64,000 nt of DNA from Subtercola boreus (GTDB lineage Bacteria; Actinomycetota; Actinomycetes; Actinomycetales; Microbacteriaceae). The DNA is taken from contig NZ_VFOO01000001.1 in NCBI RefSeq assembly GCF_006716115.1, positions 2,852,001 through 2,916,000 on the forward strand. Reading direction: 5' to 3'. This document shows positions 1-64,000 of the stretch, piece by piece. Both the position numbers and the translations under genes were made by a program. The notes under the pieces were generated by a model. The model did not search any database and was not told where the DNA came from. It saw nothing but the letters and a program-made list of their open reading frames with translations. Position 1 is the first letter of the stretch; each line of letters starts with the position of its first letter.

Positions 1-735
1 GCCAGTCACGAGTCCGGCGACCACCGCGGCGACCAGACCGGAGGCGCCCAGCAGCTCAGCCGGGATCGACGCGAGGAACGGCACCGTGAACGAGATCACC
101 GTACCGACGGTCGCATTCTGGATGCGCGCCCGCACGAACAGGTTCAGCCGGCCGACCACGAACCCGAGCGCCGCGGCGACCACGACCGCGAAGGCGAACG
201 AGCCGATCGTGCCCCAGAGGGAGACGGAGGCGGCCGCTCCGGCGATGGCTGTGCGCAGCAGCACGAGGGCTGTTGCATCGTTCAGAAGGCTTTCGCCCTC
301 GAGGATCGCAATAGCGCGGGACGAAACCGGAGATTTCTTGGCGATCGAGGTGGCCACAGCATCCGTGGGGCTCACGATCGCGCCGAGGGCGATGCCCCAC
401 CAGAGACCGAGGCCCGGGATCACCCAGGCGAAGAAAAGCCCGAGCACCACCGACGACGCGATCACCAGGACGATCGACAGCCCGCTGATCGCGGCGAACT
501 CCCGGCGGAAGTTCATGGCCGGCATCGACACCGACGCCGAATAGAGCAGCGGCGGCAGGACGCCCGCGAGGATCAGCTCGGGCTCCACCTGGAACGCCGG
601 CACGAACGGCAGGAAGCTCACGGCGATCCCGAGCGCGACGAGCACCAGCGGCGAGGCCACGCGCACCTTCGGCCCGAGCAGGGCGGCGCCCGCAATGCCC
701 AGTAGCGCGAGCACCCCCGCGATCAACAGTTCCAT
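1..735 (-). CDS. Cation:proton antiporter (NhaP/NHE type), C-terminus outside window
   Basis: This is the N-terminal 245 residues of a membrane antiporter; the gene runs off the left edge, so its length and any C-terminal TrkA-type domain cannot be judged. The frame is open throughout and starts at an ATG at 735. It is strongly hydrophobic, with successive membrane helices, and shows the family motifs SPTDAVATS (about residue 125) and EGESLLNDATAL (about residue 145), typical of sodium/proton exchangers of the CPA1 group. It would exchange Na+ or K+ for H+ at the cytoplasmic membrane. It stands alone, 28 bases from the end of the phosphodiesterase gene. Ion specificity cannot be read from the sequence. 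Confidence 0.85.
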   Translation of the reverse strand, partial: MELLIAGVLALLGIAGAALLGPKVRVASPLVLVALGIAVSFLPFVPAFQVEPELILAGVLPPLLYSASVSMPAMNFRREFAAISGLSIVLVIASSVVLGLFFAWVIPGLGLWWGIALGAIVSPTDAVATSIAKKSPVSSRAIAILEGESLLNDATALVLLRTAIAGAAASVSLWGTIGSFAFAVVVAAALGFVVGRLNLFVRARIQNATVGTVISFTVPFLASIPAELLGASGLVAAVVAGLVTG

Positions 736-763
736 CACGACACCAGACTGTCACGTCGCGGAC

Positions 764-1666
764 TCAGACCCCCGCTGGACTGACCTCCAACCAGGTCACG
801 AGTTCCTGGGGCCGGTTGGTGATGATCGCATCCACACCCGCCGCCACGGCGAGCTCCCACTGTCGGGGCTCATCGAGCGTCCAGGGCGTGACCGACAACC
901 CGGCCGCCCGCAGGTCTGCGGCGAGCTCCGGATGCTCGACCAGCAGCAACCCGTAGGGATTGCATCCGGCGGCACCCACCTCGCCCAGCAGCCGCACGAG
1001 CTCCGTCGTCGCAGCCGCTGCTGCCGCTGCTGCCACTGCCGCTGCCTCCGCATCGACCGCACCAGGCAGGGTGCCCGTCACTGCCGCAGAACCCATCCAC
1101 TCTCGCCGGGCGGGCAGCCCCGGCAGCTCGAAGACGAGCAGCTCGAGCCGGACATCCGGGGCCACCGCCCCCAGCGCCCGCACCGTGTCGACATCGAAGC
1201 TCTGCACGACCGTGCGCGCCACCATCCCGGCGAGACGCACCTTCTCGAGCTCCGGGGTGAGCGAACGCTCCTCCCAGCGGCCCTTGAACTCCAGGAGCCA
1301 CCCGATGCGCGGGTGCCGGGCGGCCCAGGCGATCAGGTCGTCGAAGGTGGGCACGCGGACACCCGCGAACGCCGGGCCGAACCAGGTCCCGGCGTCGGCA
1401 GAGGCGAGGGGATGAGCATCCGACTCGGCGACCAGTCCGACGAGGTCGGTCGTGCGGTCGAGGCTGTCGTCGTGGATGACCACCGCGACCCCGTCGGCCG
1501 TGAGCTGCAGATCGACCTCGATGGCGTCGGCACCGGCCGCGAGGGCGGCGTCGAACGCAGCGAGGGTGTTCTCCGGGGCGACCGACGAGTTGCCGCGGTG
1601 AGCGACGACCCGGGGAGCGCTGACCCGGGGAGCGCTGACCCGCGGGGAGATGACCCGCGGCGTCAC
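764..1666 (-). CDS. Glycerophosphodiester phosphodiesterase
   Basis: This 300-residue TIM-barrel enzyme hydrolyses glycerophosphodiesters to glycerol-3-phosphate and an alcohol. The catalytic signatures are visible: HRGNSSVAPENT near residue 24, EVDLQLTADG and IHDDSLDRTT after it. The GTG start at 1666 overlaps the stop of the binding-protein gene (GTGA), so translation is probably coupled. The first 22 residues are made by a 15-bp tandem repeat and read as repeated (S/I)(A/S)PRV units, so the functional protein may start nearer VVAHRG. An alanine run lies near residue 205. It has no signal peptide and probably acts in the cytoplasm on imported substrate, like UgpQ. The pairing with the upstream ABC genes suggests glycerophosphodiester uptake and use. 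Confidence 0.9.
   Translation of the reverse strand: MTPRVISPRVSAPRVSAPRVVAHRGNSSVAPENTLAAFDAALAAGADAIEVDLQLTADGVAVVIHDDSLDRTTDLVGLVAESDAHPLASADAGTWFGPAFAGVRVPTFDDLIAWAARHPRIGWLLEFKGRWEERSLTPELEKVRLAGMVARTVVQSFDVDTVRALGAVAPDVRLELLVFELPGLPARREWMGSAAVTGTLPGAVDAEAAAVAAAAAAAATTELVRLLGEVGAAGCNPYGLLLVEHPELAADLRAAGLSVTPWTLDEPRQWELAVAAGVDAIITNRPQELVTWLEVSPAGV
1607..1662. repeat. 15-bp tandem repeat, about 3.7 copies
   Basis: The unit GACCCGGGGAGCGCT occurs twice exactly (1607-1621, 1622-1636), followed by two variant copies reaching about 1662. It encodes the first residues of the phosphodiesterase in the minus-strand frame. Because the unit is a multiple of three, copy-number change would not disrupt the frame. 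Confidence 0.85.
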
Positions 1667-3042
1667 AGGTAGGGCACCACGTTCTGCTCGTACGACGTCG
1701 TGATGTCGGCAGACGCCTTCGGGAACACGTCGGCGGCCGCAGAGTTCTGCAGCATGATCTGCTCGAGCGCCGTGGTCAGGTACTTGTCGCCCGACGGCAC
1801 GAACGAGCGCGCCCAGTCCTGCGAGCGCGCATTCTTCAGCTGGTCGACCGCGGTACGGAACTGCGGCTTCTGCGTGTAGATCGCACTCATCGTGGCGCCA
1901 TCCATCGCCGAGGTGCGCACCGGCATGTAGCCGGTCGCCGCCGAGAACGTCGCCGTCTGTTCGGCGTCGGTGAGGTACTTGAGGAACATGCCGGCCGCGA
2001 GCTGCTGCTCGGGCGTCTTGCCCGACGGGATCGCCATGCCCGTGCCGCCCGTCGGCGTGAAGGCGCCCTTCGGGCCGGCCGGCAGAAAACCGGTTCCGAC
2101 GTCGAACGTCGACGACTTCAGGATGCCTGTCAGTGCACCGGTCGAGGCAACGGTGCAGGCGCTGAGCCCGGCACCGAAGTCGGCCGCCGAGTCGGTCGCC
2201 GACACCGTGGCGCTCTTCTTCTCGTTGATGATCGCGCGCAGGTACTCCCCCGCCTCGAGGGTCTCGGGCTGGTCGAGCTTCATGGTCCAGTCGCTCGAGT
2301 AGGCGCCGCCCTTGCCCCACATGATGTTGCAGAACCACCACGCGGCCCAGGAGGTGCCCTTGCCGATGCCGAGCGGCGCCGCGCCGTTCATCACAGCGCT
2401 CAGTTTCGGAGCCCACTCGTCGAACTCGTCCCAGGTCGCGGGGGCGCGGTCGGGGAGGCCGGCGGCGCTCCAGAGCGACTTGTTGTAGTAGAAGAGCGGA
2501 GTCGACCGCGCGTAGGGCATCGCCCAGTGGCTGCCGTTGTACTCGTAGTCGCCGTAGAGGGTGCTGTTGAAGTCGTCGGTGTTCGCGTCGAGGTGCGCGG
2601 CGAGGTCGTCGAGCGGGATGATCTGCTGGTTGATCATGTAGCGGAACCACCACACGTCACTCGCGCCGACCAGGTCGGGCACGCTGTCGGTTCCGGATGC
2701 CGCCTGGAACTTCTGCGCGATCTCGTCGTAGTTCGCCCCGGCCGTCACCATGTTCACCACGATGCCGGGGTTGGCCGCCTGGAAGCCGTCGATGATGGCC
2801 TGTTCTGTCGCCATCGAGTTGCCGGGGTGGTTGGTCCACCAAGTGATGGAGGAGGCGGGCTTGATGTTCGTCCAGTCCTGGGCCGGGGTGGCGGAGGCGG
2901 CTGAACCGACATCGCCGCCAACCGAAGGCCCGGCGCAGGCGGCGAGGAGGGCTGTTCCCGAGAGCGCGGCCCCGAAGGCCAGCACGTTACGGCGCGTCAC
3001 GCCGTTGGGGAAGGCAGTCGAGAGGTCGAAACGAGGCGTCAT
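1663..3042 (-). CDS. ABC transporter substrate-binding lipoprotein (UgpB/family 1 sugar type)
   Basis: This 459-residue exported binding protein begins with a Tat-like lipoprotein signal: TRRNVLAFGAALSGTALLAAC, with the lipidated cysteine near residue 35. The mature part has the usual fold of carbohydrate-binding family 1 proteins (SSITWWTNHPGN, QAIIDGFQAANPGI). The start ATG at 3042 has an AGAAAG ribosome site. It is third in an operon of permease, permease, binding protein and phosphodiesterase. That gene order and the phosphodiesterase argue for glycerol-3-phosphate or glycerophosphodiesters, but maltose-like sugars remain possible because this family binds both. Confidence 0.88.
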   Translation of the reverse strand: MTPRFDLSTAFPNGVTRRNVLAFGAALSGTALLAACAGPSVGGDVGSAASATPAQDWTNIKPASSITWWTNHPGNSMATEQAIIDGFQAANPGIVVNMVTAGANYDEIAQKFQAASGTDSVPDLVGASDVWWFRYMINQQIIPLDDLAAHLDANTDDFNSTLYGDYEYNGSHWAMPYARSTPLFYYNKSLWSAAGLPDRAPATWDEFDEWAPKLSAVMNGAAPLGIGKGTSWAAWWFCNIMWGKGGAYSSDWTMKLDQPETLEAGEYLRAIINEKKSATVSATDSAADFGAGLSACTVASTGALTGILKSSTFDVGTGFLPAGPKGAFTPTGGTGMAIPSGKTPEQQLAAGMFLKYLTDAEQTATFSAATGYMPVRTSAMDGATMSAIYTQKPQFRTAVDQLKNARSQDWARSFVPSGDKYLTTALEQIMLQNSAAADVFPKASADITTSYEQNVVPYL

Positions 3043-3103
3043 GGTTCTGTCTTTCTGAAAGTGGGGCGGGTTGGGGAGAGGGGGCATGGAGGTTTGGGGG
3101 GGG

Positions 3104-3925
3104 CTAGCCGGTGACCGCGCCTGCCGTGAGGCCGGCGACGATCTTCCGCTGCATCACGAAGAAGACGATGAGGATCGGCAGGGTGACCAGCACCGTTCCG
3201 GCCATCAGCACACCCCAGTTCGTGATGCCGTCGGTGTTCTGCAGCAGCGTGAGGCCGATCGGGAGGGTCATCATGTTCGGCCGGTCGACCACGAGCAGAG
3301 GCCAGAGGTACTCGTTCCACTCGGTGACCACCGAGACGAGCGCGACCGCCGCGATGGTCGGAGTCGACATCGGCACGACGAAGGCCCAGAGCCGCCGGAG
3401 GTGGCCCGCGCCGTCGAGCGCGGCCGCTTCGAGCACCGAGGGCGGCAGCGAGAGGAAGTGCTGCCGGAACAGGAACGTGCCGAACGCACTCGCCAACCCG
3501 GGAACGATGATGCCCTGGTAGGTGTTCAGCCAGCCGAGGCTCGCGACGAGCGTGTAGTTCGGGATGATCACGATCTGCTGCGGAACGAGCAGCGCGAAGA
3601 TGACGATGGCGAAGAACACCTTCTTGAAGGGCACTTCGATGAACACCAGTGCGTAGGCGGTCATCAGGCCCAGGATGATCTTGATCCCGGCCCCGACGAC
3701 CGTGGTGATGGCGCTGTTGATGAAGAACGCCCCGAACGGCACCACATCGAGCGCATCGCTGTAGTTCGTCGGCGCGAACGACGACGGCAGCCACTGGATC
3801 GGGAGGGAGTAGATCTCCGTCTGGCCCTTGAAGCTGGCCAGCAGCATCCAGACCAGGGGGAGAACCATTGCGGCGACGGCGACCAGGAGGGCGATGTAGC
3901 TGCCGATCGGGAATCTGCGCATCAT
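3104..3925 (-). CDS. ABC transporter permease, MalG/UgpE type
   Basis: This 273-residue inner-membrane permease has about six helices. The EAA loop reads EAAALDGAGHLRRLWAFVVP, which contacts the ATPase. The ATG at 3925 overlaps the stop of the upstream permease (ATGA). It pairs with the MalF-like permease to form the channel. There is no ATPase gene in the operon; in actinobacteria such systems usually share one ATPase (MsiK type) encoded elsewhere. About 60 bases separate it from the binding-protein gene start downstream. Confidence 0.9.
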   Translation of the reverse strand: MMRRFPIGSYIALLVAVAAMVLPLVWMLLASFKGQTEIYSLPIQWLPSSFAPTNYSDALDVVPFGAFFINSAITTVVGAGIKIILGLMTAYALVFIEVPFKKVFFAIVIFALLVPQQIVIIPNYTLVASLGWLNTYQGIIVPGLASAFGTFLFRQHFLSLPPSVLEAAALDGAGHLRRLWAFVVPMSTPTIAAVALVSVVTEWNEYLWPLLVVDRPNMMTLPIGLTLLQNTDGITNWGVLMAGTVLVTLPILIVFFVMQRKIVAGLTAGAVTG

Positions 3926-4947
3926 GAGTAGTGCACCTTTCGTTCGACGAATCGCAACTGCACCAGCGTCACGATGAGCAGCACGAGGAAGAGGATGGTG
4001 GCGACGGCCGAGGAGTACCCGGCCCGCCCCGCGACGAAGCCCTCCCGGTAGATCTCGTACATCATCGTGGTGGTGCCCTCGAGCGGCCCACCCTTCGTCA
4101 TCGCCTGGATGATGTCGAAGCTCTGCAGCGAAGAAAGCAGTGTGGTCACGCTGAGAAAGAAGGAGGTCGGGCCGAGCAGGGGCAGGATGATGCGGCGGAA
4201 GGTCCTTACGGGACCTGCACCGTCGAGCGCCGCCGCCTCGAGCACGTCGACCTGGATGGCCTGCAGACCCGCCAGGTAGATCAGCGCGATGTAGCCCACG
4301 TTCTTCCAGAGCTGCACGATGATGACCATCAACAGCGCCCACTGCGGGTCGTTGTACCAGGCGGGGGACGGCAGGCCGATGGCTCCGAGCACCGCTGCGA
4401 CGATGCCGAAGTTCGGGTCGAAGACGAACAGCCAGAGCAGGCCGACGGCGACACCCGAGAGCACATATGGAGCCACGATGATCGTTCGGGCGGGGCCGCG
4501 CAGCTTGAGCTTCTTGTTGAGCAGCAGAGCGAGCCCGAGCCCGATCACCATGCCGCCGCCGACCGTGGCAAGCGTGAAGATGACGGTCACCCCGATCACC
4601 TGCGGGGTCTCCGAGTCGGTCAGCCAGTCGGTGTAGTTGCGGAATCCGACGGAGATGGCTCGCTGCGAGCCGATGTTCCACTGCAGCGTCGAGTAGTAGA
4701 ACGACTGCAGCAGCGGCTTGTAGGTGAAGGCGATGAGCAGGGCGATGTTCGGGCCGGCGAGGAGCACGAAGAGCAGCCAGTTGCGGGCCTGCATGCGCCG
4801 GGACTGGACCTTTCGCGCCCGGGCCCGTTCGGCCGGGTCGGGCACGTTCCGCGTCACGGGAGGCACCGCGCCAGGCCGCTCGCCGGGCCCGGCTTCAGCC
4901 TGCCCGGATGTCTCACCCGCCGCTGGGCGCGTCGCTGTCGACGTCAT
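3922..4947 (-). CDS. ABC transporter permease, MalF/UgpA type
   Basis: This 341-residue permease has a long hydrophilic Pro/Ala/Gly-rich N-terminus of about 60 residues before its first membrane helix, then about six helices. The EAA loop EAAALDGAGPVRTFRRIILP is intact. I chose the ATG at 4947 (MTSTATRP) because AAGGTGG lies six bases upstream; a TTG two codons earlier is less likely. It is the first gene of the ugp-like operon. I found no convincing -35/-10 pair in the 206 bases before it, only a small CCCC/GGGG hairpin near 5000-5012. Confidence 0.9.
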   Translation of the reverse strand: MTSTATRPAAGETSGQAEAGPGERPGAVPPVTRNVPDPAERARARKVQSRRMQARNWLLFVLLAGPNIALLIAFTYKPLLQSFYYSTLQWNIGSQRAISVGFRNYTDWLTDSETPQVIGVTVIFTLATVGGGMVIGLGLALLLNKKLKLRGPARTIIVAPYVLSGVAVGLLWLFVFDPNFGIVAAVLGAIGLPSPAWYNDPQWALLMVIIVQLWKNVGYIALIYLAGLQAIQVDVLEAAALDGAGPVRTFRRIILPLLGPTSFFLSVTTLLSSLQSFDIIQAMTKGGPLEGTTTMMYEIYREGFVAGRAGYSSAVATILFLVLLIVTLVQLRFVERKVHYS

Positions 4948-5153
4948 CTGCAACCACCTTCGCTGTTCAGTTCGCCAGCCACGCTAGACGGAGAGAACCC
5001 CCCGAAGGGGTGTGCAAAACGGCTTGAACGAACCGGCTGCTTCTCCGTCACGCGCTGTTCAGATTCGGCCGCGAAATTCACCGAGAGATTGCCCTGCGGC
5101 AACCGGTTCTGGCGGGTGGCGAATGCCGGGGGCGGTAGAACGTGCGGGCGCGA

Positions 5154-5906
5154 TCAGCGCCGCGTGAGCCGGTACTCGACCTCGGGGCGCCCCGGGGTTC
5201 CGTAGCGGGAGGTCTTCTCCGCCGCCCCCGAAGCGACCAGGTGTTCGAGGTACCGCCGCGCGGTGACACGCGACACGGCCGCCGCATCGCTCAACTCGCT
5301 GGCCGACAGTGCCTGAGGAGCTGCGGCGAGCGCCGACACCACGCGCTGCAGAGTTCCCTCGGAGAGGCCTTTGTCGTAAGAGACAGGCGCCGCCGAACGC
5401 AGGGCACCGAACGTGCTGTCGACGTCGCCCTGTGTCGCCATCGGGCGATCCACGGCGAAACTGTGCCGAAAGTCGAGGTAGCTGCGCATGCGCTCGGCGA
5501 AGGTGGCGTACGCGAACGGCTTGATGAGGTACTGCACGATGCCGAGCGAGACGGATGCCCGCACCACGGTCATCTCACGCACTGCCGTGATGGCGATGAC
5601 GTCGATCTCGAGCCCCGCGCTGCGGATCTGGCGGCAGAGGTCGAGCCCGTACATGTCCGGCAGGTTCATGTCGAGCAGGATCAGGTCGATGGGCGCCGGC
5701 CGTGGTTCAGGATGTCGCGGATCCCCGCCGACGGGGTCGTCCGCTGCCCGGGGTGCCGCAGCGCGGAGCTGCCGGATCGCTTCGTGTCCGCTGTGCGCGA
5801 TCCCCGCCACCTCGAACCCGCCGACCCGCCCGAGGTAGGCGGCATGGGCGCTGGCCGTGATCTCCTCGTCGTCGACCACGAGCACCCTGACGGGAGCGGG
5901 GATCAT
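5154..5906 (-). CDS. Response regulator of the CitB/DcuR family
   Basis: This 250-residue regulator has an N-terminal receiver domain (VVDDEE near residue 11; phosphoacceptor D79 in LILLDMNLPD; KPF near residue 121) and a C-terminal winged-helix domain (SASELSDAAAVSRVTARRYL). The receiver carries an unusual insertion of about 20 residues rich in Pro and Asp just before the phosphoacceptor strand (about residues 52-71). Its ATG overlaps the stop of the sensor kinase gene (ATGA). Together they probably sense an external di- or tricarboxylate and switch on the divergent DctA gene. Confidence 0.9.
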   Translation of the reverse strand: MIPAPVRVLVVDDEEITASAHAAYLGRVGGFEVAGIAHSGHEAIRQLRAAAPRAADDPVGGDPRHPEPRPAPIDLILLDMNLPDMYGLDLCRQIRSAGLEIDVIAITAVREMTVVRASVSLGIVQYLIKPFAYATFAERMRSYLDFRHSFAVDRPMATQGDVDSTFGALRSAAPVSYDKGLSEGTLQRVVSALAAAPQALSASELSDAAAVSRVTARRYLEHLVASGAAEKTSRYGTPGRPEVEYRLTRR

Positions 5907-7603
5907 CGGGGCGCCGTCTCGCGCGCAGACTCTCGGTGAGCACCGCGCGGCAGCGTCACGGTCACCACGGCGCCCCCGTCTGCCTCGACGCCGACGCTGC
6001 CACCCAGGCGCCGCACGCTCTGGCCCACCAGCGCCAGGCCGAATCCGCGCCCGTGCGGCCCGGCGGCCTTCGACGAGTAGCCCCGCTCGAAGGCGCGGCC
6101 GACGTCGTCGATGCCCGGTCCGTTGTCGGAGACCCGGATGACCACGAGCGATTCTCGCGAGTCCGCCATCGAGGCGCCCTCGCTGACAGCCACGACGACA
6201 CGCGGATGCCCGCTGCCGCCGTCGATCGCCGCATCGAGGGCATTGTCGATCAGGTTGCCCACGATCGTGATGAGGTCGTCGGCGGGCACCCCCATCGGCC
6301 CCAGCTCCGGAGCGATCACCAGCTCGAGCTCGGCCCCACGTTCCCGCGCCTCGGCCGATTTGCCCACCAGCAGCGCGGCGAGCACCGGTTCCTCGACGGC
6401 TTCGACGAGCTGGTCGGCGAGATTCTGGCCGCGATCGAGCTCGCCGGCAGCGAGCGCGATCGCCTCCTCGCCGCGACCCAGCTCGATCAGCGCGACGATG
6501 GTGTGCAGCCGGTTCGCGTGTTCGTGCGTCTGCGAGCGCAGGGCGTCGGAGAGCGTCCGCATGTTCTGCAGCTCCCCCGAGATGCGCAGCAGGTCGGTGT
6601 GGTCGCGGAGGGTCGTCACCGTGCCCATCACGCGGCGTGAGGTACCACGCCCCGGGGCCACCGCGACCGCGGGTTCCTGGTTCACCACCAGCACCCTGTT
6701 CTCGGTGACGAAAATCTCGTCGACGGCACGGTCTCCACTTGCGAGCAGGCCCCGCAGGGCATCCGGAACCCGCAGCTCGGAGACCGCCACCGGAACATCT
6801 CCCGAGACAGGAAGACCGAGCAACTCGGCAGCCTGGTCATTGTGCAGCACGAGCCGTCCGCGGGAGTCGACGAGTACGAGACCCTCCCGAACGGAGTGCA
6901 GCACGCCCTCGTAGTACGAGAACATGCGGCTCATCTCCTCCGGCCCGCGCCCCCACGTGACACGCTGCAGATACCGGCTCAGCAGCCACGACGCGAGGGC
7001 GCCGAAGAGCAGGGTGAGGCCGGCGAAGCCGAAGACGAGCGGCAGCCGTTCGGCCAGCGCGCCCGACACCTTCGACACCGTCACCCCGGCCGCCACCAGC
7101 GCGACGACGGTTCCCTGCTGGTTCAGGATGGGCACGACCGCGCGCACCGACGGCCCGAGAGTGCCGGTGTAGGTCTCGGTGAAGGTGCGTCCCTCGAGGG
7201 CCGGCTCGATGGTGCCGACGAACGGTCGGCCGATCTCCTCCGGGTTGGGGTGCGTGAACCGCGTGCGGTCGGGAGCCATGATCGTGATGAAGTCGGTCGC
7301 GGTGTCGGCCATCAGGTTCTGCGCGTAGGGCTGCAGCAGGACGCTCGGATCGGCACCGGGGATTCCGCTGCCGGCCGACCCCGCAGCATCCGGTCCCGCC
7401 GCCTGGATCGCCTCGAGCACGAACGGATTGTCGGCGATCGAGGTCGCCACCGAGACGCTGTGGTCGGCGGCGCTCGTCTCGACGATTCCGCGGGCGTCGT
7501 TCCAGAGCCAGGCCAGCGCCGCGGCCGTCAGCAGCAGGATGAACACGAACTGCAGTGCGAAGAGTCGCCGGGAGATGCTCCAGCGACGGATCCAGGCGAT
7601 CAT
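5903..7603 (-). CDS. Sensor histidine kinase of the CitA/DcuS family
   Basis: This 566-residue membrane kinase has a first helix at about residues 15-34, an extracytoplasmic sensor domain (about 36-185), a second helix (about 189-208), a cytoplasmic PAS region (about 225-335) and a kinase core. The phosphorylated histidine is probably H360 in SQTHEHANRLHTI, the family's form of the H box. ATP-binding motifs are GNLIDNALDAA, VSDNGPGI and GRGFGLALVGQS. The family senses C4-dicarboxylates or citrate outside the cell. It lies divergently from the dctA gene, with 195 bases between the starts. Confidence 0.92.
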   Translation of the reverse strand: MIAWIRRWSISRRLFALQFVFILLLTAAALAWLWNDARGIVETSAADHSVSVATSIADNPFVLEAIQAAGPDAAGSAGSGIPGADPSVLLQPYAQNLMADTATDFITIMAPDRTRFTHPNPEEIGRPFVGTIEPALEGRTFTETYTGTLGPSVRAVVPILNQQGTVVALVAAGVTVSKVSGALAERLPLVFGFAGLTLLFGALASWLLSRYLQRVTWGRGPEEMSRMFSYYEGVLHSVREGLVLVDSRGRLVLHNDQAAELLGLPVSGDVPVAVSELRVPDALRGLLASGDRAVDEIFVTENRVLVVNQEPAVAVAPGRGTSRRVMGTVTTLRDHTDLLRISGELQNMRTLSDALRSQTHEHANRLHTIVALIELGRGEEAIALAAGELDRGQNLADQLVEAVEEPVLAALLVGKSAEARERGAELELVIAPELGPMGVPADDLITIVGNLIDNALDAAIDGGSGHPRVVVAVSEGASMADSRESLVVIRVSDNGPGIDDVGRAFERGYSSKAAGPHGRGFGLALVGQSVRRLGGSVGVEADGGAVVTVTLPRGAHRESARETAPR

Positions 7604-7703
7604 GCGGCGTGCCCACCTGCCCTGTTCTGCTCTCGCGACGGTGCGAAACGTTCGGTCACCCTCAGGCTAGACGCCCTGGGCTCCGGATGCCCGCGAACAC
7701 TAT

Positions 7704-7757
7704 GAACAGAACCCCGGGCCACCACGTCTTCTGTTCGAGGATTGCCCCACTGAACAG
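7704..7757. promoter_or_regulatory. Candidate response-regulator sites in the dctA control region
   Basis: Three related words lie between the kinase and carrier genes: GAACAGAA at 7704-7711, its inverse TTCTGTTC at 7729-7736, and TGAACAG at 7751-7757. The inverted arrangement and the position 42-95 bases before the dctA start suggest binding sites for the adjacent CitB-type regulator. This is inferred from spacing and symmetry only. Confidence 0.4.
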
Positions 7758-7798
7758 CGCCCACGACGTCGTGCGGCGACATTCGAAAGGGAACACTC

Positions 7799-9313
7799 AT
7801 GGCAAAGACGCCCCACTCGGCCGGCACCGCCGGTACGGCCCGCACCTCCGGCCCCGGCCGCAGCAGAAGACGCCTCGACCGCGCGCACTACCTCTACCTG
7901 TTCGTCATCGTCGCCGTCGCTGCGGGCATCGCGGTCGGACTCCTCGCCCCCGAGTTCGCGAAAGGGCTGAAGCCGCTCGGCGACGGCTTCGTCGCGCTTA
8001 TCAAGATGATGATCGCGCCCATCATCTTCTGCACCATCGTGCTGGGCGTCGGATCGATCGCGAAGGCGGCCACCGTCGGCAAGATCGGCGGACTGGCCCT
8101 CGGCTACTTCATCATCATGTCGACGTTCGCTCTCGGTATCGGACTGGTCGTCGGGAACATCATCCACCCGGGTGACGGACTGAACATCGCCAACGCGACC
8201 TACGACACGACGACGCTGGCGCCGGCCGATTCGACGCAGTTCATCCTCGGCATCATTCCGACCTCGCTGCTTTCCTCGCTGACCGCCGGCAACATCCTGC
8301 AGGTGCTGTTCGTGGCGCTGCTGGTGGGCTTCGCGCTGCAGCACCTGGGTGCGAAGGGCAAGCCGATCCTGAACGCGATCGGGCAGATCCAGGTGCTGGT
8401 GTTCCGCATCCTGTCGATGATCATGTGGGTTGCGCCGATCGGCGCGTTCGGTGCCATCGCGGCGGTCGTCGGCAGCAGCGGCGCGGCCGCACTGGTGAGT
8501 CTCGGCACGCTGATGATCGCCTTCTACATCACCTGCGCGCTGTTCATCGTGGTCATTCTCGGCGGGCTGCTGTGGCTGTCGGCACGCACGAACATCTTCC
8601 AGCTGATGCGCTACCTCGGCCGCGAGTACCTGCTGATCGTGTCGACGTCGTCGAGCGAGGTCGCCCTGCCGCGCCTGATCGCGAAGATGGAGCACGTGGG
8701 CGTCACCAAGTCGGTGGTGGGCATCACGGTTCCCACTGGGTACTCGTTCAACCTCGACGGAACCGCGATCTACCTCACCATGTCGTCGCTGTTCATCGCC
8801 AACGCCATGGGCACGCCGCTGAGCATCGGCGAGCAGATCTCGCTGCTGCTGTTCATGATGATCGCCTCGAAGGGCGCTGCAGGCGTATCCGGTGCCGGGA
8901 TCGCCACCCTCGCCGGCGGCCTGCAGGCCCACCGCCCCGACCTCGTGAACGGCGTCGGCGTGATCGTCGGCATCGACCGCTTCATGTCGGAGGCCCGCGC
9001 GCTGACGAACTTCACCGGGAACGCGGTGGCGACCATCCTGATCGGCACCTGGACGAAGCAGATCGACCACGAGCGCGTGCGCGCGGTGCTCTCCCGGCAG
9101 CTGCCGTTCGACGAGGCGACGATGAGCACGGAGGACGACGAGCCGCACGTGGGCGGGGCGGGCGACGCGGGCTCGGCGGGCTCAGCCGGCTCGGGCTCGG
9201 CGGGCGCCGCGGGCTCGACGGGCGACGTGGATGCCGCGGCCCACGCCAAGGTGACCACCTCGGAGATCGCTGCCATCGTCGACGGCCCCGTCGGGAGCCG
9301 CCGCTCCCGCTGA
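7799..9313 (+). CDS. dctA: Dicarboxylate:cation symporter, DctA family
   Basis: This 504-residue carrier (DAACS family) has the conserved GLT-type core: LIKMMIAPIIFCTIVLG, the serine-rich stretch SASSSEVALP-like (here STSSSEVALPRL), GYSFNLDGTAIY and the aspartate-bearing helix GIDRFMSEARALTNFTGN. It would import succinate, malate or fumarate with Na+ or H+. The C-terminus (from about residue 440) is an extra Gly/Ala/Ser-rich tail not needed for transport. The ATG at 7799 follows GAAAGG. The divergent CitA/CitB-type system is its likely controller. Confidence 0.92.
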   Translation: MAKTPHSAGTAGTARTSGPGRSRRRLDRAHYLYLFVIVAVAAGIAVGLLAPEFAKGLKPLGDGFVALIKMMIAPIIFCTIVLGVGSIAKAATVGKIGGLALGYFIIMSTFALGIGLVVGNIIHPGDGLNIANATYDTTTLAPADSTQFILGIIPTSLLSSLTAGNILQVLFVALLVGFALQHLGAKGKPILNAIGQIQVLVFRILSMIMWVAPIGAFGAIAAVVGSSGAAALVSLGTLMIAFYITCALFIVVILGGLLWLSARTNIFQLMRYLGREYLLIVSTSSSEVALPRLIAKMEHVGVTKSVVGITVPTGYSFNLDGTAIYLTMSSLFIANAMGTPLSIGEQISLLLFMMIASKGAAGVSGAGIATLAGGLQAHRPDLVNGVGVIVGIDRFMSEARALTNFTGNAVATILIGTWTKQIDHERVRAVLSRQLPFDEATMSTEDDEPHVGGAGDAGSAGSAGSGSAGAAGSTGDVDAAAHAKVTTSEIAAIVDGPVGSRRSR

Positions 9314-9326
9314 GCCGCGGCACCAC

Positions 9327-9400
9327 GCGCGAACGGACGTCGCTGGGCCGACACGCCTCCGCAGAGGCGGTCGTGTTGGCCCAGCCTCGTCCGTTCGCGC
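9327..9400. repeat. Long intergenic hairpin
   Basis: The arms 9327-9354 and 9373-9400 pair over 28 bp with two mismatches and one G-T, topped by a second short stem (GCCTC/GAGGC, loop CGCA). It lies 13 bases after the dctA stop. There is no T tract, so it is not a standard intrinsic terminator, although it could stop or protect the dctA transcript. Confidence 0.85.
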
Positions 9401-9457
9401 TGTCGCAGGGACAGCCGCGACATCCGCGCGGGCAGCCGCGGGGCCGCGCAGAGCGCC

Positions 9458-9472
9458 TAGGCTCGGGGGGTG
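9458..9472 (+). promoter_or_regulatory. Leaderless promoter of the peptide-type ABC operon
   Basis: TAGGCT at 9458-9463 is followed after six bases by the GTG start at 9470. This spacing is what leaderless actinobacterial transcripts show, with transcription starting at the G of GTG. Confidence 0.55.
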
Positions 9473-10540
9473 ACCTCCCTCGCCGACGCCGCCGGTTCGC
9501 CGGGCCCCGGCGGGGCCAGCAGCGCGGGCAGCGCGGGAGCGCCTCGCGCGAGGCCGCGCGGGCGGAGCGGCGGGGCCAGGCGGAGCGGCGCGGCCGGACG
9601 GGCGGCACGGTGGGCCGCCACGCGCGTCGCCGGGGCGGTTTTCGTGCTGTGGGCGGTCGCCACGCTCATCTTCTTCGGCATCCGGCTGATCCCGGGTGAC
9701 CCGGCGGAGGCGATCCTCGGCGGGCCGGGATCCCGCGCGACGCCCGAGGCGCTGGCCCAGGCACGCGCCGAGTTCGGGCTCGACCAGCCCCTGTTCACGC
9801 AGTACCTCGGCGAGCTGGGGCGGCTCGCGACCGGCGACTTCGGCACGTCGTACGCCTTGAAGGTGCCGGTCGGGCAGGTCATCCTCGACGGCCTCGGCAG
9901 CACACTCGTGCTCACCGTCGTCTCCCTCGCGGTCGCCTGGCTGCTCGCCATCGCCCTCGCCCTCTGGGCAACACGGGGCGGACGGGTCGCGGCAGCGGTC
10001 TCGACGGTGCTCGAGATCGTCGCCGCTGCCGTGCCGAACTTCTGGCTCGGTACGATCCTGATCCTGCTGTTCAGCGTGGGGCTGGGCTGGCTTCCGGCGA
10101 TCAGTACGCCGGGCATCCCGGGCCTCGTGTTGCCGGTGCTCACGTTGGCGATCCCGCTGGCCGGGTTTCTGGGGCAACTGATGCGCGAGTCGGTGCTGAA
10201 CGCTCTGGATGCCCCGTTCACGGTCTCCGCGCGGGCCCGGGGTGAGAGCGAGACCGGTGTGCGGCTGATCCATGCGCTCCGGCACGCTGCGCTGCCCGCG
10301 ATCAGCCTGTCGGGCTGGGCGTTCGGGTCGCTGATCAGCGGCGCGGTCGTCGTGGAGACGGTGTTCGCGCGCCCCGGCGTCGGACGCACGCTGCTCAACG
10401 CGGTGCTCATCAGGGACGTTCCTGTGGTCATCGGCGTCGTCATGGTGGTTGCGCTGGTGTACATCGTGGTGACGATCGCGACGGATCTCGCCGACCGGAT
10501 CGCCGACCCGCGGCTCCGGATGCAGGGCGGCGAACGGTGA
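9470..10540 (+). CDS. ABC transporter permease, DppB/OppB type
   Basis: This 356-residue permease of the peptide/nickel transporter class has a basic, Gly/Ala/Ser-rich N-terminus of about 50 residues, the first helix, the family signature IRLIPGDPAEAILGGPGS, then five further helices. The EAA-like loop SARARGESETGVRLIHALRH is present. The GTG start at 9470 is supported by the leaderless -10 box. Its stop overlaps the next permease gene (GTGA). It probably imports oligopeptides, nickel or a metallophore; the class cannot be narrowed because no binding protein is encoded here. Confidence 0.88.
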   Translation: MTSLADAAGSPGPGGASSAGSAGAPRARPRGRSGGARRSGAAGRAARWAATRVAGAVFVLWAVATLIFFGIRLIPGDPAEAILGGPGSRATPEALAQARAEFGLDQPLFTQYLGELGRLATGDFGTSYALKVPVGQVILDGLGSTLVLTVVSLAVAWLLAIALALWATRGGRVAAAVSTVLEIVAAAVPNFWLGTILILLFSVGLGWLPAISTPGIPGLVLPVLTLAIPLAGFLGQLMRESVLNALDAPFTVSARARGESETGVRLIHALRHAALPAISLSGWAFGSLISGAVVVETVFARPGVGRTLLNAVLIRDVPVVIGVVMVVALVYIVVTIATDLADRIADPRLRMQGGER

Positions 10541-11459
10541 GCGGGTCGGCGGGCGCGCCGCTGCTGCCACCGACGCCGACGCCGACGCCGACGGCCGCAG
10601 GCTCCCCGGTCAGGGATGGCGGGCGTGGCAGCGCCGCGCTCGCCGCGCTCGGCGCCCTCCGCCACCTCCACGCAGCGGAGATCGCCGCCGCCCTCGTGCT
10701 GCTCTTCCTCCTCGTCGCCGCGATCGCCCCCCAGCTGCTCACGGCGAGCGACCCCCTCGGCATCGCACCCGCCGACGCCTTCACGCCGCCGTCGCCCGGG
10801 CACTGGTTCGGCACCGACGAGTCCGGGCGCGACATCTTCACCCGGGTCGTCTACGGAGCGCGGTCGTCGCTCGTCATCGGCGTCGCGGCGACGGCGATCG
10901 GGCTGGTGCTGGCGGTCGTCCTCGGCTCCCTCGCCGGCCTCGGTCCGCGCCCGGTCGACTTCGGCGTGAACCGGCTGCTCGAGGTGCTGTTCGCGTTCCC
11001 GGGCCTGCTGCTGGCGCTGCTGTTCATCACGATCTTCGGGCCGGGAGTGGCGACGTCGACGGTCGCAGTGGGGCTCGCGACGGCGCCCGGCTATGCGCGG
11101 ATCATCCGGTCCGAGATCCGGTCGATCCGTGGATCGGGGTACATCGAGTCCGCGACGGTGCTCGGACGGAGCCCGGCGCAGATCTTCCGGCGACACATCC
11201 TGCCGAACGTGGCCGCCGGGCTCTTCGCGCTCGCGACGCTCGGGGTCGGGCAGGCGATCGTCTGGGCGGCAGCGCTCAGCTTCCTCGGGCTGGGCGCGGT
11301 GCCGCCGGCCGCGGAGTGGGGCGCGATGCTGTCGGCGGGGCGCACCTACATCTCGGTGGCGTGGTGGCTGACGTTCTTCCCCGGGGCGTTCGTGGTGCTG
11401 GCGGCGGCGTCGGCGACGCTGCTCGGGCGGGGCCTCCAGCGACGGAACCGGGAGCGGTG

Positions 11460-11460
<1 letters not shown>
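10537..11460 (+). CDS. ABC transporter permease, DppC/OppC type
   Basis: This 307-residue second permease has the N-terminal signature seen in DppC proteins (HWFGTDESGRDIFTRVVYGA, about residues 90-108), five to six helices and the loop YIESATVLGRSPAQIFRRHI. The first 30 residues are low-complexity (repeated PTPT units). It overlaps its upstream neighbour by four bases and its ATPase gene by one base, so the three genes form one translationally coupled unit. Confidence 0.88.
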
Positions 11461-13403
<1,943 letters not shown>

Positions 13404-13495
13404 ACCGCACGCGGACCGACGACCGCGGGCATCCGGAACCTAGTGCCGCGCCCGAGCCCACCCCAACGCTGGGGACGGCCCCGGTCATCCGGAAC

Positions 13496-13789
13496 CTAGA
13501 GCGTGAAGGCCGTCTCGAACAACGTCAGTACCGGCGGGCCGGCCAGGATGGTGCCGAGCGAGCTCTTGCCCTCGTCGGTCGCCCGCCAGGCGCGGTAGGC
13601 CGTGTCGGCCTCAATCGACTCCCAGCGTTCGACGATGGTGACGTGCGCGGCATCAGCGCGGTCGATGAGCACGTCGACACCCAGGTTGCCCTCCCGGGCG
13701 CGGGTCTGGGTCAGCACACTGCGGATCACGGCCTCGGATTCGGGGACGGCTTCGGCCTTCAGACGCAGTTCGAGCAGGGCGGTGATCAT
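13496..13789 (-). CDS. Antibiotic-biosynthesis-monooxygenase-like small protein (YgiN type)
   Basis: This 97-residue protein has the ABM ferredoxin-like fold: strand MITALLELRLK, a central helix (ESEAVIRSVLTQTRAREGN), strands VDVLIDRADAAHVTIVERW, and a C-terminal TLFETAFTL strand. Members are dimeric and act on quinones or serve as small-molecule-binding proteins; a cofactor is often absent. The ATG at 13789 has GAAGGAG upstream. It faces the ABC operon tail-to-tail and is divergent from the kinase gene at 13956. The exact substrate is unknown. Confidence 0.75.
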   Translation of the reverse strand: MITALLELRLKAEAVPESEAVIRSVLTQTRAREGNLGVDVLIDRADAAHVTIVERWESIEADTAYRAWRATDEGKSSLGTILAGPPVLTLFETAFTL

Positions 13790-13943
13790 GGTTCTCCTTC
13801 GTCGGTGCGCGGAACGGTCACGCTCGCGCGCAGTACACCCAACCTGCCACAGCCTGCATCGATTCCTCCATCGGAGGGATGATTTTCCCCGCCGATCGCT
13901 CCCGGATCCGCACGACGCTGGCCCCTTCGCCACGAGCGCCGCC

Positions 13944-13958
13944 TACGGTGTTCTTATG
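13944..13958 (+). promoter_or_regulatory. Leaderless promoter of the two-component operon
   Basis: TACGGT at 13944-13949 is six bases before the ATG at 13956, with no ribosome site between them. This indicates a leaderless start. Confidence 0.55.
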
Positions 13959-15326
13959 GTCCGCGCTCTCACCTCCCGCCAGTTGGGAATCGACATCGGT
14001 GTTGCGGCCGTCCTCGTGATCATCGCGATCGCGTACACGGCCCAGACCGGCTACATCGGTTTTGCTGAGACGGCCGTGTCGTTCGGCCTGGGCGCGGCAC
14101 TCGCGCTCCGCCGGTTCAGCCCGCCGCTCGCGCTCGGCTTCGCCTGGCTGATCGCTCTGCTGCAGATGATGCTCCGCCAGGACCCCGGGCTCGCCGACCT
14201 CGCGATCCTGCCCATCCTCTATTCGACCGCCGCGTACGGGCCCAGCGTGCTGCGCTGGCTCGGCTTCGCCTCGACGTTCGTCGGGGCAGGCATCGCGACG
14301 CTCTACACCGTCACGGTTCCCGCTCTCCTCAGCTATGCGACGCCGTCCGTGATCTACGACGGTCTGCGGGCCGGGCTGAACGGTGAGTTGGCGACGGCGG
14401 CGCAGAGCACCCTGATCGTCTTCACGGGATCGCTGGCGGTGTTCATCCTGAGCTGGGTGCTGGGTGTGCTGACGCGCGCGTTCTCCCGTTCCGAAGCGAG
14501 CCGTGCAGCCCAAGCGGCTGCCGAGAACGACCGGCTGCTCGCCGAGCAGGCGGTGATCGTGGAACAGGAGCGCAACCGCATCGCCCGCGACATGCACGAC
14601 ATCGTCGCCCACTCGCTCGCCGTGGTCATCGCTCAGGCCGATGGTGCCCGATACCTGCATGCCGCTTCGGCTATGGGACCCGTCGAGGGAGCCGACGATC
14701 TCGTCGGGGATTCGCTCACGACGATCGCCACCACCGCCCGCGGGGCTCTGGCAGACGTGCGGGTGCTGTTGGGCGAACTCCGGCACCAGGAATCGACGGC
14801 GCCGCAGCCGGGTCTCGGGGAGCTGGATGATCTGGCCGCCCAGTTCCGTTCGACAGGTCTCGCGGTCGAACTCCATTCGAGCGGCATCCCGAGCCCTCTT
14901 GGCGCGACACGCGAGCTCGCCGTCTACCGGATCGTGCAGGAGGCGCTGACGAACACCCTCCGGCATGCCGACCAGTCGAAGCCCGTGGTCGTCGCGCTCG
15001 ACTGGGGGCGGGAGGATCTCTGGCTGACGGTGACGAGCGCGCTTCTCGCCGATCGTGGTGCTGCGGCGGCCGACCTCGCCATGCCCGCGCGGGCGCCCTC
15101 TGCGGCCGTGACCGCTGACCGATCGGCGATGACATATGCCGGTCACGGCATACCCGGCATGGTCGAACGCGCCGCCCTCGCTGGCGGACACCTGGCTGCG
15201 GCACCTCGCGGCACCCTCTTCGTGGTCTCTGCACAGCTTCCCGTCCCGGCCGAATCTGTCGCCACAGCGTCGGTCAGCACTGAGTCCGACACGGCGCAGG
15301 CTGCGACACAGGCCGCCACCGCATGA
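13956..15326 (+). CDS. Sensor histidine kinase, NarL/DesK group (HisKA_3)
   Basis: This 456-residue membrane kinase has four to six N-terminal helices with little extracellular sequence, a coiled segment (about 175-200), and the HisKA_3 dimerisation helix containing RIARDMHDIVAHSLAVV with the phospho-histidine. The ATPase part has YRIVQEALTNTLRHA and GHGIPGMVERAALAGG. It overlaps the response regulator gene by four bases. Because the exporter genes follow directly, it probably monitors the envelope (drug, peptide or lipid stress), as such kinase-exporter clusters often do; this is inference. Confidence 0.9.
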   Translation: MVRALTSRQLGIDIGVAAVLVIIAIAYTAQTGYIGFAETAVSFGLGAALALRRFSPPLALGFAWLIALLQMMLRQDPGLADLAILPILYSTAAYGPSVLRWLGFASTFVGAGIATLYTVTVPALLSYATPSVIYDGLRAGLNGELATAAQSTLIVFTGSLAVFILSWVLGVLTRAFSRSEASRAAQAAAENDRLLAEQAVIVEQERNRIARDMHDIVAHSLAVVIAQADGARYLHAASAMGPVEGADDLVGDSLTTIATTARGALADVRVLLGELRHQESTAPQPGLGELDDLAAQFRSTGLAVELHSSGIPSPLGATRELAVYRIVQEALTNTLRHADQSKPVVVALDWGREDLWLTVTSALLADRGAAAADLAMPARAPSAAVTADRSAMTYAGHGIPGMVERAALAGGHLAAAPRGTLFVVSAQLPVPAESVATASVSTESDTAQAATQAATA

Positions 15327-15997
15327 GCGACACCCTGGTCATCCGGGTCGCTCTCGTCGACGACCAGGCCCTCTTCCGCTCCGGGCTCCGGATGCTCGTG
15401 GCGAGCCAGCCCGACCTGACCCTCGTGGGCGAGGCCGCCGACGGCACCTCCAGTATCCCGATGGCAGCCGAGACCCACCCCGATGTCATCCTGATGGACG
15501 TGCGGATGCCCGGCATGAACGGTATCGAGGCCACCCAGCGCATTCTGGCGGCGGCGGATGCCCGGGGTGCCGCGCGGCCGCGCATCATCGTGCTGACCAC
15601 CTTCGACCTCGACGAGGCCGCCGCGCGTGCCATCCGCAGCGGGGCCAGCGGATTCGTGCTGAAGGACGCCGAACCAACCTTCCTGCTCTCAGCGATCCGG
15701 ATGGTGCACACCGGCAGTGCCGTGATAGCCCCCTCTGCCACGCGCGAACTCTTCGACCGTTTCACGGAGGGTTCGGCGAAGTCTCCCCCACCGGCCACCT
15801 TCCAGACCCTGACCACCCGGGAGCGGGCGATCTTCAGCCAGGTGGCCCGTGGCCTCAGCAACGCGGAGATCGCCGCCGACGAATTCGTCAGCGAGGCAAC
15901 GGTCAAGACGCACCTCAGTCGCGTGCTCGGCAAGTTGGGTCTCCGCGACCGCGTGCAGCTCGTGGTGTTCGCCTACGAGCACGGCCTCGCCGGCTGA
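15323..15997 (+). CDS. NarL/LuxR-family response regulator
   Basis: This 224-residue regulator has a receiver domain (VDDQALFRSG, phosphoacceptor D59 in VILMDVRMPG, T/S and K conserved in VLTTFDLDE and FVLKDAEP) and a C-terminal LuxR helix-turn-helix (LTTRERAIFSQVARGLSNAE ... KTHLSRVLGKLGLRDRVQ). It is coupled to the kinase by an ATGA-type overlap. The exporter starting at 16120 is the likely target. Confidence 0.92.
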   Translation: MSDTLVIRVALVDDQALFRSGLRMLVASQPDLTLVGEAADGTSSIPMAAETHPDVILMDVRMPGMNGIEATQRILAAADARGAARPRIIVLTTFDLDEAAARAIRSGASGFVLKDAEPTFLLSAIRMVHTGSAVIAPSATRELFDRFTEGSAKSPPPATFQTLTTRERAIFSQVARGLSNAEIAADEFVSEATVKTHLSRVLGKLGLRDRVQLVVFAYEHGLAG

Positions 15998-16107
15998 CGC
16001 CACCTCATCTGCCCCCGCTCGCACCCAGCGCCCGCTCAGCACACACCTCATCCCTTCGGCTGACCCCGGTCATCCGTTTGAGCGATCCGCCCGGCCCGCG
16101 CCTTTCC

Positions 16108-16122
16108 TATGGTCAGAACATG
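16108..16122 (+). promoter_or_regulatory. Leaderless promoter of the exporter operon
   Basis: TATGGT at 16108-16113 lies six bases before the ATG at 16120. No good -35 is present at the normal distance, which fits a promoter that needs an activator such as the adjacent response regulator. Confidence 0.5.
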
Positions 16123-16920
16123 ACCCCCGAAACCCTCACCCCGCCCCTCCCGGCCCGCCAGCATGTCAGTGCTGCCCGACAGGCGCCGATCGCCGAGGTA
16201 CTGAACCTCAGCAAGAGCTTCGGCTCCGACTCCGCCGCCGTGACTGCGCTGGCGAACGTGACCCTGCGGCTCGAAGCGGGCAGCTTCACCGCGATCATGG
16301 GACCGAGCGGCTCGGGCAAGTCCACGCTCATGCACATCATGGCCGGGCTCGACTCCGCGACATCCGGAACCGTCTCCCTCGGCGGAACCGACATCACCCG
16401 CCTCGACGACCGCGCACTCACGCTGCTGCGTCGTCGCCGGATCGGGTTCGTGTTCCGGTCGTTCAATCTGGTGCCGACGCTCGATGCTCGGCAGAACATC
16501 CTGCTGCCGTTCGAGCTCGACGGGCATACCCCCGACGCTGAGGAGAGCGCCCGCATGCTCACCCTCGTCGACGCGCTCGGGCTCACGGCGCGTCTCGGCC
16601 ACCGCCCCCATGAGCTGTCGGGCGGGCAGCAGCAACGGGTCGCGATCGCCCGGGCTCTCGTCACCCGCCCCGACCTCGTCTTCGCCGACGAACCCACCGG
16701 CAACCTCGACTCGGCGTCGAGCCGCGACGTGCTCGCCCTGCTCGCCGCGGCCAGCCGGGAGCACGACCAGAGCATCGCCATGGTGACCCACGACCCTGTC
16801 GCCGCGAGCTTCGCGGACCGCATCGTCTTCCTCGCCGACGGACGGGTGGTGGATGATCGGGGCCCCTCCTCCGCGCACGAGATCAGCCGGCTCATGCTCG
16901 AGCTCGAGGCCCGCGCGTGA
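16120..16920 (+). CDS. ABC exporter ATPase, MacB/LolD type
   Basis: This 266-residue ATPase has Walker [12 protein letters not shown], signature [15 protein letters not shown], Walker [13 protein letters not shown] and the H-loop MVTHD. The Q-loop, normally FVFQSFNL in this family, reads FVFRSFNL: codon 113 (16456-16458) is CGG for arginine where CAG for glutamine is expected. That glutamine normally helps place magnesium and the attacking water and links to the membrane part. It partners with the FtsX-type permease, whose GTG start overlaps its stop. The likely role is export of, or resistance to, lipids or peptides. Confidence 0.9.
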
Positions 16921-18371
16921 GCGGGTTCGCCCGCGCCGGCCGGAGCGCCGCTCGCCGCACGCCGGCCGGCCGGAGCGTCGCCGCCCTCCGGGAGCACACC
17001 CCGAGCATCCTCGTCGCCGCCCTTAGCGCCGCCTTCGGCGTCTCGCTGCTCGAAACCGTGAGCGTGCTCACCACCGCCATCGCCGCCGACGACGTCACCG
17101 GCGCCAGCGCCACCGTCGCATTCATCCTGCCGGTCGCCGCCGTCGTCTTCGTGAGTATCGCGGTGTACGTCGGCGCCGTCGTCACGGCCAACAGCTTCCA
17201 GACGATCATCGCCGGCCGCACCCGCGCGATCGCCCTGCGCCGTCTGATCGGCTCCGATGCACGGTCGGAACGGGCAGCCGTCACCCGCGAGGGGCTCTTC
17301 GTCGGCGTGCTGGGCGCCCTGCTCGGGGCACTCGGCGGAACCGTCGTCACGATCCTCCTCACAGCCTCGACCGTCGCGCTCGGGCTGCTGCCCGACCTGC
17401 CCTACGCGCCCGTCACCCCGACGGTCGCGCTTCCCGTGGTCGCGGTGGTGCTCACCACCTGGGCTGCATCGTGGGTCGGATCCCGCAGCGTGCTCGCCGT
17501 GACGCCCCTGCAGGCGATCGGCGCGGCGGGCGAGGCTAACCAGCGTGAGGCCGCTGGCGGCCCGGCCCGGGCGGTGGTCGCGGTGTCGCTGTTCCTCATC
17601 GGCGACGTGCTCCTCGCAGCGGGGGTCTTCGTCGGGCTCAGCGACCCGAGCGGCGTTCTCGTCGCGCTCGCCGGCGGCATCGTGTCGTTCCTCGGAGTGG
17701 TGGTCGGGGCGAACAGGGTGCTGCCGGTCATCCTGAGCGCCGTCGGCCACCTCTTCGGACGCGGACCGACCGCCCGCCTGGCCGCCCGGAACGCCGTGCG
17801 GAACCCCGAACGGAGCGCCCGTTCGACCGTCGGCCTGCTGATCGGCGTGACGCTCATCACCACATTCGCGGTCGCGACGGCGGGCTTCCAGCAGATGATC
17901 CACACAGCGCAGGCCGCTCAGCCGGAGGTGTACGAAGGGGTCGACCGGATGCTCGTCACCACCGTGGCCGTCTTCTCGGCCCTGATGGGATTCAGCGCCC
18001 TCATCGCGGCTGTCGGCCTCGTCACGACCCTCTCGCTCAGCGTGCTGCAACGCACCCGCGAACTCGGACTGCTGCGCGCTCTCGGCTTCACCCGCGGGCA
18101 GCTGCGCCGGATGATCGTGGCAGAGAGCGCGGCCCTGACCCTCTCGGCGGTCGCACTCGGCCTCGCGCTCGGAACGTTCTACGGCTGGGCCGGAGCCCAG
18201 TCACTGCTCGGCGGGATCTCCGGAAGTCCCGGCCTCGTGCCGCCCACCGTCCCCGCACTCCTGCTCGCGGCCGTCGCCCTCGCGGCGGCGCTCCTCACGC
18301 TGCTCGCGTCGCTCGCGCCCGCCCGCCGCGCCACCCGCCTCGCTCCGACAGCGGCTCTCGCCTCCCCCTGA
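16917..18371 (+). CDS. FtsX-like ABC permease
   Basis: This 484-residue permease has two sets of FtsX-type helices: an N-terminal half (about 25-205) and a C-terminal half (about 320-480) that contains the typical [20 protein letters not shown] motif near residue 375, followed by helices and an Arg/Ala-rich end. It forms the membrane part of the exporter with the preceding ATPase. There is no large extracytoplasmic MacB domain, so it resembles BceB/YtrF-like or DUF214 permeases. Confidence 0.88.
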
Positions 18372-18383
18372 CCCGCGCGAAGA

Positions 18384-18458
18384 GCGATCGAGAGGACGCA
18401 AACTGCTCCAAAAGTCGCATCCTTCGACAGTTTGCGTCCTTTCGGCGAGGCCGATCGC
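18384..18458. repeat. Long intergenic palindrome related to the one at 45941
   Basis: The core arms GGACGCAAACTG (18394-18405) and CAGTTTGCGTCC (18428-18439) are perfect. Pairing continues outward to GCGATCG/CGATCGC (18384-18390, 18452-18458) with one G-T pair and a bulge. It begins 13 bases after the FtsX gene. The left arm and loop start (AGGACGCAAACTGCTCCAA) closely match the left arm of the hairpin inside the phosphoribosyltransferase gene at 45941, so the two are probably copies of one repeat. Confidence 0.85.
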
Positions 18459-18508
18459 GCTGCTCGCCCGCCCGCCTGCCCGTCAGGTTCGGACGCCGCA
18501 CGCCTGTC

Positions 18509-18534
18509 TACAATGGAGGCGAACCTCGGGAGGG
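18509..18534 (+). promoter_or_regulatory. -10 box TACAAT and strong ribosome site GGGAGGG
   Basis: TACAAT at 18509-18514 is a good -10 box. GGGAGGG at 18528-18534 is a near-ideal ribosome site four bases before CTG at 18539. The alternative GTG at 18698 has no such site, so this signal decides the start of the permease gene. Confidence 0.5.
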
Positions 18535-18538
18535 TCCC

Positions 18539-19639
18539 CTGTCACGTCTGCCCACGAGCGAACAGTCGCGCCGCGACATCCGCCCGCAGAGCCGCCCCCC
18601 GGGCCGCGCGCAGCAGAGCCGCGACCGCCGGAACCCCTCCCTCCGCGACCTGACCCGCTCCGAGTTCAACCCCGCTCCGCTCATCGGCATCGCCGCGGTG
18701 CTGGTGCTGCTCGGCATCCGGTGGCTCGCCCCCGCCTCGCTCACCGAGTGGATGACCGACCCGGCCCGTGACTTCGTCACTCTCACGATCAGCGTCATCA
18801 TCGAGTCGCTGCCGTTCGTCTTTCTCGGCATCGTGCTGTCGAGCCTGGTGCAGGTGTGGTTGCCGGAGGGGTTCCTGCTGAGGCGCCTGCCGAAGAACCC
18901 GGCCCTCCGACGGCTCAGCATCTCTCTGCTCGGTGTTCTGCTGCCGGTCTGCGAGTGCGGGAACGTGCCGCTCTCCCGCGGCCTCATCATGAGCGGCCTG
19001 ACCGTCGCGGACTCGATGACATTCCTCTTCGCCGCCCCGATCCTCAACCCGATCACCATCATCACGACGTACCAGGCGTTCGGCTGGAACGACGGCATCC
19101 TGGTCTCCCGCATCGTCGGCGGGCTGCTGATCGCGAACCTGGTGGGCTGGATCTTCAGCCGCCACCCGCAGCCCGAGAAGCTGCTGACGCCCGGGTTCCA
19201 GGAGGCGTGTGCCATCGATGCGGCAGCCCCGCGCACGGGGCGTCTCCGCCGCACCTTCCTGCAGTTCTCGAGCGAGACCAGCGCGATGATGCCGGCGCTG
19301 TTCATCGGGGCGGGGATCGCCGGGCTGATCCAGGTGGCCGTCTCCCGCAACATCCTCATCGCCCTCGGCAGCAACCCGCTCTGGTCGGTTCTGGCACTCA
19401 TGCTGCTGGCGTTCGTCGTGGCCATCTGTTCGAACGTCGACGCGTTCTTCATCCTGTCGTTCGGGTCGACGTTCCTGCCCGGCGGCATCGTCGCATTCCT
19501 CGTCTTCGGGCCGATGATCGATGTGAAGATGCTCGCCCTGCTGCGCACCACGTTCACAGCAAAGACCCTCGTGCAGGTGAGTATCCTGATCGCGATGTGT
19601 GCAGCGACTCTCGGACTGGCGGTCAACTATGTCCTTTAG
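18539..19639 (+). CDS. YraQ/DUF318-family permease
   Basis: This membrane protein has about eight to ten helices and the family motif LPVCECGNVPLSRGLIMSG, including the conserved CxC. Family members are predicted permeases of unknown substrate, sometimes tied to metal or thioredoxin-like functions. I begin it at CTG 18539 because GGGAGGG is correctly placed there and the frame is open: this gives 366 residues with a basic hydrophilic N-terminus and keeps the first helix (PLIGIAAVLVLLGIRW) whole. Starting at GTG 18698 gives 313 residues and cuts into that helix. Its stop overlaps the next gene by 11 bases. Confidence 0.82.
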   Translation: MSRLPTSEQSRRDIRPQSRPPGRAQQSRDRRNPSLRDLTRSEFNPAPLIGIAAVLVLLGIRWLAPASLTEWMTDPARDFVTLTISVIIESLPFVFLGIVLSSLVQVWLPEGFLLRRLPKNPALRRLSISLLGVLLPVCECGNVPLSRGLIMSGLTVADSMTFLFAAPILNPITIITTYQAFGWNDGILVSRIVGGLLIANLVGWIFSRHPQPEKLLTPGFQEACAIDAAAPRTGRLRRTFLQFSSETSAMMPALFIGAGIAGLIQVAVSRNILIALGSNPLWSVLALMLLAFVVAICSNVDAFFILSFGSTFLPGGIVAFLVFGPMIDVKMLALLRTTFTAKTLVQVSILIAMCAATLGLAVNYVL

Positions 19640-20519
19640 CCGCCTGGTCTCCCGCTGGCAGGGTCTCGCGCTCAGCCTCGTCGGCGTCGTCGCCACCGTG
19701 TGGCTGGGGTTCGCCGGGCAGCTGGGGCTCTACATCCACCCGCGCTACTCCGTGTTCACCCTGATCATGGCGGGTATCGCGGTGGTGCTCATCGTGGGGG
19801 CGTTCGCGGTGGTACCGTCGGCTGACGACGAACACGAACACGAACACGGGCACGATCACGGCCCCGAGCACGACGGGCACGGTCACGGTCCTGAGGCGCA
19901 TGGCGACCAGCACGGGCATCCGGTCGCCCACGACGCCCTGGTGAACCGCAACGCGCCGGGCCCGGGCCGCCCCCGCCGCAGCAGGCGGTTCTGGATGCTC
20001 GCCGGCACCGCCGCGAGCCTCGCCGTCGTCGCGGCCGCCGTCGCCACCCTGCTCGTGGTGCCGCCTTCGACGCTGACCTCCTCCACGGTCGAACAGCGGA
20101 GCATCAACAGCTCCTCGGCCACGCTCGGCAGCACCAGCGCGCAGGCCGCGAGCACCACCGACGACACGTCTGCGTACACGGTGAAGAACTGGTCGCTGCT
20201 GATGCGCCAGGGCGTCGGACTCGACTACTTCGCCGGCCGGGCCGCCAGCGTGACCGGGTTCGTCACCCCCGACGCCGATGACCCCGACAACGTCTTCTTC
20301 ATCGCCCGTTTCGTGGTGACCTGCTGCGCGGTCGACGCCCAGCCGGTCGGCGTCGCGGTGTACCAGCCGGGCTGGCAGAGCTCGTACCCGGTCGACAGCT
20401 GGGTGAGCGTCGACGGCACGTTCGGCGCCGATCCGAGCGTGCTCAGCACCGCCTCGATCGTGTTGCAGCCCGACCGGATCAGCGCCATCGACCAGCCGTC
20501 GGACCCGTATGTCTACTGA
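19629..20519 (+). CDS. TIGR03943/YcgQ-family membrane protein with histidine-rich loop
   Basis: This 296-residue protein pairs with YraQ permeases across bacteria. It has two N-terminal helices, a cytoplasm- or exterior-facing His/Asp/Glu-rich loop (about residues 70-105, with repeated HEHEH, HGHDHG and HGHGPEAHG), a third helix near residue 120, and the conserved C-terminal domain with FVVTCCAVDAQPVGV. The loop could bind Zn, Ni or Cu. The ATG at 19629 overlaps the YraQ stop. Metal transport or metal-dependent delivery is plausible but unproven for the family. Confidence 0.85.
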   Translation: MSFSRLVSRWQGLALSLVGVVATVWLGFAGQLGLYIHPRYSVFTLIMAGIAVVLIVGAFAVVPSADDEHEHEHGHDHGPEHDGHGHGPEAHGDQHGHPVAHDALVNRNAPGPGRPRRSRRFWMLAGTAASLAVVAAAVATLLVVPPSTLTSSTVEQRSINSSSATLGSTSAQAASTTDDTSAYTVKNWSLLMRQGVGLDYFAGRAASVTGFVTPDADDPDNVFFIARFVVTCCAVDAQPVGVAVYQPGWQSSYPVDSWVSVDGTFGADPSVLSTASIVLQPDRISAIDQPSDPYVY

Positions 20520-22101
20520 CCCGCGCGCCCCCGCCGGCCCGCGCACCCCCGCAGAGCCGCCCGCCCCCGCCGGCCCTCCCGCCACCGCCGACCCGCGCAC
20601 CGCACGGCGGTTCCGGATACTCCTCTACGGCAGCATCGCCGTCTTCGCCCTGCTCGCCGCCGGCCTGGTCGCACTGAACCTCACGCAGGGACCCCGGATG
20701 ACCGCCGCCCAGCTGAACGTGGCCACCAGCGTCGAGCGGGCGGGCCAGCGGCTGCTCCTGCAGGCGAACGAGGTCATCGCGCCGGTCGCCGACGCGCAGG
20801 TCACGGTGAGCCCCGCAGCCGAGGTGAAGACGACGACGAACCAGACGAGCATCCAGATCGAGTTCACCGGAATTCTCGCGTACAACACCACCTACACCGT
20901 GACGGCGACGGGCGTGCGGAGCACCTCGTTGGATGCGACCTCGACCTTCAGCTACTCGTTCACCACGCCCGACGCGAACGTCTTCACCCTGCTGCGGGGG
21001 CAACCGGATGACCGGATCGAACGCTCGTCCCTCACCGCCGGCACCGGTGAGACTGTCTACAGCGCTCCGAACATCAGCCTCTTCACCACCCTCGGCCAGA
21101 AGCTCGTGGTCGCGACCACCGACTCCGACGGCTACGACCTGCTCGACATCGTCTCGCCCGACGGATCGGCGGCCAGCATCCCCGTGCAGCTCGCCGGCCC
21201 CGGCACCGTCACCGGGCTGGTCTCCTCGGCGAAGAGCAACCTCTTCGGGTACACCTACCGTGCGGCTCCGTCGCCCTACTACCCGACCTCCGACGACCAG
21301 CTCTACATCTACGACACCACCCTCGGCCAGGCGTATTCGATCCCGGTCACGGGGCCCGACCGCGAGCTGCTCGCCGTGCAGTCGTGGGCGTTCCTGCCCG
21401 GAACCACCTCGCTCGTGGTGCAGGACCCCGGCGGCGCGCTGTTCCTGGTCGACGCGCTGGGCCTCCTCGACGGCTCGTCCGCCGCTGTCGAGGTCGGGTC
21501 GGCGGATGCCCTACTGGGTTTCCTGCCGAACACGAAGACACTCGTGACGGAGACCGCCGGGTCGGCCTCCACGATCGACTTCGCCCAGCCCGGCACCCCG
21601 GTGACGGCGCCGTTCGCGTTGGCCGCTGCACCCCCGAACGGCTCGCTCGCTGCACCTGCGACTGCCGCCGCCGCTGCAGCCGCGACCGGCGGGCCCGCGA
21701 CCGGTGCCGCCGCCGAGGCCACCGCCCCCGGCGAACCTGCAGCCCTTACCGGAGCCCCCGCCGCCACCGGCGGAACGGGCGGGGCAACCGCCGCCCATCC
21801 GGAACCTCTCGATGCCTCGGGCACCATCGTCACCCCCGGACCTGATGCCACGACCCTGCAGAAGATCACCGGCACCGGCACCGAAACGCTCTTCACGGCG
21901 CCGGAGGGCAGCACGATCATCCGTTCGTGCCTGTCGACCAACGGCCGGTACGCGGTCGCGGAGACGGCTCCGGCCACGGCGGCCGCCGCAGAGGCTCCGG
22001 ATGTCGCGGCCGACGCCACGACGACCTACATCCCGCTCGACGACCCCACCGCCTCGCGCACCGTCGCCGGCTCGAACCCCGACTGGTGCAGCGCCGCCTG
22101 A
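20509..22101 (+). CDS. Membrane-anchored protein with Ig-like (Big_5) domain
   Basis: This 530-residue protein overlaps the previous gene by 11 bases, so it belongs to the same operon. It has a Pro/Ala-rich cytoplasmic N-terminus, one helix (about 36-57), an Ig-like domain (about 65-150; strand pattern TSIQIEFTGILAYNTTYTVTATGV) and a beta-rich C-terminal region that could be a propeller (LVVATTDSDGYDLLDIVSPDG). An Ala/Thr/Gly/Pro-rich linker of about 70 residues interrupts it near residues 375-445. I do not recognise a specific function; it looks like an extracytoplasmic partner of the YraQ/TIGR03943 pair. Confidence 0.75.
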   Translation: MSTDPRAPAGPRTPAEPPAPAGPPATADPRTARRFRILLYGSIAVFALLAAGLVALNLTQGPRMTAAQLNVATSVERAGQRLLLQANEVIAPVADAQVTVSPAAEVKTTTNQTSIQIEFTGILAYNTTYTVTATGVRSTSLDATSTFSYSFTTPDANVFTLLRGQPDDRIERSSLTAGTGETVYSAPNISLFTTLGQKLVVATTDSDGYDLLDIVSPDGSAASIPVQLAGPGTVTGLVSSAKSNLFGYTYRAAPSPYYPTSDDQLYIYDTTLGQAYSIPVTGPDRELLAVQSWAFLPGTTSLVVQDPGGALFLVDALGLLDGSSAAVEVGSADALLGFLPNTKTLVTETAGSASTIDFAQPGTPVTAPFALAAAPPNGSLAAPATAAAAAAATGGPATGAAAEATAPGEPAALTGAPAATGGTGGATAAHPEPLDASGTIVTPGPDATTLQKITGTGTETLFTAPEGSTIIRSCLSTNGRYAVAETAPATAAAAEAPDVAADATTTYIPLDDPTASRTVAGSNPDWCSAA

Positions 22102-22192
22102 CCGCGTGCGCCACCCCCCGCCCGCCGAACCGCCGACCCGCCAGCCCGCCGCCAGCCGCCCGCCGCCCGCCAGCCACCCCCAACCGCGGAAG

Positions 22193-22252
22193 CGCTACAC
22201 ATTGTCGCCTCCGCGTGTGCGCGCGCAGGCGCGGACGCGACAAACGGTAGCG
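22193..22252. repeat. Long intergenic hairpin between convergent genes
   Basis: The arms 22193-22215 and 22230-22252 pair at 19 of 23 positions, with a 14-base loop. It lies between the converging 20509-22101 and 22325-22477 genes, where a two-way terminator would be expected, but no T tract is present. The rest of 22102-22324 shows only Pro-codon-like low-complexity sequence. Confidence 0.75.
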
Positions 22253-22324
22253 GATCGTGCCGGAGGGTGCGTGCGCAGCGCGCAGGAGCGGGCGGCCGGG
22301 GGGGGGCGGGACGGGCGGGGCGGC

Positions 22325-22477
22325 TCAGTTGCCGCCGGTGAGGATGCCGTAGATGCCCGTGCCGAGGAAGTACAGCCCGACGGCCGCGACGCCGATCCAG
22401 ATCGCGATTCGCGTGTTCGTCGGCCGCTTCGGATCCTTCGGATCCGTCGGCTCTTCGGGTGCGGGGGTGTAGCTCAC
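22325..22477 (-). CDS. Small single-helix membrane protein
   Basis: This 50-residue protein has a hydrophilic Pro/Glu/Asp/Lys-rich N-terminus followed by one helix (RIAIWIGVAAVGLYFLGTGI) and a short Gly-rich end. I place its start at GTG 22477 because the reading frame upstream is Arg/Cys-rich and unlike protein. No clear ribosome site is seen. The function is unknown. The composition is typical of the small membrane proteins found in this family of bacteria, and it stands divergent from the LacI-type regulator. Confidence 0.6.
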   Translation of the reverse strand: MSYTPAPEEPTDPKDPKRPTNTRIAIWIGVAAVGLYFLGTGIYGILTGGN

Positions 22478-22584
22478 GATGGGTGCCCAGTCTCGTCGGC
22501 GAAAACAGCATCGTCTCACACATCGGGGCCGACTGCTGAGCATGTGACTGTCACACGCCACACTCCGCTCCGAGCGGCCGGGGG

Positions 22585-22599
22585 CATAATGAACCCGTG
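22585..22599 (+). promoter_or_regulatory. Leaderless promoter of the LacI-type regulator
   Basis: CATAAT at 22585-22590 is six bases before GTG 22597, with no ribosome site between them. Confidence 0.55.
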
Positions 22600-23610
22600 C
22601 CATCCGACCCGACCCGCAACCGCGCCCCGAGCATCCGTGATGTCGCGCGGCTCGCCGGCGTCTCGTACCAGACGGTCTCGCGGGTGCTGAACGATTCGCC
22701 GAACCTCCGCGAGGAGACCAAACTGCGGGTGCAGCAGGTCATGGACGAGCTGCAGTACCGCCCGAACCGCGCCGCGCGGATGCTCGTGACCAGCCGGTCG
22801 CGCACCATCGGCATCATCTCGGCCTCGAGTTCCCAGTACGGGCCTGCGTCGAGCATCACGGCCATCGAGCAGGCCGCCCGCGCGGAGGGCTACTTCGTCA
22901 ACATCGTGAACCTCGACGGCAGCGACCGCGCCTCGATCGAGCGGGCCCTGAACCACCTGCTCGACCAGGCCATCGAGGGGCTCGTCGTGATCGCGCCCCA
23001 GGTGCGCGTCTTCAACACCTTCACCGAGATGAACCTCTCCGTGCCGTTCGTGACACTGCAGTCGACCGGCACCTCCGACCATGCCCTCTCCGTCGACCAG
23101 ATCGCCGGCGCCCGGCTCGCGACCCGGCACCTGATCGAGCTCGGCCACCGCAACATCTACCACCTAGCCGGCCCCCAGGACTGGATCGAGGCGGAAGCCC
23201 GGATGCACGGGTTCCTCACCGAGATGAGCGAGCACGATGTGGCCGCCACCGCCCCGATCCTCGGCGACTGGACGGCCGAGTTCGGCTACTTTGCGGGCCG
23301 CGAACTGCTGAGGGTGCGCGACTTCACGGCGATCTTCTCGTCGAACGACCAGATGGCGCTCGGGCTGATGCACGCCATCCGGGATGCGGGACTCGACGTC
23401 CCCGGCGACATCAGCATCGTCGGGTTCGACGACATCCCCGAGGCGCGTCACTTCTGGCCGCCGCTGACGACCGTGCAGCAGGATTTCGGAGAGCTCGGCC
23501 GACGCGCGGTGGAGCTTCTGCTGAATGGTGGCGGTCAGCTCGGAGAGCACCCTGCAGGCATCGTGCCCGACCTGATCGTGCGGGAGAGCACGGGGCCCAG
23601 TCGCTTCTGA
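22597..23610 (+). CDS. LacI-family transcriptional regulator of pentose use
   Basis: This 337-residue regulator has an N-terminal LacI helix-turn-helix (SIRDVARLAGVSYQTVSRVL, residues about 12-31), the hinge helix NRAARMLVTSRSRTIGI and a periplasmic-binding-protein-like sensor domain ending in the typical SIVGFDDIPEARHFWPPLTT. It most likely represses the adjacent araD and sugar-importer genes by binding the palindrome at 23728-23743 and releases it on binding a sugar. Its own gene has a leaderless promoter and shows no similar operator. Confidence 0.9.
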   Translation: MPSDPTRNRAPSIRDVARLAGVSYQTVSRVLNDSPNLREETKLRVQQVMDELQYRPNRAARMLVTSRSRTIGIISASSSQYGPASSITAIEQAARAEGYFVNIVNLDGSDRASIERALNHLLDQAIEGLVVIAPQVRVFNTFTEMNLSVPFVTLQSTGTSDHALSVDQIAGARLATRHLIELGHRNIYHLAGPQDWIEAEARMHGFLTEMSEHDVAATAPILGDWTAEFGYFAGRELLRVRDFTAIFSSNDQMALGLMHAIRDAGLDVPGDISIVGFDDIPEARHFWPPLTTVQQDFGELGRRAVELLLNGGGQLGEHPAGIVPDLIVRESTGPSRF

Positions 23611-23684
23611 ACCGATTCAGTCGCTTGGGGAAGTACCGAGGGCAGCAGGGGCACAGCGCGTTACAGAACTGTGACAACTGGCGC

Positions 23685-23743
23685 TTGACAGGTGTTGCAG
23701 GCTTATGGCTAACATGAGTCCAGCCCAATGTGACCGTTCACAT
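23685..23743 (+). promoter_or_regulatory. Promoter and LacI-type operator of the pentose operon
   Basis: TTGACA at 23685-23690 is a consensus -35; TAACAT at 23710-23715 is the best -10 (19-base spacer, rather long). The palindrome ATGTGACCGTTCACAT at 23728-23743 has 6-bp perfect arms and a CG centre, the pattern bound by LacI-family regulators. It sits just downstream of the -10, so bound repressor would block the start of transcription. Confidence 0.7.
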
Positions 23744-23832
23744 GACAGGCTCACCTCATCACCAGCCTGAAGAACACACACCGGCCGAGCACAGACAGTG
23801 CGGGCCGCATCCGAGACGAAGGAGTCCGTGTC

Positions 23833-24540
23833 ATGAACTACGGCCCTGAGACCGAAGTCCTCATCGCAGGCCTTCGTGAAGACGTCGCCCGGCTGCACTC
23901 CGAGCTGACCCGGTACGGACTCATCGCCTGGACGAGCGGCAACGTCTCTGCCCGCATCCCGGGCCGGGAGCTGTTCGTCATCAAGCCGTCCGGCGTGCGG
24001 TACGACGACCTGGGCCCCGAGAACATGATCCTCTGCGACTTCGACGGCGAGGTCATCACCGAGACGCCGGGCAGCGATCGCCAGCCCTCGAGCGACACCG
24101 CAGCGCACGCGTACATCTACCGCAACATGCCGCAGGTCGGCGGCGTCGTGCACACCCACTCGACCTACGCCACGGCGTGGGCGACCCGGGGCGAAGAGAT
24201 CCCCTGCGTCATCACCGCGATGGCCGACGAGTTCGGCGGCCCGGTCCCGGTCGGCCCGTTCGCGGTGATCGGCGACGACTCGATCGGCGTCGGAGTCGTG
24301 AAGACCCTGACCGGACACCGCTCGCGCGCCGTCCTGATGCAGAACCACGGTGTCTTCACAATCGGCCGTGACGCGACCGACGCCGTCAAGGCTGCGGTGA
24401 TGGTCGAGGACGTCGCACGCACCGTTCACGTCGCCCGCCAGCTCGGCGACCCCCTCCCCCTGCCGCAGGAGAGCATCGACGCTCTCTTCAGCCGCTACCA
24501 GAACGTCTACGGTCAGGCTCCGGAAGGTGCCCTCCAGTGA
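23833..24540 (+). CDS. araD: Class II aldolase: probable L-ribulose-5-phosphate 4-epimerase
   Basis: This 235-residue enzyme converts L-ribulose-5-phosphate to D-xylulose-5-phosphate, the last step of L-arabinose use. Zinc-binding and active-site motifs of the AraD/FucA family are present: [11 protein letters not shown] (about 36-46), [23 protein letters not shown] with two metal histidines, and [11 protein letters not shown] with a third. The location next to a LacI regulator and a ChvE-type importer fits arabinose; L-fuculose-phosphate aldolase is the main alternative. araA and araB are not in the window. Confidence 0.85.
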
Positions 24541-24685
24541 CCCGCCCAGCGCCCAGCGCTCCCCACGATTTCTCGCTCCCGGCGAGACACCAGACCTGCG
24601 TGACTCCCGACTCGGGGATCCGCCGGACACACAGCACCTGCTGACAAAGAAGTCCCTCCCCTTGCACAAATCGAAAGGAAACACA

Positions 24686-25816
24686 GTGAAGAAGAAAGTT
24701 GTACTTTCCCTCCTGGCCTCCGCGGCCATGGTGGTTTCACTCGCAGCCTGCTCCTCGGGCAGCTCATCAGGCTCCTCCACCGACGGCGCTGCCGCCGGTG
24801 CCGGTGGCCTCATCGGTGTCGCGATGCCGACGAAGTCGTCGGAGCGTTGGATCGCCGACGGCAACAGCATCAAGGAGCAGCTCGAAGCGGCCGGCTACAC
24901 GGTCGACCTCGAGTACGCCGAAGACGACATCCCCACCCAGGTCAGCCAGCTCGAGAACATGATCACCAAGGGCGCCAAGGCCCTGATCATCGCCTCGATC
25001 GACGGCACCACGCTCACCAACACGCTGCAGAACGCCAAGGACAATGACATCCCCGTCATCGCCTACGACCGCCTGATCCGCGACTCCGAGAACGTGGACT
25101 ACTACGCGACGTTCGACAACTACAAGGTCGGCGTCGAGCAGGGCACGTCCCTCCTCACCGGCCTCGGCGTGCTCGACGCGAGCGGCAACAAGACCGGTAC
25201 CAAGGGCCCGTTCAACATCGAGCTGTTCGCCGGTAGCCCCGACGACAACAACGCGACGTTCTTCTTCAACGGCGCGATGGACACCCTGAAGCCGTACATC
25301 GCCGATGGAACCCTCGTCGTCAAGAGCGGCCAGACCGACTTCAACACGGTCGCCACCCTCCGTTGGGACCCGGCCACCGCCCAGTCGCGCATGGAGAACA
25401 TCCTCACGTCGACCTACTCCGACGGAACCACGAAGGTCAACGGCATCCTGTCGCCCTACGACGGTATCTCGCGCGGCCTGATCTCCGCCGTCACCTCGGC
25501 GGGCTACACCGTCGGCGCCGGCTTCCCGATCATCACCGGCCAGGACGCTGAGCTCGACTCGGTCAAGGCCATCAACGGCGGAGAGCAGTACTCCACCGTC
25601 TACAAGGACACTCGCGAGCTCGCGAAGGTCGCCGTCGCCATGGCCAGTGCCGTTCTCGAGGGCAAGACGCCTGAGACGAACGACGACAAGACCTACGACA
25701 ACGGCAAGAAGGTCGTTCCGTCGCAGCTCCTGCAGCCGGTCATCGTCACCAAGGACCTCATCAAGAGCGTTCTGATCGACGGCGGCTACTACACCGACGC
25801 ACAGGTCAACGGCTAG
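24686..25816 (+). CDS. Sugar-binding lipoprotein of a ChvE/XylF-type ABC importer
   Basis: This 376-residue exported lipoprotein starts at GTG 24686, behind GAAAGGAA. The signal peptide ends in SLAAC (cysteine about residue 22), followed by a Ser/Gly linker. The mature part is a periplasmic binding protein type 1 ([46 protein letters not shown]), like multiple-sugar-binding ChvE proteins that take arabinose, xylose or galactose. It is followed by an intrinsic terminator, which explains how it could be made in excess of the membrane parts. Confidence 0.92.
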
Positions 25817-25833
25817 TCTGAACCACCCCGGAA

Positions 25834-25881
25834 TCCGCCCGGCCCTGCAGCTTCTGCCGGGCCGGGCGGAAACCCCTTTTT
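25834..25881 (+). terminator. Intrinsic terminator between binding-protein and ATPase genes
   Basis: The stem arms TCCGCCCGGCCC (25834-25845) and GGGCCGGGCGGA (25859-25870) are perfect over 12 bp with a 13-base loop, followed by CCCCTTTTTG. It is the only hairpin in the window with a clear T tract. Partial read-through would supply the downstream ATPase and permease genes. Confidence 0.8.
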
Positions 25882-25915
25882 GCACCACCCACACACTTTT
25901 AGAGGAAGAGATATT

Positions 25916-27448
25916 GTGACCACCAATATCCTGGAAATGCGCAGCATCACGAAGACGTTCCCCGGCGTCAAGGCGCTGCAGAACGTCACGCTCGACGTGG
26001 CCCGCGGCGAGGTCCACGCGATCTGCGGTGAGAACGGTGCCGGCAAGTCGACGCTCATGAAGGTCCTGAGCGGGGTCTACCCCTTCGGCACCTACGAGGG
26101 CGACATCGTGTTCGAGAACGAGACGATGGAGTTCCGCGACATCCGGGACAGCGAGGCCAAGGGCATCGTGATCATCCACCAGGAGCTGGCGCTCAGCCCG
26201 TTCCTGTCGATCGCCGAGAACATCTTCCTCAACAACGAGATCAAGGGCGCCTTCGGCCTGATCGACTGGAACAAGACCAACATCGAGGCCTCGAAACTCC
26301 TCGCCCGGGTCGGTCTCCGCGAGAACCCCACCACGAAGGTGCGGGAGCTCGGCGTCGGCAAGCAGCAGCTCGTCGAGATCGCGAAGGCACTCTCGAAGCG
26401 GGTCAAGCTGCTGATTCTGGATGAACCGACCGCCGCCCTCAACGACGAGGACAGCGATCACCTCCTCGACCTGATCCTCTCGCTCAAGGGCCAGAACATC
26501 ACGTCGATCATCATCAGCCACAAGCTCAACGAGATCAAGAAGATCTCGGACACGGTCACGGTCATCCGCGACGGCAAGGCGATCGAGACGATCGCCAAGA
26601 CCGACGTGACTGAGGAACGCATCATCAAGGACATGGTGGGCCGCGACCTCGAACACCGCTACCCCGACCACACCCCGCACATCGGCGAGGAGATCCTGCG
26701 CGTCGAGAACTGGACGGCCTACCACCCGCAGGACCCGACGCGCATCATGGTCGACAACGTCAACCTGAACGTCAGGCGCGGCGAGATCGTCGGCATCGCA
26801 GGGCTCATGGGCGCCGGGCGCACCGAGTTCGCGATGAGCCTGTTCGGCCGCTCCTACGGCACGCGCATCTCGGGCCAGGTGTACAAGCACGGGGTCGAGA
26901 TCAAGACCCGCACCGTGTCGGAGGCCATCGACAACGGCCTCGCCTACGCCACCGAGGACCGCAAGTTCTACGGCCTGAACCTCATCGAGGACATCAAGCG
27001 CAACATCTCGATGGCCTCGCTGAAGAAGCTCGAGCGCGCCGGTCTCGTCGACGACAACAAGGAGTACGAAGTCGCCGACGGGTACCGCAAGTCGATGAAC
27101 ATCAAGGCGCCTTCGGTGCTGTCGAAGGTCGGCAAGCTGTCGGGTGGCAACCAGCAGAAGGTCGTGCTGAGCAAGTGGATCTACTCCGACCCCGACGTGC
27201 TGATCCTCGATGAACCGACCCGCGGCATCGACGTGGGCGCGAAATACGAGATCTACACGATCATCAACAAGCTCGCCGCCGAGGGCAAGGGCGTCATCGT
27301 CATCTCGAGCGAGCTGCCCGAACTCCTCGGCATCTGCGACAGGATCTACGCCATCGCCGAAGGCCGCATCACCGGTGAACTGCCCATCGCAGAAGCCACC
27401 CCCGAAACGCTGATCAAGTACATGACCATGGAAAAGGAACGCGCCTGA
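25916..27448 (+). CDS. Sugar ABC importer double ATPase (GguA/XylG type)
   Basis: This 510-residue protein has two ATPase domains. Domain 1 is complete: [12 protein letters not shown]-loop [10 protein letters not shown], signature [16 protein letters not shown], Walker [12 protein letters not shown]. Domain 2 has the usual altered Walker A ([10 protein letters not shown]), [14 protein letters not shown] and [13 protein letters not shown]. The GTG start at 25916 has GAGGAAGAG upstream. Its last base overlaps the permease ATG. It powers pentose or hexose import with the binding protein and permease beside it. Confidence 0.93.
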
Positions 27449-28689
27449 TGTCCAACCTCGAAACGAAGCCGTCAGACGACACGGCCGCCGGTGGCCGGGT
27501 CAACCCGGTCGAGAACAAGTTCACCACCGCCCTCAGCCACGTGCTGAGCGACCTGGGCAAGAACGGCATCTTCATCGCCCTCGTGCTCGTGGTCGTGGTG
27601 TTCCAGATCCTGACCAACGGCGTGCTCCTCCGCCCGCAGAACGTCTCCAACCTGATCGTGCAGAACGGGTACATCCTGATCCTCGCGATCGGCATGGTGA
27701 TGGTCATCGTCGCCGGCCACATCGACCTGTCGGTCGGATCCGTCGCGGCCTTCGTCGGCGCCGTCTCCGGTGTCTTCGCCGTGAACATGGGGCTGCCGTG
27801 GTGGCTGTCGATCATCCTGTCGCTGCTGATCGGTGCCGCCGTGGGAGCCTGGCAGGGCTTCTGGATCGCCTATGTGGGCATACCCGCGTTCATCGTGACG
27901 CTGGCCGGCATGCTCATCTTCCGCGGGCTCGCGCTCGTGGTGCTCGGCAACGCGAACATCGGTTCGTTCCCCGAGGAGTACCGCGCGATCGGTAACGGCT
28001 TCCTCACGAACGTCTTCGGCAACCTCGACGTCGACCCGCTCACGATGGGCGTCGCGGTCATCGCGATCATCGCCCTGATCATCCAGTCGGTGCGCACCCG
28101 CCGTGGCCGCCAGAGCTACGGCCAGGCCGTGGAGCCGATCGGCTGGTTCATCGGAAAGCTCGTGCTGGTCACGATCGTCGTTCTGCTCTTCGCCTACGCT
28201 CTCGCCACCTTCAAGGGCATCCCGGTCACGCTGATCATCCTCGCCGTGCTCATCCTGATCTACGGCCTGGTCATGGGGCGTTCGGTCTTCGGCCGCCACA
28301 TCTACGCCATCGGTGGCAACCTGCACGCTGCCGAGCTGTCGGGCATCAAGACCCGCAACGTCACCTTCTGGCTGTTCGTCAACATGGGCGTGCTGGCTGC
28401 CCTCGCGGGCCTCGTCTTCACCGCCCGCCTCAACCTGGCCGGCCCGAAGGCCGGTGACGGCTTCGAGCTCGAGGCGATCTCCGCGGCCTTCATCGGTGGT
28501 GCGGCGGTCACCGGCGGCGTCGGAACCATCGGCGGCGCCATCATCGGTGGTCTCATCATCGGTGTGCTGAACAACGGTATGTCGATCATGGGTATCGGCA
28601 TCGAGTGGCAGCAGGCCGTCAAGGGCCTCGTGCTGCTGCTGGCCGTCGCCTTCGACGTCTACAACAAGCGTCGTTCGGGCGGTCGTTGA
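27448..28689 (+). CDS. Sugar ABC importer permease (GguB/XylH type)
   Basis: This 413-residue permease has about ten helices. It carries the family's conserved GMVMVIVAGHIDLSVGSVAAF and AIGGNLHAAELSGI (cytoplasmic loop contacting the ATPase) and ends VAFDVYNKR. The length of 413 residues, longer than RbsC, is typical of XylH/GguB. It starts on the last base of the ATPase stop. The degenerate ATPase gene follows 31 bases after its end. Confidence 0.93.
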   Translation: MSNLETKPSDDTAAGGRVNPVENKFTTALSHVLSDLGKNGIFIALVLVVVVFQILTNGVLLRPQNVSNLIVQNGYILILAIGMVMVIVAGHIDLSVGSVAAFVGAVSGVFAVNMGLPWWLSIILSLLIGAAVGAWQGFWIAYVGIPAFIVTLAGMLIFRGLALVVLGNANIGSFPEEYRAIGNGFLTNVFGNLDVDPLTMGVAVIAIIALIIQSVRTRRGRQSYGQAVEPIGWFIGKLVLVTIVVLLFAYALATFKGIPVTLIILAVLILIYGLVMGRSVFGRHIYAIGGNLHAAELSGIKTRNVTFWLFVNMGVLAALAGLVFTARLNLAGPKAGDGFELEAISAAFIGGAAVTGGVGTIGGAIIGGLIIGVLNNGMSIMGIGIEWQQAVKGLVLLLAVAFDVYNKRRSGGR

Positions 28690-28720
28690 TCCGGCGCGTC
28701 TGAACGATCGGTCTGAACGG

Positions 28721-30328
28721 ATGCCCGTGCACGGCCCGTCCCTCACCCTGAGCTCTGTCTCAGCGAGGTCGGCGGCCGGCACGGGCATCCGTTCTGTGTC
28801 GTTCGAGGTGTCTGGCGGCAGCGTGCACGGGATCCTCGGCGAGAACCTCTCGGGGGCATCCGAAGTGCTCGCGGTGATCGGCGGCTTCCTGCCCGTGGCC
28901 GGCGGCCAGCTCACGATCGGCGGCATCGAACGCCACTTCGTCGGCGCCGCCGCGGCCGAAGCAGCCGGCGTGCGGGTGCTCCGCGCCGATCCCGCCGTGG
29001 TGCCGCACACCTCCGTCGCCGAGAACATCTTCCTCGGGCACGAGAAGTCGGCGGGCGGCTTCGTGCGGTTCGGCCGGATGAACGCCAACGCCTCCGAACT
29101 GCTCACCCGCTTCGGCCTCGGTGGCGCGGTGGATCCGGCCAGCAGGGCAGGCGACCTCGGCCGGGCCGAGCGCTGGATCGTCGAGTTCTGCCGCTGCATC
29201 GTCGCGGAACGCACGGTGGTGCTTCTCGACGAGCCCTTCTCGGGTCTGGATGCCCGGGGCCTCGCCCTCGTCGCAACGGGCATCCGGCGGCTCTCCGCCG
29301 AGGGGGTCACCGTGGTCGTCGCATCGCACCGCCTCGATCTGCTCCGCCGGGTCGCGTCGAGTATCACGGTGCTCTCCCGGGGCGCCGCCGTCGAGACTCT
29401 CGCCCTCACCGCGGATTCGCCCTCGACCGAACAGTTGGTGCGGCACATGACCGCCAACATCGTGGTCACGCCGCGCCCGCAGCACGAAGACCTGGAGCCC
29501 GGCCCCGTGGTGTTCGAGCTCTCGTCGTGGACGGCGTACCACCCGGTCGACACCGCCCGCACCGTGGTGCAGGATGTCTCGCTGACTGCCCGGCGCGGGG
29601 AGATCGTCGGGCTGGCCGGTCTTGAGGGATCGGGCATCAGCGAGCTGGCGCTCAGCCTCTTCGGGCGCACCTTCAGCTCCCGCGTCAACGGAACGATGCT
29701 GGTCGGTGGCCGGCCGCTCGAGGCGGCGACACCCCAGGAGTCGGTCGCAGGCGGGGTGGGGCTGTCGACGACGGCCAACACGAAGTACGACCTGAACCTC
29801 ATCGGCGGCATCCCGTCCCGCATCTCGTCGGGCATGCTGGCGCGGTTCGCGAGGCTCGGCCTCGTCGACCGGGACCGGGACTACCGCACGACCGCCGCGC
29901 CCGCCTTCGGGCTCGGCGGCATCTCGGCACTGGTCACGCGGCGCGGAGCGGCGGGCACGGGTGGCGCGGGCGGCGCAGGCGGTCGGGCGGGAGATGGCGC
30001 GACGGGCGGCACCGGATGGCCGGCGGGAGCCCAGCGTCACCTCGATGCCCTCGGCGCCTGGCTCGACCTGCCCCTCGGCCAGCGGCCCGTGGTCGTCGTG
30101 CTCGATCATCCGACCGCCGCCCTCTCCCCCGACCGGGTGGCCGCGCTGCGCGACCTCATCGTCGAACTGGCGGCCGGCGGAACGGCGGTACTGCTCGCGT
30201 CAGACGACCTCGACGAACTGCTCGTGCTGACGAACCGTGTCTACACGCTCGCCGACGGGCGGGTCACGGCAGAACTCCTCACGCGCGTCGCGACGCCGTC
30301 GGGCCTGCTGGCGAAGATGATGGGCTGA
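28721..30328 (+). CDS. Degenerate paralogue of the sugar-importer ATPase (predicted catalytically dead)
   Basis: This 535-residue protein aligns end to end with the GguA-type ATPase just upstream: SVAENIFLGHE matches [11 protein letters not shown], and SSWTAYHPVDTARTVVQDVS matches [19 protein letters not shown]. Key residues are lost. Walker A of domain 1 is GENLSGAS (residues 40-47) instead of GENGAGKS, so the ATP-binding lysine is missing. The Q-loop glutamine is gone (LRADPAVVP). The signature is replaced by AGDLGRAERWIVEF. In domain 2 the LSGGNQQ motif is replaced by a Gly/Ala/Thr linker (about 400-438), and Walker B reads VVVVLDHPTAAL with His for the catalytic Glu. Domain 1 keeps LLDEPFSGLD and the H-loop ASHRLD. 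The frame is intact, so it may be a regulatory subunit rather than a pseudogene. Confidence 0.8.
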   Translation: MPVHGPSLTLSSVSARSAAGTGIRSVSFEVSGGSVHGILGENLSGASEVLAVIGGFLPVAGGQLTIGGIERHFVGAAAAEAAGVRVLRADPAVVPHTSVAENIFLGHEKSAGGFVRFGRMNANASELLTRFGLGGAVDPASRAGDLGRAERWIVEFCRCIVAERTVVLLDEPFSGLDARGLALVATGIRRLSAEGVTVVVASHRLDLLRRVASSITVLSRGAAVETLALTADSPSTEQLVRHMTANIVVTPRPQHEDLEPGPVVFELSSWTAYHPVDTARTVVQDVSLTARRGEIVGLAGLEGSGISELALSLFGRTFSSRVNGTMLVGGRPLEAATPQESVAGGVGLSTTANTKYDLNLIGGIPSRISSGMLARFARLGLVDRDRDYRTTAAPAFGLGGISALVTRRGAAGTGGAGGAGGRAGDGATGGTGWPAGAQRHLDALGAWLDLPLGQRPVVVVLDHPTAALSPDRVAALRDLIVELAAGGTAVLLASDDLDELLVLTNRVYTLADGRVTAELLTRVATPSGLLAKMMG

Positions 30329-30365
30329 GGGCGCCGCGAAGCGCGGTCAGCGGCCGACCCCGCGG

Positions 30366-31580
30366 TCAGGCGCGGCCCTTCAGGATCAGGTTCCAGTACA
30401 CCCACGGCAACACATACCGGTCGGCGATGAATGTGGCCCGCCGCTCCTTTGCGAGACCCTTCCAGAACGGGATGGTCGGCTTCGGCCGGTAGCGGTCGTC
30501 GAACTCGGAGAACACCACCGTCGTGCGGGAGACTGTGAACGGGCAGACGGAGTAGCCGTTGTACTGCTGCGGCAGTGGTTTTCCCTTCAACGCAGCAGCC
30601 AGATTCTTCGCAAGCACCAGGGTCTGCTGGCGAAGGGCTCCGCCCGACTTCGAGTTGATCGTCGCGGCCGCGTCGCCGAGCGCCCACACGTCGGGGTACC
30701 GCGGGTGCCGGAGGGTGAGGGCGTCCACCTCGACGAAGCCGCCGGGGCTGGCGGGGTCCGCCAGGGCCGTCGAGGCCAGCCAGTCCGGTGCGGACTGCGG
30801 CGGCACCGCGTGCAGCACGTCGTAGGAGAGATCCTCGGCCTCGCCACCCGGGCCCTCGACGACGATCGACTTCTGCCGGGCATCCACCGCCGCGAGCTCG
30901 CTGCTGTACCTGACCTCGATTCCGTACTCGGCGACCTTCCGTTCGAGCTCCGCATCGATCATCGGCATGCCGAACAGCGTCGGGGTCGGCACGACGAGCA
31001 CCACCCTGATGTCCTTCAGCACTCCGGTCTCCCGCCAGAAGTCGCAGGCCAGGTACATCGGCTTCTGGCTCGCGCCCGCGCAGGTGGCCGGCCCGTCGGG
31101 CTGCGTGAAGACGACGGTGCCGGTGCGCACGCCGCTCAGCACCGACCACGCCTTCTGGGCGTACTCGAATTCGTAGTTCGAGATGCCGAACGGTGACTCC
31201 ATGGCCTCGACCAGGCCGGGCACGGCATCCCAGTCCTTCTGGATGCCCGGGCACACGACCAGCTGGCCGTAGCCGATGCTGCGGCCGGACGTCAGAGTGA
31301 GCGTCTTCGCGTCGGGGTCGATGCTCCCGACGCGGGCCTTGATCCAGCTGACGCCCTTCGGGATGACCGACTCCTGCGGCCTCGTCGCAAGACGGGCTGG
31401 CGCGGTCCCGCCGGCCACGTGCGAGAACATCGGCTGGTAGAGGTGATGCTCGCGGGGTTCGATGACCGCGACATCCTGCACCCCATAGCGCCGCAGACGC
31501 CCGGCGACCGACAGCCCCGCATTGCCGCCGCCGATGATGACGACGTTGTGGTGCTGAATGCTCGTGCTCAGGTCGCTCAT
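30366..31580 (-). CDS. sqr: Sulfide:quinone oxidoreductase (type II-like)
   Basis: This 404-residue FAD enzyme oxidises sulfide to sulfane sulfur or polysulfide and passes electrons to the membrane quinone. It has the N-terminal dinucleotide fold (VVIIGGGNAGLSVAGRL, residues 13-29), the second GDAAAT FAD motif (about 302), and both redox cysteines in family context: C167 in PATCAGASQKPMYLACDF and C346 in YNGYSVCPFTVSRT. NDH-2 enzymes lack this pair, so SQR is favoured. I use the ATG at 31580, directly behind GAGGGG; TACGGT six bases further up would also allow a leaderless start. It ends 37 bases from the converging degenerate ATPase gene. Confidence 0.85.
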   Translation of the reverse strand: MSDLSTSIQHHNVVIIGGGNAGLSVAGRLRRYGVQDVAVIEPREHHLYQPMFSHVAGGTAPARLATRPQESVIPKGVSWIKARVGSIDPDAKTLTLTSGRSIGYGQLVVCPGIQKDWDAVPGLVEAMESPFGISNYEFEYAQKAWSVLSGVRTGTVVFTQPDGPATCAGASQKPMYLACDFWRETGVLKDIRVVLVVPTPTLFGMPMIDAELERKVAEYGIEVRYSSELAAVDARQKSIVVEGPGGEAEDLSYDVLHAVPPQSAPDWLASTALADPASPGGFVEVDALTLRHPRYPDVWALGDAAATINSKSGGALRQQTLVLAKNLAAALKGKPLPQQYNGYSVCPFTVSRTTVVFSEFDDRYRPKPTIPFWKGLAKERRATFIADRYVLPWVYWNLILKGRA

Positions 31581-31652
31581 CCCCTCACCGTACGGAATTC
31601 CGTGGCCTGCAGTCAGGCGTTGCGCATTCGGCACAACCCTGTATGCGCGTCC

Positions 31653-31714
31653 AAAGATCTTTTTGCAACGCTTCACTTGCAAAGAAGTCTTTGCAGAGGT
31701 ATCTTTGGATTATG
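31653..31714 (+). promoter_or_regulatory. Operator array and leaderless promoter between SQR and ArsR-type genes
   Basis: TGCAAAGAAGTCTTTGCA at 31678-31695 has perfect 8-bp arms. AAAGATCTTT at 31653-31662 is a full palindrome, and TATCTTTGG at 31700-31708 holds a further half site. TATCTT (31700-31705) is a -10 box six bases before ATG 31712. Repeated CAAAGA words overlapping the promoter indicate autoregulation and control of the divergent gene. Confidence 0.65.
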
Positions 31715-32323
31715 GATGATCGCCCCACCGTCACGCCGAACCGCTCAATCGACATGACCAGCCTCAAGGGGTTGGCGCATCCGCTGCGCGTGCGCATCCT
31801 CGATGCGCTCTCCACCTACGGCCCGAACACGTCGAGCGGACTGGCCGAGCGCTTCGGCGAGTCGAGCGGGTCGATGAGCTACCACCTCCGCCAGCTCGAG
31901 AAGCACGGCTTCGTGCAGGAGGACGCCTCCCGGGGTTCCTCGCGCGAACGCTGGTGGGAGAGGGTGCCCGGCGGCATCGAGGTCGACAGCGTCTACCCTC
32001 CGCGAAGCGCGGAGCGGGCGGCCAGCGATCTCGTGCAGCGCGAGTGGCAGGTCACCCGCGATGCGCTCTTCAACGACTTCCTCATGCAGGGAGCCGACCA
32101 GCTCGAACCGCGCTGGTACGAGGCATCCACCATCGACACCGTCAACCTGCGCCTCACCTCGTCACAGCTCGCCGATTTCGTCGCCGAACTGCAAGCGGTC
32201 GCCGACCGCTACATCCAGCGCTACCGCAACCAGCGCGCACCCGGCACCCGACCCGTACAACTGCAACTCAACGCCTTCCCCGTCATGGACGCGGAAGAGA
32301 TCCCTGGAGGGGAAGACTCATGA
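31712..32323 (+). CDS. ArsR-type winged-helix regulator
   Basis: This 203-residue regulator has an N-terminal ArsR-like winged helix (LKGLAHPLRVRILDALS, then SSGLAERFGESSGSMSYHLRQLEKHGFVQE) and a longer C-terminal part with a helical dimer region. It contains no cysteine, so it is not a SqrR-type persulfide sensor or a classic metal-binding ArsR; the signal must be something else. The start at ATG 31712 is set by the leaderless -10 box. It is divergent from the sulfide oxidoreductase gene, its probable target. Confidence 0.85.
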   Translation: MDDRPTVTPNRSIDMTSLKGLAHPLRVRILDALSTYGPNTSSGLAERFGESSGSMSYHLRQLEKHGFVQEDASRGSSRERWWERVPGGIEVDSVYPPRSAERAASDLVQREWQVTRDALFNDFLMQGADQLEPRWYEASTIDTVNLRLTSSQLADFVAELQAVADRYIQRYRNQRAPGTRPVQLQLNAFPVMDAEEIPGGEDS

Positions 32324-32790
32324 ACACCGCACCCACCCTGCCCCGCCGCCCGGCCGGCGCCCACGCCGCGCCCGCCGCCGCCCAGCCCACAGGCCCCGTC
32401 GCCGCCGCGGCCCCCACGACCGAGCCCACTGCTGCACCCTCCGCCGCCACGGCCCCCGCGCCCATCGCTGCGGCCGTGCCCGCCCGCACGCCCGACCCCA
32501 CTGCTGCACAGGTCATCGCGCCGACGCAAACCACCCTCGCGCCCATCGACCGCGCTGTCCTCGCCCTCGGCACCGCGCTCGTCGCGTGGAGCCGCCGCGC
32601 CGAACGCCGCGCAGCGGCGCATCCGGTGCCCGTCATCGTCGCCCCGGCCGACGCCACCCCAGCCCACGTCACATCGCCGACCAGCGACTGCACGGAGCGC
32701 GAGCTGCACCACCTTCGCCGCGTCGCCGCGGCCGACCGCGCCGTCATCTTCGCGCAGCGCGACCTCGGCGCCAACCGCCTCCTTCGCTGA
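32320..32790 (+). CDS. Ala/Pro-rich hypothetical protein
   Basis: This 156-residue protein overlaps the regulator gene by four bases (ATGA), so it is co-translated. The first 75 residues are almost only Ala, Pro and Thr. The second half has a short predicted helix (DRAVLALGTALVAWSRRAERR) and an Arg-rich helix near the end (LHHLRRVAAADRAVIFAQR). I recognise no domain. A role with the regulator is possible from the coupling alone. Confidence 0.6.
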   Translation: MNTAPTLPRRPAGAHAAPAAAQPTGPVAAAAPTTEPTAAPSAATAPAPIAAAVPARTPDPTAAQVIAPTQTTLAPIDRAVLALGTALVAWSRRAERRAAAHPVPVIVAPADATPAHVTSPTSDCTERELHHLRRVAAADRAVIFAQRDLGANRLLR

Positions 32791-32886
32791 CCCCTAGCCC
32801 CCGCCCCCGCCGGCCGCCGGCCAGCCGCCACACCCTCGACACCCGAATCGAGTGGGGAGTTCTGGTCCCATCCGCGCCAGGACGAC

Positions 32887-32943
32887 CGAAACCCCGGAAG
32901 TTGCCGGTTCGGAGGACCGATACCGACAACTTCCGGGGTTTCG
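32887..32943. repeat. Long hairpin between convergent genes
   Basis: The arms CGAAACCCCGGAAGTTGCCGGT (described by position: 32887-32908) and 32922-32943 pair at 21 of 22 positions around a 13-base loop. It lies between the gene ending at 32790 and the minus-strand OsmC gene ending at 32978. No T tract follows. A nearby word ATCGAGTGGGGAGTT (about 32847) resembles the outer arm of the hairpin at 37180. Confidence 0.85.
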
Positions 32944-32977
32944 ACTGACGCGGGCGGGCGGGGCGGCCCGTGGCGGG

Positions 32978-33418
32978 TTACTCCTCGAGCGCGGCGTCGA
33001 GCGTGATCTCGACTCCGGTGAGGGCCTTCGACACAGGGCAGGTGTTCTTGGCGTCGGTTGCGGCCTGCAGGAAGGTTGCGGCGTCGATTCCGCTGACCTC
33101 TCCGCGAACGCGCAGCGCGATGCCGGTGAGGCGGAAGCCGCCCTCGGGGTCCGGGCCGAGCGAGACGTCGGCGCGCACGTCGAGCGCCTCGACGGTTCCG
33201 CCGGCAGCGCCGAGCACGGCCGAGAACTGCATCGCATAGCAGGCGGAGTGCGCCGCGGCGAGAAGTTCTTCGGGGCTCGTGAAGCCGTTGGCGTCGTCGG
33301 CGGCCCGCTTCGGGAACGAGACGTCGTAGGTACCGAGCTTCGAGCTCGAGAGTTCGACCTGGCCCTCGCCGGTCTCGAGGCTTCCATTCCAGGCGGTGCG
33401 GGCGGTACGAGTGGGCAT
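32978..33418 (-). CDS. osmC: OsmC-family peroxiredoxin
   Basis: This 146-residue cytoplasmic enzyme reduces organic hydroperoxides using two cysteines: one in AAHSACYAMQFSAVLG (about residue 60) and one in AKNTCPVSKAL (about residue 128). The arginine and glutamate of the active site are placed as in E. coli OsmC, and the length matches. It is the second gene of an ohrR-osmC operon; the upstream MarR regulator carries the peroxide-sensing cysteine. Confidence 0.92.
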   Translation of the reverse strand: MPTRTARTAWNGSLETGEGQVELSSSKLGTYDVSFPKRAADDANGFTSPEELLAAAHSACYAMQFSAVLGAAGGTVEALDVRADVSLGPDPEGGFRLTGIALRVRGEVSGIDAATFLQAATDAKNTCPVSKALTGVEITLDAALEE

Positions 33419-33500
33419 TGTGCTCTCTTTTCGGTGGGTTCCTGCAGTGGATGGCCGGGGATGCCGGCCGGGTCAGAGAAGGTAAAGGGTTGGGCGGCGC

Positions 33501-33947
33501 TCAGCCGGTCGCCCGGATGTGTTCGGCCACGCCGGCAACCCGGTCGCGGAGCTCCTGGATCTCGGGCAGTTCGAGCCCGGTGGCGCCGCAGACCTGGTCC
33601 TGGATGCCGGCGGTCTTCGAACGCAGAGCGTCGCCGTCTGCCGTGAGAGACACGAGCACCGAGCGCTCGTCGGCGGGCAGCCGCATGCGACTGACGAGGC
33701 CGGCAGTCTCCAGCCGGCGGAGCAGCGGAGACAGCGTGCCCGAATCGAGTGCCAGTCGCTCGCTGAGTTCGGCCACGGTCGTCGCGCCCTGCTCCCAGAG
33801 CACCAGCAGCACGAGGTACTGCGGGTAGGTGAGCCCGAGCGGCTCGAGAAGCACCCGGTAGCGCGCGGTCAGTGCCCGCGAGGCGTTGTACAGCGCGAAG
33901 CAGATCTGATCGTCCAGCAGGGGTGCGGAAGCGGCCTTCGGGGACAT
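33501..33947 (-). CDS. ohrR: OhrR-type MarR regulator (organic peroxide sensor)
   Basis: This 148-residue MarR repressor has the OhrR N-terminal signature [15 protein letters not shown]. Its cysteine (residue 16) is the peroxide-reactive one in characterised OhrR proteins. The winged helix follows ([25 protein letters not shown]). A second cysteine lies in DQVCGATG (about residue 121), which could form a disulfide. It probably represses itself and osmC by binding the perfect palindrome 13 bases before its start, and lets go when oxidised. Confidence 0.92.
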
Positions 33948-33959
33948 GCTCCAAACAGT

Positions 33960-33996
33960 ATCACATTGCGCACAATTCAGTTGTGCGCAATGTGAT
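33960..33996 (-). promoter_or_regulatory. OhrR operator
   Basis: Two perfect 16-bp arms, ATCACATTGCGCACAA (33960-33975) and its inverse (33981-33996), flank a 5-base centre. The inner words TTGCGCACAA and TTGTGCGCAA match the AT/TTG-type sites bound by OhrR. It lies 13 bases upstream of ohrR. Confidence 0.85.
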
Positions 33997-34013
33997 GGTC
34001 ATCGAACAGCCGT

Positions 34014-35396
34014 TCAGAACCCCTTGCCCGGGTTCAGCGTGCCCAGCGGATCGAGTCCGTTCTTGATGGCTTCGTGCATCCGGATGACCGCCCCACCCAG
34101 CTCCAGCCGGGCACCATCGAGCTTCAGCAGCCCCACCCCGTGCTCGCCGGTCACCGTGCCACCGAGCTCCAGGCAGTCGGCCACGATCCGGTCGAAGGCC
34201 GTCTTGGCCCGGGCCTTCGCCGCGTCGTCGCCGACCGGCGCGATGATCAGCGGGTGCAGGTTGCCGTCTCCGGCGTGCGCGATGTTGGCGATGACCACGT
34301 CGTTCCGGGCGGCGGTGCGCTGGATGCGCTGGAGCATCTCCGGCACGGCGGAGCGCGGCACGCAGATGTCCTCGGTGAGCACCGGGCCGAGCCGTTCGAG
34401 CGCGGGGTACGCGAGCCGACGTGCCAGGAACAGGCGGTTGATCTCGTCGGCGTCCGTCGCCCGTTCGACACTCGACCCGCCCGCTTCGGCGAACAGTGAA
34501 GCGATCCGGTCGGCGAGCGACTCCCCCGCCGGCCCGGTCTCGTCGACCTTGGCCAGCAGCAGCGCCTGCGCGCCCGACGGCAGGCCGAGGTTCTGCCACT
34601 CGTCGACGGCGACCAGGCAGGTGTGGTCGATGAGCTCCAGTGCGGCCGGGATGATGCCTGCCCGCGAGATGGCAGCAACGGCGACGCCGGCGGCTTCGAG
34701 CGAGGGGAAGTAGCCGATGACAGCACGCTCCTCGCGGCCCGCCAGGGGAAGCAGCCGAACGGTCAGCTCGGTGATGATGCCGAGCGTGCCCTCCGAGCCC
34801 ACCATGAGCCCGGCGAGGTCGTAGCCCGTGACGCCCTTCGCCGTGTCGTGGCCGAGCGACACGATCTCGCCGCTCGCGAGCACCACGGTCATCCGCAGCA
34901 CGTAGTCGCGGGTGACGCCGTACTTGACACAGCAGATACCACCTGCGTTGGTGGCCGCATTTCCGCCGATCGTGGAGATGGCCGAGCTGGCCGGGTCGGG
35001 CGGATACCAGAGGCCGAAGCCCGCGACGTGCGCGCGCAGGGCGTCGTTGATGACGCCGGGCTGGGTGACTGCGTAGCGCTCGTCGACGTTGACGCTCAGC
35101 ACCTCGTTCATGAGTTCGAGCGAGACGACAATCGAGTTCTCGATGCTGTTGGCGCCTCCCGAGAGGCCGGTTCCGGCTCCGCGTGGCACGACGCGCACGC
35201 CGCGGTCGGATGCCCAGCGCACCACGCTCGCAACCTCCTCGGTCGACGTCGCGAGCACCACGGCGAGAGGCGGCACGAAGTCGGCCCACTCCGCATCGTC
35301 GTGGCTGTAGCGGGAGAGGGATTCGGCGTCGGTGAGCACGCGCCCGGGTGCGAACTGTTCGAGATGGTCGAGGCTCTCGAGCTGGTTGGTCGTCAT
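34014..35396 (-). CDS. FAD-linked oxidase, GlcD/D-lactate dehydrogenase type
   Basis: This 460-residue enzyme has the PCMH-type FAD domain (PRGAGTGLSGGANSIENSI near residues 71-89; ISTIGGNAATNAGG near 139) and the FAD-oxidase C domain with NIAHAGDGNLHPL and TGEHGVGLLKL. It oxidises glycolate, D-lactate or a related 2-hydroxy acid. GlcE and GlcF partner genes are absent here, so it may act alone or with partners elsewhere. The start ATG is at 35396. It ends 17 bases before the OhrR operator and is on the same strand, but the palindrome separates the units. Confidence 0.9.
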   Translation of the reverse strand: MTTNQLESLDHLEQFAPGRVLTDAESLSRYSHDDAEWADFVPPLAVVLATSTEEVASVVRWASDRGVRVVPRGAGTGLSGGANSIENSIVVSLELMNEVLSVNVDERYAVTQPGVINDALRAHVAGFGLWYPPDPASSAISTIGGNAATNAGGICCVKYGVTRDYVLRMTVVLASGEIVSLGHDTAKGVTGYDLAGLMVGSEGTLGIITELTVRLLPLAGREERAVIGYFPSLEAAGVAVAAISRAGIIPAALELIDHTCLVAVDEWQNLGLPSGAQALLLAKVDETGPAGESLADRIASLFAEAGGSSVERATDADEINRLFLARRLAYPALERLGPVLTEDICVPRSAVPEMLQRIQRTAARNDVVIANIAHAGDGNLHPLIIAPVGDDAAKARAKTAFDRIVADCLELGGTVTGEHGVGLLKLDGARLELGGAVIRMHEAIKNGLDPLGTLNPGKGF

Positions 35397-35427
35397 GGTC
35401 CAAGCCTAGACACCATGGGCGACGCCG

Positions 35428-35994
35428 TCAGCGGATCTCGTAGGTGCCGTCGAGCCGTGCGCGGCCGACGACATGGCCGGCCATGGCCCGCACGGTGTCG
35501 TCGAGGGTGAACTTCTCCGGCAGGTCGACGTGGGTATCGAGGGCGAAGAGCTGGAAGACGTAGGAGTGCGGGCCGTGGGAACGGACGGGCAGCGGGCCGG
35601 CGTAACCGCGGTGGCCGAGTCCGCCTCTGCCGTGCCGCAGCCCGGGTACGGGGCTCGGGTCGGCCAGGCCGTTCTCGGGGATACCCCGCAGTTCGGGATC
35701 GATGCCGACGGTCAGGTCATGGATGGCCGCCTTCCCGAAGGGCACATCGGGATCCTGCACGATGAGCACCAGCTCCAGGATGCCCGCCGGGGGCTCCGTC
35801 CAGGTGAGGGCGGGCGAGAGCTTGGGGCCGCGCAGCCTGCCACGGTGGCGTTCGGGGATGGGAGTGCGGTGGTCGAACGCGGGGCTCGCGAGCGTGAAGT
35901 TCTCGGGCGCCTGCAGGTCGGCGGCGGCCCAGGCGAGCGTGTGCTCGCCTGCGTGCCGGTTGCGGAGGAGGAGGCCGATGGGGTTGGCGGGCAT
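35428..35994 (-). CDS. YbhB/YbcL (PEBP) family protein
   Basis: This 188-residue protein belongs to the phosphatidylethanolamine-binding/Raf-kinase-inhibitor-like family. The conserved ligand pocket is recognisable: LSPALTWTEPPAG, VLIVQDPDVPFG, AIHDL (in place of the usual VHWV) and YAGPLPVRSHGPHSYVFQLFALD. It has no signal peptide. Family members have no firmly known enzyme role in bacteria. It is divergent from a MarR regulator, whose palindrome lies between the two starts. Confidence 0.88.
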   Translation of the reverse strand: MPANPIGLLLRNRHAGEHTLAWAAADLQAPENFTLASPAFDHRTPIPERHRGRLRGPKLSPALTWTEPPAGILELVLIVQDPDVPFGKAAIHDLTVGIDPELRGIPENGLADPSPVPGLRHGRGGLGHRGYAGPLPVRSHGPHSYVFQLFALDTHVDLPEKFTLDDTVRAMAGHVVGRARLDGTYEIR

Positions 35995-36040
35995 GTGGGG
36001 CGTTCTTTCGTTCGGATGAGGGGGGCCGACATGTGCTTCT

Positions 36041-36062
36041 TTAGGTACACTAAGTATTTATG
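36041..36062 (+). promoter_or_regulatory. MarR operator and promoter between PEBP and MarR genes
   Basis: The dyad TTAGGTACACTAA (36041-36053) overlaps TACACT (36046-36051), the likely -10 of the MarR gene, which is eight bases before ATG 36060. The stretch is AT-rich compared with its surroundings. A repressor bound here would affect both divergent genes. Confidence 0.5.
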
Positions 36063-36515
36063 GAGCCGAAAGCAATTCACCCTCAGACAGGCACCGCCCT
36101 CGACGATGCGCTCGGCGCCCAGGTTCGATCGACAGTGGGACGGATCTATCGTCGATTCCGCAGCGAGCGCCCAGCGGGCGCCCTCGGGGACACCGCCCTG
36201 GACGTTTTGCTTTACCTCAACAAGCACGGGCCGCAGACGCTGACGCAGCTCAGCGAGCAGGCCCAGGTTGCGCCCGCTTCGATGAGCCAGAGCGTGAACC
36301 GGCTCACCTCGGCCGGTTTCGCGAGCCGCACTCCCGACCCGCACGACCGACGCAAGGTTCTCTTCACCGCGACATCCGAGGGCGACGAACTCGCCGTGGC
36401 GACCCGGGTGCACCGTGACGCCTGGCTCGATGCCCACCTGGACGCGCTGAGCCCCGAAGACCAGGCGGCGATCGCCCGGGCCTGCACGGTGCTGAGCGGC
36501 ATCGCCGACCTCTGA
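36060..36515 (+). CDS. MarR-family regulator
   Basis: This 151-residue regulator has a winged helix with LTQLSEQAQVAPASMSQSVNRLTSAGF and the wing TPDPHDRRKVLFTATSEG. It lacks the OhrR cysteine. Its probable target is the divergent PEBP gene and itself. The ligand is unknown. Confidence 0.88.
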   Translation: MEPKAIHPQTGTALDDALGAQVRSTVGRIYRRFRSERPAGALGDTALDVLLYLNKHGPQTLTQLSEQAQVAPASMSQSVNRLTSAGFASRTPDPHDRRKVLFTATSEGDELAVATRVHRDAWLDAHLDALSPEDQAAIARACTVLSGIADL

Positions 36516-36543
36516 GGCGTCGCGGGCGTCGGGGGCGTCGGAC

Positions 36544-37116
36544 TCAGCCGCCGAGTGCCCGGCGCTCGCTCAGCCAGCGCGCGTGGAGCGACCACGGGTC
36601 GTCGACGCCTCGGGCGAGCACACCGATGTGCGCCTCGAGCTCCGGATGCACGGCGAACCACTCGCTCCGCGGCACCCGGTGCGTGGCGAACTGTGCGTGC
36701 CGGAGTTGTTCGAGCATCCGCCCGCCCGGCTCGAACGCGAGCAGCTCCTCGTAGTGCAGGCTGCCGAGCCGTTGCCGCGGGTTAGCAGACGTACCGATCT
36801 TGATGCGCTCCCCGGAGCGGATGTAGTAGACCACCTCGACCCGCGAAAAACCGGAGCCCGGATCCGGGTCGGGCACCTCCCCCGCCTTCCATTCACAGAC
36901 GGCGCAGAGCCAGCCCGACGGGTATCGCACGCCGAGCCTCGACCCGCAGGCACGGCACGGCGACGGCAGCACATCGGTGACGCCCACCCCGCGGGCGACC
37001 CAGTCGTGCGCGAGCAGCAGATGGTGTTCGCAGAGGGCCAGCGGGGCATCCACCTCGACCGGCTCGCCGCACACCCGCCCGCCCGCGTCGACGCTGCAAC
37101 AGATTGCGCGGCTCAT
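36544..37116 (-). CDS. Zinc-ribbon and GIY-YIG-like (T5orf172/Mug113) protein
   Basis: This 190-residue protein has two N-terminal Cys clusters (residues about 6-33 with CC, C, C and HH; residues about 54-73 with CRAC and CAVC) that look like zinc ribbons. A GIY-YIG-like domain of the T5orf172 type follows: VVYYIRSGERIKIGTSANPRQRLGS, then the helix with EQLRHAQFATHRVPRSEWF. Such domains are nicking nucleases in phages and are also common as single chromosomal genes of unknown role. A strong G-quadruplex-type run lies on the same strand 28-60 bases before its start. Confidence 0.75.
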   Translation of the reverse strand: MSRAICCSVDAGGRVCGEPVEVDAPLALCEHHLLLAHDWVARGVGVTDVLPSPCRACGSRLGVRYPSGWLCAVCEWKAGEVPDPDPGSGFSRVEVVYYIRSGERIKIGTSANPRQRLGSLHYEELLAFEPGGRMLEQLRHAQFATHRVPRSEWFAVHPELEAHIGVLARGVDDPWSLHARWLSERRALGG

Positions 37117-37143
37117 GCCCCGACCCTAATCCCCCCCTCCGAC

Positions 37144-37176
37144 ACCCACCCACCCCACCCCACCCCCACCCCCACC
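37144..37176 (-). other. G-quadruplex-forming run in the 5' region of the GIY-YIG-like gene
   Basis: The minus strand reads as six or more runs of three to five G separated by single T (plus strand CCCACCCACCCCACCCC and so on). Four runs of at least three G with short loops are enough for a quadruplex. It lies upstream of ATG 37116 in the mRNA sense. Confidence 0.6.
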
Positions 37177-37179
37177 AGA

Positions 37180-37237
37180 TCGAGTGGGCAGTTTGGGCCC
37201 TAAAACCGCCTGTTTGGGGCCCAAACCGCCCACTCGA
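37180..37237. repeat. Long hairpin after the MarR gene
   Basis: The arms 37180-37200 and 37217-37237 pair at 20 of 21 positions; the outer part is TCGAGTGGGC and the inner part TTTGGGCCC. The loop has 16 bases. It begins 15 bases after the end of the minus-strand MarR gene, and also lies upstream of the GIY-YIG-like gene. Confidence 0.85.
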
Positions 37238-37252
37238 CGTATTCGGGGAGGG

Positions 37253-37747
37253 TCAGACGGACTCGTTGTGGCGCCAGACCGCGTCGGTCACCCAGGAGAG
37301 TTCGTCGCTGAAGCGTGTCAGGAGGCGGGCGAAGTCGGCGCGGTCCTCCTCGTTCCACTTGCCGACGAGGGTGTTGTAGACGTCCTGCGCGATTCGGCGG
37401 TGCCGGTCGATCGCCACGGCACCGGCCTCTGTCGCGCTCACCAGCACCGCGCGGCGGTCGGCGGGATCGGGCGTCCGCGTGACGAGGCCGGCGGATTCGA
37501 GGCGTTTGACCTCGGTGGTCATCGTCGACTTGTCGACCTCCAGCCATTCGGCGAGCCGCGACATCCGGATCGGCTTCGAGGCGACAAGACGTTCGAGCAG
37601 CCAGGAGTCCGTGCTCGACAGCGCAGCACCCTCGGCATCGTGGAGGCTCCGGCGATTCTCGGCGCGCGTCGACCAGCGCTGGATGAGGGCGAGCGTCGAC
37701 TCGATCGACTCGCCCACATTGACCGGTTCCGGGGTAGCTGGATCCAT
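37253..37747 (-). CDS. MarR-family regulator divergent from terC
   Basis: This 164-residue regulator has a winged helix (IRMSRLAEWLEVDKSTMTTEVKRLESAGLV) and the wing TRTPDPADRRAVLVSATE. I start it at ATG 37747 rather than upstream at 37822, because the two operators occupy that stretch and the extra frame reads as non-protein sequence. It probably controls terC, and perhaps the stress operon behind it, through the paired palindromes at 37782-37823. Confidence 0.85.
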   Translation of the reverse strand: MDPATPEPVNVGESIESTLALIQRWSTRAENRRSLHDAEGAALSSTDSWLLERLVASKPIRMSRLAEWLEVDKSTMTTEVKRLESAGLVTRTPDPADRRAVLVSATEAGAVAIDRHRRIAQDVYNTLVGKWNEEDRADFARLLTRFSDELSWVTDAVWRHNESV

Positions 37748-37781
37748 ACCTGAAAGTTTCCTGTCCAATGTGGTTCTGGAT

Positions 37782-37823
37782 TTGGTTGGTGCGCTCCAAC
37801 CAATATAGTGGGAGCACACCAAC
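37782..37823. promoter_or_regulatory. Two MarR operators between marR and terC
   Basis: TTGGTTGG at 37782-37789 and CCAACCAA at 37796-37803 form a perfect palindrome around TGCGCT. A second site, 37808-37823, read on the minus strand is GTTGGTGTGCTCCCAC, nearly identical to GTTGGTGCGCTCCAAC of the first. The two sites lie in opposite orientation, covering the promoters of both genes. Confidence 0.75.
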
Positions 37824-37874
37824 TAAATTACACCCCCTCCACTCACCCTCCGAACAACCAGGAGCACTTCACCC

Positions 37875-39056
37875 ATGGAAATCCCCGGCTACGTCTGGCT
37901 GCTGACAATCGTCGGCATCCTGGCCCTCCTCGCCTTCGACTTCTTCTTCCACGTGCGGAAGGCGCACGAGCCCACATTGAAGGAGGCCGCCAAGTGGTCG
38001 GCCATCTACGTGGGCATCGCCGTCGTCTTCGGCATCGGCGTGCTGGTCTTCGGCGGCCAGACGCTCGGCACCGAGTACTTCGCCGGTTACATCACCGAGA
38101 AGGCGCTGAGCGTCGACAACCTGTTCGTCTTCCTGATCATCATCGCGAGCTTCAGGGTTCCGCGCGCCGACCAGCAGAAGGTGCTGCTCTTCGGCATCAT
38201 CTTCGCGCTGATCGCCCGCACCGGGTTCATCTTCATCGGTGCCGCCGCGATCAACTCGTTCGCGTGGCTGTTCTACCTGTTCGGCGGGTTCCTCATCTTC
38301 ACCGCGATCAAGCTGCTGCGCCCCGAGTCGGAGGGTGATGACGCCGACAACGTGATCATCCGCCTGGCGAAGCGCATCTTCAACACCACCGAGCGCTACG
38401 ACGGCGACAAGTTCTTCACGATCGAGAACGGCAAGAAGGTTCTCACGCCGATGCTCCTCGTGATGGTCGCCATCGGTGGAACCGACCTGCTGTTCGCGCT
38501 CGACTCCGTGCCCGCGATCTTCGGCCTCACGCAGAACACCTACATCGTGTTCACCGCCACCGCGTTCTCGCTGATGGGTCTCCGCCAGCTGTTCTTCCTG
38601 ATCGACGGTCTGCTCGACCGCCTCATCTTCCTCAGCTACGGCCTCGCCGCGATCCTCGCCTTCATCGGTGTGAAGCTGGTGCTGCACGCTCTGCACGAGA
38701 ACAACCTGCCGTTCCTGAACGGTGGCCAGCCGATCCCGGTGTTCGAGATCAGCACCGAGCTCTCGCTGATCGTCATCATCGGTGTTCTCACCATCACCGT
38801 GCTCGCCTCGCTCTTCAGCCCGGCAGGCAAGGCGAACACCATCATCAGCGACTCGCGTATCCAGGCCAAGAAGTTCGTCGAGCACGACTTCAAGGGCGAC
38901 ACCGCCGAGCGCGACGCCACCTACAACAGGATGGTGGCCCGCGAGCAGGCCATCGGAACCCTCTCCGAGAAGCAGCGCGCGAAGGCCGCTGACGACGAGG
39001 AGCTCGTCGCCCTGCTGGCCCAGGCTCACGAACTGCACGGCCAGAGCGCAAAGTAA
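37875..39056 (+). CDS. terC: TerC-family integral membrane protein
   Basis: This 393-residue protein has eight to nine helices with the TerC core: EKALSVDNLFVFLIIIASF, GGFLIFTAIKLLRPE, AIGGTDLLFALDSVPAIFGLTQ and the C-terminal helices. The acidic residues in helices (SVDN, ALDSVP) are thought to bind metal; some relatives export Mn2+. The C-terminal cytoplasmic tail of about 80 residues is charged. AGGAG precedes ATG 37875. It is the first gene of the tellurite/stress island and is divergent from a MarR regulator. Confidence 0.93.
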   Translation: MEIPGYVWLLTIVGILALLAFDFFFHVRKAHEPTLKEAAKWSAIYVGIAVVFGIGVLVFGGQTLGTEYFAGYITEKALSVDNLFVFLIIIASFRVPRADQQKVLLFGIIFALIARTGFIFIGAAAINSFAWLFYLFGGFLIFTAIKLLRPESEGDDADNVIIRLAKRIFNTTERYDGDKFFTIENGKKVLTPMLLVMVAIGGTDLLFALDSVPAIFGLTQNTYIVFTATAFSLMGLRQLFFLIDGLLDRLIFLSYGLAAILAFIGVKLVLHALHENNLPFLNGGQPIPVFEISTELSLIVIIGVLTITVLASLFSPAGKANTIISDSRIQAKKFVEHDFKGDTAERDATYNRMVAREQAIGTLSEKQRAKAADDEELVALLAQAHELHGQSAK

Positions 39057-39068
39057 CGCCGTATCCTC

Positions 39069-39093
39069 TAGCGTGGGAGAGCATCCCAACGCT
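39069..39093 (+). promoter_or_regulatory. Promoter box and hairpin before the first terD gene
   Basis: TAGCGT at 39069-39074 is a possible -10 box. AGCGTGGGA and TCCCAACGCT (39070-39093) form a hairpin with a 5-base loop that overlaps it. It could act in DNA as an operator, or at the end of terC mRNA. AAGGAG lies just before ATG 39122. Confidence 0.4.
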
Positions 39094-39121
39094 CCGAACG
39101 CACGACCAAGGAGAAAACATC

Positions 39122-39715
39122 ATGGGTCTGAGCTTGCAAAAAGGCCAGTCACTCTCACTGACGAAGAAAGACGGCGGGGCTCTCACGAAGATCCGCCTGG
39201 GGCTCGGCTGGGACAGCGCCGCCCCCGTGAAGCGCGGCCTGTTCGGCCGGGCGAAGGCGGCCGACGAGATCGACCTCGATGCGTCGGCCATCTTCTTCGA
39301 CGCCTCAGGCAAGGTGCTCGACACCGTCTGGTTCCAGCAACTGGCCAGCAAAGACGGATCGGCCACCCACACCGGCGACAACCTCACCGGCGCCGGCGAC
39401 GGTGACGACGAGACCATCCTGGTCGACCTCTCGAAGGTCTCCCCGGCGGTCTCGCAGATCGTCTTCGTGATCTCGAGCTACACCCAGCAGTCGTTCGACA
39501 TGGTCGAGAACGCCTTCAGCCGCGTCGTCGACGACTCCGCCCCCGGCTCACCCGAGGTGGCCCGCTACCAGCTCACGGACTCCGGCACCCACACCGCGAT
39601 GATCATGTCGAAGGTGTCGCGTGAAGGAGCAGGCTGGAGCTTCAAGGCGATCGGCAATCGGGCCAACGGCCGCTCCGTGATGGACCTGCTGACCCCCGCC
39701 GCCCAGGCACTCTGA
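39122..39715 (+). CDS. terD: TerD-family calcium-binding stress protein (copy 1)
   Basis: This 197-residue cytoplasmic protein has the TerD fold: [34 protein letters not shown] and the calcium-binding stretch [15 protein letters not shown]. TerD proteins bind Ca2+ and are thought to gather in complexes near the membrane with TerC under stress. All predicted Ca2+ ligands appear present. An extra basic loop ([13 protein letters not shown]) precedes the DLDASA motif. Confidence 0.93.
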
Positions 39716-39747
39716 ACGCACACAACCAACAAGGAGCACTGATACAC

Positions 39748-40326
39748 ATGGCAGGACTCACTCTCGCCAAGGGAAACAACCTCTCGCTCACCAAGACCAG
39801 CCCCGGGCTCACCGTCGCCACGGTCGGCCTCGGCTGGGACCCGCGCACCACCAGCGGCGAAGCATTCGACCTCGACGCGTCAGCGCTGCTGCTGGGAGCC
39901 GACGGCAAGGTCCGCTCGAGCGCCGACTTCATCTTCTACAACCAGCCTGCGACCCCCGACGAGTCGGTCAAGCACCTGGGCGACAACCGCACCGGTGACG
40001 GCGACGGTGATGACGAGCAGATCAACATCGACCTGCAGAAGGTCGCCTCGGACGTGCAGCGCATCGTGATCGCCGTGTCGATCGACAAGGCCGACGAGCG
40101 CCGCCAGAACTTCGGCCAGGTGCGCGCCGCCTACTGCCGCGTCGTCGACCAGGACGGCCAGGAGATCGTGCGCTTCGACCTCAGCGAAGACGCGGCCCCC
40201 GAGACCGCGATGGTCTTCGCGGAGGTCTACCGCAACGGCGCCGAATGGAAGTTCAAGGCCGTCGGCCAGGGCTACATCACCGGTCTCGCCGGAATCGCCG
40301 GTGACTTCGGCGTCCAACTGGGCTAG
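39748..40326 (+). CDS. TerD/TerE-family calcium-binding stress protein (copy 2)
   Basis: This 192-residue paralogue has [34 protein letters not shown] and [15 protein letters not shown], so the calcium site is complete and matches the best-studied TerD/TerE proteins. It lies 32 bases after copy 1 with its own AAGGAG. The C-terminus has the conserved [18 protein letters not shown]. Confidence 0.93.
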
Positions 40327-40339
40327 AAAGGCTCCTTCG

Positions 40340-41557
40340 ATGAGTACTCCTCTCACTCCCCCCGACGACAGCGACGTCGCGCAGGCCTCGTCGCTGGTGC
40401 TGCGCGCTCCGGATGCCCCCGACATCGTCGTGGCGGATGCTGCGCCGGGCATGGTCCCGGTTCCGTCCGAGCGGCAGACCGAGATCTCCCGCCAGGCCCG
40501 CGAGTTCGTGGCCGAGGTGAGTTCGCTCGACCCGCGGAGCCCCGAGTTCCAGACCAAGGTCGAGGGCATCTCGCAGATCGGCGGGGCCGAGATGGTGCAG
40601 TCGGGCGGGTACTCGACGCGGATGCTCGAACGCTCGTCCACGTCCGTCGCGGGCGCGAAGAAGACCGGCAACAGCGCGCAGATCACCGTGGCCAACACCC
40701 TCGGCGACCTCCGCACCACGGTGGAAGACCTGACGCCGAACGCGGCAGACCTCGGCGTGGGCCGCAAGATCCTGGGATTCATCCCGGGCGGCAACAAGCT
40801 GGCGCGGTACTTCCAGAAGTACGAGAGCGCCCAGACGCAGCTCGACAAGATCATCAAGTCGCTGATGGCCGGCCAGGACGAACTGCTGAAGGACAACGCC
40901 GCTCTCGCCGGCGAGAAGGTGCAGCTCTGGGAGACGATGCAGGCGCTCAGCGAGTACGCCGTCTTCGCGAAGGCCCTGGATGCCGCGACCGTCGAGAAGA
41001 TCGCTTCCAGCCGCGCCTCCGGCCAGATCGAGGAGGCGCAGAAGCTCGAAGCCGACGTGCTCTTCCCGATCCGCCAGCGCCACCAGGACATCCTGACCCA
41101 GCTCGCCGTCTCGGTGCAGGGCTATCTCGCGATGGACCTGATCCGCAAGAACAACCTCGAGCTGATCAAGGGCGTCGACCGGGCCCGCACCACCACGATC
41201 GCGGCGCTCCGCACGGCGGTCATCGTCGCCCAGGCTCTCGCGAACCAGAAGATGGTGCTCGACCAGATCGATGCGATCAACACCACGACGAACAACATGA
41301 TCCTGAAGACCAGCGAGATGCTGAAGGACCAGACCGTGCGCATCCAGGAGCAGGCCGGCAGTTCGGGCGTGAGCGTCGAGACACTGCAGAAGGCGTTCGA
41401 CAACGTGTTCCAGACCATGGATGCGATCGACACCTTCCGCGCCTCGGCGGCCAAGAACATGGAAGGCACCGTCGCGGCACTCGAGACGGGCATCCAGAAG
41501 GCGAAGCCGTACCTCGAGCGCAGCCGCCAGGGAGACCAGGGCGAGATCTCCCGATGA
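40340..41557 (+). CDS. telA: TelA/KlaA-family toxic anion resistance protein
   Basis: This 405-residue mostly helical protein has the TelA core: GFIPGGNKLARYFQKYESAQTQ, KSLMAGQDELLKDNA, LFPIRQRHQDILTQLAV and GYLAMDLIRKNNLELIKGVDRA. It has long coiled-coil segments and no membrane helix. TelA proteins raise tolerance to tellurite and to some cell-wall-active agents, and often sit beside TerD and XpaC genes. The ATG at 40340 follows GAAAGG, 13 bases after the TerD stop. Confidence 0.93.
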   Translation: MSTPLTPPDDSDVAQASSLVLRAPDAPDIVVADAAPGMVPVPSERQTEISRQAREFVAEVSSLDPRSPEFQTKVEGISQIGGAEMVQSGGYSTRMLERSSTSVAGAKKTGNSAQITVANTLGDLRTTVEDLTPNAADLGVGRKILGFIPGGNKLARYFQKYESAQTQLDKIIKSLMAGQDELLKDNAALAGEKVQLWETMQALSEYAVFAKALDAATVEKIASSRASGQIEEAQKLEADVLFPIRQRHQDILTQLAVSVQGYLAMDLIRKNNLELIKGVDRARTTTIAALRTAVIVAQALANQKMVLDQIDAINTTTNNMILKTSEMLKDQTVRIQEQAGSSGVSVETLQKAFDNVFQTMDAIDTFRASAAKNMEGTVAALETGIQKAKPYLERSRQGDQGEISR

Positions 41558-41572
41558 CGCTGAGGTGACGCC

Positions 41573-42094
41573 GTGACGTTCGGTCGTTTCGTGAACTCGC
41601 TGTTCGGCGGGCCTGCACCCGAGGCGACGCCGACGGTGGTCGACGACGTGCCCGCCGCAGCGACGCTCACCGAGGACGAGCAGACCGCGAAGGCTCTGGA
41701 TGACCTCCGGAGCACGGTGCGGCGCGCCGGCCGTGACCTGCCGACCGTGCTCTTGTCGCGGCTCGGCCAGATCGACGACCTGCTGCGCGACGTCGTCGCG
41801 ACCATCGCCGCGCAGGGAGCCTCGACCGAGCAGCGGGTGCTGCTGGAGGCGATGGTGCGCGACTACATCCCCACGCCGCTGCACGCCTTCCTCGCGCTGC
41901 CGGAGCGCGACCGTGCCGACGACTCCGCGGCCACCGCGCTGTTCGCCGAGCAGCTGGGGCTTCTCGAAGGGACCGTACGCGACATGCTGAACCAGGTGCG
42001 TATCGGCGCGATCGAGGAGCTCTCGACGCACGGGCGTTTTCTCGCCGACAAGTTCCAGGCACCGGATCCGGGCCTCACGCTGGGCGGTCGGTGA
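41573..42094 (+). CDS. Hypothetical helical protein of the Ter island
   Basis: This 173-residue protein is mainly helical and acidic, with LDDLRSTVRRAGRDLPTVLLSRL and MVRDYIPTPLHAFLALPE. I do not recognise a named family with certainty. The placement between TelA and a TerD-like gene, and the DYIPTPLHAF pattern, recall XpaC-like proteins that accompany TelA, but this is a weak inference. Its TGA overlaps the next ATG, so it is translated with the neighbours. Confidence 0.7.
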   Translation: MTFGRFVNSLFGGPAPEATPTVVDDVPAAATLTEDEQTAKALDDLRSTVRRAGRDLPTVLLSRLGQIDDLLRDVVATIAAQGASTEQRVLLEAMVRDYIPTPLHAFLALPERDRADDSAATALFAEQLGLLEGTVRDMLNQVRIGAIEELSTHGRFLADKFQAPDPGLTLGGR

Positions 42095-42645
42095 TGGCCT
42101 CGCTCATCCCCGGGGCCAACGCCGCCCTCACAGCAGAGAACCCCGGCCTCGCGGAGGTTCTTGTCGGGTTCGGCTGGGAGGTCATCCCGAGCCGTGGGCC
42201 GCAAGCCGAACTCGTGCCGCTCGCGATCATGTGCGACGCGGACGACAAGGCGATCTCGAACGACCACCTCGTCTTCTTCAACCAGCTCGAGAGCCAGGAC
42301 GGATCGGTGCAGTTCGTCGACACGTCGGACGCCGAGGAGATCGACGTGGACCTCTCGCTCGTGCCCGAGGCGGTCGAGAAGATCGCCTTCCTCGTCTACG
42401 TCGACCCTGACGTGCGCGGTGCCGCCGACTTCTCGGCCGTGCGCTCGGCCTACGTGCGCGTCGCGACGAAGGACGGCCGCGAACTCGTGCGCTTCGACGT
42501 GCCCCTCGCCGACAACCGCAACGTGCACGCCATGCTCTTCGGCGAGCTGTACCGGCACCGCGCGGACTGGAAGTTCCGCGCCATCGGCCAGGGCTATGCG
42601 AACGGTCTCGCCGGGGTGGCGCGCGACTTCCGGATCGAGCTGTAG
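42094..42645 (+). CDS. TerD-like protein with an altered calcium site (copy 3)
   Basis: This 183-residue paralogue keeps the overall fold (LIPGANAALTAENPGL, VLVGFGWEV, GELYRHRADWKFRAIGQGY), but the two ligand stretches differ. DLDASA is replaced by LVPLAIMCDADDKA, and the GDGDGDDE loop is replaced by VDTSDAEEIDV. It may therefore bind calcium weakly or not at all and could serve as an adaptor for the other TerD proteins. Confidence 0.85.
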   Translation: MASLIPGANAALTAENPGLAEVLVGFGWEVIPSRGPQAELVPLAIMCDADDKAISNDHLVFFNQLESQDGSVQFVDTSDAEEIDVDLSLVPEAVEKIAFLVYVDPDVRGAADFSAVRSAYVRVATKDGRELVRFDVPLADNRNVHAMLFGELYRHRADWKFRAIGQGYANGLAGVARDFRIEL

Positions 42646-42649
42646 GCCC

Positions 42650-43672
42650 GTGGCGCTGAACCGGGCGGCGGTGCGCCGCGACCTGCCCTACCTGCGGCGG
42701 CGCGTGAAGCCGGCGGCGGCGGTAGCGGATGTCGCGGGCGCGGGTGCGGCGGCGGGGGCCGGCTCGGCTGCCCCCGCACCGACGACCGCACCCAGCGGCT
42801 CCGGCGGCCTCGACCTCCGCCCCGCGGGAGCAGCGACCCCCGCACCCAGCACCTCCGGCGGGCTCGACCTCCGCCCGGCAGGATCTGCCCCCGCGCCCAG
42901 CACCTCCGGCGGGCTCGACCTCCGCCCGGCCGGAGCAGCGACCCCCACGCCCAGCACCTCCGGCGGGCTGAACCTCCGCCCCGCGACATCCGCAGCACCG
43001 ACGGGCCGGCCGGCCGGGGCGCCCGGGCGCGGGAGCGAGCCCGGGGGCGGCTCCGCACGCCGCCCCGCGCGGCCGTCCCTCCCCGGGCCGTTCCCCGCGC
43101 CCACGATCGACGAGGTGCGGGAGCTCGGTGCGGGGCATCCGGTGCTGCGGTTGGATGCCCGGCGCTCCGCCATCGGCAGCCTCATCGTCTCGGGCGCGTA
43201 CGCCATCGCGTGGGAGAGCACCGACCTCGTGACTGGGGCCCTGACCCTCACGTCGGGCGGCGTCGAAACCGTCGGCACCCCCGTGATGACCCCCGGCAAC
43301 CGGGCCCTCGTCGGTTTCGACGACGGCGATGCCATCGTGGCGCTCCGGCACCTGCGTGACCTCCGGCGCGCGCTCTTCGTGGGGAACGGCTCCGAGCCGA
43401 TCGGGGTACAGCTCTTCGACGGCGCCCAGGTCACGCTGTCGGCATCGGTCGGCGGCGGGTCGGCGGGTAGCGGGCCTGCGGGCAGCGGGGCCGGGGACGG
43501 CGGGTCTGCCGGCGGCGATCGGATGTTCGTGCTGACCCTGCTGCGGATCGGCGCCTTCATCGAACTGCGCGCCGAGCCGGTCGCCCGCGATGTGTCCCCT
43601 GCCGCCCTGCACCGCGAGTTCGGCTACCAGATGACCGCGCGCCTCGATGCGCGCCAGCCCCGGACGAGGTAG
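42650..43672 (+). CDS. Divergent TerD-associated protein with GGLDLRP repeats
   Basis: This 340-residue protein starts at GTG 42650. After a basic N-terminus it has four repeats of about 17-18 residues, each containing SGGLDLRPA or SGGLNLRPA, then Pro/Gly-rich sequence, and from about residue 145 a beta-rich domain (VLRLDARRSAIGSLIVSGAY, GNRALVGFDDGDAIVALRHLRD). The domain shows distant TerD-like features but lacks the calcium motif. The repeats look like short linear binding motifs on a flexible tether, perhaps for TerD-type domains. No function is established. Confidence 0.7.
   Translation: MALNRAAVRRDLPYLRRRVKPAAAVADVAGAGAAAGAGSAAPAPTTAPSGSGGLDLRPAGAATPAPSTSGGLDLRPAGSAPAPSTSGGLDLRPAGAATPTPSTSGGLNLRPATSAAPTGRPAGAPGRGSEPGGGSARRPARPSLPGPFPAPTIDEVRELGAGHPVLRLDARRSAIGSLIVSGAYAIAWESTDLVTGALTLTSGGVETVGTPVMTPGNRALVGFDDGDAIVALRHLRDLRRALFVGNGSEPIGVQLFDGAQVTLSASVGGGSAGSGPAGSGAGDGGSAGGDRMFVLTLLRIGAFIELRAEPVARDVSPAALHREFGYQMTARLDARQPRTR
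42791..43002 (+). repeat. Coding tandem repeat (four units of 51-54 bp)
   Basis: Four units begin with CCCAGC at about 42791, 42846, 42897 and 42951 and share CACCTCCGGCGGGCT followed by GACCTCCGCCC. Units 2 and 3 are nearly identical over 40 bases. All differ by multiples of three, keeping the frame. Confidence 0.85.
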
Positions 43673-43678
43673 GCCCAG

Positions 43679-44971
43679 ATGCGACACTTCCGATCCGTCG
43701 GTGAGACCGAGGCGGCCACGCTGTTCCACCGGCTGCCCCGGGAGCTCAGCATCGACTCACCACCCGACCTGCTGGCGGCCGCGCTCGGCGCGACGCTCTA
43801 CGTGCCGGGCAACCGTCCCGAAATCGCGCGCGACGTGCGCAAGCAGGCGACCCGTGGCTGCATCAGCATGGTGCTGTGCCTCGAGGACTCCATTCCCGAC
43901 ACGTCGGTGGCGTTCGCCGAAGCGAACGTCGCCGGCGCGATCCAGAGCCTTGCGGGGCAGGTGCCCGAGGAGCAGGTACCCGACGGGCAGCCCGGCGAGA
44001 CGGCGCCCGGCGAACTGCCGCTGCTGTTCATCCGCGTGCGCACCCCCGAGCAGATGCTCCGGATGGCCGAACTCTGCGGCGACGGTCTCGCGCTGCTGAG
44101 CGGTTTCGTGATTCCGAAGTTCCAGAACGACGACGGGTACGCCGACCTGTTCTTCGAGGCGCTGCGGCAGATCCACGAGCGGTTCGGGCCGGGCGAGGGC
44201 AGTGAGGGCGGCCGTGAGGCCGAGAACAGCCGTGAGGGCAGCGGCGGTGAGGGCAGCGGCGCCGAGGGCCGGGGCGGGCGGCGGCTCCGCATCATGCCGA
44301 TCCTGGAGTCGCCGACGATGGTGCACACCGAGACCCGCACCGCCGCCCTCTCCGCCATCGTCGATGTGCTGCACGCGCACCGTGACGACATCCTCGCCGT
44401 GCGGATCGGCGCCACCGACCTGTCGAGCGTCTTCGGCCTGCGTCGGTCGCGCGAGCTCACGGTGTACGACGTGAAAGTCGTCGCGGCCGTGATCGCCGAC
44501 ATCGTGAACGTGCTCGGCCGCCCCTCCGACAACTTCGTCATCACGGGGCCGGTCTGGGAGCACTTCGACACGTCCGAGCGGATCCTGCGGCCGCAACTGC
44601 GGCTCACCCCGTTCATGGAGGCCAACGAGTCCGAGCTCCGGCAGCGCCTGATGCTCGGCGGGCTCGACGGGCTGATCAAGGAGATCTCGCTCGACCAGGC
44701 CAACGGGTTGCTCGGCAAGACGGTCATCCACCCCACCCATGTGCCCGTGGTGCACGCGCTCTCGGTGGTGAGCCATGAGGAGTACCTCGACGCGCTGTCG
44801 ATCGCCGGGAACGTCGGGGGTGGCGCGAGCGCGTCGCCGTACCGCAACAAGATGAACGAGATGAAACCGCACCAGGCGTGGGCCGAGAAGACGCTCGTGC
44901 GCGCCGAGGCGTTCGGGGTGGCCGCCGAGACGACGACGTTCGTCGATCTGCTCGAGACGAGCATGCGATGA
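43679..44971 (+). CDS. CitE-like HpcH/HpaI-family lyase of the Ter biosynthetic set
   Basis: This 430-residue protein has a TIM-barrel of the HpcH/HpaI (citrate lyase beta) superfamily: LYVPGNRPEIARDV near residue 40, MVLCLEDSIPD, LPLLFIRVRTPEQM, and MPILESPTMVH with the metal-binding glutamate. A Gly/Glu/Arg-rich insertion of about 30 residues (about 175-205) interrupts the barrel. Known members cleave or form C-C bonds of CoA or keto-acid substrates. In Ter operons it travels with phosphoribosyltransferases and is thought to build part of a nucleoside-like metabolite; its substrate is unknown. Confidence 0.85.
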   Translation: MRHFRSVGETEAATLFHRLPRELSIDSPPDLLAAALGATLYVPGNRPEIARDVRKQATRGCISMVLCLEDSIPDTSVAFAEANVAGAIQSLAGQVPEEQVPDGQPGETAPGELPLLFIRVRTPEQMLRMAELCGDGLALLSGFVIPKFQNDDGYADLFFEALRQIHERFGPGEGSEGGREAENSREGSGGEGSGAEGRGGRRLRIMPILESPTMVHTETRTAALSAIVDVLHAHRDDILAVRIGATDLSSVFGLRRSRELTVYDVKVVAAVIADIVNVLGRPSDNFVITGPVWEHFDTSERILRPQLRLTPFMEANESELRQRLMLGGLDGLIKEISLDQANGLLGKTVIHPTHVPVVHALSVVSHEEYLDALSIAGNVGGGASASPYRNKMNEMKPHQAWAEKTLVRAEAFGVAAETTTFVDLLETSMR

Positions 44972-46599
44972 GCGGTTCGGGGGTCGGTGCCACCCTCGCC
45001 ACCTGGACAGGCGGGTTCGCGGAACGCGAGGTCGGCATCCGGGTGCGAACGGATGACCGGCGGAGCCTCGTGCCCGTCGAACTCCTCGTCGGGGTCGCCC
45101 TCCGGCGGAACCCCCGCCGCGCGCAACTGCTGGTCTCGACGGTGCTGGCCAAGCACGTGCCCACCGACCCCGGCCTCGCGATCGTCGCTGCCCAGCTCCT
45201 CGGGCTGCTCGTGGGCGGTGAGCTCGACGGGAACCGCCCGCCGGGCGGCCTGTTCGCGCGGCTCGCGCGCATCCTGCAGCAGATGGAGGAGGCGGGCGGC
45301 GGGGCTGCCTCCGCCTCTGCCCCTGCCTCTGGCTCGGCCTCTGCCTCTGCCGGGCTGGCTGCGCTGAGGGCCGAGGTCGCCGAGCTTCGGTCGAAACATC
45401 CGGAGGTCGTCACGATCGGTTACGCCGAGACCGCCACCGGGCTCGGCCAGTTCGTCGCGGAGACCATCGGGTCGTTCTACATCCACTCGACGAGGCACGC
45501 ACCGGCCGGCCGCGCACCCTTCGCGGGCTTCGAGGAAGAGCACTCGCACGCGACCAGCCACCAGCTCTACCCGGACCGGACCGACTGGCTGCGGCCGGGC
45601 GGCACGGTCGTGCTCGTCGACGACGAGCTCAGCACCGGAACCACGATCGTGAACACGATCCGCGCCCTGCACCAGGTGGCGCCGCAGTCGCGCTGGGTCG
45701 TGGCGTCGCTCATCGACCTGCGCTCCGACGTCGACCGCGCCCGCTTCGACACCCTCGCGGAGGCGCTCGGAACGTCGATCGCGGTCGTCGCGCTGGGCTC
45801 CGGCACGGTCGACCTCCCGCCCGACGTGCTCGCTCGCGCCGCGCGCGCCCTCCCGCCCGCCGCGCCGGCTCTCCCGGCCGACGCCCTCGCGCTCCCGCGC
45901 GCCGCCCCGGTCTCGCCGCGGTCGCAGCGCGCGCAGGGGGCATCGAAAGGACCCGAACTGCTCCAATCCGCCCCCGAAAGAGCAGTTAGCGTCCTTTCGA
46001 TGGCCGAATCGGGGGTGGAGAGCCGGGAGGCGGAGAAAGCGGGAAGCCGGGAGGCGGGGGCCGGGGCCGGGGCGCTCACGCTCGTCGAGGTCGCGGGGGG
46101 AGGCGACAGGAGCGCGCGGTTCGGCGTCGATGCGCGCCCGGGCGGCCTCGACGGCGCCGCAGCCCGGATCGTGGCGGCGCTCGACCCCGTGCTGCCGGGC
46201 GGGGCGACGCTCGTGCTCGGCTCGGAGGAGTACATCGCGCTGCCCCTCGCGGTCGCCGACGAGCTCGCCCACGGGCACAGGCGTACAGGCGGGCAGCGCT
46301 CCGTGCGGTTCTCCACCACCACGCGGTCCCCCATCGCGGCGATCGACCGGCCCGACTACGCCATCGCGAGTGCCCTCGGGTTCCAGAGCCACGACCTCAC
46401 GAGCGACGGGTTCGGACCCCGGTTCGCCTACAACCTCACACGCAGCGGATGTCGGTTCGACGCGATCGTGTTCGTCCCCGAGCCCGACGCCGACCGCGAC
46501 CGGATGCTCGCCGCCGACGGTGTGGCCGAGGCTCTCCGCCGCGTGACCGACCACGTCTTCGTCGTACTCACCCACCCCGAGGAGCCGGCCACCCCGTGA
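44968..46599 (+). CDS. Phosphoribosyltransferase with C-terminal TRSP domain
   Basis: This 543-residue protein overlaps the lyase gene by four bases. The phosphoribosyltransferase core has the PRPP loop VVLVDDELSTGTT at residues 214-226. The C-terminal TRSP domain carries TTTRSPIAAID near residue 450 and ends with a VFVVLTHPEE strand. A Ser/Ala-rich stretch (about 113-129) and a long Ala/Pro/Arg linker lie before TRSP. Residues 325-345 of that linker are encoded by a 62-base palindrome related to an intergenic repeat. This domain pair is described in Ter stress operons, proposed to join a base to PRPP. Confidence 0.88.
   Translation: MSGSGVGATLATWTGGFAEREVGIRVRTDDRRSLVPVELLVGVALRRNPRRAQLLVSTVLAKHVPTDPGLAIVAAQLLGLLVGGELDGNRPPGGLFARLARILQQMEEAGGGAASASAPASGSASASAGLAALRAEVAELRSKHPEVVTIGYAETATGLGQFVAETIGSFYIHSTRHAPAGRAPFAGFEEEHSHATSHQLYPDRTDWLRPGGTVVLVDDELSTGTTIVNTIRALHQVAPQSRWVVASLIDLRSDVDRARFDTLAEALGTSIAVVALGSGTVDLPPDVLARAARALPPAAPALPADALALPRAAPVSPRSQRAQGASKGPELLQSAPERAVSVLSMAESGVESREAEKAGSREAGAGAGALTLVEVAGGGDRSARFGVDARPGGLDGAAARIVAALDPVLPGGATLVLGSEEYIALPLAVADELAHGHRRTGGQRSVRFSTTTRSPIAAIDRPDYAIASALGFQSHDLTSDGFGPRFAYNLTRSGCRFDAIVFVPEPDADRDRMLAADGVAEALRRVTDHVFVVLTHPEEPATP
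45941..46002. repeat. Palindromic repeat inside the phosphoribosyltransferase gene
   Basis: CATCGAAAGGAC (45941-45952) pairs with GTCCTTTCGATG (45991-46002), and AACTGCTC (45956-45963) with GAGCAGTT (45980-45987); two mismatches separate them and the loop is 16 bases. The left arm closely matches the intergenic palindrome at 18384 (AGGACNCNAACTGCTCCAA shared). It is read in frame without stops. Confidence 0.85.
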
Positions 46600-47972
46600 G
46601 CCCCACCGATCCGCAGCCCCCCACCCCCGGCGCACCCGCGACCCCCGCAGGGCCCGCCACCCCCGGCGCACCCGCCACCCCCGCAGGGCCCGCCACCCCC
46701 GCAGCACCCGCCACCCCCGCAGGGCCCGCCACCCGCGGCGCACCCGCCACCCCCGCGGCACCCACGCCCGGCGAGCCCACCAACACGGCAGGGCCCGCCA
46801 CGCCCCTTCCCACGCCCCTCACCGGCCCCGCCTTCGGCTCGTACTCCGCCGACGACGTGACCTGGCTGCTGAAGGACCTCGGCGACGCGCAACTCGAGGC
46901 TCCCGCCGCGGAGCGTGAGCGCGACATCCAGAGCGGGCGGGCGAACTACGCCGAGACGCTGCCCGTCGAGTATGTGCCGAGCGCCGAGTACCAGCAGCTG
47001 TTCGCCGAGGCTCTCGCCCGGTCGAGCCGCCGCGTCGCCGTGGCCGTGGGGGTAGTCACCGAACTGGTGCTCGCCGCGCGCGGCGGCCGGCCCGTGCTGG
47101 TGTCGCTGGCCCGCGCGGGAACGCCGATCGGCATCCTCATGAAGCGCTGGGCCGAACGGATGCACGGGATCGAGGTCCCGCACCTGACGATGAGCATCGT
47201 GCGGGGGGTCGGGCTCGACCAGACGGCCCTCCGTTACCTCGCCAGCACCTTCGACCCGGCGCGCATCATGTTCGTCGACGGTTGGACGGGCAAGGGCGCC
47301 ATCGCCCGCGAACTCACCGCGGCCCTCGCGCTGTTCGCCGAGACCGACGGGACCGTCTTCGGCGACGACCTCGCGGTGCTCGCCGACCCGGGCCACTGCG
47401 TCAGCATCTTCGGCACGCGCGACGACTACCTGATTCCATCGGCGTGCCTGAACTCGACCGTGTCGGGCCTCGTCTCCCGCACCGTGTTCAACCGCGAGCT
47501 GATCGGGCCGAACGACTTCCACGGTGCCAAGTTCTACGAGGGGCTGCGGGGCGACGACGTCTCGGCCGTGTTCCTCGACAGCATCGGAGCGCACTTCGGC
47601 GACGAAGCTGTGCGAGCGGAGGTCGCCGCCGGCGTCGCCGAGGCGGAAGCCGAGACGCGCGCAGGCGACCGCACGCCCAGCTGGGAGGGGTGGCGCGCCG
47701 TCGAACGGATCAGCGCCGACTACGGCATCGACAACGTCAACCTCGTGAAACCCGGTGTCGGCGAGACGACCCGGGTGCTGCTCCGCCGGGTGCCGTGGAA
47801 GATCCTGGTGCGGCCCGGCGCCCGCGACGACATCGCCCACGTGCTCCTGCTCGCCGAACAACGCGGGGTGCCGATCGAGGAGGTCGACGACCTGCCCTAC
47901 AGCTGCGTCGGCCTGATCAACCCGCTCGCGACAGCCGGGCCGCAGCGCACGAGCGCGGGGGCCGACCAGTGA
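46596..47972 (+). CDS. StiP-like phosphoribosyltransferase fused to PELOTA RNA-binding domain
   Basis: This 458-residue protein starts at GTG 46596, overlapping the previous stop. Residues 1-70 are repeats of Ala/Pro/Thr/Gly. The core (about 80-320) has the PRTase_3/StiP pattern: FGSYSADDVTWLLKDL, RGGRPVLVSLARAGTPIG, ARIMFVDGWTGKGAI, and SACLNSTVSGLVSRTV. The C-terminal about 75 residues form a PELOTA domain (VNLVKPGVGETTRVLLRR, LLAEQRGVPIEEVDDLPY), seen elsewhere in RNA-binding proteins. The pair is characteristic of Ter biosynthetic operons and suggests that the product is placed on, or made from, RNA or a nucleotide. Confidence 0.88.
   Translation: MSPTDPQPPTPGAPATPAGPATPGAPATPAGPATPAAPATPAGPATRGAPATPAAPTPGEPTNTAGPATPLPTPLTGPAFGSYSADDVTWLLKDLGDAQLEAPAAERERDIQSGRANYAETLPVEYVPSAEYQQLFAEALARSSRRVAVAVGVVTELVLAARGGRPVLVSLARAGTPIGILMKRWAERMHGIEVPHLTMSIVRGVGLDQTALRYLASTFDPARIMFVDGWTGKGAIARELTAALALFAETDGTVFGDDLAVLADPGHCVSIFGTRDDYLIPSACLNSTVSGLVSRTVFNRELIGPNDFHGAKFYEGLRGDDVSAVFLDSIGAHFGDEAVRAEVAAGVAEAEAETRAGDRTPSWEGWRAVERISADYGIDNVNLVKPGVGETTRVLLRRVPWKILVRPGARDDIAHVLLLAEQRGVPIEEVDDLPYSCVGLINPLATAGPQRTSAGADQ
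46617..46810 (+). repeat. Coding repeat of Ala/Pro/Thr units
   Basis: The segment repeats GGCGCACCCGCCACCCCCGC-type words (GAPATPA, AGPATPG) about six to seven times with small changes, in multiples of three bases. It encodes a flexible, probably unfolded N-terminal tether of the PELOTA protein. Confidence 0.8.
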
Positions 47973-48850
47973 GCGAAGGCACGCCGACCGTCGCAAACAC
48001 CCCGACCGTCGCGAGCACCCCGACCACCCTCGCCGCCTGCGACCTCGACCGCACCCTCATCTACTCCCCGCGCGCCTTCTGGCTCGACACGGCCGACGCC
48101 GACGCGCCGGGCATGGTCGTCTCCGAGCTCTACCAGGGTGCGCCGATCTCGTTCATGACGCGCCGGGCGGAGGCGCTGCTCGTGGAGCTCCGCGCCGTGA
48201 GCGTGTTCGTGCCGGTGACGACCCGTACGGTCATCCAGTACCAGCGTGTGCAGCTGCCGGGCCCCGTGCCGGAGTACGCGATCACCAGCAACGGGGGTGT
48301 GCTGCTTGTCGACGGGGTCTCGGATGCCGCGTGGGCAGCCTCGGTGCGCCACCGCCTGGCCGAGCAGGCCGCCCCCATCGCCGAGGTGACCGCGCTGCTC
48401 GAAGACCCCCTGGCGGCGCCGTGGATCCTGAAGGTCAACGACGCCGAGAACCTCTTCGTCTACGCCATCGTCGACCGCCCGGCGCTGCCGACGGCCTGGC
48501 TCGAACAGCTCGAGGCGACCTGCCACGCGTTCGGCTGGTCGGTCTCGGTGCAGGGCCGGAAGCTCTACTGCGTGCCGCACGCGGTGACGAAGAGCGACGC
48601 GGTCGCCGAGGTGCGACGCCGGTCGGGCGCGTCGACGGTTCTCGCCGCGGGCGATTCGCTGCTCGACCAGCGGATGCTCGAACACGCCGATCTCGCCTTC
48701 CGCCCCGCCCACGGGGAACTCGAAGAGGCGGGTTACGCGCACGGCAACCTGACAATCACGGGCAGCGTGGGCATCCTCGCCGGTGAGGAGCTCCTGCAGC
48801 TGATGATCGCCGCCTGCAGAGGCCGGCGCGCCGCCGACCTGGCCGGCTGA
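47969..48850 (+). CDS. HAD-family phosphatase of the Ter biosynthetic set
   Basis: This 293-residue enzyme has HAD motif I CDLDRTLI (nucleophile about D25), motif II-type VTTRTVIQY with the conserved Thr, the lysine in TKSDAVAEV and motif IV AAGDSLLDQRML. The cap domain lies in the middle (about 100-200). It overlaps the PELOTA gene by four bases. It probably removes phosphate at the last step of the island's biosynthetic route. N-terminal TPTVAN/TPTVAS repeats are non-essential sequence. This appears to be the last gene of the unit; no ATP-grasp gene, often found in such operons, is present here. Confidence 0.88.
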   Translation: MSEGTPTVANTPTVASTPTTLAACDLDRTLIYSPRAFWLDTADADAPGMVVSELYQGAPISFMTRRAEALLVELRAVSVFVPVTTRTVIQYQRVQLPGPVPEYAITSNGGVLLVDGVSDAAWAASVRHRLAEQAAPIAEVTALLEDPLAAPWILKVNDAENLFVYAIVDRPALPTAWLEQLEATCHAFGWSVSVQGRKLYCVPHAVTKSDAVAEVRRRSGASTVLAAGDSLLDQRMLEHADLAFRPAHGELEEAGYAHGNLTITGSVGILAGEELLQLMIAACRGRRAADLAG

Positions 48851-48874
48851 GCCCCACGCACGGGCAGGATCGCG

Positions 48875-48965
48875 TACGGTGGGGCCTGTGCGGCATCCGA
48901 GCACAGGGGGCCCACGCGGGTCTCCGGGTGTGCGGCGCCGAGAGCTCTGCGTTGGGAACCCATGA
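48875..48965 (+). promoter_or_regulatory. Leaderless promoter and possible 25-codon leader peptide before the GAF-ANTAR genes
   Basis: TACGGT at 48875-48880 is followed seven bases later by GTG 48888, which opens a 25-codon frame ending at TGA 48963-48965. That TGA overlaps the ATG of the first GAF-ANTAR gene (ATGA). A hairpin CCTGTGC/GCACAGG (48885-48907 region) lies at the start of this transcript. The region looks like a coupled leader peptide, but expression is unproven. Confidence 0.4.
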
Positions 48966-49669
48966 CCGGCACGCACGAGGGGAGCCGGGGCGCCCAGGCC
49001 GACGAGCCGCAGAACCCCGTGCTCTCGGAGTGGCAACGCGAGCTCCTCGCCCCGTTCCTGAAAGCCCTGCCGATCACCGGCCTGTCCCTCTCCGTCTCCG
49101 GGTACTCGGGGCAGGAGTCGACGCTCGCCGTGTCCGACGCCACCGCAACGGAGCTCAGCGAGCTGCAGTTCGCCCGGGGCCAGGGACCGCACTGGAAGGT
49201 CCTGGCCACGGGCCGGCCCGTGCTGGTTCCGGATGTCGCGGCCTCCGCCGGCGAATGGCCCCTGTTCGGTGAAGCCCTCGCGGGACTCCCCGTGGGCGCC
49301 ATCTTCGCCTTCCCGCTGCGCATCGGTGCCGCCGTCGTCGGAGTCGTCGACCTCTACAGCTCGGTTCCCGGCGGTCTCGACGTGCGGCAGGCGCAGACCG
49401 CGGCCGGTCTGGCACAGGCCGCGACCGGCACGGCAGTGCGGCGCGCCACCGAGAGCGCGAACGACGATGCCCCGCACCCCTCGAGCCCCGTACCCGAGAC
49501 CCGGCGCGAGGTGCAGCAGGCGACCGGGATGATCCTCGCCCAGCTCGACGTTTCGGCAACGGATGCGTTCTACCGACTCCGGATGCACGCCTTCTCAAAC
49601 GGACGCTCCCTCCAGTCCGTGGCCCTCGACGTGATCGCCCGGTCCATAGATTTCCGGGATCTCGAGTAA
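48962..49669 (+). CDS. GAF-ANTAR regulator (first of two)
   Basis: This 235-residue protein has a GAF sensor domain (about 20-160; LQFARGQGPHWKVLATGRPV, GAIFAFPLRIGAAVVGVVDLYS) and a C-terminal ANTAR RNA-binding domain (EVQQATGMILAQLDVSATDAF, RLRMHAFSNGRSLQSVALDV). ANTAR proteins bind paired hairpins in nascent RNA and prevent termination. No canonical GAF ligand residues are identifiable. Its stop overlaps the start of the second GAF-ANTAR gene. GAF-ANTAR proteins are common and numerous in actinobacteria; targets are rarely known. Confidence 0.88.
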   Translation: MTGTHEGSRGAQADEPQNPVLSEWQRELLAPFLKALPITGLSLSVSGYSGQESTLAVSDATATELSELQFARGQGPHWKVLATGRPVLVPDVAASAGEWPLFGEALAGLPVGAIFAFPLRIGAAVVGVVDLYSSVPGGLDVRQAQTAAGLAQAATGTAVRRATESANDDAPHPSSPVPETRREVQQATGMILAQLDVSATDAFYRLRMHAFSNGRSLQSVALDVIARSIDFRDLE

Positions 49670-50454
49670 TGGCCGACAATGAGATCACGACCGACGAACA
49701 GCACGATGAGAGCAGCCCAGTGAGCGATACGTCACGCGAAACGCTCCTGAGTGCGGCGTTCGTGAAGCTGGCCGACACTCTCGTCGACGATTTCGACATC
49801 GTCGACCTGCTGCACACCCTCGTCGACGAGTGCCGGCGCATCCTGAACATCGAAGCCGCCGGCCTGATGCTCGCCAACCAGGACGAACAACTCGAGCTCG
49901 TCGCGTCGACCAGCGAAGAGGCCGAGCTGGTCGAGATTATGCAGATCAACGCCGGCGCGGGTCCCTGCGTCGATGCCTACACGGGCGGCGACGCAGTCGC
50001 CGTGGCCGACATCGCGGCTGAGCAGGAACACTGGCCGGCCTTCAGTTCCGCTGCCCTCGCCCTGGGCTTCCACGCGGTGTACGCGACACCGATGAAGCTC
50101 CGTGGGCGGGTGATCGGCACCCTGAACCTCCTCAGCACGAGCGTCGGAGTGCTGGAGGAACGCGACGCGAACGCCGCTCGCGCCCTGGCCGACGCGGCGA
50201 CGATCGCCATCCTCCAGGAGCGACTGCTCCACGAGACGACGATCGTCACCGAACAGCTGAACCACGCGCTCGAGAGCCGGATCTTCATCGAGCAGGCCAA
50301 GGGCGCGCTGGCGCAGACGTTCTCGGTCTCCATGGACGAGGCCTTCCAACTGCTCCGCAACTACGCCCGCCGCAACAATCTCCGGCTCCAGGTGGTCGCT
50401 GCGGGAATCGCCGATCGGAGCATTGCCGCAGCAGAGCTGGCCACACCGGCGTGA
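49669..50454 (+). CDS. GAF-ANTAR regulator (second of two)
   Basis: This 261-residue paralogue has a GAF domain (about 25-185; ILNIEAAGLMLANQDEQLELVAST, GAGPCVDAYTGGDAVAVADI) and an ANTAR domain (ALESRIFIEQAKGALAQTF, SMDEAFQLLRNYARRNNLRL). The helical pair is intact with the usual aromatic and basic residues. It overlaps the FAD-oxidase gene by four bases, so the three genes are translated together. Two adjacent copies could pair as a heterodimer. Confidence 0.9.
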   Translation: MADNEITTDEQHDESSPVSDTSRETLLSAAFVKLADTLVDDFDIVDLLHTLVDECRRILNIEAAGLMLANQDEQLELVASTSEEAELVEIMQINAGAGPCVDAYTGGDAVAVADIAAEQEHWPAFSSAALALGFHAVYATPMKLRGRVIGTLNLLSTSVGVLEERDANAARALADAATIAILQERLLHETTIVTEQLNHALESRIFIEQAKGALAQTFSVSMDEAFQLLRNYARRNNLRLQVVAAGIADRSIAAAELATPA

Positions 50455-51629
50455 GCGTGCACGAAGCCGACATCCTCATCGTGGGCGGCGGGATCGCGGG
50501 CCAGTCGCTCGCCGCGGCGCTGGTCGGGGCGGGTGGCGCCGCCCCCGGCGGTGCTTCCGGCAGCGCCCCGCGTGTGATCGTGGTGGAGGCGGAGAACACG
50601 CTCGGCCACCACACCAGCAGCCGGTCCGCCTCGCAGATGCAGCCGTCGTACGGCCCGCCCGAGATCCGGGCGCTGACCGCCGCCACGCTCGGCCTCATGC
50701 CCGGCATCGAGCGGGCGCTCGGGACGAGCATCCTGAGCCCTCGGCCGCTCATCTGGTGCGGGCTCCGCGGGTCCCTGGCCCAGGTCGATTCGGTGCTGGC
50801 CACGGTTCCGGATGCCCGGGAGGGCTCCATCGCCGAAGCTGTCTCGCTGCTGCCCGCGCTCCGCGCCCGGGCCCTCGAGTCGATCGCGTTCGACCAGAAC
50901 GCGAAGGAGGTCGACGTCACCGCGCTGCTCGGCCACTACCGGGAACGCATGAGCGCCGGCGGGGTCAGCGTGCTGCAGGGTTCGCCGGTGACGGATGCCC
51001 GGCCGACCTCCGACGGATGGAGTGTGACGGCGGGCGAGGCCCTGATCCGTGCCGGGGTCGTCGTGAACGCCGCGGGGGCGTGGGCCGACCCGCTCGCCGG
51101 GCTCTTCGGTATGGCACCCCGCGGGCTGCAGGCCTACCGGCGCACCATCGCCGTCGCCCCGGCGACCGGCCGCCCCGTCGACCCGTCGTGGCCGATGGCC
51201 TGCGACATGGGCGACACGTTCTACTTCCGGCCGCAGGGCAGCGAGATCCTCGCCTCGCCGCTCGAAGACCTGCCGAGCGCGGCCGAGGATGCCCGCCCGC
51301 GCGCTTCGGACATCGCCGACGCCACCCGGCGAATCAACGCCGTGACCGACCTCGCGCTCGGCGCGCCGACACGGTCGTGGACGGGGCTCCGCACCCTCAG
51401 CCCCACCGGCCTGCCGATCGTCGGCCGCGAACCGGGCGACCCCACGTTCTACTGGCTCGCCGGGCAGGGTGGGTACGGCATCCAGACCTCGGCGGCACTC
51501 GGCAGGCTCGTGGCCGCGGACCTGCTCGGGCAGCCGGCCGGCCTCGGCGATGCCGCCGCAGCGGCTTTCGCACGCCTCGAGCCCACCTCGGCTGCCTCGC
51601 CCGCGGCGCCCGCCTCGCCCGCCGCCTGA
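50451..51629 (+). CDS. DadA-type FAD-dependent oxidoreductase
   Basis: This 392-residue enzyme of the glycine/D-amino-acid oxidase family has the N-terminal FAD motif ADILIVGGGIAGQSLAAAL, the next conserved stretch HHTSSRSASQMQPSYG (FAD contact), and the C-terminal TGLPIVGREPGDPTFYWLAGQGGYGIQTSA. It oxidises an amine or amino acid, but the substrate cannot be read from the sequence. The last 15 residues are Ala/Ser/Pro repeats. Coupling to two antiterminator-type regulators is unusual. Confidence 0.88.
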   Translation: MSVHEADILIVGGGIAGQSLAAALVGAGGAAPGGASGSAPRVIVVEAENTLGHHTSSRSASQMQPSYGPPEIRALTAATLGLMPGIERALGTSILSPRPLIWCGLRGSLAQVDSVLATVPDAREGSIAEAVSLLPALRARALESIAFDQNAKEVDVTALLGHYRERMSAGGVSVLQGSPVTDARPTSDGWSVTAGEALIRAGVVVNAAGAWADPLAGLFGMAPRGLQAYRRTIAVAPATGRPVDPSWPMACDMGDTFYFRPQGSEILASPLEDLPSAAEDARPRASDIADATRRINAVTDLALGAPTRSWTGLRTLSPTGLPIVGREPGDPTFYWLAGQGGYGIQTSAALGRLVAADLLGQPAGLGDAAAAAFARLEPTSAASPAAPASPAA

Positions 51630-51660
51630 ACCGCCTGAGCCGTAAGCCGGCCCGGGCAGG

Positions 51661-52386
51661 TCAGGCGAGGCGTCGAGCTCGCAGCACCACGTCGTGGGTG
51701 TGGTGCGACCCGGCGCCGGTGGCGACGTGCCGCGGGCGCACCTCGTCGACCTCGACGACCCACTTGTCGTCGAGCAGCGCGGCCACGTTCGCGGGACTCA
51801 CATAGTCGTCGGGATGGAAGCCGTGCACCTTCGCCTCCGAGACCGTCGGAGCGGGGTGGTGCACGACGAGCAGGGTGCCCCCGGGCGCGACGACATCCAT
51901 GAGCGTGTGCTCAGCAACGTTTCCGGGGGTGCGGAACAGGGCCGGGTACTGCGCCGAGACCAGCTCGAAACTCCGCGGTGCCAGGGCGGCCTCGACCAGG
52001 CCGGAGTGCAGCCAGGCGACGTCTACGCCGCGTCGGCGCCCCTCGGCTTCGGCGCGCTCGAGCGCCACGCGCGAGACATCCAGAGCAGTCACCTGCCAGC
52101 CCTGTTCGGCGAGCCAGAGCGCATCCGCACCCTCGCCGCAGCCGACGTCGAGCACCCGCCCCGGGGCCAGGCCGGCCGTCTCGGCGAGAAGCGTGCCGTT
52201 CGGCTGGCCGCTCCAGAGCCGGTCGGGGCCGGAGTAGCGCTGATCCCACACGGCCTCGACCGCAGAGCTGCCCGCCGCGCCGGCCTCCACGCCCACGCCC
52301 GCCCCCGCATCCGCAGCCGCGCCCGCCCCCGCGTCGGCGTCGGCGCCCGCGTCGAAGGGAAGGGTCGCGGTTTCATGTTCAGCCAT
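51661..52386 (-). CDS. Class I SAM-dependent methyltransferase
   Basis: This 241-residue enzyme has motif I VLDVGCGEGADALWLAEQG (about residues 80-98), motif II VTALDVSRVALERAE and the later VAPGGTLLVVHHPAP. The N-terminal about 35 residues are Ala/Gly/Asp repeats with no predicted fold. The start ATG is at 52386, with the upstream frame unlike protein. It resembles tellurite-type (TehB) or thiopurine-type methyltransferases. The substrate is unknown. It is convergent with the FAD-oxidase gene. Confidence 0.88.
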   Translation of the reverse strand: MAEHETATLPFDAGADADAGAGAAADAGAGVGVEAGAAGSSAVEAVWDQRYSGPDRLWSGQPNGTLLAETAGLAPGRVLDVGCGEGADALWLAEQGWQVTALDVSRVALERAEAEGRRRGVDVAWLHSGLVEAALAPRSFELVSAQYPALFRTPGNVAEHTLMDVVAPGGTLLVVHHPAPTVSEAKVHGFHPDDYVSPANVAALLDDKWVVEVDEVRPRHVATGAGSHHTHDVVLRARRLA

Positions 52387-52463
52387 GCCCCCAGCATGCC
52401 GCCTCCACTGGATTCCCGTCGAATCCCTCTGCCAGAATGGCAACAACGTCAGGAGAATCCCCC

Positions 52464-53015
52464 ATGCGCAAGCTCACCGCCGGCCTCTTCATGTCGATCG
52501 ACGGCGTCGTCGAGTCGCCGAACCTCTGGCAGTTCGACAGCTTCGACGACGAACTCGGCGCCCAGATGGGCGCGCTGATGGGCTCGGTGCAGACCGCGGT
52601 GCTCGGTCGCTCCGGCTACCAGGACTGGTCGGCCTACTGGCCGAACGCAGGCGACGGCGACCCGTTCGGTGCGTTCATCAACCCGATCGAGAAGCTGGTC
52701 GCCTCGCGCACCCTCACCGGTGACCTCGCCTGGCAGAACTCGACCCTGATCGAGGGCGACGTGCTCGAGTTCCTCGCCGGGCTCAAGCAGACCGACGGCG
52801 GCGACATCTCGCTCTTCTCCAGCATCTCGCTCACCCGCCAGCTGCTCTTCGCCGGGCTCCTCGACGAACTGACCCTGATGATCCACCCCGTCGTCGCCGG
52901 CGCCGGCCGCCACCTCTTCGAACCGGATGACCCCACCACCCGCCTCGAGCTCCTGCGTTCCACGATCACGAGCAAAGGCAACGCCGTGCTCACCTACGCG
53001 CTCCGCGCCGCCTGA
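52464..53015 (+). CDS. Dihydrofolate-reductase-like protein (RibD C-terminal family)
   Basis: This 183-residue protein of the RibD_C/YyaP group starts MRKLTAGLFMSIDGVVESP and has the NADPH-binding region and the conserved IHPVVAGAGRHLFE near the end. AGGAGA precedes ATG 52464. Such stand-alone proteins reduce unknown substrates and are common in actinobacteria. It stands alone between divergent neighbours. Confidence 0.88.
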   Translation: MRKLTAGLFMSIDGVVESPNLWQFDSFDDELGAQMGALMGSVQTAVLGRSGYQDWSAYWPNAGDGDPFGAFINPIEKLVASRTLTGDLAWQNSTLIEGDVLEFLAGLKQTDGGDISLFSSISLTRQLLFAGLLDELTLMIHPVVAGAGRHLFEPDDPTTRLELLRSTITSKGNAVLTYALRAA

Positions 53016-53033
53016 CTGCCCCGCCCCCGGCGG

Positions 53034-53582
53034 TCAGAGCGAACTCTTGCCTCGCCTGATTGCTTCGTGCTTCCGCGCGAGTACCTGGTCGATGCGCTGG
53101 CACTCACTGATCAGCCGGGCGGCTTCAGGATGAACGTATCCGGCGATCCCGATGAGATCGTCACGCAGCCGTTCGATCGGGGCGCGAAAGATCGGCTCGT
53201 GATGCGCAAGGCGATTGCGGAAGCGGCGGACATCGTCGAGTTCTCGATGCAGCTGTTTCCTCCGCCGTCCTCCAAGAAAGGGAAAGGCCTTTTCGACTCT
53301 CGGCTGCCTTTCGCGCCGCATGAGTCGCACGGTAGGAAGGTTCCACCAATCATCGGCTCGATTCATACGCATCGCGTCGTGCACAGAGTTCCGCACGACC
53401 ACCTCGACGATACTGATGGGCCCCCAGAAAGCAGCCGTCAATTCCACATTCCAGACATACAGTCGCGCCGCATGATCGGCATGGCCCTCACAGTGATCGA
53501 GGTACGTTGCGAACCGTGGCTCGCTGAGCAGCGACGGCAGATTTGGCAGGGCGGACGGATCCACGGGACTCCTCGAGATCAT
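53034..53582 (-). CDS. Abi-like protein with HEPN ribonuclease motif
   Basis: This 182-residue protein resembles the Abi-like family associated with abortive phage infection. It has LPSLLSEPRFATYLDHCEGH at the N-terminus, ARLYVWNVELTAAFWGPISIVEVVVRNSVHDAM in the middle, and the HEPN motif RFRNRLAHHEPIF with R-N-x3-H. I choose ATG 53582 with AGGGGG upstream; ATG 53663 would add 27 residues unlike the family. It may cut RNA when triggered by phage or stress. The gene and its upstream sequence are lower in G+C than the surroundings, which suggests transfer. There is no obvious antitoxin beside it. Confidence 0.75.
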   Translation of the reverse strand: MISRSPVDPSALPNLPSLLSEPRFATYLDHCEGHADHAARLYVWNVELTAAFWGPISIVEVVVRNSVHDAMRMNRADDWWNLPTVRLMRRERQPRVEKAFPFLGGRRRKQLHRELDDVRRFRNRLAHHEPIFRAPIERLRDDLIGIAGYVHPEAARLISECQRIDQVLARKHEAIRRGKSSL

Positions 53583-53709
53583 CGCCCCCTGCAAACGACA
53601 GTCGCCCCAGGAGTCCGGCTGAGGCCGAATAGTCCTGGGGCGGTACATGAGGAATTGTTTCATAGAGAATGGACGCAGTCAAACGGGTGCTCCCGCACGC
53701 GCGGGCGGG

Positions 53710-54071
53710 TCAGGGCGCGAGCGCCGCACGCGCCTCTGCGTGGAACGCCTCGAACGCGCCGGGATCCGCCAGCGCCTCGCGACTCGCCCCCTCGAACCAG
53801 CGCTCGTGAGGCATGACCTCCTCGGCGAGTGCCACCTCCGCCCGATCGTGGAACCGGATTTCTGCGAAGTCGGCGCATGGTTCCCAGAACCGGCCCAGAT
53901 CATCCACCGACCAGCGGTGCAGCGCCGCGTAGTCGAGCGGGTCGAGAGCCGCTCCCCGCCCACGCCGCCGGTCTCGTTCACGTGACGGGCGAACCGCGCG
54001 AGCCGCGACGATGCGGCGACGGACGGATCGGGCATCCACACCACCGGCGGCGCGCCCTCAGGGGAGCTCAT
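53710..54071 (-). pseudogene. Decayed N-terminal fragment of acetoacetyl-CoA synthetase
   Basis: From ATG 54071 one frame reads MSSPEGAPPVVWMPDPSVAA and then SSRLARFARHVNETGG, the usual N-terminus of AacS enzymes. Sequence from about 53950 continues in another frame with DYAALHRWSVDDLGRFWEP and EEVMPHERWFEGAS, again typical AacS. Thereafter the match ends and a stop follows at 53710. So there is one frameshift, and about 85% of a normal 650-residue protein is missing. It has no catalytic AMP-binding domain. Confidence 0.65.
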
Positions 54072-54161
54072 GTGAGAACACTGGCGACTGGGCCATGCCC
54101 GCGGGGCAAGAGCAGTGAGGCAGGTAGTCCCAGTGCCTCCCCCACAGGCTGGTTCGCGGCG

Positions 54162-54176
54162 TACCGTGGGGTCATG
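54162..54176 (+). promoter_or_regulatory. Leaderless promoter of the XRE regulator
   Basis: TACCGT at 54162-54167 lies six bases before ATG 54174, which sets the start of the regulator. Confidence 0.5.
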
Positions 54177-55055
54177 GGCGACCTCCGAACCGACATCCGC
54201 GAATTCCTGACGTCGCGGCGCGCGCGCATCACCCCCGAACAGGCCGGCCTCCCCGCGTACGGCGGCAACCGCCGCGTCGCGGGCCTCCGCCGCGAGGAGG
54301 TCGCGATGCTGACCGGCGTCTCGGTCGACTACTACGTACGCCTCGAGCGCGGGAGCCTCGCCGGCGCCTCCGACAGCGTGCTGGACGCACTGGCGAACAC
54401 GCTGAAGCTCGACGACGCGGAGCGCCAGTACCGCTTCGACCTGGCGGGCACGTCCGGCCCGGCCCGCAGGGGCCCGCGCAGGAAGCCGAGCGCGGTTCGG
54501 CCGGCCGTACTGCAGGTGCTCGACGCGATGACGGATGCGCCGGCCTGGGTGCGGAACGCCCGGCACGACATCATCGCCGCGAACCCGATGGGCCGGGCCC
54601 TGTACTCGGCGGTTTTCGACGATCCGCGACGGCCGGTCAACACGACACGGTTCACCTACCTGAACCCGGCGGCACGGGAGTTCTGGCGCGACTACGACCA
54701 GATCGCCAACGACGCGGCGGCCATGCTGCGACTTGAGGCGGGCCGGAACCCGCACGACCCCGACCTCATCCACCTCGTCGGTGAGCTGTCGACGCAGAGC
54801 GAGCTCTTCCGTGAACGGTGGGCCTCCCGGGACGTGGTGTTCCACCGGAGCGGGCTGAAGCGCCTGCACCACCCTGTCGTCGGCGACCTCGACCTGAACT
54901 ACGAGTCGATGGTGCTGCCGAGCGAGCCGGACCTCGTGATGAACGTCTACACGGCCCCCGCCGGTTCGCCGACTGCGGATGCCTTGCGGGTGCTGGCCTC
55001 ATGGGCCGCGACACAGGAGCAGGGCGCTTCGCTGGTCGACTCCCGGGCGCTGTAA
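54174..55055 (+). CDS. XRE-family regulator with MmyB-like ligand domain
   Basis: This 293-residue regulator has an N-terminal helix-turn-helix (LREFLTSRRARITPEQAGLP-like start, then GLRREEVAMLTGVSVDYYVRLERG) and the C-terminal MmyB-like PAS-type domain (WVRNARHDIIAANPMGRALY, REFWRDYDQIANDAAAMLR, LHHPVVGDLDLNYESMVLP). Members often bind fatty acids and control nearby oxidoreductase genes. Its target here is not clear: the nearest divergent sequence is the acetoacetyl-CoA synthetase remnant, which may once have been its target. Confidence 0.9.
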   Translation: MGDLRTDIREFLTSRRARITPEQAGLPAYGGNRRVAGLRREEVAMLTGVSVDYYVRLERGSLAGASDSVLDALANTLKLDDAERQYRFDLAGTSGPARRGPRRKPSAVRPAVLQVLDAMTDAPAWVRNARHDIIAANPMGRALYSAVFDDPRRPVNTTRFTYLNPAAREFWRDYDQIANDAAAMLRLEAGRNPHDPDLIHLVGELSTQSELFRERWASRDVVFHRSGLKRLHHPVVGDLDLNYESMVLPSEPDLVMNVYTAPAGSPTADALRVLASWAATQEQGASLVDSRAL

Positions 55056-55111
55056 CACGATCCCGTGGTGCCTCGGGGCGGCCCTGCACCAGAACAGGTC
55101 ACCCTCGAAAC

Positions 55112-55375
55112 CTAAGGGCGCGACACCCCGGAGGCCTGATCCGAGGCCCGCTTCCACACCGGTTCGGGCACCCTGAAGGTACCCGACTGCACTCCCTCGC
55201 CGTGCATGCCGCAGACGGGAGACGAGATGCGGTCGCCGTCACGAACCACGCTGAGAACCTGGTTGCCGACCCTCTCGCATCCCGGGAAGATACACGGCGG
55301 ACCGGAGAGACCTCCGGTGCTGTTCCTTGGCGCAGAGGCCCTGCGCAGTGCCGTGACCACCCGGTGGACGATCAC
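55112..55375 (-). CDS. Small Cys-rich protein (second of an overlapping pair)
   Basis: This frame of up to 87 residues has CIFPGCERVGNQVLSVV and SPVCGMHGEG, a spacing like that of its upstream neighbour (C-x4-C ... C-x2-H). It begins at ATG 55375, overlapping the stop of that gene (ATGA). Both look like small zinc ribbons from one duplication. The function is unknown, and the N-terminal 25 residues may not be real coding sequence. Confidence 0.5.
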   Translation of the reverse strand: MIVHRVVTALRRASAPRNSTGGLSGPPCIFPGCERVGNQVLSVVRDGDRISSPVCGMHGEGVQSGTFRVPEPVWKRASDQASGVSRP

Positions 55376-55599
55376 GATCGAGCCCTGCTCATGTCGGTGC
55401 CCGGCTCGGGGAGAGGACGCGACAGCCCCCGGATCTCCGCGTTCCTGACCAGCTCATCGTGGGGGATGACACCCCAGTCGATGTCGTGCGCATGCTCGCT
55501 GCAGACAGGGCACTGCAGGGTGTCTTTTTCCCGGTCAAGGTCGATCGTCTTCGCGACAGGCTCCACGCAATTCTCGAAGACACATCTGACATCGGGCAT
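55372..55599 (-). CDS. Small Cys-rich protein (first of an overlapping pair)
   Basis: This 75-residue protein starts MPDVRCVFENCVEPVAKTID and has LQCPVCSEHAHDIDW: four cysteines and a histidine set like a zinc ribbon. ATG 55599 is preceded by GGAGAGGA, seven bases away, the best start signal in this area. The surrounding sequence is less G+C-rich than the window average. It and the following gene are divergent from the beta-helix operon. I do not recognise a family. Confidence 0.6.
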   Translation of the reverse strand: MPDVRCVFENCVEPVAKTIDLDREKDTLQCPVCSEHAHDIDWGVIPHDELVRNAEIRGLSRPLPEPGTDMSRARS

Positions 55600-55659
55600 A
55601 GTGCGTCCTCTCCGCTGCAGGGTCTGGGCTGCGAGAATCATTCAATCGTATGGGACTAA

Positions 55660-55725
55660 GCCATTCGGGTGACACACTTGACAAGCGAAACATTATTATG
55701 TTCGCCATTCAGATACGCTGTCCCA
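55660..55725. promoter_or_regulatory. AT-rich divergent control region
   Basis: This stretch is strikingly AT-rich for the window. It holds TTGACA (55678-55683, plus strand) and TATTATG words, and on the minus strand CATAATAATG. It probably carries the promoters of the Cys-rich pair and of the beta-helix/c-di-GMP operon, though I cannot place a well-spaced -10 for either. Confidence 0.4.
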
Positions 55726-55785
55726 CACGCCCTCACTCGCCTGTCCTGGCGATGTGCAGTTCGGCTCGAGGGGGGAGTGGAAGAC

Positions 55786-57084
55786 GTGGTCGCAGACCTC
55801 ATCATCGCTGCAGAACTCACACGGAGGGCACTGTTCACCGGTGCCGCTTCCGGGGCGGTCGCACCTTCGGCTCTGGCCGACACCGCGCCCGCATACATTC
55901 CGGTCTCCGACAAGGCGCAGCCGAATGGGGTCGCCTCCCTCGACGCCGACGGACACATCTACGTCGACCAGATCCCGCCCGGGCTCGCCACTCTCGACGC
56001 CGACGGACACGTCTACGAATCCCAGCTCCCTCCCGCACTGGCCCTGCACGACGACCTCGTGTTCAACGTGCGGGACCACGGCGCCGCAGGCGACGGTGTA
56101 CAGGACGACCTTCCCGCCATCCGGGCGACCATCGCCGCCGCGACCGCACACGGGGGCGGCGTCGTCTGGTTCCCGGTCGGGATCTACGCCATCTCGGCCC
56201 CGATCGGCGACACCTCCACCGGGCTGAGCAACCTCACGCTTGCGGGGGCCGGATCCCAGATCGCCACGATCCGTGCGACGACGAATGCACCGATCCTCAC
56301 GGGCATCTGGTACTCGTGCACGGTCGTGAACCTGGTACTCGACGCGAACGGACAGGGCGCGCCCTGCATTTCCGCCCATCTCGACAAGACGCACCTCGAA
56401 CGTCTGTGGCTGCTCAACTGGAACGGCTTCGGCATGACCCTGAACGACGGCACCTTCAGCGATGACGGTGGACTGCTCAATGTCATCAGCCACTGCAACA
56501 TCCAGCAGAACACGGGCACGGGAATCTCCACCGGCTACCGTTTCTACGACTCGTGGATCTCCGACAACAACATCGGAGCCAGTTACGCCGATCTCTCGCT
56601 GGAGGGGGGACCGGTGCGCGTTCTCGGCAACCATCTGGACGGATCCCCCACCTACAACATCGAGTTCCGGGGCAACAAGAGGATCGTCGTCTCGAACAAC
56701 ATCCTCGAGGGGTCGAGGAAGCAGTCGATCGTGTACCGGATGCCCCCCTGGCTGACATCTGACAAGCCGCAGATCCAGATCATCGGCAACACATTCTCCA
56801 ATGGCGGCAAACTCGCCCAGAACGTGTACCCCGCCATCTCCATCACCGGCGTCTCGAGCGCCGCCCGGACCGAGGGTTTCACGGTCACCGGAAACACGTT
56901 CGCCTGCGACGATGTCGGCGCAGGCTGGACCTACATCATCGAGGCACAGTTCGCGCGGACCATCGCGGCCGTCGGCAACCAGTGGAAAGAGGGCCACATG
57001 GCCACACAACCATGCCGGTTCGTCACCTGCTCGAACACCGAGGTGATCGGCAACCACGCCGACAACGTGGTCAAAACCACATGA
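55786..57084 (+). CDS. Exported right-handed beta-helix protein (pectate-lyase-3/tailspike type)
   Basis: This 432-residue protein starts at GTG 55786, nine bases after AGGGGGGA; GTG 55777 or an upstream frame from 55669 are alternatives. It has a twin-arginine-like signal (TRRALFTGAASGAVAPSALA), then two repeats of LDADGHIY/LDADGHVY with QIPPG/QLPPA, a pattern seen in phage tail-fibre stalks. A pectate-lyase-3-type beta-helix follows: FNVRDHGAAGDGVQDDLPAI and many parallel-strand turns (GNHLDGS, SNNILEGS, GNTFSNGG). It probably binds or cuts a polysaccharide outside the cell. It overlaps the EAL gene by four bases. Confidence 0.8.
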   Translation: MVADLIIAAELTRRALFTGAASGAVAPSALADTAPAYIPVSDKAQPNGVASLDADGHIYVDQIPPGLATLDADGHVYESQLPPALALHDDLVFNVRDHGAAGDGVQDDLPAIRATIAAATAHGGGVVWFPVGIYAISAPIGDTSTGLSNLTLAGAGSQIATIRATTNAPILTGIWYSCTVVNLVLDANGQGAPCISAHLDKTHLERLWLLNWNGFGMTLNDGTFSDDGGLLNVISHCNIQQNTGTGISTGYRFYDSWISDNNIGASYADLSLEGGPVRVLGNHLDGSPTYNIEFRGNKRIVVSNNILEGSRKQSIVYRMPPWLTSDKPQIQIIGNTFSNGGKLAQNVYPAISITGVSSAARTEGFTVTGNTFACDDVGAGWTYIIEAQFARTIAAVGNQWKEGHMATQPCRFVTCSNTEVIGNHADNVVKTT

Positions 57085-58310
57085 CGATCGGCGGGCCCGT
57101 CTCGGAATCGGTCGACGAACTCCGCCGGATCATCGACGAGAGAGACATCCGCACCTATTTCCAGCCTGTCGTGGACCTCGACTCCGGCACCGTGATGGCC
57201 TACGAGGCTCTCAGCAGGGGGCCGGCCGGATCGGCGTTCGAGATGCCCGACACGCTGTTCCGTGTCGCCCGGGAAGCGGAACTCACGACCGAACTCGACC
57301 GGGCCTGCGTCGCCGCCTCCCTTCTGGCGGGCCAAAGGGCCGGCATCACCGAGCCGCTCTCCCTGTTCGTCAACGTCGAAGCTCAGGCCCTCAAGAGTCT
57401 CGCCGATCTTCTGCCACTCAACCTGGTCATCGTCGTGGAGATCACGGAACGCGATCTGCTCGTCGACCTCGGACTGCTGCTGCGGTCGGTGGCGCGCCTG
57501 AGAGAGTCGGGGCTGAAGATCGCCATGGACGACGTCGGCATCAATCCGGCCTCACTCGCCCTGCTCCCTCTGCTGCGCCCCGACTTCATCAAACTGGACA
57601 TGAGTCTGCTGCAACGACAGCCGACCAGGCACACTGCACGGGTCATGGATGCGGTCAGCACGTACCAGGAGGAGTACAACGCGGTCATCATCGCCGAGGG
57701 GGTCGAGACGGAACAGCACGTCGACCAGGCCCGGGCGCTGGGAGCGACCCTCGGGCAGGGTTGGCTCTTTGCCAAGCCGAGTCCCGACTTCCCTGCCGAG
57801 GCCCCCCCGGGGGTGCACGTCTCCGTCACCCAGCCGGTGATCGGCAAGGAGTCGACACCGTTCTCCGTCGCCCGGCAGTTCCGGTCTCCGATGGTGTCGA
57901 CCCGGCCGCTCCTGATCGAGGCCAGCAAGCTGCTGGAGGCTCGCGCCCTCGACGGCGACCGGTCGACGATCGTGCTCTCGACCTTCCAGCACACCGCGAA
58001 TTTCAGCGAGACGACGCGCGACCGGTACGGCTCCCTGTCCGAACGGAACGGATTGGTTGCGGTCTTCGTACGTGATGACAGCCCTTTGTCGGTTCCGGCC
58101 GGTGACAGCCGGATCAAGGTGCGGACCTTCCCGGAATCTGACCCCCTCGAGTCCGAGTGGTCGGTCATCGTCGTGAGCGCGACCTATGCCGCGATGCTCA
58201 CGGCAAGCCGCCAGGGCGCCGCAGACAACGAGGACAACTACGAGTTCGTCTTCACCCACAATCGGGAACTCGTCATCCGTGGCGCTCTCACGCTGGCGGT
58301 GCGGATGTGA
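57081..58310 (+). CDS. EAL-domain c-di-GMP phosphodiesterase with DICT domain
   Basis: This 409-residue cytoplasmic protein has an EAL domain (about 15-250) with all expected catalytic residues: AYEALSRGP, the Asn of FVNVEAQ, VEITERD, the DDVG acid pair, FIKLDMSLL and IIAEGVETEQH; the last motif reads GQGWLFAKP. A DICT sensor domain follows (about 275-405; TRPLLIEASKLLEARALDG, STFQHTANFSETTRDRY). It likely degrades c-di-GMP in response to a signal bound by DICT. It is coupled to the beta-helix gene and to the GGDEF gene on either side. Confidence 0.92.
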   Translation: MTIGGPVSESVDELRRIIDERDIRTYFQPVVDLDSGTVMAYEALSRGPAGSAFEMPDTLFRVAREAELTTELDRACVAASLLAGQRAGITEPLSLFVNVEAQALKSLADLLPLNLVIVVEITERDLLVDLGLLLRSVARLRESGLKIAMDDVGINPASLALLPLLRPDFIKLDMSLLQRQPTRHTARVMDAVSTYQEEYNAVIIAEGVETEQHVDQARALGATLGQGWLFAKPSPDFPAEAPPGVHVSVTQPVIGKESTPFSVARQFRSPMVSTRPLLIEASKLLEARALDGDRSTIVLSTFQHTANFSETTRDRYGSLSERNGLVAVFVRDDSPLSVPAGDSRIKVRTFPESDPLESEWSVIVVSATYAAMLTASRQGAADNEDNYEFVFTHNRELVIRGALTLAVRM

Positions 58311-59326
58311 AGATGTTCGTCGGTCTCACCGCGCGGCAAATGCGGTCGCTGTCGATCCAGGTTGTCTTCTTCCCGGGCGCAGCCTTCCTCGGAGTCCTCG
58401 CAGTCGAGGGAGACTTCAACCCCGGATGGGCCCGCTGGGTGGCGTTCTTCGGAGTGGCCGCCGGGCTCGCCGTCACCATTGTCGCTCGGTTCACTCCCTG
58501 GGTGACCAACGCGTTCACCACCCGGCTGATCGCCGCGACGATGGCGCTCACTGCGATGATCGGGTTCACCATCCAGCCACCGGCTGTCGGTGTGCTGACA
58601 GCGTTCGTGTACCTCGGCATCGCTGTCGGGGGCGCGGCCTTCCTCCGGCTCAGAGTTGCGATCGCGTTCATTGTCGTCTGTACGATCCTCGGCCTCTCGG
58701 TCGTACTGATCCGCTCCTCCGTCCCCCTCGTCGCCTCGATCGTCTTCCTCGCCCTCACGACGATCACCACGATCGTCGTGATCGTCCTCCGGCAGTCGCT
58801 CCAGGCCGCTCGCGACGAAGCCATCGCGCTCTCGCTCACGGATTCGCTCACGGGTCTCGCGAACAGGCGGAGCATGGATGCCCAGGTGCCCCTGATGATC
58901 GCCGTGGCCGAACGAACCAGCCAACACCTCGGCTGCCTGCTGATCGACATCGACCAGTTCAAGACTGTGAACGACGAGCAGGGCCACAGTGCCGGTGACC
59001 GAGTGTTGTTGTCGATCGCCGACGCCATTCGCGAGGCGACCCGAGAGGCGGATCTCGGCGTACGGATCGGCGGAGACGAATTCTGTGTGTTCACGATCGT
59101 CAGCCGTCGTGGAGACCTCCAGATCATCGCGGAGCGTCTGAGGACGCTGGTGCAGAACCTGCCGACAACACCGGTCACGACCATCAGCGTCGGGGGCTCC
59201 TCGACCGTTCCGGCGGCAGCTTCTTCAGAGCCCCCCCTCACCCTCGACGACCTCCTGCACAGGGCCGATCAGGCTCTCTACGAAGCGAAATCCGCCGGTC
59301 GCAACCAGAGCAGGATCTACGGCTAA
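58307..59326 (+). CDS. Membrane GGDEF diguanylate cyclase
   Basis: This 339-residue protein starts at GTG 58307 and overlaps the EAL stop. Five to six helices (about 15-165) are followed by a GGDEF domain: LTDSLTGLANRR, LLIDIDQFKTVND and RIGGDEFCVF with the intact active site. An inhibitory RxxD site is present five residues before GGDEF (READLGVRIGGDEF). It makes c-di-GMP from two GTP and can be feedback-inhibited. With the EAL protein it forms a matched make-and-break pair in one operon. Confidence 0.93.
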   Translation: MKMFVGLTARQMRSLSIQVVFFPGAAFLGVLAVEGDFNPGWARWVAFFGVAAGLAVTIVARFTPWVTNAFTTRLIAATMALTAMIGFTIQPPAVGVLTAFVYLGIAVGGAAFLRLRVAIAFIVVCTILGLSVVLIRSSVPLVASIVFLALTTITTIVVIVLRQSLQAARDEAIALSLTDSLTGLANRRSMDAQVPLMIAVAERTSQHLGCLLIDIDQFKTVNDEQGHSAGDRVLLSIADAIREATREADLGVRIGGDEFCVFTIVSRRGDLQIIAERLRTLVQNLPTTPVTTISVGGSSTVPAAASSEPPLTLDDLLHRADQALYEAKSAGRNQSRIYG

Positions 59327-59335
59327 GGTGAGCGC

Positions 59336-59902
59336 ATGACCTCACTGCGCGCCTCGGAGACCCGGCTCATCGTCACCGTGCAGCAGTGGCCGGTGTCCCG
59401 TGCGGCCGTCCCTGTCGCACGGTTGATGAGCCTGTTCGGGGAGCACGCGGCGGGTTGGATCCTCCTGGGTCTCGTGGGTGCCGTACTGGATGAGCCCCGC
59501 AGGTTCGCCTGGCTCGCCGGAGTCCTGGCCGTGGTCGTGGCCCATGGCGTCTCCATCGTGGTGAAACGGCTCGTCAGGCGCCTCCGCCCGGGAATCGTCG
59601 TCAGAGCGGGGTCGCGCGGCGACTCCGTGGGCGGCTACGCCTCGAGCGACGCCGGCCCGGTGAAGGTGTACGCGACGGCCCCCAGCAAGCTGAGCTTCCC
59701 CAGTTCGCACGCGTCGTCGACGATGGCGGCCGTCATCGTCTACACCGCCCTGCTTCCGTTGCTCTGGCCGGTCGCTCTGCTCGTCGTCGTGGCCATGGGG
59801 TTCAGCCGGGTCATCCTCGGCATGCACTTCGTCACCGATGTGCTCGCGGGCTTCGGCATCGGGATCCTCGTCGGAGTACCGACTGCACTGTTGACCGCCT
59901 GA
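59336..59902 (+). CDS. PAP2 phosphatase, probable decaprenyl-phosphoryl-5-phosphoribose phosphatase
   Basis: This 188-residue membrane phosphatase has the PAP2 motifs KRLVRRLRP, PSSHASS and SRVILGMHFVTDV. Its length and position beside UbiA-type DPPR synthase and DprE1/E2 resemble Rv3807c of Mycobacterium tuberculosis, proposed to remove the 5-phosphate of DPPR. It follows the GGDEF gene by nine bases, so it may also be under the same control as the c-di-GMP genes. It is convergent with UbiA. Confidence 0.85.
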   Translation: MTSLRASETRLIVTVQQWPVSRAAVPVARLMSLFGEHAAGWILLGLVGAVLDEPRRFAWLAGVLAVVVAHGVSIVVKRLVRRLRPGIVVRAGSRGDSVGGYASSDAGPVKVYATAPSKLSFPSSHASSTMAAVIVYTALLPLLWPVALLVVVAMGFSRVILGMHFVTDVLAGFGIGILVGVPTALLTA

Positions 59903-59909
59903 CAGGGAC

Positions 59910-60830
59910 TCAGGGGGTCGGCAGTTCCCAGCCGTACAGTCGCGCCAACACCGACATCAGGAAGAGCAGCGCCCAGAGGGCAGCGCAGATGAACAGCTTG
60001 GGGTCCCTCAGCACGACCTCCTCAGGGGCGCTCGCCTCGCCCCGCTCCACATCGAAGGCGTACAGCAGCAGGGCGACTCCGAAGGGCACGATCGAGGCGA
60101 TCGAACCGATCGACGTTCCACCGTTCAGGTCGAAGGCCCACATCGCGTAGGACAGCATGGTGAGCGTCGCCGCGACCGTCCAGATGAAGCGGAGGTAGCC
60201 GACGGAGTAGAGGTCGAGCGTCCTGCGGGTGTGGAGTTCCTCGCTGCCGGCGCTCCTCACCTTCTCGGAGTAGCGTTTTCCCGCGACCATGAACAGGGAA
60301 CCGGACGAGATGACAAGCAGGAACCACTGCGTGACGGGCACGCCCACCACAGCGGCGCCCGCTATCGCCCGGAGGACGAAGCCGCTCGCGACGACGATGA
60401 TGTCGATGACGGGCTGGTGCTTCAACCAGATGCAGTACGAGACCTGGACCACGACATAGGTCAGCAGCACAGCGGCGAAGAGCGGGTACCCGACGATGAA
60501 GGCCACAGCGCTCGGAATGACCAGCAACGCGATGGCGACGGGCCAGGCGGCCCGTGCAGGGAACTCGCCCGACGGTATCGGCCGGAACCGTTTCGTGGGG
60601 TGCACGCGATCGGACTCGATGTCGAGGAGATCGTTCAGGATGTAGCCACCCGACGATGTGAGACAGAACGCCACGATCGCGAAGACGACCTCGACGATGA
60701 CCCCGGGCTCCAGGATCACCCCGGCGGCGAGTGGCGCGACCGCGAGCAGCACGTTCTTCATCCACTGCTTGGGCCGCATCGCCCGGAGGAACGGTGGGCT
60801 CTTCGGCACCGTAGTCTTGAGAACTGTCAC
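59910..60830 (-). CDS. ubiA: UbiA-family decaprenyl-phosphate phosphoribosyltransferase
   Basis: This 306-residue integral membrane enzyme has about eight to nine helices and the acidic motif NDLLDIESDRVHPTKRFRPI (about residues 66-85), characteristic of DPPR synthase (Rv3806c) rather than quinone prenyltransferases. It transfers phosphoribose from PRPP to decaprenyl phosphate. The second motif region has RYSEKVRSAGSEE. GGGGGA lies before GTG 60830. It is divergent from the DprE1/DprE2 genes. Confidence 0.9.
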   Translation of the reverse strand: MTVLKTTVPKSPPFLRAMRPKQWMKNVLLAVAPLAAGVILEPGVIVEVVFAIVAFCLTSSGGYILNDLLDIESDRVHPTKRFRPIPSGEFPARAAWPVAIALLVIPSAVAFIVGYPLFAAVLLTYVVVQVSYCIWLKHQPVIDIIVVASGFVLRAIAGAAVVGVPVTQWFLLVISSGSLFMVAGKRYSEKVRSAGSEELHTRRTLDLYSVGYLRFIWTVAATLTMLSYAMWAFDLNGGTSIGSIASIVPFGVALLLYAFDVERGEASAPEEVVLRDPKLFICAALWALLFLMSVLARLYGWELPTP

Positions 60831-60869
60831 GACATCCCCCGATTCGAACGCTCATGCAGCTCATGCACC

Positions 60870-60915
60870 AATACCCCCCGTAATGGGGTCTGCACTCCTA
60901 TACTAGAGCTACAAT
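60870..60915. promoter_or_regulatory. AT-rich control region between ubiA and dprE1
   Basis: This region contains TATACT/TAGTAT (about 60899-60904) and TACAAT (about 60910) in an otherwise G+C-rich intergenic stretch of 179 bases, plus a CCCC/GGGG dyad near 60878. TAGTAT on the minus strand is the best -10 for ubiA. No clear box lies just before the dprE1 GTG at 61010, so its transcript probably has a leader of around 100 bases. Confidence 0.4.
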
Positions 60916-61009
60916 CTCCCCCGAAAGGGTCAACCATCCCGAGAGAACAGGGCGCGAGCGTCGACACGAACATCTCCGTCTGCGCCGGCCGGGCCAGAGC
61001 GGACACCCG

Positions 61010-62341
61010 GTGACCCGGGTCTCGTCGTGGGGACGACTGAGCGACGCTCCGCATTCGGTGGTTCCCATCACGTCGGCGGCCGCGGCACCGGCCGTGCTCC
61101 GAGCCACGGCTCCCGGCATCGCCCGCGGTATGGAACGGAGCTACGGCGACGTCGCGCTGAACGCCGGCGGCACCCTGTGGGACACCAGGTCGATGAACCG
61201 TCTCGTGTCGTTCGACACCGTGACGGGCATCCTCACCGTCGAGCCCGGGGTGCTGCTCCGCGACATCCAGGCGACCTTCAGCAGGCAGGGCTGGATGCTC
61301 GCCGTCACGCCTGGCACGGAGGCGGTCACCGTGGCCGGAGCCATCGCGAACGATGTGCACGGCAAGAACCACGCCACGATGGGGACCTTCGCCGACCACG
61401 TGACCTCCCTCACGCTGGTGCGGACCGACGGGGAGATTGTGGAGTGCGGACCGGACGGTGACGGCGAGAGCCGCGGCTGGTTCGAAGCGACCTGCGGCGG
61501 GCTCGGGCTCACCGGCCTCATCGTGCAGGCGTCGATCCGCCTGAAGCGCGTCCCCGGGCCGTGGCTGCTCGCCGAAGACATCCCCTACCAGTCCCTCTCG
61601 GAGTTCTTCGAGCTGTCGGATTCGTCGGAAGCGTCGTTCGAGCACGTCGTCTCGTGGATCGACATCACCACCGGCGGTGGCCGGCGCGGGATCGTCTCCC
61701 GGGCGAACTCCATCCCGTCGCCCCACAGGGACCTGCCGGCGTCGGCGACAGTGCTGGGAGCCGCCCGGGGCGGCATCACGTTCCCGGTCGTGCCGCCCGT
61801 CTCGCTGGTGAACAGCCTCACGCTGCCGCTCCTGAACCGGGCGTACTACCGTCTCAAACGGGCAGGGGCCGGCGCGAAGGTGGTGCACTACAAACCGTTC
61901 TTCTATCCGCTCGACGCGATCGGTGACTGGAACCGTGCCTACGGCCCGCAGGGTTTCTACCAGTACCAGTGTGTTCTTCCGCGGGAGAACGGGCTGGAAG
62001 GTGTGCGGGAGATCCTGGCCATCGTCGCCCGGTCGTCGCAGGGATCTTTCCTCGGCGTCCTCAAGACCCTCGGGGAGCGCGAACCCATCGGCATGCTGAG
62101 TTTCGCCCGGCCCGGCGTCAACCTGACGATCGACTTCCCCAATCTGGGGCAGTCGACGCTCTCCCTGCTCTCCTCCCTCGACTCTGTCGTGGCCGCTCAC
62201 GGCGGACGCCTCTATCTGGCCAAGGACGCCCGGATGCCCGTCTCTCTCTTCGAGGCGGGTTACCCCCGTATCGAAGAGTTCGTCACCTACCGCGATCCGG
62301 GCATCAGCTCGGAGATGTCGCGCCGCCTGTTAGGAAGCTGA
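61010..62341 (+). CDS. dprE1: Decaprenylphosphoryl-beta-D-ribose oxidase DprE1
   Basis: This 443-residue FAD enzyme oxidises decaprenylphosphoryl ribose to the 2-keto intermediate. FAD motifs are GMERSYGDVALNAGG (about 40-54), TPGTEAVTVAGAIANDVHGK and CGGLGLTGLIVQ. The active-site lysine is in RLYLAKDAR (K405, equal to K418 of M. tuberculosis). The inhibitor-reactive cysteine of the tuberculosis enzyme (C387 in NICVDFP) is threonine here (T373 in NLTIDFP). The GTG start is at 61010. It overlaps DprE2 by one base. Confidence 0.92.
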   Translation: MTRVSSWGRLSDAPHSVVPITSAAAAPAVLRATAPGIARGMERSYGDVALNAGGTLWDTRSMNRLVSFDTVTGILTVEPGVLLRDIQATFSRQGWMLAVTPGTEAVTVAGAIANDVHGKNHATMGTFADHVTSLTLVRTDGEIVECGPDGDGESRGWFEATCGGLGLTGLIVQASIRLKRVPGPWLLAEDIPYQSLSEFFELSDSSEASFEHVVSWIDITTGGGRRGIVSRANSIPSPHRDLPASATVLGAARGGITFPVVPPVSLVNSLTLPLLNRAYYRLKRAGAGAKVVHYKPFFYPLDAIGDWNRAYGPQGFYQYQCVLPRENGLEGVREILAIVARSSQGSFLGVLKTLGEREPIGMLSFARPGVNLTIDFPNLGQSTLSLLSSLDSVVAAHGGRLYLAKDARMPVSLFEAGYPRIEEFVTYRDPGISSEMSRRLLGS

Positions 62342-63144
62342 TGCCCGGTTCCCCCACCCTCCCCGGTTCCCCCGCACGGCCAGGTCCGACCTGGCCCACC
62401 GACATCGTCATCGTCGGTGCGACGTCGGCGATCGCGGAGAACTGCGCGCGCCTGTGGCTGGAGGGCGGGTCATCCAGCGCCCTGCTCATCGGACGCGACA
62501 GCGTCGGGCTCGAACGCATCGCCACCGACTTCCGGGTGCGTTTCCCCTCGGCGACCATCTCGACGTCGGTGACCGATCTTCTCGACGTGCCGTCGATCAG
62601 GGACTCGGTGGCCGGCTTCGCCGGGGCAGGCGCAGCGGGGGCTCCTGCCGGTGCCGGCCTCACGGTGCTGATCGCCCACGGTTCGATGATCGACCAGGCC
62701 GAGTCACAGGCCGACCTCGGCAAGGCCGACTCGGTCCTCCAGGTCACGGGGGTGTCCCCGTCGCTCTGGATGGAAGCGTGCGCCGACACGATGACGGAAG
62801 GGACGATCGCCGTCCTCGGCTCCGTGGCCGGCGACCGCGGGCGGAAGAAGAACTACATCTACGGGGCCGCCAAGGGTCTCGTCGAGCGCATGGCGGAAGG
62901 ACTGCAGCACCGACTGGCCGGTTCGCCGCTGCACGTCGTGCTCGTCAAACCCGGGCCGACGGCCACCCCGATGACAGCCGGCCTGCCGCAGTCCGGGCTC
63001 GCACCCGTTGCAGCCGTCGCAGCCGAGATCGTGAAGGGTGTGAACGCGGCCCGCCCGGTCGTCTATGCGCCCCTGAAATGGCAGGCCATCATGACCGTCG
63101 TCCGACTCATCCCGCGACCCGTCTTCAATCGTCTCGACTTCTGA
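62341..63144 (+). CDS. dprE2: Decaprenylphosphoryl-2-keto-beta-D-erythro-pentose reductase DprE2
   Basis: This 267-residue short-chain dehydrogenase has the NAD(P) motif IVIVGATSAIAENCARL and the catalytic YGAAK motif (YIYGAAKGLVERM). The Ser is in LGSVAGDRGRKKN. It completes epimerisation of the ribose to arabinose lipid with DprE1, whose stop it overlaps. The first 20 residues are Pro/Gly/Ser repeats not needed for the fold, and an Ala/Gly insert lies at about residues 98-108. Confidence 0.92.
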   Translation: MPGSPTLPGSPARPGPTWPTDIVIVGATSAIAENCARLWLEGGSSSALLIGRDSVGLERIATDFRVRFPSATISTSVTDLLDVPSIRDSVAGFAGAGAAGAPAGAGLTVLIAHGSMIDQAESQADLGKADSVLQVTGVSPSLWMEACADTMTEGTIAVLGSVAGDRGRKKNYIYGAAKGLVERMAEGLQHRLAGSPLHVVLVKPGPTATPMTAGLPQSGLAPVAAVAAEIVKGVNAARPVVYAPLKWQAIMTVVRLIPRPVFNRLDF

Positions 63145-63160
63145 AGCCGGGCGGTGCGTC

Positions 63161-64000
63161 TCAGGCCGCGTTCCCCTCGAAGGCTGAGTCCTCGTAGTCT
63201 TCGGTGAGCCCGTGCGGGGTCTTCTCCCAGTGGTGCGGGCTGAAGACAATCTGCCACGCCGCCCGCCAGGCCGCGATCGAATGCAGGATCCAGTACGCGG
63301 GATTGAGCAGCGCGAACATCGCGACGCGCCAGTTGTACCGTTTCCACGCAGCGAGCCCCGACACGATGATCATCAGCCCATTGGAGAAGAGCATGTTGGT
63401 CGTGCCGGCCACGATCAGCCACTCCGGCAGGTCCAGCCCGATGAACTGCACCCCGAGGTAGGTGAAGACGGTGAACCCGAGCACGAGCGGGTAGAGCAGG
63501 AAGGCCAGGGGCGTGCCGAGGATCAGCGCGACCAGCGAGAGGGCGCCGAGCGGTCCGTTCACCCTGAACCAGCGCACCGGATGCCTCGTGTTGACCGCAG
63601 CGGTCATGATGTAGCCCTTGATCCAGCGGGTGCGCTGGCGGATCCACGCGCCCACCTCCGCGCAGGCCTCCTCCCCGGTGGATGCCTCGACCACACCGAC
63701 GCGGTAGCCGTGGGCCGCGACCCGGAGGCCCAGGTCGGCATCCTCCGTCACGTTGTACGGATCCCACGCGCCGAGCTGGCGGAGCACCGCCGTGTCGAAG
63801 TGGTTCGAAGTACCGCCGAGCGGAATCGGCAGGTGCGACTGGTCGAGGCCCGGGAGCATCGAATCGAACCAGTGGGCGTACTCGACCGAGAACAGCCGCG
63901 TGAGAACGTTGTAGTCGGCATTGAAGTACACGAGCGCACCCTGCAGGCAGACCAGCCTCTTCTGACCCGGATCGACGTACTTCCGCTCGAATTCGTCCTG
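63161..64000 (-). CDS. Processive family-2 glycosyltransferase, N-terminus outside window
   Basis: The last 279 residues of a membrane glycosyltransferase are present; the gene continues past the right edge. It has the GT2 motifs of cellulose- and hyaluronan-synthase-like enzymes: LGGTSNHFDT, TEDADLGLRV (catalytic Asp) and RQRTRWIKGY (the QxxRW product-binding motif), then about four helices and a short acidic C-terminus. It is convergent with dprE2. The nearby c-di-GMP genes make a regulated exopolysaccharide plausible; there is no PilZ domain in the part seen. Confidence 0.88.
   Translation of the reverse strand, partial: QDEFERKYVDPGQKRLVCLQGALVYFNADYNVLTRLFSVEYAHWFDSMLPGLDQSHLPIPLGGTSNHFDTAVLRQLGAWDPYNVTEDADLGLRVAAHGYRVGVVEASTGEEACAEVGAWIRQRTRWIKGYIMTAAVNTRHPVRWFRVNGPLGALSLVALILGTPLAFLLYPLVLGFTVFTYLGVQFIGLDLPEWLIVAGTTNMLFSNGLMIIVSGLAAWKRYNWRVAMFALLNPAYWILHSIAAWRAAWQIVFSPHHWEKTPHGLTEDYEDSAFEGNAA

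Follow-up and report, generated by a model that had tools for sequence, protein, structure and literature searches.

Bacterial sugar importers of the CUT2 type are driven by a tandem ATPase chain, in which two nucleotide-binding domains (NBDs) are joined rather than supplied by two separate subunits. In ABC proteins each ATP site is built from the Walker A motif of one domain and the signature of the other; the second Walker A of CUT2 sugar ATPases is naturally devoid of lysine, and those of the RbsA, AraG, and XylG type keep one consensus ATP site. Heterodimeric ABC transporters such as TM287/288 and BmrCD likewise combine one degenerate and one working site in the same dimer, and dead enzyme paralogues are frequently regulators of their active twins. 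In the maltose importer, the permease coupling helix is described as docking in the helical-subdomain cleft of the NBD MalK (PMC3150292), and idle MalK is described as sequestering MalT (PMC10427625). A literature search, at the level of result lists, returned no account of a bacterium that keeps an inactive ATPase as an extra protein next to a sugar importer that is already complete. Here, we describe a family of conserved pseudo-ATPases that accompanies a sugar importer and is broader than a single-genome observation. It is represented in the 64,000-nucleotide stretch of Subtercola boreus DNA that was analyzed (the window) by the product of positions 28721 to 30328, for which we coined the name GguX (gene gguX; X for short).

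Operon organization and translation signals

The gene order of the operon in Subtercola (Microbacteriaceae) is binding protein gene-gguA-gguB-gguX, with gguX as the last gene, and the genes and protein motifs of the window given below lie on the plus strand unless stated otherwise. The 5' neighbor of the operon encodes a LacI-family regulator (22597..23610), assigned from NCBIfam LacI-type matches of which the best was under its curated cutoff (275 of 340 bits); a homologue is also found upstream in 10 Subtercola loci. An L-ribulose-5-phosphate 4-epimerase-like (class II aldolase) gene (23833..24540; NF005123, 365 bits, cutoff 251) and the gene of a ChvE-type multiple-monosaccharide binding protein (24686..25816; NF040907, 531 bits, cutoff 460) precede gguA, which has a GTG start and encodes a tandem-NBD ATPase with intact motifs (25916..27448; NF040905, 866 bits, cutoff 810), and gguB, the permease gene, which overlaps the gguA stop (27448..28689; NF040906, 548 bits, cutoff 450). 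The 535-residue pseudo-ATPase gene gguX (28721..30328), supported by its open frame, the alignment to GguA, and orthologues, begins 31 bases after the gguB stop, and no terminator-like site was detected in this gap by a pattern scan. A terminator-like hairpin with a T-run was observed between the binding-protein gene and gguA (25852-25871) and may lower the gguAB level relative to the binding protein; three terminator-like sites were found across the region, with 2.8 expected from shuffles. Rfam gave zero matches at gathering score over positions 22000 to 31700.

Immediately 5' of the gguX start codon (28700-28720), TCTGAACG is present twice, and CTGAACGGATG occurs at the gguX start in 7 of 11 Subtercola rows, with variants in the remaining rows. 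The median anti-Shine-Dalgarno duplex energy was -1.95 kcal/mol for X, compared with -5.8 for gguA, -6.5 for gguB, and -2.6 for the background, and the medians within Subtercola were 0.4, -5.8, and -5.8 kcal/mol, respectively. The order was reversed in genus g64, where the X site was stronger (-6.95 versus -5.2 and -4.9), while g11 and g3 were intermediate for X. Considering these exceptions, and given that start codons outside Subtercola were chosen by the analyst and are uncertain, X is likely to be poorly translated in Subtercola and some other genera only.

Residue losses and predicted fold of GguX

The first-pass annotation had read gguX as an intact but catalytically dead copy of the importer ATPase. 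The open frame of 535 codons, from the ATG at 28721 to a stop ending at 30328, was confirmed; an overlapping open frame of 787 codons lies on the minus strand opposite gguX, so that an open frame alone is weak proof in G+C-rich DNA and the proof of coding rests on the orthologues. Full-length alignment with the window GguA was likewise recovered, with 158 identities in 529 positions (30%; E value of 1e-82). In this alignment, the former Walker A of NBD1 (GENLSGAS, 28838..28861) had lost its lysine to alanine (GENLSGASE in X, GENGAGKST in GguA), and the former Q-loop of NBD1 (28982..28990) had lost its glutamine, with RAD replacing HQE. Loss of the second catalytic glutamate also held, as the former second Walker B (VVVLDH, 30092..30109) carries histidine in its place (VVVLDHPT in X, VLILDEPT in GguA). 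The claim that both signatures had been lost was right for the second, where LSGGNQQ has given way to a variable Gly/Ala-rich insert (29936..30028, borders approximate, placed by orthologue comparison), whereas the first (LGRAERW in X, 29156..29176) is already LGVGKQQ in GguA. Retained features in the alignment include the NBD1 Walker B (LLDEP; VVLLDE at 29216..29233), the NBD1 H-loop of the window protein (SHR; SH at 29324..29329), and the GguA-type interdomain motif WTAYHP (29528..29545). The second Walker A (GLEGSGISE, 29618..29644) is natively lysine-less, as it is in GguA (GLMGAGRTE).

Since GguA itself has no lysine in Walker A2 and reads LGVGKQQ at signature 1, the losses specific to X are the Walker A1 lysine, the Q-loop glutamine, signature 2, and the second catalytic glutamate. 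For the same reason, a single consensus ATP site exists in GguA, formed by the Walker A of NBD1 and the signature of NBD2, and both halves of that site are gone in X. ATP hydrolysis by X is predicted from these residue losses to be absent. The G+C content, previously called normal, is not quite so, being 0.73, 0.55, and 0.89 at codon positions 1, 2, and 3 in gguX versus 0.57, 0.36, and 0.94 in gguA. Lysine depletion was considered as a special trait of X (3 Lys in 535 residues) and rejected, as X ranks eighth lowest in a roughly selected set of 40 window genes with a median of 1.2%.

Profile comparisons placed X beside the sugar ATPases. Against NF040905, the GguA equivalog, X reached 270 bits and three other X proteins 216, 152, and 307 bits, all below the curated cutoff of 810, and the residues on which membership depends (NBD1 Walker A lysine and Q-loop glutamine; LSGGNQQ in NBD2) were missing from X. 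Among the 25 NCBIfam models listed for each of these four proteins, none reached its cutoff and the next best were RbsA, AraG, XylG, and other CUT2 sugar ATPases; no tested NCBIfam model names GguX. PF00005 (ABC_tran) matched X in a single stretch (NBD1; 76.8 bits, gathering score 25) and GguA in two. An AlphaFold2 model of X built from 50 aligned sequences contained both ABC domains with a mean pLDDT of 81.5, with a pLDDT below 50 for much of residues 353 to 430, a range in which the NBD2 stretch that follows the former Q-loop lies (stretch 2, see below). In the GguA model from the same rows, the mean pLDDT was 89.1 and the second helical subdomain was predicted with confidence. In sequence searches of solved structures, none of the best 60 of 67 and the best 60 of 65 matches was named a CUT2 tandem ATPase, and the VIA-align structure matches listed were single-domain alignments only, others being possible. 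On plasmids, 796 records matched P0001 at an E value of 1e-30, all with less than 60% identity, and the ten listed matches had 29 to 32% identity, like ordinary ATPases.

Distribution and origin of GguX in Microbacteriaceae

A gguB search of 398 genomes of the family matched 211 of them at an E value of 1e-120. We compared 92 loci with a gguB of at least 72% identity (79 fetched, 12 obtained earlier, and the window), along with one further fetched stretch (G395:C15); ten loci of the same class (G143, G145, G207, G220, G290, G304, G327, G600, G651, and G755) lie outside the 92. With a locus scored as positive by an open frame or a tblastn match, 40 of the 92 loci had a degenerate gguA relative directly 3' of gguB and in the same orientation; they belong to seven genera (g1 [Subtercola], g11, g98, g3, g71, g64, and g2), and X was not present beside gguB in the other 52 related operons. 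No broken X was seen among the gguB loci scored without X, and X occurred in none of the eight loci examined of another gguB class (52 to 62% identity). When 396 genomes of the order were searched for the gguB class itself (E value of 1e-170), 13 contained it, all from the same family, a count outside of which an X without such a gguB could fall. The X motif was also found behind gguB in a Herbiconiux metagenome-assembled genome (L056). Within the genus, orthologues next to gguB, the search for which had been suggested as a check, were intact in 10 of 11 genomes, and the eleventh (G001) had no gguB match at 1e-120 either. Over the best segment, identity to the orthologue of Subtercola boreus P27479 (L051) was 84%, and there were no stops inside the X matches listed for Subtercola.

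Among the 40 X genes, one was cut by a contig end (G313) and one was taken from tblastn (G012), and 38 X were aligned in detail. The Walker A lysine and the Q-loop glutamine were each found in 0 of 38 X versus all 38 partner GguAs, and the H-loop histidine was found in 9 of 38 X. Sequencing error or a single-strain oddity is thus ruled out, as the same losses recur in orthologues of many genomes. In g98, g3, and g64, the invariant Asn102 is preceded by 36 to 54 residues in 13 of 14 X and by 12 in the other, compared with 101 in GguA, indicating that these genera, with the start codons chosen by the analyst, have lost most of the P-loop part of NBD1. The segment replacing signature 2 ranged from 32 to 212 residues among X (42 in GguA). 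Gly/Ala-rich inserts were seen to vary greatly in L038 (6045-8132), whose segment has 212 residues, and in L040 (8916-10802).

A family-specific motif was found in NBD2, in the stretch that follows the former Q-loop (stretch 2; YDLNLIGGIPSRIS, 29786..29827, identified by motif scans and constraint). Its core, [YF]-[DR]-[LVIM]-x-[FILV]-[ILV]-G-G-[ILV], occurred in all 38 X and in 0 of 100 GguAs and, in the 50-row alignment A3, in the two X rows only. A stricter form was present in 39 of 40 X, including those of G395 and G012. When every fetched locus was scanned in six frames with the longest form, all 63 matches were closest to X (loci that overlap contribute repeatedly to this count). Stretch 2 is conserved in a new form, with GG where GguA has ED, while the corresponding stretch of NBD1 (stretch 1; PAVVPHTSVAENIFLGHE, 28991..29044, identified by alignment and constraint) has Asn in 38 of 38 X and resembles, at AENIFLG, the consensus obtained from an alignment of 50 sugar ATPases.

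In the GguA tree, a branch with an SH-aLRT value of 100 has the X proteins together on one side; the branches are long, making the attachment point unsure and the shared GG motif the better argument for one origin. The X-presence label changed three times on the GguA-plus-GguB tree (100 rows), and G279, which carries another genus label, fell inside the Subtercola operon clade. One origin followed by losses and some whole-operon transfer would fit this pattern.

Several observations concern individual loci. In G395, an X with the GG motif (L179:6841-8379, on contig C15) lies on a contig without gguB in the fetched stretch, between genes that, by eye, we take for recO and dnaG neighbors and thus for housekeeping genes, and no X occurs within 3.7 kb behind gguAB of the same genome (L178); if the assembly is sound, operon linkage is not essential. 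In G262 (L233), the gguA 5' of gguB consists of two open frames and may be frameshifted. The N-terminal tail of GguB (27448-27520 in the window) is well kept in loci with X and variable in loci without, a pattern confounded by relatedness, and its Thr6 was found in 39 of 40 loci with X versus 8 of 52 without. Given similar tails in loci without X and about three label changes on the tree, this association has little power, and the tail was rejected as the docking partner and kept as a lead only.

Selection and constraint on GguX

GguX is under purifying selection, weaker than that on gguA and gguB. In 49 pairs, which are not independent, Nei-Gojobori dN/dS ranged from 0.13 to 0.41 for X, 0 to 0.105 for gguA, and 0 to 0.152 for gguB, and X was higher in each pair. 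A ratio near 1 had been named by the first-pass annotation as the mark of a decaying pseudogene; decay is ruled out by these values, by the codon-position bias, and by the constrained stretches, which supports its reading of a retained pseudo-ATPase. Substitutions at codon positions 1, 2, and 3 (15 pairs) were 0.086, 0.070, and 0.249 for X versus 0.007, 0.006, and 0.105 for gguA. Nearly all pairs, the exception being L031-L032, also showed more synonymous change in X than in gguA and gguB, as expected from weaker codon constraint.

The constraint was concentrated in the stretches following the two former Q-loops. In 13 close pairs, amino acid differences affected ∼47 of 702 codons in these stretches versus ∼865 of 5,424 elsewhere (counts rebuilt from rounded fractions; Fisher P = 1e-12), and the ratio of position-2 to position-3 substitutions in stretch 2 was 0.04, as low as that of gguA. 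Across genera, mean agreement among X was 0.60 in the stretches, 0.45 at ATP-site positions, and 0.44 elsewhere, with some short core segments above the mean of the two stretches. Residues of GguA itself were kept in the X stretches only slightly above average (0.37 versus 0.25 to 0.27; P of about 0.047). The stretch borders were set after the alignment had been viewed and differed between analyses (in GguA numbering, 91 to 108 and 351 to 369 for agreement and residue retention across genera versus 90 to 108 and 347 to 381 for the 13 close pairs), and they overlap the quoted MalK residues (99 to 112) only partly.

Proposed role of GguX and alternative explanations

Homology, the residue losses in 38 aligned proteins, purifying selection, operon linkage, and the family motif establish that GguX is a selected paralogue of the tandem ATPase GguA. 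It probably regulates or occupies the importer rather than driving it. We tentatively propose, at somewhat less than an even chance, that GguX acts as a dead accessory subunit of the GguAB-ChvE monosaccharide importer that docks on the GguB permease. The helical subdomains, which are the docking place of permease coupling helices, start with the post-Q-loop stretches; the ATP site has been discarded and both of these starts have been kept, suggesting that a partner is still met there, most simply GguB. Conservation after the Q-loops would thus favor a permease-docking role, and the new form of stretch 2 could equally be the mark of a new partner. Also against docking are the marginal retention of GguA residues in the stretches, the 52 of 92 operons that have no X beside gguB, the X encoded apart from gguAB in G395, and the low model confidence around stretch 2.

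In the proposed mechanism, X would still fold as two ABC domains, and the retained stretches of its helical subdomains, one behind each former Q-loop, would be the sites that dock on GguB. Because X is predicted to lack normal ATP binding and hydrolysis, a permease bound to it would stay idle, with X either competing with GguA for the permease or reporting its state. The weak ribosome-binding site and weaker codon constraint in Subtercola suggest that X may be less abundant than GguA there, and a scarcer X could limit how much sugar is taken up or signal that a transporter is idle, as idle MalK sequesters MalT. The earlier suggestion that the pseudo-ATPase replaces one functional copy fits poorly, since GguA is one chain with both NBDs and X would have to replace the whole of GguA, not one of two subunits. 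The other roles suggested there, a throttle on import, a sensor, or a regulator, are conjectural. We consider unlikely a scheme in which an ATP-independent "occupancy" subunit, derived from an inactivated tandem ATPase, would dock on a CUT2 permease to give a closed or sensing GguB-ChvE-GguX complex, tuning uptake or sensing external sugar without ATP cost.

A soluble regulator off the transporter, whose ABC-like scaffold would use the GG motif to bind a regulator, an enzyme, a sugar phosphate, or the like instead, is a rather doubtful reading; it would account for a motif that replaces GguA residues instead of keeping them, for the orphan X away from gguAB, and for the very fast divergence outside the two stretches, but it sits poorly with an X that immediately follows gguB at 40 loci from seven genera and with a stretch 1 so like the consensus of 50 sugar ATPases. 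We regard as quite improbable a heteromer in which X would stabilize GguA or block its NBD sandwich with no permease binding. ABC domains are generally known to dimerize, the model of X keeps both ABC folds, and X by itself lacks a consensus ATP site; however, the dimer-interface motifs (Walker A, signatures, and D-loops) are among its losses, and the ATP-site positions agree among X about as little as the rest of the protein. That X senses nucleotide by binding it via the retained NBD1 Walker B seems very improbable, for although the Asp and the Glu of this motif are each kept in 29 of 38 X (with Asp in place of Glu in 7 more), the Walker A lysine is lost in all 38 and some genera have little of the P-loop region left. 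Least credible is a duplicate under relaxed selection and on its way out, to which the dN/dS above gguA and gguB in every pair, the variable replacement of signature 2, and the scattered presence would point, whereas dN/dS well below 1 in 49 of 49 pairs, a segment with a position-2/position-3 ratio as low as that of gguA, presence across seven genera, and the lack of stops in the X matches listed for the genus and of broken X at X-less loci all speak against it.

If X docks on GguB, as in the accessory-subunit reading that we prefer, it would be a natural dominant-negative that separates the docking surfaces of an NBD from its catalytic ones, because evolution took the ATP site away and kept the rest in many species. 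Annotation also calls for caution, since in these genomes the label "sugar ABC transporter ATP-binding protein" may be attached to a gene whose product is unable to drive transport.

Comparison with known systems

GguX, in its proposed role, resembles MalK as the MalT repressor, an importer ATPase subunit that regulates during transporter idling (PMC10427625); MalK, in contrast, is an active ATPase. The family closest to X is GguA/MmsA (NF040905), its best family match, with which it shares the tandem ABC architecture, the WTAYHP linker, and the operon, and from which it differs in having no Walker A lysine, Q-loop glutamine, or LSGGQ and in having the GG motif and a variable Gly-rich insert. 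Two fused ABC domains are also common to X and the CUT2 ATPases RbsA, AraG, and XylG, whereas X keeps no consensus ATP site. With TM287/288 and BmrCD, X shares degenerate catalytic motifs of an ABC domain that are kept by selection; those transporters retain one working site in the same dimer, whereas X forms a dead chain of its own next to an ATPase that is complete and active.
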